Positions 1 to 20,431 of a stretch of 20,431 nucleotides of DNA are shown here, piece by piece. Under the pieces are notes generated by a model. That model was not told the origin of the DNA and did no database searches. It was given only the letters and a program-made list of their open reading frames with translations. This stretch comes from a virus: positions 1 through 20,431 of IMG/VR virus record IMGVR_UViG_3300020446_000103, one strand, 5' to 3'. Each line of letters starts with the position of its first letter. The stretch's first letter is position 1. The position numbers and the translations under genes were made by a program.

Positions 1-209
1 GGTGCAGTAGCAGTTATCGGTCCTTGAGGACAGGTTGCATATTGCTTACGGTTATAAAAAACTATAGTTGGATTTTGAGTTATCTTCAGATCTCTATCAA
101 CTAAATCACAGGCAGGTTGCACACCTGTTAAAACAAATTCAGTGACAAAAGGAACAGAAGGAATATCAACAGTTGGTATCGTTATCTTCGGTACTTTAAT
201 CGTGGGCAT
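1..209 (-). CDS. Proline-rich hypothetical protein, 3' end cut by window edge
   Basis: The reading frame starts at an ATG whose first base is 209 and stays open for 69 codons to the window edge, so the C-terminus is missing. It begins MPTIKVPKITIPTVDIP, a run of alternating proline, hydrophobic and threonine residues, followed by a less biased part containing Cys34. The start overlaps the end of the upstream zinc-ribbon gene by 14 bases, typical of the translationally coupled genes in this cluster. I do not recognise a named family. Short proline-rich proteins with this kind of N-terminus are, from memory, frequent as hypothetical proteins near the end of marine phage structural clusters. No catalytic motif is visible and no function is proposed. 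Confidence 0.6.
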   Translation of the reverse strand, partial: MPTIKVPKITIPTVDIPSVPFVTEFVLTGVQPACDLVDRDLKITQNPTIVFYNRKQYATCPQGPITATA

Positions 210-363
210 AGGTGGGTAAATAAACCTCTACATCTGTATGACATTTAGGACAGGAAAGGTTTGTCACCATCGTATATTGATCCTGTAAATGTGGAAGACA
301 GTTTTCATCAACACTATGATCTCCGCCCCAAATTAATTCTGTATTACAGTGCCAACAGTTCAT
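196..363 (-). CDS. Small zinc-ribbon protein (CxxC...CxxC), 55 aa
   Basis: A 55-residue frame starts MNCWHCNTELIWGGDHS and ends at a TAA. Two knuckles are visible, C3-W-H-C6 and C38-P-K-C41, separated by 31 residues, the arrangement of a compact treble-clef or zinc-ribbon fold that should bind one zinc ion. Its ATG overlaps the TGA of the upstream membrane-protein gene (ATGA at 360-363), and its own end overlaps the next gene by 14 bases, so it sits firmly inside the operon. Proteins starting with this MNCWHC signature are familiar as conserved hypothetical proteins in marine phages. Regulatory or nucleic-acid binding would be the usual guess for a lone zinc ribbon, but nothing here shows what it binds. 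It is shorter than common gene-finder cut-offs. Confidence 0.75.
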   Translation of the reverse strand: MNCWHCNTELIWGGDHSVDENCLPHLQDQYTMVTNLSCPKCHTDVEVYLPTYAHD

Positions 364-578
364 TTACCAAAAGGGATTGAAATACCAGTGCTGCTAGGCA
401 TTGCGTTATCTAAAGCTTTTGGCATAAGTCCTGATACTTTACCCATAATCTTTTCCATCATCATCTTTTCAAAATTTGGACTTGTCACATATTTGTAACC
501 AGCGTAGCCAGCCCCAATAGTTGTTAATGAAATTAAAAATGATAGGATGGAAAGAATAGAACTTAATTTATTTAGCAT
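360..578 (-). CDS. Small one-span membrane protein, 72 aa
   Basis: This 72-residue protein begins MLNKLSSILSILSFLISL and has a single hydrophobic segment at about residues 6-30, followed by a basic and amphipathic stretch with several methionines and a short Pro/Gly-rich tail. It probably sits in the cytoplasmic membrane with its C-terminus as a soluble tail. Its TGA overlaps the ATG of the zinc-ribbon gene. I recognise no family. Its place at the end of the structural operon, next to an outer-membrane-like gene, would fit a lysis accessory (holin-like) or superinfection-exclusion protein, but there is no second membrane span, lipobox or signal-anchor-release motif that would favour either role. 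Function is left open. Confidence 0.65.
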   Translation of the reverse strand: MLNKLSSILSILSFLISLTTIGAGYAGYKYVTSPNFEKMMMEKIMGKVSGLMPKALDNAMPSSTGISIPFGK

Positions 579-587
579 TTTTTTGAC

Positions 588-719
588 ATGATTAGAGATG
601 CATTTTTGAAGGCATTAGTGCCTGTTACCATTATAACCTTTGTGTCTGTAATGGCTATTGCACCTCTATATGTCACGTTAAGTATGATGACTAGAAGCTA
701 TACTTCAAGCCAACCTTAG
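588..719 (+). CDS. Candidate plus-strand small hydrophobic protein, 43 aa (uncertain)
   Basis: This open frame of 43 codons runs against the rest of the window and fills the only minus-strand intergenic gap of about 110 bases (579-690). It starts MIRDAFLKALVP, has one convincing hydrophobic helix at about residues 10-34 and ends TRSYTSSQP. It overlaps the 3' end of the outer-membrane-like gene tail to tail by 29 bases. There is no Shine-Dalgarno sequence, but most genes here lack one. A competing frame lies on the minus strand: a GTG start at 676 and stop at 572-574, 34 residues, overlapping the start of the 72-aa gene. Both have similar AT bias at the third codon position, so composition does not decide between them; either or neither may be real. 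Confidence 0.25.
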   Translation: MIRDAFLKALVPVTIITFVSVMAIAPLYVTLSMMTRSYTSSQP

Positions 720-1050
720 TTCCGTATGTATTAACGTCATCTGTTACGACAGCGAACTCACCATAAGCATTTAATTTATCGCTTAAATCATATCCGCCAC
801 CAACTTTACCAGAAAGCTTAGTATCAGAATCTCCTACAGAAGGATTGATGAAACTAGGACCACCTTGTAGGTAGAACGATCCGTGCTCTCCCACACTGTT
901 TTCGTAACCGATATGAAGGTCTATTGCATTACCACCCCAATCAGAGCCTACGTTAGTTTGATTAAATTCTGGGTTTAGGTAGAAACCTGCATAAGCTGGA
1001 ACGCTAAGTGCTACAGATGCAGCAGATAGTGTTAAAAGTTTTTTTAGCAT
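691..1050 (-). CDS. Outer-membrane beta-barrel-like protein with signal peptide, 119 aa
   Basis: The N-terminus is a textbook Sec signal peptide: MLKKLLTLSAASVALSVPAYA with a basic start, hydrophobic core and an AYA cleavage site, so the mature protein should begin at Gly22. The mature part has alternating polar and hydrophobic strands with many Gly and aromatic residues (for example HIGYENSVG, GSFYLQGG, KVGGGYDLSDKLNAYGEF) and ends in KVGLKYSF. A terminal Phe preceded by alternating hydrophobics is the usual outer-membrane insertion signal. About 98 mature residues would allow roughly 6-8 strands, a very small barrel. Phages are known to carry outer-membrane proteins that change the host surface (lambda Lom is an example). 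Superinfection exclusion or receptor masking is an inference; a virion role is not excluded. It lies downstream of the fibre genes. Confidence 0.6.
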   Translation of the reverse strand: MLKKLLTLSAASVALSVPAYAGFYLNPEFNQTNVGSDWGGNAIDLHIGYENSVGEHGSFYLQGGPSFINPSVGDSDTKLSGKVGGGYDLSDKLNAYGEFAVVTDDVNTYGTKVGLKYSF

Positions 1051-1084
1051 TTAATTAAAAAAATTACTAAATAACAGTTTAGCG

Positions 1085-1324
1085 TCAATCTACAGTTTCG
1101 CTTGAGACTTCTTGTGATACTTCCTCTTCTTTCACAAGCTCACACAATTCTGCATATTGTGAATTTTTTATATTAAATTCACCTAAAATTTGAGATTTTT
1201 CACTATCAATCTTTGCTTTTTCATTATCTAATTTTTTCCCTTGTTCATCTAAGGCGTTATATTTATCTGCCAAAGCTTGCGCTTCAGCTTTACGCTCTTC
1301 ACATCTCTTAGATAATTTTGACAT
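1085..1324 (-). CDS. Small coiled-coil protein, 79 aa
   Basis: The protein starts MSKLSKRCEERKAEAQALAD and is almost entirely charged and helical. Residues about 5-65 show heptad-like spacing of Leu, Ala and Ile among Lys and Glu, as expected of a coiled coil, and the last 15 residues are an acidic Glu/Val/Ser tail. Two cysteines (Cys8 and Cys61) lie near the two ends of the helix. There is no signal peptide or membrane segment. I recognise no family. It sits between the distal fibre chaperone and the outer-membrane-like gene. A structural or scaffolding role, or a cytoplasmic lysis-related helix, are guesses the sequence does not test. Confidence 0.6.
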   Translation of the reverse strand: MSKLSKRCEERKAEAQALADKYNALDEQGKKLDNEKAKIDSEKSQILGEFNIKNSQYAELCELVKEEEVSQEVSSETVD

Positions 1325-1382
1325 AAAAATAATATAATTATTTTAAATTTTATCTGTTCAGATTGATATCAGCAATGCAGAT

Positions 1383-1820
1383 TTACGAACTAGGTTCTGT
1401 AGGCCATGCAATGTTAAATGGATCTGACTGTGTTGGTACGTCACGCAAAGCCTGTCTATAAGTCTTCCAATCATCAGACAAGGTAAGATCGCTGCTAGCT
1501 CTCCAATCTGTATCTTTTAACTTACGTTCTCTTTCAATTCTTACCTCTCCCCATTTATTATTTGTTAAAGTAGTCTGTTCATCTGAAGTTGTAGATTCTA
1601 CCTTAACTGTATAAGCCTTACCACTATCAACATAAGCATCTACTGTAGATAGCTTTTGTGTCGGTGTTGTATAACTAAGAGTTTCTATAAGTTCTACCAC
1701 GTTGTTTGCTGTTAAAAAGTCTGAGTTAGGGCCAGCAGAAGAAAAGCTAGTATTAGGAAATAACTCTTGAAGTGTACCAGTGCTTTTTACAGTAGTGCCA
1801 TCAATAATTGCGTAGTTCAT
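1383..1820 (-). CDS. Tail fibre assembly chaperone-like protein (Phage_tail_APC C-terminus), 145 aa
   Basis: The last 40 residues carry the signature of the small tail-assembly chaperone family: DWRASSDLTLSDDW, then TYRQALRDVPTQ, then NIAWPTEP. This matches the pattern R..R...L..TDW....D..L.....W..YR..LRD(I/V)..q....i.WP..P known from the Phage_tail_APC family (PF16778). The N-terminal 100 residues are different: a short start NYAIIDGTTV and a region like a small sensor or fibre-contact domain. It follows the second propeller-like tip gene, so it probably helps fold or attach that fibre, as small chaperones downstream of fibre genes do in many phages. The 89-aa protein at 4887-5156 has the same C-terminal module with 32 of 39 identical residues and no gaps, but a different N-terminus. 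Confidence 0.65.
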   Translation of the reverse strand: MNYAIIDGTTVKSTGTLQELFPNTSFSSAGPNSDFLTANNVVELIETLSYTTPTQKLSTVDAYVDSGKAYTVKVESTTSDEQTTLTNNKWGEVRIERERKLKDTDWRASSDLTLSDDWKTYRQALRDVPTQSDPFNIAWPTEPSS

Positions 1821-1862
1821 AATTAATTTAAAAGAACTTTACTTTTAATAATTATAATCATT

Positions 1863-2765
1863 TTACTCTCCATAAACCGCATACCTATCATTATCATAAC
1901 CACCTAGTATAAGCTTTCTATTTTTGTAATCCATTCCTAAAGAATAATTAGCAACTCCACTAGCTGAGCTTGTAATGTAATACCATGTATTTTGACTATG
2001 TGTTCCAGTATAACCACTTCCAGATAAAACCATTTCAGTAGCACCGAAATGAGAGATGGGATAATAAGAATTTGTATATCCTTGAATTACTCCTTGTCCT
2101 GTCCAGACTAAACCATTGCTATTTGAAGCATTATTACCACTAGACCATTTTCTTGTAGTACTTATAGTATTACTACTAATACTAGCTGTGCTTGCTGGTA
2201 TATCATAACCATATAACGCAAAATCACTATTATTTAATGTTATTAAATGAGTTCCGCTATAACAAACGCCTCTTGTATTTGCATTGGTAGGATTATTTGA
2301 TGTACCAGTAGTAAAATCTTGATAACCTATATAAGTTCCTGATGGGTAATTAAAATAATAAAATCTTGCATTAGAAGCTGAAACTGCAACAAATACAGGT
2401 GTATTATCGCCTAAATATGCAACAGTAATATCTGAACCAGTACTACCTATTCCTGATGATGTATGCCCTGCTAAATCAGTTTGAGAACCACTTGGTTGAT
2501 AAAGATTTGCATTACCAGAATATGTACTACCTCCATTACTCCATGCGTAACTACTTGCTGTGTTCCATGAAGCATATATTTTACCTTCTGAATGATCGTA
2601 AAATACACCTTTTCCATTATGAGTGGTATTAGAATTACCCGCAAAAAAGTCAGCAGATGTATTGACAATACTTATAGGTGATGCACCAGAAGTAAAAAAT
2701 CCACTATATGCAGAATCATCGAGACCACCACCACCAGCAGCAGCACGGAGCCTATGCGATCTCAT
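1863..2765 (-). CDS. Distal tail fibre or adhesin, propeller-like repeats, copy B, 300 aa
   Basis: This Ser/Gly/Thr/Tyr/Asn-rich protein lacks a signal peptide. After a short N-terminus it reads DDSAYSGFFTSGASP and then a series of similar units of 40-50 residues: VAYLGDNTPVFVA, RFYYFNYPSG, YSGTHLITL, GLVWTGQGVIQG, and finally SLGMDYKNRKLILGGY ending in YAVYGE. These strand-turn-strand units with alternating hydrophobics resemble blades of a beta-propeller; that fold is my inference. The start overlaps the stop of the MSTIKV gene upstream (ATGA at 2762-2765), suggesting the two form one fibre, stem and tip. It is clearly paralogous along its whole length to the 333-aa protein at 3354-4355, with the C-terminal 28 residues best conserved. 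Likely role: binding a host surface receptor. Confidence 0.6.
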   Translation of the reverse strand: MRSHRLRAAAGGGGLDDSAYSGFFTSGASPISIVNTSADFFAGNSNTTHNGKGVFYDHSEGKIYASWNTASSYAWSNGGSTYSGNANLYQPSGSQTDLAGHTSSGIGSTGSDITVAYLGDNTPVFVAVSASNARFYYFNYPSGTYIGYQDFTTGTSNNPTNANTRGVCYSGTHLITLNNSDFALYGYDIPASTASISSNTISTTRKWSSGNNASNSNGLVWTGQGVIQGYTNSYYPISHFGATEMVLSGSGYTGTHSQNTWYYITSSASGVANYSLGMDYKNRKLILGGYDNDRYAVYGE

Positions 2766-3292
2766 CCTAAATCTCCTATTGTAGCCCCATAAAGTGTGCT
2801 TCCGACTTTAAACAATTCGATTGCTGTAGGTGTTGCACCACCTAAGTCTGGAGCAGAACCACCTCTCCATGTCATAGTAGGCCAAGTTAAAGTGTAACTA
2901 GAACCAGTTGCAGTTACTATAAGAAGCATAGATTGACCAGTGGTTAGACTATCAGTTGCAGTTCTATTTGCTCCTAATGTCCAAGTCTGAACCATTCCGT
3001 TATCTGGATCTAAAGCAACAGAAGAAGCATCAGTTATAGCAAATACATTTTCATTTATTGCATCTTCAAAAACAACGGAACCTGTAAACGTACCACCTGT
3101 TGCAGGTAATCCTAATCCTGAACCGCTAAATGATGTTGCAGTACACGTTCCATCAATACTTACACCTGTTGAACTGGTAACTAATTTCTGATTTCCACTG
3201 TGTTTTAATGCAACACTAGAATCTGATGCTATAGATACTGCGTTATCAGAGTTGGACGGATGTTGTATTTCTTCTACTTTTATTGTCGACAT
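2762..3292 (-). CDS. Tail fibre stem protein, MSTIKV type, copy B, 176 aa
   Basis: The protein begins MSTIKVEEIQHPSNSDN, a start shared with neighbouring fibre genes and common, in my experience, at the N-terminus of marine phage fibre proteins, where it may be the part that docks on the virion. Residues about 45-75 contain GTCTATSFSGSGLGLPATGG, the G-x-x-(T)-A-T-S-F-S-G motif typical of triple-beta fibre shafts. The C-terminal half has WPTMTWRGGSAPDLGG followed by IELFKVGSTLYG, which has a counterpart in the 173-aa protein at 4359-4880 (HWVGGSAPSDGG...). It is coupled to the propeller-like gene downstream by a 4-base overlap. Role: fibre shaft or adaptor. Confidence that it is a fibre protein is good; the exact position in the virion is unknown. 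Confidence 0.65.
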   Translation of the reverse strand: MSTIKVEEIQHPSNSDNAVSIASDSSVALKHSGNQKLVTSSTGVSIDGTCTATSFSGSGLGLPATGGTFTGSVVFEDAINENVFAITDASSVALDPDNGMVQTWTLGANRTATDSLTTGQSMLLIVTATGSSYTLTWPTMTWRGGSAPDLGGATPTAIELFKVGSTLYGATIGDLG

Positions 3293-3353
3293 AATAATTT
3301 ACTGCTTTAGTTTAATTTTACTATTAATTTTAAATATTGTCTCACAAGCAATT

Positions 3354-4355
3354 TTACTCTCCAAAAACTCTATATTTGTCACCGTTATAACCCCCTAATA
3401 TTAATTTTCTATTTTGATAATCTATTCCCAGACTCCAAAGATTTTCTCCATACGCAAATGACCTTATTAAAGTGCTTGTACCATTCATTCCATTGTTAGT
3501 CAATCGTCTATATTCAGCAGTTTGTCTATTACCATTTGTTCCCATAATCACACCATCACCTGTCCAAGCTAATCCATGAAAATTACCGTCATAACCCATT
3601 GTCCATCTTAAGTTTGCTGTCATGTCGTTGGATGAAGCAGTACTTATATTTGATGTACTTGCTGGCATGGGAAAACCATACATATAAGCATTACCACTGC
3701 TGTGAGAACCTCTACGCATTGTTATGATATGTGTTCCAGTAAAAGCTATTTTAGCTTGGTGCATACTAGATGACTCAGGGCCATTAGTCCCACCAATAGT
3801 TATATTGCATTTTCCTATAAAATTACCGCTTGGATATTCAAAAAAATAAAACCTACGATTACTAGAACTGCCAGCAGCTACTAAAACTGGAGTTTGATCT
3901 CCAAGATAACCAACAGTGAAACCGCCAGCGTGCGGATCACCTGCTGTATCACTATTATTGGCATTATCTAAATTTGCAAAAGCAGAGCCATTACTGCTTA
4001 CTGCATAAAAATTAGCGTTTCCAGTATAGGATGAGCCACCATTACTCCAATCCCATATCCAAGGATCAACAGCACTAGTGTAATTGTTATTACCAAATAT
4101 TTTTTGACTATAATTATCAAAAAATGCAGATCCGTAGGCATCATGCGTATTGCCAGATAATCCACTTGTACCAGAAGATGAAAACTCATCATAGGATGAG
4201 TTATCAAAATCTAAAGGACTAGCACTTTTTGAAAAAAATCCACTATGAGCAGCATCATAAGGATCTCCACTTGATACAACAGACAGTGAAGCAGCACCAC
4301 CACCAAGACCTGTCATTGACAAAGGTTTGTTGTATGTCCAAAAATCTTGCTTCAT
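3354..4355 (-). CDS. Distal tail fibre or adhesin, propeller-like repeats, copy A, 333 aa
   Basis: This protein has the same design as the product of 1863-2765 but is 33 residues longer, mostly in the N-terminus (MKQDFWTYNKPLSMTG) and in loops. Repeated units are VGYLGDQTPVLVAAG, RRFYFFEYPSGNFIG, AFTGTHIITM, GLAWTGDGVIMG and SLGIDYQNRKLILGGY, ending YRVFGE. The framework strands are conserved between the two copies while the connecting loops differ in sequence and length, as expected of paralogous receptor-binding proteins recognising different ligands. It follows the 173-aa MSTIKV stem gene by 3 bases. A glycan- or protein-binding propeller at the fibre tip is inferred from pattern; no catalytic residues (such as a glycosidase pair) are recognisable. 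Confidence 0.6.
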   Translation of the reverse strand: MKQDFWTYNKPLSMTGLGGGAASLSVVSSGDPYDAAHSGFFSKSASPLDFDNSSYDEFSSSGTSGLSGNTHDAYGSAFFDNYSQKIFGNNNYTSAVDPWIWDWSNGGSSYTGNANFYAVSSNGSAFANLDNANNSDTAGDPHAGGFTVGYLGDQTPVLVAAGSSSNRRFYFFEYPSGNFIGKCNITIGGTNGPESSSMHQAKIAFTGTHIITMRRGSHSSGNAYMYGFPMPASTSNISTASSNDMTANLRWTMGYDGNFHGLAWTGDGVIMGTNGNRQTAEYRRLTNNGMNGTSTLIRSFAYGENLWSLGIDYQNRKLILGGYNGDKYRVFGE

Positions 4356-4358
4356 TAA

Positions 4359-4880
4359 TTATGATGTTTTACTTTGGTTTCCAATCGCTTTAAATGTAGC
4401 ATCTCCTATTTTTATTATTGTGTAAGAGTAAATATCAACACCACCTGTACCACCATCTGAAGGTGCAGATCCTCCTACCCAATGAGTTAATCCAAAACCT
4501 GTAGTGCCATCGATTGATAATTGTGCAGAATAACCAGCAGCACCAGCATTTGTGATAATAGTCACTGATATAACTTCTCCATAAGACATCTTACTGTTAA
4601 GAGTCTCGGAACTACTAAATCTAATATTAGGTGTAGATGTAGTTGATTCTGTAGTTAAAAAGTAATGCACCATTCCATTTTCTAAATCAATATTTGTATT
4701 ATCACTTAACTTGCCATTAGTTATTTTGACACCTTCTTTAAGTAAACCAGAAAGGTCAACTGACCCAAAAAAAGTTGTAGCTGTACAATCACCATTAACA
4801 GTCGCACCAGTGTTAGTAAGATTGATTGTTGAGGAAGAGTGTTGTCTAGATTGAATGGTATCTACTTTTATTGTTGACAT
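4359..4880 (-). CDS. Tail fibre stem protein, MSTIKV type, copy A, 173 aa
   Basis: It begins MSTIKVDTIQSRQHSSSTIN, the clearest example in this window of the shared fibre start, and continues with GDCTATTFFGSVDLSGLL, a fibre-shaft motif matching that of its paralogue at 2762-3292. The C-terminal half contains HYFLTTESTTST, a SAQLSIDGTTGFGLTHWVGG stretch and a last segment IIKIGDATFKAIGN that parallels IELFKVGSTLYGATIG of the paralogue. The proteins are nearly the same length (173 and 176). It lies 6 bases downstream of the 89-aa chaperone gene and 3 bases upstream of the 333-aa tip gene. Likely forms the stem that carries that tip. Confidence 0.65.
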   Translation of the reverse strand: MSTIKVDTIQSRQHSSSTINLTNTGATVNGDCTATTFFGSVDLSGLLKEGVKITNGKLSDNTNIDLENGMVHYFLTTESTTSTPNIRFSSSETLNSKMSYGEVISVTIITNAGAAGYSAQLSIDGTTGFGLTHWVGGSAPSDGGTGGVDIYSYTIIKIGDATFKAIGNQSKTS

Positions 4881-4886
4881 AATAAT

Positions 4887-5156
4887 TTAGTTAGGTTTTG
4901 TAGGCCAAGTAATATTATCTGGATCGTTTTGTGTTGGGACATCTCTAAGAGCCTGACGATAGGTTTTCCATTCGTCAGAAAGAGTAACATCACTAAAAGC
5001 TCTCCAATCACATTCTGCTAATAAATAATTTCTATGTGTTCGTACATCTTGCCATTTTCCAGCAAGAATTTCAGCATCTGTTGGAAGACTTGCATTGTAT
5101 TCTGCGATTTCTGCATCAGTCATTGCGACTAATACACCATTTAAATACTTGTTCAT
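4887..5156 (-). CDS. Tail fibre assembly chaperone-like protein (Phage_tail_APC), 89 aa
   Basis: The protein begins MNKYLNGVLVAMTDAEIAEY, a common start of short tail-assembly chaperones in which a few residues copy a fibre end and are followed by a 'M(T)xAEIAE' helix. The C-terminal half holds VRTHRNYLLAECDWRAF, then TLSDEWKTYRQALRDVPTQ, then NITWPTKP, the full signature of PF16778. Length is normal for the family. Its ATG shares one base with the stop of the fibre gene at 5156-5998 (TAATG), so the two are translationally coupled; it probably helps that fibre, or the 173/333-aa fibre downstream, to trimerise or attach. The 145-aa protein at 1383-1820 repeats the C-terminal module. Confidence 0.75.
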   Translation of the reverse strand: MNKYLNGVLVAMTDAEIAEYNASLPTDAEILAGKWQDVRTHRNYLLAECDWRAFSDVTLSDEWKTYRQALRDVPTQNDPDNITWPTKPN

Positions 5157-5998
5157 TAGCTTTCTTTAAGTTTGAAAAGAATCATTTCAGTACCTACGTT
5201 AAAAGTACCACTATTGTCAACAGTAAATCTTAAACCAGATACTCTATTTGTTGCAGGTGCATAGTTATAGTGTCTTAATATTCCACTAAATTCAATCCTG
5301 TTTAATTGAGATCCTAGACCTTGAGATATTCCTCTAATCCAACTGTTATTTTCAGTACTAAAGTCTATTTCAAATGATTCACCACCATCATTCCCACTGT
5401 AAGCTACAACAGTACCACCATGATTTATTACTAATCGGTCTTGCAGGTAATTATTTACATAAGGAGAATAATTACCATAATTTTTATAAACGTAGTCCCA
5501 TCCACCAGTTACAACACTGCTGCCTCCATTTATAAATGGTGCAATTTCTACTTTATAGGTTGCAGTTCTAAGAACTTTCTTTCCTACAATTTTATAAACA
5601 CCAGTACTTAATCCACCTGTAGGGTTAAAATCTATTTGAGATGCAGTAGATGTTAATGAAGTTTTGCTTACAAAATCATAAGCACCACCACCACCTGCAT
5701 CTGCATATTCCAACTGTCCTACTGCTTCATTTGCTGGAGTTCCTGTAACGCTTTTTACTCTCAAAAACTTACCAGCCTGAATATTGTTATCTGGCAGAAT
5801 CATTGTATAAGACTGACCAGCAATATGATTGGGAGATTTTATCTTTACACCATGAGTTTGTGCAGAGCAATTTAACCGAATCATTGCGTCATCTCCACCC
5901 GCACCCTTAATCTCTAACTTACCTGTACCGTTAGGAATAATTCTTACATTTCCATCTGCAGTATCAGTTTGAATTTCGTCAACAATAACTTTTGACAT
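5156..5998 (-). CDS. Tail fibre protein with MSKVIVDEIQ start, 280 aa
   Basis: The first ten residues, MSKVIVDEIQ, are a variant of the MSTIKV start. They are followed by GNVRIIPNGTGKLEIKG, a GxGxLxIKG pattern often seen in marine phage fibres, and by a linker with a glycine run (about residues 104-108). The C-terminal 170 residues (from YDFVSKTSLTSTASQIDF on) alternate strands and contain WDYVYKNYGNYSPYVNNY and GLRFTVDNSGTFNVGTEMIL, which resembles a jelly-roll-like fibre tip in which C1q/TNF-like folds are common. That fold is inferred. The gene is preceded by a 52-base gap and coupled to the chaperone gene downstream. Role: virion-attached fibre that contacts the host. Confidence 0.6.
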   Translation of the reverse strand: MSKVIVDEIQTDTADGNVRIIPNGTGKLEIKGAGGDDAMIRLNCSAQTHGVKIKSPNHIAGQSYTMILPDNNIQAGKFLRVKSVTGTPANEAVGQLEYADAGGGGAYDFVSKTSLTSTASQIDFNPTGGLSTGVYKIVGKKVLRTATYKVEIAPFINGGSSVVTGGWDYVYKNYGNYSPYVNNYLQDRLVINHGGTVVAYSGNDGGESFEIDFSTENNSWIRGISQGLGSQLNRIEFSGILRHYNYAPATNRVSGLRFTVDNSGTFNVGTEMILFKLKES

Positions 5999-6050
5999 AT
6001 TTAAAAACTGTTTTTTCTATTGTAAATCATATTTATAAATATATCCACTT

Positions 6051-7277
6051 TTAAACAAAGGTCATGGTGGAGTTTGCACTCACTGTTAGGGTAGCACCAG
6101 AAGCAACAATCATAGGACTAGCTGCAACATAGTTAAAGTTTGCTGTCGTAGTAAAGCTGTTATCCATTTGGTTTTCTGCTTCAACAAATAACTTTTCGTT
6201 TGAACTGCCAACCAAACCTGATCCTGCATCAGTAAAGCTTAAGACTCCACTTCCATCTGTTTTTAAAACTTGTCCGCTACTACCATCTGCTGCGGGCAAC
6301 GTAAAAGTAATATCGTTAGGTTGTGAAGACGGTGCTATAAACGATACGGTATTAGCGTTACTGCTATCTCTATCAAATGAAAGCTTTCTAGCTCCGCCAA
6401 TTTTAATTTCAGTATTACTAGCTAAAAGAACTTGAGTACTTGTAGAGTCCCAAGCATATAAAGCTGTAGGAGTAACGGAGACTGATGAAAAACTAAGATT
6501 ACCATTACCATCTGTTTTTATAAATTGGTTAGCTGAACCATCTGAACTTGGTAGGGTAAATGTTGTATTCGTAGCTATTGAGGACGCTGCTTTAAGACTT
6601 GTATAATTTGTACCATTTGAGGAATTTTCAAATAAACGTAATTCTTTTTCATTCTCAATAAGAATATTGAAACTATTAGTTTCTAAATCACCACCTAGCT
6701 CTGGTGTTGTGTCATTAACAATATCACTTAAACCTCCAGCAGGTAAATTTGTTAATGCCGATCCATCAATTGCTGGTAATGCACCAGTAAGCTTTGAAGC
6801 TGTCAAACTTGTTATACGAGCATCAGCTACTGTACCAGTAAGTTCTCCAGCAGGAATAGAAGTTAAAGCTGAACCATCTCCACTTAATGCAGTAGCTGTT
6901 ACTGTTCCTGAAACTGTTAAACCTCCCGATAACGACCCACCAGTCAATGCAAGATATGTACTATCAGAAGTAGTTCTCTCTGCTACCGTTACAGCATTTA
7001 AACCAGCAGGTGTTACAACCTTGTCAGTTGCTGTTCCACTAGTTGTTTCAGCATTAGTTGCTAGTTCAGAAATACCTGCAACTGTATTACTGGCAGAAGG
7101 AGTAGATAAACTTCCTGGCCCAAATATTTTTACAATACTATTATCACTGGCTCGCATAAAACCACCAATACTATTGATATTGGCATTTACTGCAAGCTCT
7201 CCAACAGCAGGTAAATCAGATGTTGTAGGAATTCTGTCCTGTACAACACTATTTTTTAATTTAATTCTTAAAGCCAT
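6051..7277 (-). CDS. Tail fibre protein, 408 aa
   Basis: The start MALRIKLKNSVVQDRIPTTS followed by LPAVGELAVN is a well-known opening of cyanophage and other marine phage fibres. Residues about 65-100 (VAGISELATNAE and DKVVTPAGLNAV) are the phage tail-fibre repeat seen in collar or short-fibre proteins. There are several shaft motifs such as TVTATALSGDGSALTSIPAG, and two copies of a unit around FTLPSSDGSANQFIKTDGNG and FTLPAADGSSGQVLKTDGSG. The C-terminus, MIVASGATLTVSANSTMTFV, is a typical beta-strand cap. It is separated from the upstream 702-aa fibre by 55 bases containing a small hairpin. Role: fibre shaft with a small tip; position in the virion unknown. Confidence 0.7.
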   Translation of the reverse strand: MALRIKLKNSVVQDRIPTTSDLPAVGELAVNANINSIGGFMRASDNSIVKIFGPGSLSTPSASNTVAGISELATNAETTSGTATDKVVTPAGLNAVTVAERTTSDSTYLALTGGSLSGGLTVSGTVTATALSGDGSALTSIPAGELTGTVADARITSLTASKLTGALPAIDGSALTNLPAGGLSDIVNDTTPELGGDLETNSFNILIENEKELRLFENSSNGTNYTSLKAASSIATNTTFTLPSSDGSANQFIKTDGNGNLSFSSVSVTPTALYAWDSTSTQVLLASNTEIKIGGARKLSFDRDSSNANTVSFIAPSSQPNDITFTLPAADGSSGQVLKTDGSGVLSFTDAGSGLVGSSNEKLFVEAENQMDNSFTTTANFNYVAASPMIVASGATLTVSANSTMTFV

Positions 7278-7299
7278 AGCTTATACAAGCATAAAATCA

Positions 7300-7313
7300 C
7301 CCATATACATGGG
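7300..7313 (-). other. Short perfect hairpin between two fibre genes
   Basis: CCCAT, a 4-base loop and ATGGG form a 5-bp perfect inverted repeat in the 55-base gap between the 702-aa and 408-aa fibre genes. On the transcribed strand it is followed by TGATTTTATG, not by a clean T run. It could be a weak attenuator or an RNA-processing site, but the stem is short and chance is a fair explanation. Confidence 0.2.
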
Positions 7314-7332
7314 ATACTCATATCTTACCGTA

Positions 7333-9441
7333 TTAAAAAGTTCCCGCTTCAAGGATTTGTACATTTGTAAATTGACCAGTAGATCCAAATTGCAATAAAT
7401 TACCTTGGACAGGGCTGTTAACATTCACATCAGTAAGATCATTTAAATTATTAACACTTCCTGCTCCTGATAAAGTATCAATTCTATCCCAATCATTGAC
7501 ACCCATACATAAACACCAGTCACCAGCATCAAAAGTAACTGTTGGTACAACTGCTGTTCCATTTCCAGGTGTTTGACAAACAAAGTATGCCCCTGTATTA
7601 GCAGCCGTCCCCGCAGGGATTGCATTACCAGCAGTAAAACCTGACTGTATTCCAAAAGAAGTTAATGTAACAATTAATCCATTTGTTGCATCAAAAGTAC
7701 CGCAGAACCTTAAGTTTTCTTCTGATAATCGTCCAAAACCTACTGAGAAAAAACTGTTGCCATTAAATATTCTTAACTGTCCTGTTGATTCCTGTAACCA
7801 AAAAACACCTGTTGGTAAATCAGAAATATCAGGTGATGCCTCTTGTATGAAACCAGTAGATAAGTTTGCAAGCTTATCCATAGTTATAGAATCATTAGCT
7901 AATATGTTCGTTCCAAAAGTCCCTGAAGTGATTTTACTTGTGGGTAAATCTGGTATATCAGCAGATACAAGAGTTGAACTTGAAGTCACTAAACCTTTTG
8001 AATCTACAGTAATTTTTATATGAGTTCCAGGAGTAACACCACTATCTGTGATTGATAAAATACCATTAACATCTACAGCTAAAGGTGCAGAGGCAGCAGG
8101 AATAATAACACCACCTTTTGAAGTGGAAGTCGCAGCAGGTAAATCAGAACCAGTAAGATCTACCGAACCAGTAATTAATCCTTGATTATTAAATGTAATA
8201 CCTGAACGAGTTCTACCAACAACTGTATTATTTATAGATACTTCACCTAAGTTTGAAACAGCTAAACCACCTGAAGAAGGAATACTTACTGCTCCTATGG
8301 TAGTGGCTGTTGCTTCTGGTAAATCACTTGCAACTAATGCTGCTGTGGCTGTAATAAGACCCTCACTATTATAAGTAATACCATTTCTTGAAGAAGCTCC
8401 ACCTGTTACAGCATTATTAATTCCTAAGTTACCAGATGCTACATTTAAAGATCTATCAAGATTTGATGTATTTAATTTAGCTGCCGTAAGACTTCCGTCT
8501 GTAATTTTTGTACCCGAAACACCTGATATTTTGTCATCAGTAACAGCAGAATTAGAAATAGCAGCAGTATCTACAGAATTATCTGCTAATTCGCTTGCTC
8601 CAATAGCATTAGCAGCAATTTGTGTAGAAGTAATAGTATTATCTGCAATTTTTAAAGCAGTAACAGCATTATCAGCTAGTTTACTTGTTGTAATATTTAG
8701 ATCTGTAACCTTTGCAGTCGTAATCGCATTTGATGCAATAGCTGCACTTATAACCGCATTGTTTGCAAGCTCAGATGAACCGACGGCACCACTAGCAATA
8801 TTACCTGCTTCTATTGTGTCAGTAGCAATTTTTACTCCTGATATTGCACCATTAACAATAGCTGCTGTATCAACAGAGTTATCAGCAAGTTCATTTGCAG
8901 TTATGGAATCATTAGCTAACTGTGTAGAAGTAATAGAACCAGAAGTTAATTTTGCTCCAGGTATATCACCATTGCTAAAGTTTGTTTTTGCAAAAGTTAT
9001 TGTGCTATTAGCAATCTTTCCATTTGTTACAGCTAAATCAGCTAATTTATTCTCAGTAATACTTGCATCTGCAATAGAAGAAGCATTTATAATTCCAGTT
9101 ACAAGCTCATTTGCTGTAATTGAATTTGCAGCTATCTGTGCTCCTGTAATTGTGTTATTAGCTAATTTTGCACCTGTTATCGTTCCATCTAATATCTTTA
9201 CATTCGTTACAGCATCGTTAGCAAGAGAAGCTGTAATAATTTCCCCTGCACTTAAAGGATAACTTAAAGCATTAGCTGGTATTGATGCAGCATCTACAAG
9301 CCCTAATGCACCTTGTACTAAATTTTTTGCAGTGATTTTTTTTGTTTCAGAAGCACTAACATCTGCAACAGCTATAGGATCTGCTGCCTGTAAACTACCT
9401 GAACCTAATTCAGCTAGTTGTGTAATTTGTAGATCTGCCAT
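7333..9441 (-). CDS. Long tail fibre with decapeptide repeats, 702 aa
   Basis: Layout by residue: 1-72, an N-terminal domain with DPIAVADVSASETKKIT, typical of virion-anchoring ends in marine phage fibres; about 73-322, some 25 units of ten residues with consensus [I/L]-A-[D/N]-x-[S/T/A]-[I/V]-T-x-x-[K/E/Q], which should form a long thin trimeric shaft; about 350-500, three larger units (NGITYNSEGLITATAAL, SGITFNNQGLITGSVDL, IKITVDSKGLVTSSSTL) followed by SDLP motifs; then a tip region with ISDLPTGVFWLQESTGQL, RFCGTFDATNGLI, DWCLCMG and LNDLTDVNVNSPVQGNLLQF. These parts are all common in phage fibres. The gene lies just after the tail-tip cluster, so this is probably the main or side fibre. 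Four cysteines are clustered in the tip. Confidence 0.75.
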   Translation of the reverse strand: MADLQITQLAELGSGSLQAADPIAVADVSASETKKITAKNLVQGALGLVDAASIPANALSYPLSAGEIITASLANDAVTNVKILDGTITGAKLANNTITGAQIAANSITANELVTGIINASSIADASITENKLADLAVTNGKIANSTITFAKTNFSNGDIPGAKLTSGSITSTQLANDSITANELADNSVDTAAIVNGAISGVKIATDTIEAGNIASGAVGSSELANNAVISAAIASNAITTAKVTDLNITTSKLADNAVTALKIADNTITSTQIAANAIGASELADNSVDTAAISNSAVTDDKISGVSGTKITDGSLTAAKLNTSNLDRSLNVASGNLGINNAVTGGASSRNGITYNSEGLITATAALVASDLPEATATTIGAVSIPSSGGLAVSNLGEVSINNTVVGRTRSGITFNNQGLITGSVDLTGSDLPAATSTSKGGVIIPAASAPLAVDVNGILSITDSGVTPGTHIKITVDSKGLVTSSSTLVSADIPDLPTSKITSGTFGTNILANDSITMDKLANLSTGFIQEASPDISDLPTGVFWLQESTGQLRIFNGNSFFSVGFGRLSEENLRFCGTFDATNGLIVTLTSFGIQSGFTAGNAIPAGTAANTGAYFVCQTPGNGTAVVPTVTFDAGDWCLCMGVNDWDRIDTLSGAGSVNNLNDLTDVNVNSPVQGNLLQFGSTGQFTNVQILEAGTF
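8476..9225 (-). repeat. Tandem decapeptide-coding repeat (about 25 units of 30 bases)
   Basis: Within the 702-aa fibre, consecutive decapeptides such as LANNTITGAQ, IAANSITANE, LANDSITANE and LADNSVDTAA repeat with a ten-residue period. At the DNA level the 30-base units are degenerate, so the array is old or held by protein-level selection. One unit near residues 150-165 is longer and one near 310 shorter, which marks past insertion and deletion. LADNSVDTAA occurs twice, exactly. Confidence 0.8.
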
Positions 9442-9476
9442 GTTAGATAGTCGTTAAGTACATCATAAATCTCTAT

Positions 9477-10337
9477 TTAAGTATCTTCAAGTAAAATACC
9501 ATTACCATCTTCTTGCAAGATCTTATTATTGTTTTCCTGTAACAAGAAGGCTGGTGGTGCTCCACTATGTAATCTTATTTCTCCGTTCGTAACAAATTCT
9601 ATTCTCGCCTCAACTACTCCTGTTGCAGGAACTGATATCGCTACATTCGTAACAACACAAGAAGACTGATACCAAACACTATCTACAGTCTGTACTGGAT
9701 CATGATATACATAAAATCTACCTTCAAAATCTGAACCCTGTTTCATTCTTACCAATAATTGACTTAAGTAAACAGGAAATTCTGGACTAATAAAATCATT
9801 TGTATCAGACTGAAAATGTCTATGTTGCCATATAGTTTGTATTGTTCCTTGCCCTGATATAAGTCCATTTTCATACTGCTGTCTAAATTCTTGTCCTAAA
9901 TTTGTTACATCAACAGTATCTCTAGTAGTAGTTATTTCAAATTCTGTAATTTTTGCAAGTGGTTTAAATGAAGAATTTCTTGTCCTTATTAAAATATCTT
10001 TTTTTGAAGAAGGAACACTAAGAGGTAGAGCATCTGAAGTCTCACCCGCTAAAGAAGCAGCAAAACTGTTATATAACTTAATTCCACCCATTTCATCAAT
10101 ATGTATAAATTTCAATAAGTCAGGAAAATTATGACCAGTTAATAACTCTAAATTACTTTTATCTACAGTTTCAATTTCTATCTGATCTCCTGTTATTAAG
10201 GAACCAACAACATCTTCTACAGAAAATCTTTTCTTGGTTGTATTAATATCAGCAGGATCTAATGATGTAGCTAAATCTGCATTTAGCGCATCACGTTTTA
10301 ATTCTATAAAACCTGTAGATCCAAAATATATAGCCAT
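9477..10337 (-). CDS. Tail-tube-fold tail protein with LLQE C-terminal tail, 286 aa
   Basis: The second half reads KITEFEITTTRDTVDVTNLG, then GLISGQGTIQTIW, LVRMKQGSDFEGRFYVYHD and VTNVAISVPATGVVEARIEF. This follows the strand pattern of phage major tail tube proteins and lines up with the 256-aa tube protein (WTFEITRDEIDVTTIGG... GSGSATVY... ). The first 120 residues are a separate domain with many charged residues. The last 23 residues are three short units, FLLQENNN, KILQEDGN and GILLEDT. It starts immediately after the stop of the 151-aa gene (TAA then ATG). Since the true tube gene lies near the tape measure, this is more likely a distal tail or tip-ring protein built from the same fold. 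Confident that it is structural; exact position unknown. Confidence 0.55.
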   Translation of the reverse strand: MAIYFGSTGFIELKRDALNADLATSLDPADINTTKKRFSVEDVVGSLITGDQIEIETVDKSNLELLTGHNFPDLLKFIHIDEMGGIKLYNSFAASLAGETSDALPLSVPSSKKDILIRTRNSSFKPLAKITEFEITTTRDTVDVTNLGQEFRQQYENGLISGQGTIQTIWQHRHFQSDTNDFISPEFPVYLSQLLVRMKQGSDFEGRFYVYHDPVQTVDSVWYQSSCVVTNVAISVPATGVVEARIEFVTNGEIRLHSGAPPAFLLQENNNKILQEDGNGILLEDT

Positions 10338-10793
10338 TTATAATGCAAGGCCAGTAGGTGCTCCATTAACTTCAAAATTTAAATCTGCTGCCATTACTTC
10401 TCCTACACTATTGTTCATTGTCAAACTTGTAGGTTGTGCTGCAAATTGTATAAATCTTCCGCTACTTGATCCATCTTTAATTCTTAATTTAAACACAAAA
10501 TTTGTAGTACTTTCTGTATTACTACCATCACCAGCAGAACTACCTGTTTTAATGACATTATTTATCAGAGTACTTAAAGAGCCAGATCCTGATCCAGCAG
10601 AATCTTGATAATAATAAATACTCGCATTTCCTGTATAGCTTCTAATTCCTGGAATAATTGTTCTATCAGTATCTTCTAAAGATACAGTTTCTAATATCGC
10701 TTGATTAAAAGTAAAAGACCATGACCTGACTTTGGCAACTTTTGTACCATTTATCAGTAATTCACCTTCTTTTCCTGAATAGTAGCCAGCCAT
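10338..10793 (-). CDS. Tail-tube-fold tail protein, 151 aa
   Basis: This small protein has LINGTKVAKVRSWSFTFNQ, then ETVSLEDTDRTIIPGIRSYT, then GNASIYYYQD and, near the end, TSLTMNNSVGEVMAADLNFE. That is the minimal tail-tube pattern: a strand with W-x-F-x-F, a loop with T-x-x-x-E/D-x-T, a G-x-A-x-hYY strand and the closing strand before the last motif. Tail tube proteins of siphophages are often 130-250 residues, so the size fits. It is followed directly by the 286-aa gene. Because another tube-like gene sits in the canonical place at 19193-19963, this one may form a ring at the tip or an alternate tube. It could also be the actual tube, with the 256-aa protein in another role; the sequence cannot decide. 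Confidence 0.6.
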   Translation of the reverse strand: MAGYYSGKEGELLINGTKVAKVRSWSFTFNQAILETVSLEDTDRTIIPGIRSYTGNASIYYYQDSAGSGSGSLSTLINNVIKTGSSAGDGSNTESTTNFVFKLRIKDGSSSGRFIQFAAQPTSLTMNNSVGEVMAADLNFEVNGAPTGLAL

Positions 10794-10819
10794 CGTTTTA
10801 AATAAATTTTAAATTCATT

Positions 10820-11242
10820 CTAATCCCCATCAAGACATGCGACAAATTTACATTGAACATTAGAAATGCCAGGTCTGACACTTGTTACTGTAGGGGGACC
10901 ATCAAATCTATATCTTAACTTAATTCCAGTGTTATCATTTTCTTTTTGTTTATTACGTAAATTAGTGTCATTAATTCCTGCTAAAGCAGTTGAATCACCA
11001 AAAAAAATATAGTCGTAATCTCTATTAACAGCATCATATAAATCTAAGATCTGATTTGCTTGGAAATCTGTAATATTTGTAAAGCCCAATGAAAGTTTTG
11101 CATCTGTTTTTTTATTTCCATATCTAATTACACTCTTAGCACCATTCTGTGAAATAAATTCTGTCTGAGGATAAGATCCTGGTGTATAACTTCTAGAACT
11201 TGGTTGAATATTAGGAAAAGATTGAAAAGTTTGAAATGACAT
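10820..11242 (-). CDS. Minor tail protein, probably M-like tail-tip protein, 140 aa
   Basis: The protein begins MSFQTFQSFPNIQPSSRSY. Its pattern resembles lambda-type minor tail protein M: an N-terminal part with P-x-x-R-x-Y, a central strand KLSLGFTNITDFQANQIL followed by LYDAVNRDYDYIFF (a helix, then a hydrophobic strand) and a C-terminal strand RYRFDGPPTVTSVRPG ending in VQCKFVACLDGD. The gene lies 2 bases after the end of the J-like gene, while in lambda M precedes L, so the order is changed. The assignment rests on this pattern and on context only. Role: small ring or adaptor at the tail tip. A generic structural tail protein is the safe call. Confidence 0.5.
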   Translation of the reverse strand: MSFQTFQSFPNIQPSSRSYTPGSYPQTEFISQNGAKSVIRYGNKKTDAKLSLGFTNITDFQANQILDLYDAVNRDYDYIFFGDSTALAGINDTNLRNKQKENDNTGIKLRYRFDGPPTVTSVRPGISNVQCKFVACLDGD

Positions 11243-11244
11243 AA

Positions 11245-14200
11245 TTATACAATTTCATTATTATTATATTGCAATATTGCTAATCTACCGTCTAATTGTG
11301 AATTGCTTGAGTGAAATAAAGGAGCATGACTTGCTGAAATATTAATTAAACCATCTTCTGCGTAAGATATAGATTCAATCTTATAAACACGATCAGAAGC
11401 AGATGTATCTGGTACTGTAAATACACATCCCCGTAAATCAAAATTAGAAGCCTTACCATTAGATATTTGTAAAGGTGTTGGATTAGACACAACAGCACTA
11501 CCTGGTTTCCAAAATATTATATTTGTTCCATTTGTTACATTAATCTGTGACTGTATTTCTCCATCTTGTGTTATTACACCATTAGCAAAACGACTTGTAT
11601 GACTAGCTTCTGAGTGTACTCTTATGTAATCTCCAGGACCAAGGTGCATCGCTGCTTGTGGCGTAGTGTCAAAACTAAGACCATGATCTACTTTATTTCT
11701 AACTTGCAAAGCATAATCTAAAAATTTTTGTGCATGAGTTTCACTTGTACAAAATAAAGACATATCAAAATTTTCTCTTGGATCGCTATCCAATGTTGTA
11801 ATTAATCTTCTACTAATTACTTTAGCTTCAGGAAAACCATTTTCTTTTTCATGTCTATATGTAGCAAAACCTCTAAAGTCTTGTCTTTCTTCTGCACTTA
11901 AAAAACTAATCTGTAAATTTTTTGTATTACCATCAGTAAATAAAGCTTTTATAAATGGTTTCTGAGTTTTATCTATTAAAAAAGTATTTGGATCAAAAGG
12001 AACAGAGGGAAATAAAGAAAATCTACCACCTAATATTGTAAAATCTAATAAACAATATTGAGCATTTTGAAAAATAAATTCTCTTAAATTCTTTTCGTCA
12101 ACAATTACACCATCCCAAAAAAATCCATTTGCTTTACAAAATTTAGATGCTATTCTCATTCTTTCTTCATCAACAGATCTAACACCAATTAAATCACCTG
12201 CACCAATTAAAGGATCAGTTAATAAAGCAAAAACAATATCAGGAAATAAATTACTTGCACCTATTGAATTATCTATAAGATTTTTTATATGCAACCCTTC
12301 TTTAAAATAAACAGAAAGCTGACTAAAAGTGGAAAATTCTTTACCACTATTTAATCTAAGACCCGCAACAGATAAGTCTGGATATTGCATTGCACTACCA
12401 TATTGTTTAACCTGCTCATTAATGTAAACAATCTCATGCTCTGGCTGATCTAGGTGACTTGGATTTTCAGCCTCAAAAGTAATAAAATCAGCTATCGCAC
12501 CATAGGGGAGCAAATTTCTATTCTTTTCAGCATCTCCTATTTCATTGTCAGGCCAAGGTTCTGTAACAAACTCTTGACTTGAAGTTATTACTTGAACACC
12601 ATTTAAACCAGGGAAAGTTCCTGCTTGAGGGATATTTACCGTTGAATTATTTGCATATCCTGTTCCTCCATTTGTTAAAAACCATGAATGACCACCAGTA
12701 TTAAATCCTTGAATAGTAACTGTTGCTCCGCTTCCAGGCCCAGAAGCAGTTGATAAAGATACATTAGCATGTGTACTGATAACAGTTGCACCTGTTTGTG
12801 ATAAAGCTTCCCTTATGATTTTATGTTCAAACCATTCTATATCGTCATCCTCTCGTCTTACCTCAAATCCTCCAACACGATACCTTTGACTACCTACAGT
12901 ATAAAACATTTCACTTATATCAGTATTAATTGGAAAAGTTAATGTTTCAAAACCATCATCAAAATAAAAATTTACAATTATTTCATCGCTAAATGGTAAT
13001 TCAGATACTGCAGGGTCAAATATTTGTGTAAAATTATCACCATCAAAAGTTTCTTCTTGTATTGTCCATTCTTGAGTTCCGCTACCAACATTACCAACAC
13101 TGTTTTGACTTAAACCTACTACTTGTGAAGTTTGTTCAGGAACAGTGCCTAAATACCATTCAGAATTAGATGCATCACCTTTTGTAAGTTTTACATCAAA
13201 TCCAGAATAATTTATTGAAAATCCCAATGTATTATTATTAAAACTCTGCAAAGTACCATCTGAAGTTAATAAACGTATTTTCTTATCAAGACTTAAGTTA
13301 TCTACATAATTTCTCTTAACTTCATTACCTGGATATGGTAAAAACCTAAATTCATATTGATCTTTTGGATGAGTTATTCTTATAAAATTATATTGAAACT
13401 GTGGTGTCCTACCTTTAATTGCAAAAGGTTTGCCATCATCTATAGTTATAAAATCTTCAGTAGTATTGGCTCTTCTTGCTTGTAATCTGAAAAAACTATA
13501 TCTTGTTACATACTTGTTTAGTGCTCCTAACGTAATATTTCCATTATCGTTTTGATAAGTTTCTAATGTACCAGTTGGAGTTGAATAACTAAAACCTCCT
13601 GGATGACTATTAACATTAGGAAAACCTGTAATTTGTTTAAATACTTTTGACTTTAAACCTATTTCTGTAACATCACACTCTCTATTATTAGAAATAGTAG
13701 CTATAGAAACTCTTTGTAACGTGTTCATTTCCCACGCAGCTTTTGTCCTATCTTTTAAATGTTCATTACTGCCAAGCATGTCTAATTGCGAAATACTGTC
13801 AGCACCAAGATCAGTAATTAAAAAATTAAAACTTTTAAAAGTATTTTCTCTCCATAATGAATTTGGTTCAATATCTGCACATGTTCCTATTGCTGAACCA
13901 ATTAAAAAAGAATCTCCTTTTGAAATATTATCGTCTATTCTTTCTCTGTCAGAATCAAGTGCAGTTTTAACATCTTGCAATCCCCAAGGACTAAAATCTC
14001 CACCAACATCATTAATTGGATTAAATGGACCGATTTTATATTGAACCACATCATTTTTATTTAAGGTCAATCGTCCTCCTACCTCAATATTATTGATCCT
14101 CATAAAACCTGCATACCTAGGATAATAGTTAGCAATTTTTTTTCTTTTTTTTGTAATGTCATCTTTATTACTTGCATCTTTTGCTTTCAAGATTAATTCA

Positions 14201-15066
14201 TAAGGCAATTGAAATCTCATCATGTTTGGCATTGGAGCGTAACAACCAAATCTTGTTTGAGTAGTAGGAGTTCTTACTCCACAAAAGATTTTATTGTTAA
14301 AAGTATTGTCTTCATCCCAATCAACACTAAATACATCATTAGTAACATTATTATTTCTATCTTTTTCTCTAGCTAAAGTTCCATTTGGATATTTATCTGT
14401 TTCTAATAATCTATTGTTAGTGCTTAATTGACTTTTATAGTACAAAGCTAATTTTGAATTTGTATAATTTTTTAAAAGTAAATCACCAATCGCATATCCT
14501 TCAAAGTCAGGTTTAGTAGGAATTTTTGCACTTGAAAGCATAAAAACAGCTTTTAATTGTTGAAACGTACCAAGGCTTTTTAATTGTGACCAAATCAATT
14601 TGCTATTAACTCTGACTCCACCAATATTTTTAGAATTATCTCTTTTAGTAAAAATTAAAGGAATAGTTTCACCAAGAGTAGCGAGTTCTTGTAGAGAATT
14701 AAAACTCGATAAAGGTGCAAATCTTCTCGATGCTTGTGAACCTTCAGTTTGTAAACTTGCAGGAGTTTTAGGTGCTTTTGGTTTTGGTGCTAAAGCTGAA
14801 GAAATATATGTTAAAGCAACCCCAATTGCAACCATTCCATAAAAACCAATACTTACACTACCAATAACGAAAGGTGCTATAGTCGCAGGTGGCATATTAA
14901 CAATATCTGGAATTAAATCATATTCTTTTCTTCTTTTTCCATTAACTGATTCAGCTAAATGAATAAACTGCCAATACTCTTCTTCTGTAATACCTAAAGC
15001 TTCACAAAGTTGGACTTCATAGGGTAATAACGCTCTACGACCTCCAAATATCCTAGAGGACTCCAT
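11245..15066 (-). CDS. Tail tip hub / central tail protein, J-like with I-like N-terminus
   Basis: This is the largest gene, in the position of lambda J after L- and K-like genes. I chose the ATG at 15066 because GGAGG lies four bases upstream; in-frame starts at 15096 (ATG) and 15108 (TTG, giving 1287 aa) are possible. Numbered from 15066: residues about 12-50 include SRIFGGRRALLPYEVQ and GITEEEYWQFIH; about 61-92 is a hydrophobic stretch (VIGSVSIGFYGMVAIGVAL) as in lambda I; then SSFNSLQELATLGETIPLIF, the usual J/hub opening; about 770-800 a GATVTI...NGGTGY beta motif; about 960-1090 a hub domain (RMRIASKFCKANGFFWDG, and LSAEERQDFRGFATYRH). It should form the tail-tip centre that links the tube to fibres and controls DNA release. 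Confidence 0.75.
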   Translation of the reverse strand: MESSRIFGGRRALLPYEVQLCEALGITEEEYWQFIHLAESVNGKRRKEYDLIPDIVNMPPATIAPFVIGSVSIGFYGMVAIGVALTYISSALAPKPKAPKTPASLQTEGSQASRRFAPLSSFNSLQELATLGETIPLIFTKRDNSKNIGGVRVNSKLIWSQLKSLGTFQQLKAVFMLSSAKIPTKPDFEGYAIGDLLLKNYTNSKLALYYKSQLSTNNRLLETDKYPNGTLAREKDRNNNVTNDVFSVDWDEDNTFNNKIFCGVRTPTTQTRFGCYAPMPNMMRFQLPYELILKAKDASNKDDITKKRKKIANYYPRYAGFMRINNIEVGGRLTLNKNDVVQYKIGPFNPINDVGGDFSPWGLQDVKTALDSDRERIDDNISKGDSFLIGSAIGTCADIEPNSLWRENTFKSFNFLITDLGADSISQLDMLGSNEHLKDRTKAAWEMNTLQRVSIATISNNRECDVTEIGLKSKVFKQITGFPNVNSHPGGFSYSTPTGTLETYQNDNGNITLGALNKYVTRYSFFRLQARRANTTEDFITIDDGKPFAIKGRTPQFQYNFIRITHPKDQYEFRFLPYPGNEVKRNYVDNLSLDKKIRLLTSDGTLQSFNNNTLGFSINYSGFDVKLTKGDASNSEWYLGTVPEQTSQVVGLSQNSVGNVGSGTQEWTIQEETFDGDNFTQIFDPAVSELPFSDEIIVNFYFDDGFETLTFPINTDISEMFYTVGSQRYRVGGFEVRREDDDIEWFEHKIIREALSQTGATVISTHANVSLSTASGPGSGATVTIQGFNTGGHSWFLTNGGTGYANNSTVNIPQAGTFPGLNGVQVITSSQEFVTEPWPDNEIGDAEKNRNLLPYGAIADFITFEAENPSHLDQPEHEIVYINEQVKQYGSAMQYPDLSVAGLRLNSGKEFSTFSQLSVYFKEGLHIKNLIDNSIGASNLFPDIVFALLTDPLIGAGDLIGVRSVDEERMRIASKFCKANGFFWDGVIVDEKNLREFIFQNAQYCLLDFTILGGRFSLFPSVPFDPNTFLIDKTQKPFIKALFTDGNTKNLQISFLSAEERQDFRGFATYRHEKENGFPEAKVISRRLITTLDSDPRENFDMSLFCTSETHAQKFLDYALQVRNKVDHGLSFDTTPQAAMHLGPGDYIRVHSEASHTSRFANGVITQDGEIQSQINVTNGTNIIFWKPGSAVVSNPTPLQISNGKASNFDLRGCVFTVPDTSASDRVYKIESISYAEDGLINISASHAPLFHSSNSQLDGRLAILQYNNNEIV

Positions 15067-15383
15067 CTTACCTCCGACTCTCCGCAACTCAGCCATCCCT
15101 CTCCCCAATAAACAGCAAGTCCAAAACCTTCATTTGATTTACATAATCCAACTGTACCTATCTTACTTTGTTCTGTTGGTTTTCCCCATTTATTAAGTTC
15201 TTCTTTGAATATTTGATACTCTCTTTTACGAAATCTTTTATACCAATCTCTTGTTGGATTTGGTGTTTTAATTCCATAACTAGCTAATACCGTTTTAGCT
15301 AAAGATAAACAATCAGCAGCACCATGTTTGACAGGATCAGCACCTAAACGATATGGCATGCCAATGAGATGTACAGGTTTCAT
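14994..15383 (-). CDS. K-like tail-tip protein with NlpC/P60-like fold, histidine apparently missing
   Basis: The N-terminal part, LIGMPYRLGADPVKHGAADC, matches the start of NlpC/P60 cysteine peptidases (G-x-P-Y-x-x-G...D-C-hydrophobic), with Cys25 at the nucleophile position and DCLSLAKTVLASYGI as the following helix. These enzymes cut peptidoglycan, and phage K proteins carry one in the tail tip. In the usual place of the catalytic His (H-x-G-I-Y-x-G) this protein reads EGFGLAVYWGEGW with no His, and no His follows. The domain is therefore perhaps structural only or uses another residue. At 129 aa it is shorter than lambda K and lacks the N-terminal JAB domain. The 5' end overlaps the L-like gene by 4 bases; the 3' end overlaps the J-like gene by about 70 bases or more. 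Confidence 0.6.
   Translation of the reverse strand: MKPVHLIGMPYRLGADPVKHGAADCLSLAKTVLASYGIKTPNPTRDWYKRFRKREYQIFKEELNKWGKPTEQSKIGTVGLCKSNEGFGLAVYWGEGWLSCGESEVRWSPLGYLEVVERYYPMKSNFVKL
15071..15075 (-). promoter_or_regulatory. Strong Shine-Dalgarno site of the J-like gene
   Basis: GGAGG followed by TAAG and ATG at 15066. It is the best ribosome-binding site I found in the window, where most starts have no obvious Shine-Dalgarno sequence. It supports the ATG at 15066 over the upstream TTG and ATG, though it lies inside the 3' end of the K-like gene and its G-rich codons may be partly coincidental. Confidence 0.45.
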
Positions 15384-15901
15384 CTGTTTTGTATGTCTCC
15401 TGTGACAGGTAGTGCTCCAACGATATCTGAAGTTAACCTTCTATTAGGAGCCGTAGTACCAACAGCATCTATAGAACTACTTAACATTACTTCAATAGTT
15501 TCTGAGTCATAAGACAAAGAAGTTACTAACCAATTATCTCTAGTTAAAAAATTATTTCCATAAATTAATTGAGGAGTCATAGTAATTGGATCAACTTTTG
15601 AAACAAAAACCTCAATACTATATTTATTAAATACAGCTTCTTGCGCCTGATTCATAGAAACTTGATTATTAGCAAGTATTAAAGCAGCTTCTAAATTATC
15701 TCCTGATTTATTTTTAGCAGCACCTTGATAGATAAAATTTAAAAATAAATAATTAGCAGTAAAAAGATCACCAGTAAACTGAACTGATATTTTGCTTTCA
15801 TTAAGGTTATCAGGATTTTGCTTCCCGTTTTGAAAACGATTGACGACATTATTATTTTTATCAAAAATTTTGATAAACGTAGTAATAGCAGTAAGACTCA
15901 T
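15380..15901 (-). CDS. Minor tail protein, L-like tail-tip protein, 173 aa
   Basis: The gene sits between the tape measure and the K-like gene, exactly where lambda has L, and is coupled to both by 4-base overlaps. The protein has an N-terminal strand-rich domain (ITTFIKIFDKNNNVVNRFQN, KISVQFTGDLF) and a C-terminal part with NWLVTSLSYDSETIEVMLSS, then IDAVGTTAPNRRLT. The last segment matches the pattern seen in L and in DUF1833/DUF2163-like proteins: a V-T-x-hydrophobic strand, 'hxLxSxxD' and an aromatic/arginine-rich stretch. Lambda L binds an iron-sulphur cluster through cysteines; this protein has no cysteine, so that feature is absent. Role: ring at the end of the tube joining it to the hub. 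Alternative: a distal tail protein. Confidence 0.55.
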   Translation of the reverse strand: MSLTAITTFIKIFDKNNNVVNRFQNGKQNPDNLNESKISVQFTGDLFTANYLFLNFIYQGAAKNKSGDNLEAALILANNQVSMNQAQEAVFNKYSIEVFVSKVDPITMTPQLIYGNNFLTRDNWLVTSLSYDSETIEVMLSSSIDAVGTTAPNRRLTSDIVGALPVTGDIQNR

Positions 15902-18561
15902 ATACCTATCTTAGATCTGGAACTTCTTGAATTTTTGAGAGTATTTAATGTTTTTGACTGTCCTAAAGTAGCACCTTGTTTTGCAGCAGCACTTATTATC
16001 TGCGGAACAGAAGATTTTGGAACGTATTCATCTCCATTAAAGTTAAGGACAGGGCCAGTGTATTCAACGATTGTATTACCAGAAGAACCTGCGACACTAC
16101 CAGACTCACCAGAACCCCCTGGAATAACAGCACCACCTCTAGCACCTGCGGAATATCTAGCCATCGCACCATCCATTTTGGAGGACGGGATAACGTATTC
16201 TGGTTCACCACCTTCACCAATCATTCCAAGAGTGGGAGAACTGACGACTCCACCATATTGAAAAGCTTTAAAACTACCTGCTCTGTTATAACCACCTTCT
16301 GCTTGAAATATTCCACCGAACATAGCACCAAAAGCTTTATTTAAAAATAGTGAAGCTAGTTGTCTTGCTACTCCTGACAATGATTCACTTAAGCTCTTGG
16401 TTCCATCTATAAGACCCATAATTGCACTTGTAGTATTAGTAGCCAATATATTAGCTATCTCTTCATTTAATATTCTAAATCTAAATGTTTCTGTGTGTAA
16501 TTGTTTTTGTAGTTCATTTGCATCAATTAAACCTTTATTAAATTTGTCCTGTAAATCAAGAATAGCATCTTGTTTAGAGACAAAACGATCTAAATCCTTT
16601 TCATCCTGCTTGCTAAATTTTTCTTTTTGTTCCAAGAAATCTATTTCTTTTTGTAATCCTTGAACTAATTCTTCTATTCTTTTTTTATCTTGTGCAAATA
16701 TCTGTTCATTTTTTGCTAATTTTTCTGCAAGAGTTTTACTGTTGCCTTCTTTCATTAATTCTTCAACTCTGTTTCTTAAATCAACCTCTTGTTGTAATTT
16801 AGTCAATAGATTTGTTGATTCTTCGCTTAATAATTTTGCTTGTGTTACACCTTCCTGCTTGGCTGCAAATATTTGTCTTTCAAAATCTAATTCATTTTGA
16901 AAATTTCTTTTTCTAATACCTTCCCCTCCTCTACTACCCATAGCTGTTATAGCAGCTTGTCGTCTTTGCAAATCTAAAGCTTCTGTATTACCTCTTAAAG
17001 CAGCAGCATCAACAACTCTTTCTGCATCAGTATCTTTTAACTTATCCTGCAATCCAGTTATTCTTAAAACAAAGTTTGCTATACCTGCCCCAAGAGCTTG
17101 TAACTTAGTTATTAATAATGTAAATTGAGAACCTAAAATTCTTGATGATTCACCAAATTTTTGTAAAGCATTAACACCTCTTTGACCTATATCATTTGCC
17201 ATTAATTTCATTGCAGCATTAAAAGCTGCGGTTTTGCCTTTAGTCTGTTCTATTAATTGTATCTGTGCTTGTTGAGCAGAACCTTGCAACCCGAGAGCAT
17301 TTGTTACAGCTTGAGTATTTTGTGAAAAGGGTCCAAGTGCTTTACCTAATTCACTAATTGCAGTTATTGCAGACTGAAATTGCTGAACAATAGCAGTTGC
17401 AGCAATGCCTCCAGCAAAACCACCCATACCACCAAACATTCCACCAATACCACCACCCGCAAAACCAGCAGCAGCACCTATTGGACCTTGACCAAATAAC
17501 AGAGGAAACGCACCACTTATTAATGCACTCTGCATATCAAAACCTTTTGTAGGCATAGGTAATCCTCTACGAGCAAAACGATTATTCATAAATGTTCGTT
17601 TGCCTTGAACATTCCTAGATTGCCTATCTTTTAATCTACTAAAATCACCTTTAGCAGGATCAAATATACCAGGCCTCTGTGGACCGTACTCAGTAGCTGT
17701 AAATCCAGTAGAAGCACCCTTAAGTAATTTAGCTTTCCTAGCTTGTTCTTTTAAATATTCTGGAGAACCTACTATATGCTTCATACCACTTACAGGTAAC
17801 ACGTTACCTTTCATTGCAGCTACTTTTTTAGCTTCTTTATTTACTGCTTCGTAATATTTAGGAGATCCAAACAAGTCAGGAGTGCCCTTAACTGGCATAA
17901 CATTTTGCTTGGCTACATCCAAAATATTTTTTGGCGATCCTACTAAATCTTTACTTCCTAGTAGAGGTGAACTACCAAAACCTGTAGTTTTTCCAAGAAA
18001 AGGTAATTTTGGCCCAAACGTACCTAATTCTTTTGTCAAAGGAAAAGCCTCTACACCTCTTAGACCTAAAGGTGTATTTGCTGTTAAACGTGTTAAAGAA
18101 GAAGTTGGTCCTGATGGTTTTACGTTTAAAGCGGTGGATTTACTAACTTTACCCCTTTCAACTGACTGCTGTGCTATTTCCTTAGTTATTGCTTTTTGTA
18201 TGTTTAATTCCTTTAAAGCAACTTTTATTAGTTTTTCTGACTCGGCAAATTCTTTCTGTTGATTCATTAAGGCAGATTTTTGTATTGCTTCTTGTGCCCT
18301 GCCCATCTTCAGTCCTTTATCTACTTGTTTTTGGACTAAATCACCAACTCTTCTAGTTTTGGACATCATGTCCTGTTGTGCTCTTTTGCTCTCTAATATC
18401 TGTGCTTCAGTTTTAGCAGTTTTATTTGCAGTTCTATTTGCAGTTTTACTTTGAATTACTATAGGTTTATTAATTTTACCAACAACATCTTCTATCCTTT
18501 TTAAGTCTTTATTAGACTGACCGCTTAACTTTATATTTATCAGTGCATCGTAATTAGCCAC
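15898..18561 (-). CDS. Tape measure protein, 887 aa
   Basis: The tape measure is a long helical protein that sets tail length and crosses the host envelope with the DNA. The start is a GTG (first base 18561); the N-terminus MANYDALINIKLSGQSNKDL is typical of cyanobacterial phage tape measures. Residues about 30-140 are Lys/Glu/Ala-rich coiled coil; about 200-290 hold three GSP-x repeats; about 346-395 is a glycine-rich hydrophobic part (PLLFGQGPIGAAAGFAGG) likely to insert in a membrane; about 520-700 is a second coiled coil with many charged residues; the end has QYGGVVSSPTLGMIGEGGEP, the conserved C-terminal motif of tape measures. Placed straight after the chaperone pair, as in lambda. At an assumed 1.5 Angstrom per helical residue, 887 residues give a tail of roughly 130 nm. 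Confidence 0.9.
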   Translation of the reverse strand: MANYDALINIKLSGQSNKDLKRIEDVVGKINKPIVIQSKTANRTANKTAKTEAQILESKRAQQDMMSKTRRVGDLVQKQVDKGLKMGRAQEAIQKSALMNQQKEFAESEKLIKVALKELNIQKAITKEIAQQSVERGKVSKSTALNVKPSGPTSSLTRLTANTPLGLRGVEAFPLTKELGTFGPKLPFLGKTTGFGSSPLLGSKDLVGSPKNILDVAKQNVMPVKGTPDLFGSPKYYEAVNKEAKKVAAMKGNVLPVSGMKHIVGSPEYLKEQARKAKLLKGASTGFTATEYGPQRPGIFDPAKGDFSRLKDRQSRNVQGKRTFMNNRFARRGLPMPTKGFDMQSALISGAFPLLFGQGPIGAAAGFAGGGIGGMFGGMGGFAGGIAATAIVQQFQSAITAISELGKALGPFSQNTQAVTNALGLQGSAQQAQIQLIEQTKGKTAAFNAAMKLMANDIGQRGVNALQKFGESSRILGSQFTLLITKLQALGAGIANFVLRITGLQDKLKDTDAERVVDAAALRGNTEALDLQRRQAAITAMGSRGGEGIRKRNFQNELDFERQIFAAKQEGVTQAKLLSEESTNLLTKLQQEVDLRNRVEELMKEGNSKTLAEKLAKNEQIFAQDKKRIEELVQGLQKEIDFLEQKEKFSKQDEKDLDRFVSKQDAILDLQDKFNKGLIDANELQKQLHTETFRFRILNEEIANILATNTTSAIMGLIDGTKSLSESLSGVARQLASLFLNKAFGAMFGGIFQAEGGYNRAGSFKAFQYGGVVSSPTLGMIGEGGEPEYVIPSSKMDGAMARYSAGARGGAVIPGGSGESGSVAGSSGNTIVEYTGPVLNFNGDEYVPKSSVPQIISAAAKQGATLGQSKTLNTLKNSRSSRSKIGI
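17692..17955 (-). repeat. Three GSP-type repeats inside the tape measure gene
   Basis: At residues about 205-211, 229-235 and 262-268 the protein reads DLVGSPK, DLFGSPK and HIVGSPE, and the first two spacers end in VMPVKG (221-226) and VLPVSG (254-259). Units are 24-33 residues, the later ones separated by lysine/alanine helices. The variation in spacer length indicates partial duplication, a means by which tape measure length, and so tail length, can change. Confidence 0.65.
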
Positions 18562-18608
18562 AAAGTTATCACATACTATTCTCTATATATTAAAGCAAAA
18601 TATGATAT

Positions 18609-19138
18609 TTACCTACGTCTTTTCATCTTTTGCATTTCTTTTTCGTGATCTTCGTTTAATATTTGAAAATACGCACTCCAACCCAATACCTCTTCAAGAG
18701 TCATTTTTCTAACATCGGATAAACTCATACCTAATTCTTTTGCTATACCAAACTGCAACATCATTAAGTTATCTTTTCGCAGTTCAGCACTTAATCTTTT
18801 GGGTCAATAGGCTCTTCATCCTCTTGTATAACGCATAACATTAATTTTTGTAAGTCAGAATCTCTAATTTCATTTTTTAAAACATCAATTTCACCTAGTT
18901 GAAATAATTTTTCACCACTTTGATCTTGTGCTTTTGTTAATAACAAACGTAAAGCAAACTCATTTGTGTCATCAGTTTTAGCCATTCTCAAAGCTCTTTC
19001 CCTTTCCGCAAGAGTTAAAGGTGTAACCCACATCTCAAAGACCGTTCCATCAGATAATGTGACTTCTTTTCTTACTGCTTCAAGATTTGCAGCTTTACGC
19101 AAACGATCAATCGCTCGCATGGTCTTGTTTGATGCCAT
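18609..19138 (-). CDS. Tail assembly chaperone GT fusion made by -1 frameshift, 176 aa
   Basis: Translation starts at 19138, follows the G frame to the heptamer at 18797-18803, slips back one base and continues to the TAA at 18609-18611. The product is 114 G residues plus 62 T residues. The T part reads RLSAELRKDNLMMLQF, then GIAKELGMSLSDVRKMTLEE, then VLGWSAYFQILNED and a basic end KMKRRR. This fits the T-domain of siphophage chaperones (DUF4035-like, with E-x-x-x-W-x-A-Y-F). In lambda the GT product binds the tube protein and the tape measure and is absent from the finished virion. A start for T alone exists (ATG-ATG at the LMM residues), but it would remove ten residues; the frameshift reading is preferred. 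Confidence 0.75.
18791..19138 (-). CDS. Tail assembly chaperone G-like protein, 115 aa
   Basis: This is the frame-0 product, ending in DPKD and TAA right after the slippery site. It has DRLRKAANLEAVRKEVTLSDG, then WVTPLTLAERERALRMAK, then FALRLLLTKAQDQSGEKLFQ and LQKLMLCVIQEDEEP, the helical pattern of siphophage tail assembly chaperones. The length fits the family (usually 100-140). It should bind the tape measure protein during tail assembly and be released as the tube polymerises. It lies between the tube gene and the tape measure gene, the canonical place. It is made in excess over the GT product. The 53-base gap upstream contains a good promoter candidate, and there is no Shine-Dalgarno sequence at the start. 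Confidence 0.8.
   Translation of the reverse strand: MASNKTMRAIDRLRKAANLEAVRKEVTLSDGTVFEMWVTPLTLAERERALRMAKTDDTNEFALRLLLTKAQDQSGEKLFQLGEIDVLKNEIRDSDLQKLMLCVIQEDEEPIDPKD
18797..18803 (-). other. -1 programmed ribosomal frameshift site CCCAAAA
   Basis: In the G frame the codons are GAC CCA AAA GAT TAA, so C-CCA-AAA is an exact X-XXY-YYZ slippery heptamer, six bases before the stop. The -1 frame continues CCC AAA AGA TTA AGT GCT GAA without interruption into the T domain. Lambda uses GGGAAAG in the same place. I did not look for a stimulating pseudoknot. Confidence 0.8.
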
Positions 19139-19161
19139 AAATTATATATATTTATTACTAT

Positions 19162-19189
19162 ATTATATCAGTTCTATATAAGTTATCAA
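19162..19189 (-). promoter_or_regulatory. Candidate sigma-70-type promoter before the chaperone gene
   Basis: TTGATA (19184-19189), a 16-base spacer and a perfect TATAAT (19162-19167) on the transcribed strand, about 24 bases before the ATG at 19138. It matches 11 of 12 consensus bases and lies in the gap between the tube and chaperone genes. The DNA is very AT-rich, so a chance match is possible. Confidence 0.4.
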
Positions 19190-19192
19190 TAA

Positions 19193-19963
19193 CTATGACT
19201 TGGATAGATCAAATGTTGGCTGTGCAGAAGGTTTAAATTCTACATTCACTGATTGTGGATCATCTGGGTTAACACTAAATCCAGCAGATGTTAATGTTGC
19301 TTCAAAATTTATAAAACGACTTAATGAATCACTGACAGTACCACCAGAAAATACTTGATCTATATAGAGTTTAAATGAAGCTCCTCCTTGCTGTCTTTGT
19401 AAAACATCTTTAATCATTCTATTTGCAAGAGTTGTATCTTCATCAGTCATATAAACAGTTGCAGAACCTGATCCTTCTCCAAATCCTGAAATAAACTTTC
19501 TAAATGGAACAAACTGACCTGGTGTTCCTCCAATTGTTGTTACATCAATTTCATCTCTTGTAATTTCAAAAGTCCATTCCCTAACTTGCGAAACACTTTC
19601 AAAATCACCATAAGCAATTTGAAATGCATTTGGAGAAACAACAGTTCCTGTATCTGTAATATCCAAAGCAGAACCACCATTAGTAGCAGAAACTGTTAAA
19701 GCTCCTGTAGCAGCAGTGTATGAAGCAATAAAAAAAGTATCCGTAGAATTTAAGCCAGCAGGTAAAGTACCAGTTCCAGAAGCTCCTGTCTGTGAATTTA
19801 TAACAGAAAACTTTACAGGATCTCCAACTTCAAAATTTAAAAAAGGATCAATTGTAATTGTTTCCGTACCGATAGTAACGTCACTTGAGTTAAAAGTTCC
19901 AATAGTACCAGCAGGTTTATAGTAAAGAGCACCAGAGGTACCAGATAAACAAGTAGCTGCCAT
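19193..19963 (-). CDS. Major tail tube protein, 256 aa
   Basis: The protein begins MAATCLSGTSGALYYKPAGT. Residues about 40-110 form a separate strand-rich insert (FLNFEVGDPVKFSVINSQTG, TFFIASYTAATGALTVSA) like that seen in marine phage tube proteins. From residue about 120 the standard tube fold follows: VREWTFEITRDEIDVTTIGG, FVPFRKFISGFGEGSGSATV, YMTDEDTTLANRMIKDVLQR, SFKLYIDQ and FEATLTSAGFSVNPDDPQSV, ending NVEFKPSAQPTF. It lies before the G/GT chaperones and after a tail terminator, as expected of the major tube gene. It polymerises as hexameric rings round the tape measure to form the DNA channel. It is the best candidate for the main tube among three similar proteins here. Confidence 0.85.
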   Translation of the reverse strand: MAATCLSGTSGALYYKPAGTIGTFNSSDVTIGTETITIDPFLNFEVGDPVKFSVINSQTGASGTGTLPAGLNSTDTFFIASYTAATGALTVSATNGGSALDITDTGTVVSPNAFQIAYGDFESVSQVREWTFEITRDEIDVTTIGGTPGQFVPFRKFISGFGEGSGSATVYMTDEDTTLANRMIKDVLQRQQGGASFKLYIDQVFSGGTVSDSLSRFINFEATLTSAGFSVNPDDPQSVNVEFKPSAQPTFDLSKS

Positions 19964-19982
19964 AACGTAAATGAAAGACCTA

Positions 19983-19988
19983 ATTATA
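19983..19988 (-). promoter_or_regulatory. Possible -10 element before the tube gene
   Basis: A perfect TATAAT lies 20 bases before the ATG of the tube gene in a 49-base gap. No good -35 box is present at 16-18 bases. Marine picocyanobacterial promoters often have poor -35 boxes, so it is worth noting, but the support is weak. Confidence 0.2.
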
Positions 19989-20012
19989 GGTTAGCAGATT
20001 TTGGTAATTTGT

Positions 20013-20431
20013 TTAGCTTAAGACAGTGGCAACATAAGAAGTATCTATCCTTCCTTCAAACAAAGGAGGACTTTCTGTTGTAGAAAATGTTGGTCCATCA
20101 ATATTGCCAGTTTTAAAATAAACACCTGTATTAGTTTTTGCAGCATTATTTAAAGTCTCTAAGACATTAACAGCAGTAGTGACAAGAGTTTGATTTCTAG
20201 CTGGTCCTTTACCTTTTTCAGAATAAACACGAATAATAATTGCACCTCTTGCTGTATCAACGCTGGAAGTAAGAGTTACTTCATTTGTAATTCCAAAAGT
20301 AATATTTACTCGTACATATTCTGTAACACTTCCAACTGGTGCAGCAGTAATGTTATCAAAAAAAACAGGAACAGAAGGTGATAATCCAGAAAATGCTGTA
20401 AGTATTGGATTCTCAATAGCTGCTCTAATTG
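20013..20431 (-). CDS. Tail terminator-like protein (DUF4128 type), 5' end missing
   Basis: An open frame runs from the window edge to a TAA at 20013-20015, about 138 residues. It reads IRAAIENPILTAFSGLSPSV, then PVFFDNITAAPVGSVTEYVR, then VNITFGITNEVTLTSSVD, RGAIIIRVYSEKGKGPARNQ, LVTTAVNVLETLNNA and GRIDTSYVATVLS. A helix at the start, a P-hydrophobic-FxNx-P strand, a 'YVR' strand and the G-x-x-x-hxhY segment match DUF4128/tail terminator (lambda U-like) proteins, which stop tube growth and join the tail to the head. Location directly before the tube gene fits. The start codon is outside the window, although little of the protein seems to be missing, since such proteins usually begin with this helix. 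Confidence 0.6.
   Translation of the reverse strand, partial: IRAAIENPILTAFSGLSPSVPVFFDNITAAPVGSVTEYVRVNITFGITNEVTLTSSVDTARGAIIIRVYSEKGKGPARNQTLVTTAVNVLETLNNAAKTNTGVYFKTGNIDGPTFSTTESPPLFEGRIDTSYVATVLS

What the first reader, a model, noticed from the sequence alone, without database searches (positions are those of the whole stretch)
1383..5156. Two paralogous host-recognition cassettes in tandem
The 89-aa chaperone, the 173-aa MSTIKV stem and the 333-aa tip in one set (5156-3354) have counterparts in the 145-aa chaperone, the 176-aa stem and the 300-aa tip (3292-1383). In both sets the stem is directly followed by the tip, but the chaperone precedes the stem in one and follows the tip in the other. 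This suggests duplication followed by rearrangement and diversification, so that one phage could show two receptor-binding fibres.
Basis: partly seen in the sequence, partly recalled or inferred. Interest (0 to 1): 0.7.

Follow-up and report, generated by a model that had tools for sequence, protein, structure and literature searches.

The report
Phage fibres with swappable plug-in tips
This marine phage carries three neighbouring host-binding fibres, two of which seem to be stalks holding a separate, exchangeable tip protein through a matching short connector, so the two look-alike sets are better read as two tips picked up from a pool shared among phages than as one set copied twice.

Summary
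The two tips are clear homologues (39% over 311 aa); the chaperones share only their last 56 aa (68%), the stems only their first residues plus a remote terminal domain. Duplication with rearrangement is not supported. TipA's body is 96% identical to a tip in another contig, behind a B-type stem; an AU test rejects tipA+tipB as sisters (p=6e-51); in 12 distinct arrays with both cassette types, only this lineage has same-family tips. The 89-aa chaperone was not moved: its relatives follow p280-type one-piece fibres (28 cases), never an A-type tip.

149 non-redundant stem-tip gene pairs show a plug-and-socket pattern. Each stem ends in one of three domain types, and the next gene starts with a matching short peptide (147/149; shuffled mean 63, maximum 90). 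Behind it sit 35 body families, four found behind more than one peptide type. The window tips are predicted five-bladed beta-propellers without detected relatives in 50,697 phage records. The chaperone after B tips tracks the stem, not the tip. Most likely mechanism: gp37/gp38-like two-part fibres with orthogonal sockets. Docking and receptor binding are inferred, not shown.

The parts
5156..5998 (-).
   Evidence: p280 C-terminal domain then chaperone in 28 distinct loci; its N-terminal 100 aa is 75% identical to the N-terminus of A-type stems in L005 and L015
4887..5156 (-). 89-aa tail-fibre assembly chaperone (PF16778 domain at residues 36-89), most likely serving p280
   Evidence: PF16778 E=8e-17; 1-nt overlap with p280; neighbour statistics
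4359..4880 (-). Stem A, 173 aa: MSTIKV anchor plus A-type C-terminal socket domain (residues 41-173, window 4760-4359; matches phrog_5906)
   Evidence: socket ends within 6 residues of the C-terminus in all 62 distinct A-type ORFs
3354..4355 (-). Tip A, 333 aa: plug A (residues 1 to about 25, window 4355-4281, MKQDFWTYNKPLSMTGLGGGAASL) plus five-bladed beta-propeller body (about 50-333)
   Evidence: plug shared with unrelated bodies; AlphaFold2 pTM 0.77, mean pLDDT 70; VIA-align Z 17.9 to 3nol
2762..3292 (-). Stem B, 176 aa: MSTIKV anchor plus B-type C-terminal socket domain (window 3094-2762)
   Evidence: socket ends within 2 residues of the C-terminus in all 64 distinct B-type ORFs
1863..2765 (-). 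Tip B, 300 aa: plug B (MRSHRLRAA, window 2765-2739) plus propeller-family body, 39% identical to tip A
1383..1820 (-). 145-aa chaperone: PF16778 domain at residues 92-143 plus an 88-aa N-terminal part that tracks stem B, not the tip body
   Evidence: PF16778 E=3e-15; N-terminal part correlates with stem 0.71, with body 0.18

Best explanation
The window holds an array of three fibres of a probable cyanobacterial siphophage: a one-piece fibre with its chaperone (p280 + 89 aa), and two two-part fibres (stem A + tip A; stem B + tip B + 145-aa chaperone). In the two-part fibres the stem ends in a socket domain, and the next gene encodes a separate tip whose short N-terminal plug matches that socket type; the rest of the tip, here a five-bladed beta-propeller, is the receptor-binding body. 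Because plugs match sockets and bodies are little constrained, recombination just behind the plug swaps bodies among stems and among phages, and several socket types let one genome encode several tips. The two tips here are members of one body family acquired separately, not a duplicated cassette. Shown: gene order, plug/socket matching, body exchange across plug types, rejection of a sister pair. Predicted: the propeller fold. Inferred: physical docking, receptor binding, display on virions, chaperone clients.
For: (1) In 149 non-redundant stem-tip gene pairs, the nearest plug among tips with unrelated bodies belongs to the same stem type in 147 (shuffled mean 63, maximum 90). (2) The socket is always at the stem's extreme C-terminus (138 distinct ORFs, at most 6 residues follow; never fused to a tip). 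(3) Plug A is nearly invariant for 24 residues in seven tips with unrelated bodies and then falls to background; its codons differ more often synonymously (91) than non-synonymously (52), so it is conserved as protein. (4) The same body occurs behind different plugs: tipA body behind plug A here and plug B in L004 (96% nt, break at codon ~32); L015 (plug A) and L040/L041/L081/L007 (plug C), 81-85%; four of 35 body families span more than one plug type. (5) AU test rejects tipA+tipB, p=6e-51; only 1 of 12 distinct A+B arrays has same-family tips. (6) Chaperone pairing: after tip B 59, after tip A 0, after p280-type fibres 28. (7) Five-bladed propeller model matching 3nol at Z 17.9 and the phi11 receptor-binding protein 5efv at Z 12.9; phi11's propeller carries the proposed GlcNAc site and also matched 3nol best (PMC4901313). 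(8) Precedent: S16 gp38 docks on the gp37 trimer through an N-terminal domain (PMC6851490); T2 gp37 did not work with PP01 gp38 until the gp38 N-terminus was exchanged (PMC12892980).
Against: No physical interaction or virion data. Plug and socket are adjacent in the DNA, so linkage alone would keep them together; within one stem type the stem-plug distance correlation is modest (0.37 for A, 0.28 for B) and for B the plug-body correlation is higher (0.57). Nearest body neighbours share stem type in 136 of 149, so bodies are not freely shuffled. The plug is unstructured in the monomer model (pLDDT about 33). The clearest body exchange involving the window rests on one short metagenomic contig (L004). 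The stem B model is poor (pTM 0.49) with no significant fold match.
Confidence: 0.72

Rival explanations
1. Tandem duplication of a stem-tip-chaperone cassette in this lineage, then rearrangement of the chaperone and divergence.
For: Tips are homologous and adjacent; stems share their first 20 nt (95%) and a remote C-terminal domain; chaperones share a domain.
Against: Every part has closer relatives in other phages; AU p=6e-51; 11 of 12 distinct A+B arrays have tips of unrelated families; the 89-aa chaperone belongs to p280-type fibres in relatives. A very old duplication of the socket domain itself, giving types A and B, is not excluded.
Confidence: 0.06
2. Plug conservation is only linkage: the first codons of the tip ride with the stem because recombination breaks behind them, or the conserved start serves as a recombination anchor, without protein docking.
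For: Stem and plug are contiguous; the tip breakpoint lies just behind the plug.
Against: Plug differences are mostly synonymous, so conservation is at protein level; plug motifs persist across A-type sockets of very different sequence; conservation stops sharply after about 24 residues.
Confidence: 0.15
3. The second genes are not receptor-binding tips but enzymes (for example a propeller enzyme acting on the cell surface) or capping proteins.
For: Best fold match is glutaminyl cyclase, an enzyme; Tfa proteins of some phages stay on the fibre end (PMC9608196).
Against: Only 18 columns are invariant across 18 homologues and no obvious catalytic set stands out; bodies behind the same plugs include lectin-like (Laminin_G_3) and glycine-rich ones, a repertoire expected of adhesins.
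Confidence: 0.12

Closest known systems
gp37/gp38 long tail fibre of T2-like phages (Salmonella phage S16, PDB 6F45; coliphages T2, PP01)
   Same: Separate adhesin gene directly after the shaft gene; N-terminal attachment region matched to the shaft end; variable distal body; matching shown experimentally for T2/PP01 (PMC12892980).
   Different: Window tips match no Pfam family and are predicted beta-propellers, not polyglycine sandwiches; the plug is about 9-25 residues, not a roughly 110-residue domain; several socket types occur side by side in one genome.
Tail-fibre assembly chaperones (Tfa / PF16778; Pam3 gp25, Mu Tfa)
   Same: Conserved C-terminal domain, variable N-terminal part, gene downstream of the fibre; Pam3 gp25 has this split (PMC9608196).
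   Different: For B cassettes the N-terminal part follows the stem type rather than the tip body encoded directly before it.
Receptor-binding protein Gp45 of Staphylococcus phage phi11 (5efv)
   Same: Five-bladed propeller; same best solved match (3nol).
   Different: Single long homotrimeric polypeptide with stem, platform and tower, not a two-gene plug-in tip.
P-SSM7 gp41/gp42, Roseobacter phage CRP-1 gp42/gp41/gp40, S-CREM2 gp115/gp116/gp117
   Same: Distant cultured relatives of the A-type (P-SSM7) or B-type (CRP-1, S-CREM2) layout: socket at the stem end, tip gene next; CRP-1 and S-CREM2 also have a chaperone next.
   Different: Annotated only as hypothetical, tail structural or 'sericin 1 precursor-like'; different tip bodies and diverged plugs.

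Membership tests
T2/S16-type gp37-gp38 two-part fibre | Adhesin encoded as a separate gene directly downstream of the fibre shaft gene | tested here: met
   3-nt gap (A) and 4-nt overlap (B) in the window; same layout in 149 pairs
T2/S16-type gp37-gp38 two-part fibre | Conserved N-terminal attachment region matched to the shaft end, variable distal body | tested here: met
   147/149 plug-socket agreement, 35 body families; by sequence only
T2/S16-type gp37-gp38 two-part fibre | Sequence membership of the gp38 adhesin family | tested here: not met
   no Pfam family for either window tip and none of adhesin type for any of 18 family members; no PHROG
T2/S16-type gp37-gp38 two-part fibre | Polyglycine sandwich receptor-binding domain | tested here: not met
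   tip A model is a beta-propeller; some sister tips in other loci are glycine-rich
T2/S16-type gp37-gp38 two-part fibre | One adhesin docked on a trimeric shaft | not testable with these tools
   only single chains can be predicted here
PF16778 tail-fibre assembly chaperones | Profile match above curated cut-off | tested here: met
   61.2 and 56.4 bits against 26.6
PF16778 tail-fibre assembly chaperones | Gene directly downstream of the fibre it serves | tested here: met
   after p280-type fibres 28 and after tip B 59 distinct cases; which chain is the client is inferred
Five-bladed beta-propeller receptor-binding proteins (phi11 Gp45) | Five-bladed propeller fold | tested here: met
   pTM 0.77; strands in five groups; Z 17.9 to 3nol, 12.9 to 5efv; prediction only
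Five-bladed beta-propeller receptor-binding proteins (phi11 Gp45) | Stem and propeller in one trimeric polypeptide | tested here: not met
   stem and tip are separate genes here and never fused in 138 socket ORFs

The most novel reading that the evidence does not exclude
Marine phages of several tail types share an adhesin platform with at least three orthogonal plug/socket pairs. A common pool of tip bodies (35 families here, including a five-bladed propeller family not seen in sequenced phage isolates) is re-mounted between sockets by recombination behind the plug, a genome can carry several socket types and so display several unrelated receptor-binding tips at once, and the chaperone is matched to the socket stem rather than to the tip.
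Probability: 0.5. Interest if true: 0.75.

Novelty: new variant of a known kind. Interest (0 to 1): 0.58.

Why it matters
Tail-fibre variability in marine phages is well documented, but how unrelated receptor-binding domains can be exchanged without breaking virion assembly is not. A short plug read by a socket would explain it, would let receptor-binding genes be found in viromes by their connector rather than by their body (most bodies here match no family), and makes testable predictions about which tips can sit on which stems. It also identifies 'sericin-like' and hypothetical proteins of cultured cyanophages as probable fibre stems and tips.

Tried and rejected
Recent duplication: rejected. 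Chaperone relocation: rejected. Stem-tip gene fusions as evidence of contact: none found (a first count was confounded by minor domain hits and is not used). Known family for the tips: none in Pfam or PHROGs, no significant PDB sequence match, no tblastn match in 50,697 phage records, no relative in 84,980 bacterial/archaeal genomes at the sensitivity of that scan. Stem B fold: model poor, Foldseek gave nothing significant. Whole-window search for near relatives among phage records: none. Literature searches for a description of this plug/socket arrangement in marine phages found none in the held library, which lacks most subscription papers; the Trojet 2011 paper on gp38 modularity was not held.

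Full report
Observation. Tip A (333 aa) and tip B (300 aa) are 39% identical over 311 aa (E=4e-52), far above shuffled scores. The 89-aa and 145-aa chaperones share only their last 56 residues (68%), and both carry PF16778 there. The stems share an opening of about ten residues and a remotely related end (25%, E=6e-6; profile comparison probability 86%).

Relatives. Protein searches of IMG/VR with the tips and with the stem ends gave more than 150 loci from marine contigs. Comparing gene order shows that the 89-aa type of chaperone follows fibres with the C-terminal domain of the 280-aa protein (28 distinct cases). The 145-aa type follows B-type tips (59 cases). No A-type tip of about 60 is followed by a chaperone. 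So the 89-aa chaperone most likely serves the 280-aa fibre and has not been rearranged; in both window cases the chaperone then lies downstream of its fibre, as is usual.

Not a duplication. TipA's body is 96% identical, in protein and DNA, to a tip in L004 that sits behind a B-type stem and begins with a B-type start; the DNA identity begins near codon 32 and ends at the stop codon. TipB, both stem ends and both chaperones also have much closer relatives in other contigs than in the window. A tree of 18 tip bodies places tipA with L004 (100/100) and tipB with L002 and others; holding tipA and tipB together is rejected (AU p=6.4e-51; the presence of near-identical relatives makes this rejection strong). 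Of 12 distinct contig arrays with both an A and a B pair, only this lineage has tips of one family. Two acquisitions fit; a recent duplication does not.

Plug and socket. Among 149 non-redundant stem-tip pairs (64 A, 72 B, 13 C), the stem's C-terminal domain predicts the first residues of the next gene. A stems are followed by tips that mostly begin with a short stretch, then a P-L-x-x-x-x-G-x-GGG pattern, for example MKQDYWTYNKPLSMTGFGGGATSL. B stems are mostly followed by M(RS/TLS/RN)HxLRxA. C stems are mostly followed by MTIQQMFFG or close variants. When tips with similar bodies are excluded, the nearest plug has the same stem type in 147 of 149 (2000 shuffles: mean 63, maximum 90). The socket is always at the very end of the stem protein (138 ORFs) and is never fused to a tip. 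In seven A-type tips with unrelated bodies, plug residues 1-24 are nearly invariant and conservation then drops; codon differences are 91 synonymous against 52 non-synonymous, so the peptide is held at protein level.

Bodies. Behind these plugs lie 35 body families by a loose single-linkage criterion; four occur behind more than one plug type. Besides the window family there are lectin-like Laminin_G_3 bodies and glycine-rich bodies that recall gp38 adhesins; the glycine-rich body of L015 (plug A) and of L007/L040/L041/L081 (plug C) is 81-85% identical. The window family has no relative detected in phage records, Pfam, PHROGs, PDB sequences or the genome collection. AlphaFold2 on an 18-sequence alignment gives mean pLDDT 70, pTM 0.77: residues 1-34 without structure, the rest in strands that group into five blades, matching five similar sequence motifs at tip A residues 76, 148, 203, 262 and 310. 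VIA-align 2 ranks five-bladed propellers first (3nol, Z 17.9, 2.8 A over 207 residues) and includes the phi11 receptor-binding protein (5efv, Z 12.9). The phi11 paper reports the same best match for its propeller and models GlcNAc in it (PMC4901313).

Chaperone and stem. Across 58 B cassettes the N-terminal 80 residues of the chaperone average 59% identity even between cassettes with unrelated tips; they correlate with the stem (0.71) and hardly with the tip body (0.18). This suggests that the chaperone folds the stem, and that the tip gene is an insert between a stem and its chaperone. In Pam3 the chaperone's variable N-terminal part binds the fibre and its conserved C-terminal part trimerises (PMC9608196), which agrees with the pattern here. 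Shared flanks could also produce this pattern, so it is an inference.

Ongoing exchange. L002 is nearly identical to the window over about 6.5 kb and then differs at 101 positions between window 2166 and 1409, across the last third of tipB and the chaperone. In L004 the two tips are separated by a scar: the first 14 codons of the chaperone joined in frame to the last 10 codons of the stem, as expected if a second tip was inserted by unequal recombination, leaving two B-plug tips behind one B stem. This rests on one short contig.

Context. The window has no near relative among phage records. Its tail-tip and tape-measure proteins are distantly related to those of cyanosiphoviruses S-CBS1, S-CBS3 and S-LBS1, and it encodes a Phage_OMP protein (PF24653), so a picocyanobacterial host is likely but unproven. 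Distant sequenced examples of the layout are P-SSM7 gp41/gp42, CRP-1 gp42/gp41/gp40 and S-CREM2 gp115/gp116/gp117; the single-cell virus AG-345-E15 has an A-type stem followed by a tip starting MNFLNGVKQSPLQGLNGLGGG.

How it most likely works. Stems attach to the tail by their common N-terminal motif (inferred). Each stem, probably a trimer (inferred from known fibres), ends in a socket; the separate tip inserts its plug and presents its body to the cell. Orthogonal sockets keep several tips apart in one virion. The closest precedent is gp37/gp38: S16 gp38 docks on gp37 through its N-terminal domain (PMC6851490), and PP01 gp38 worked on T2 gp37 only with the T2 N-terminal 113 residues (PMC12892980). 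The window system works like that pair but is not a sequence or fold member of the gp38 family. The main open alternative is that the plug is kept only by linkage; the synonymous excess and sharp boundary argue against it but do not replace a binding test.

Noticed in passing
L004:4112-4186: Scar of 14 chaperone codons fused in frame to 10 stem codons between two B-plug tips that share one B stem: looks like the footprint of tip-gene insertion.
   Followed up: partly
window 2166-1409 against L002: Otherwise near-identical phages differ in one tract covering the end of tipB and the chaperone: recent allele exchange.
   Followed up: partly
window 5998-5698: The N-terminal 100 aa of p280 (MSKVIVDEIQT..) is also used as the N-terminus of A-type stems in L005 and L015, so fibre anchors are mosaic too.
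   Followed up: partly
window 4861-4880 and 3273-3292: Both stem genes begin with nearly the same 20 nt (ATGTC[A/G]ACAATAAAAGTA..), a possible recombination anchor as well as a protein motif.
   Followed up: no
window 1085-1324: 79-aa probable coiled-coil protein (weak Spectrin/ZapB-like hits) just downstream of the fibre array.
   Followed up: no
window 691-1050: 119-aa Phage_OMP (PF24653) beta-barrel protein with signal-like N-terminus, a family named for cyanophages; role unclear.
   Followed up: no
window 360-578: 72-aa protein matching phrog_568, annotated 'plasmid stability'; some related phages carry a counterpart after the array.
   Followed up: no
L008:3192-4325 and L035: A C-like stem variant is followed by a different start (MPTSQILLATTKSS), possibly a fourth plug type; its body is shared with MTIQQMFF-type tips.
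   Followed up: partly
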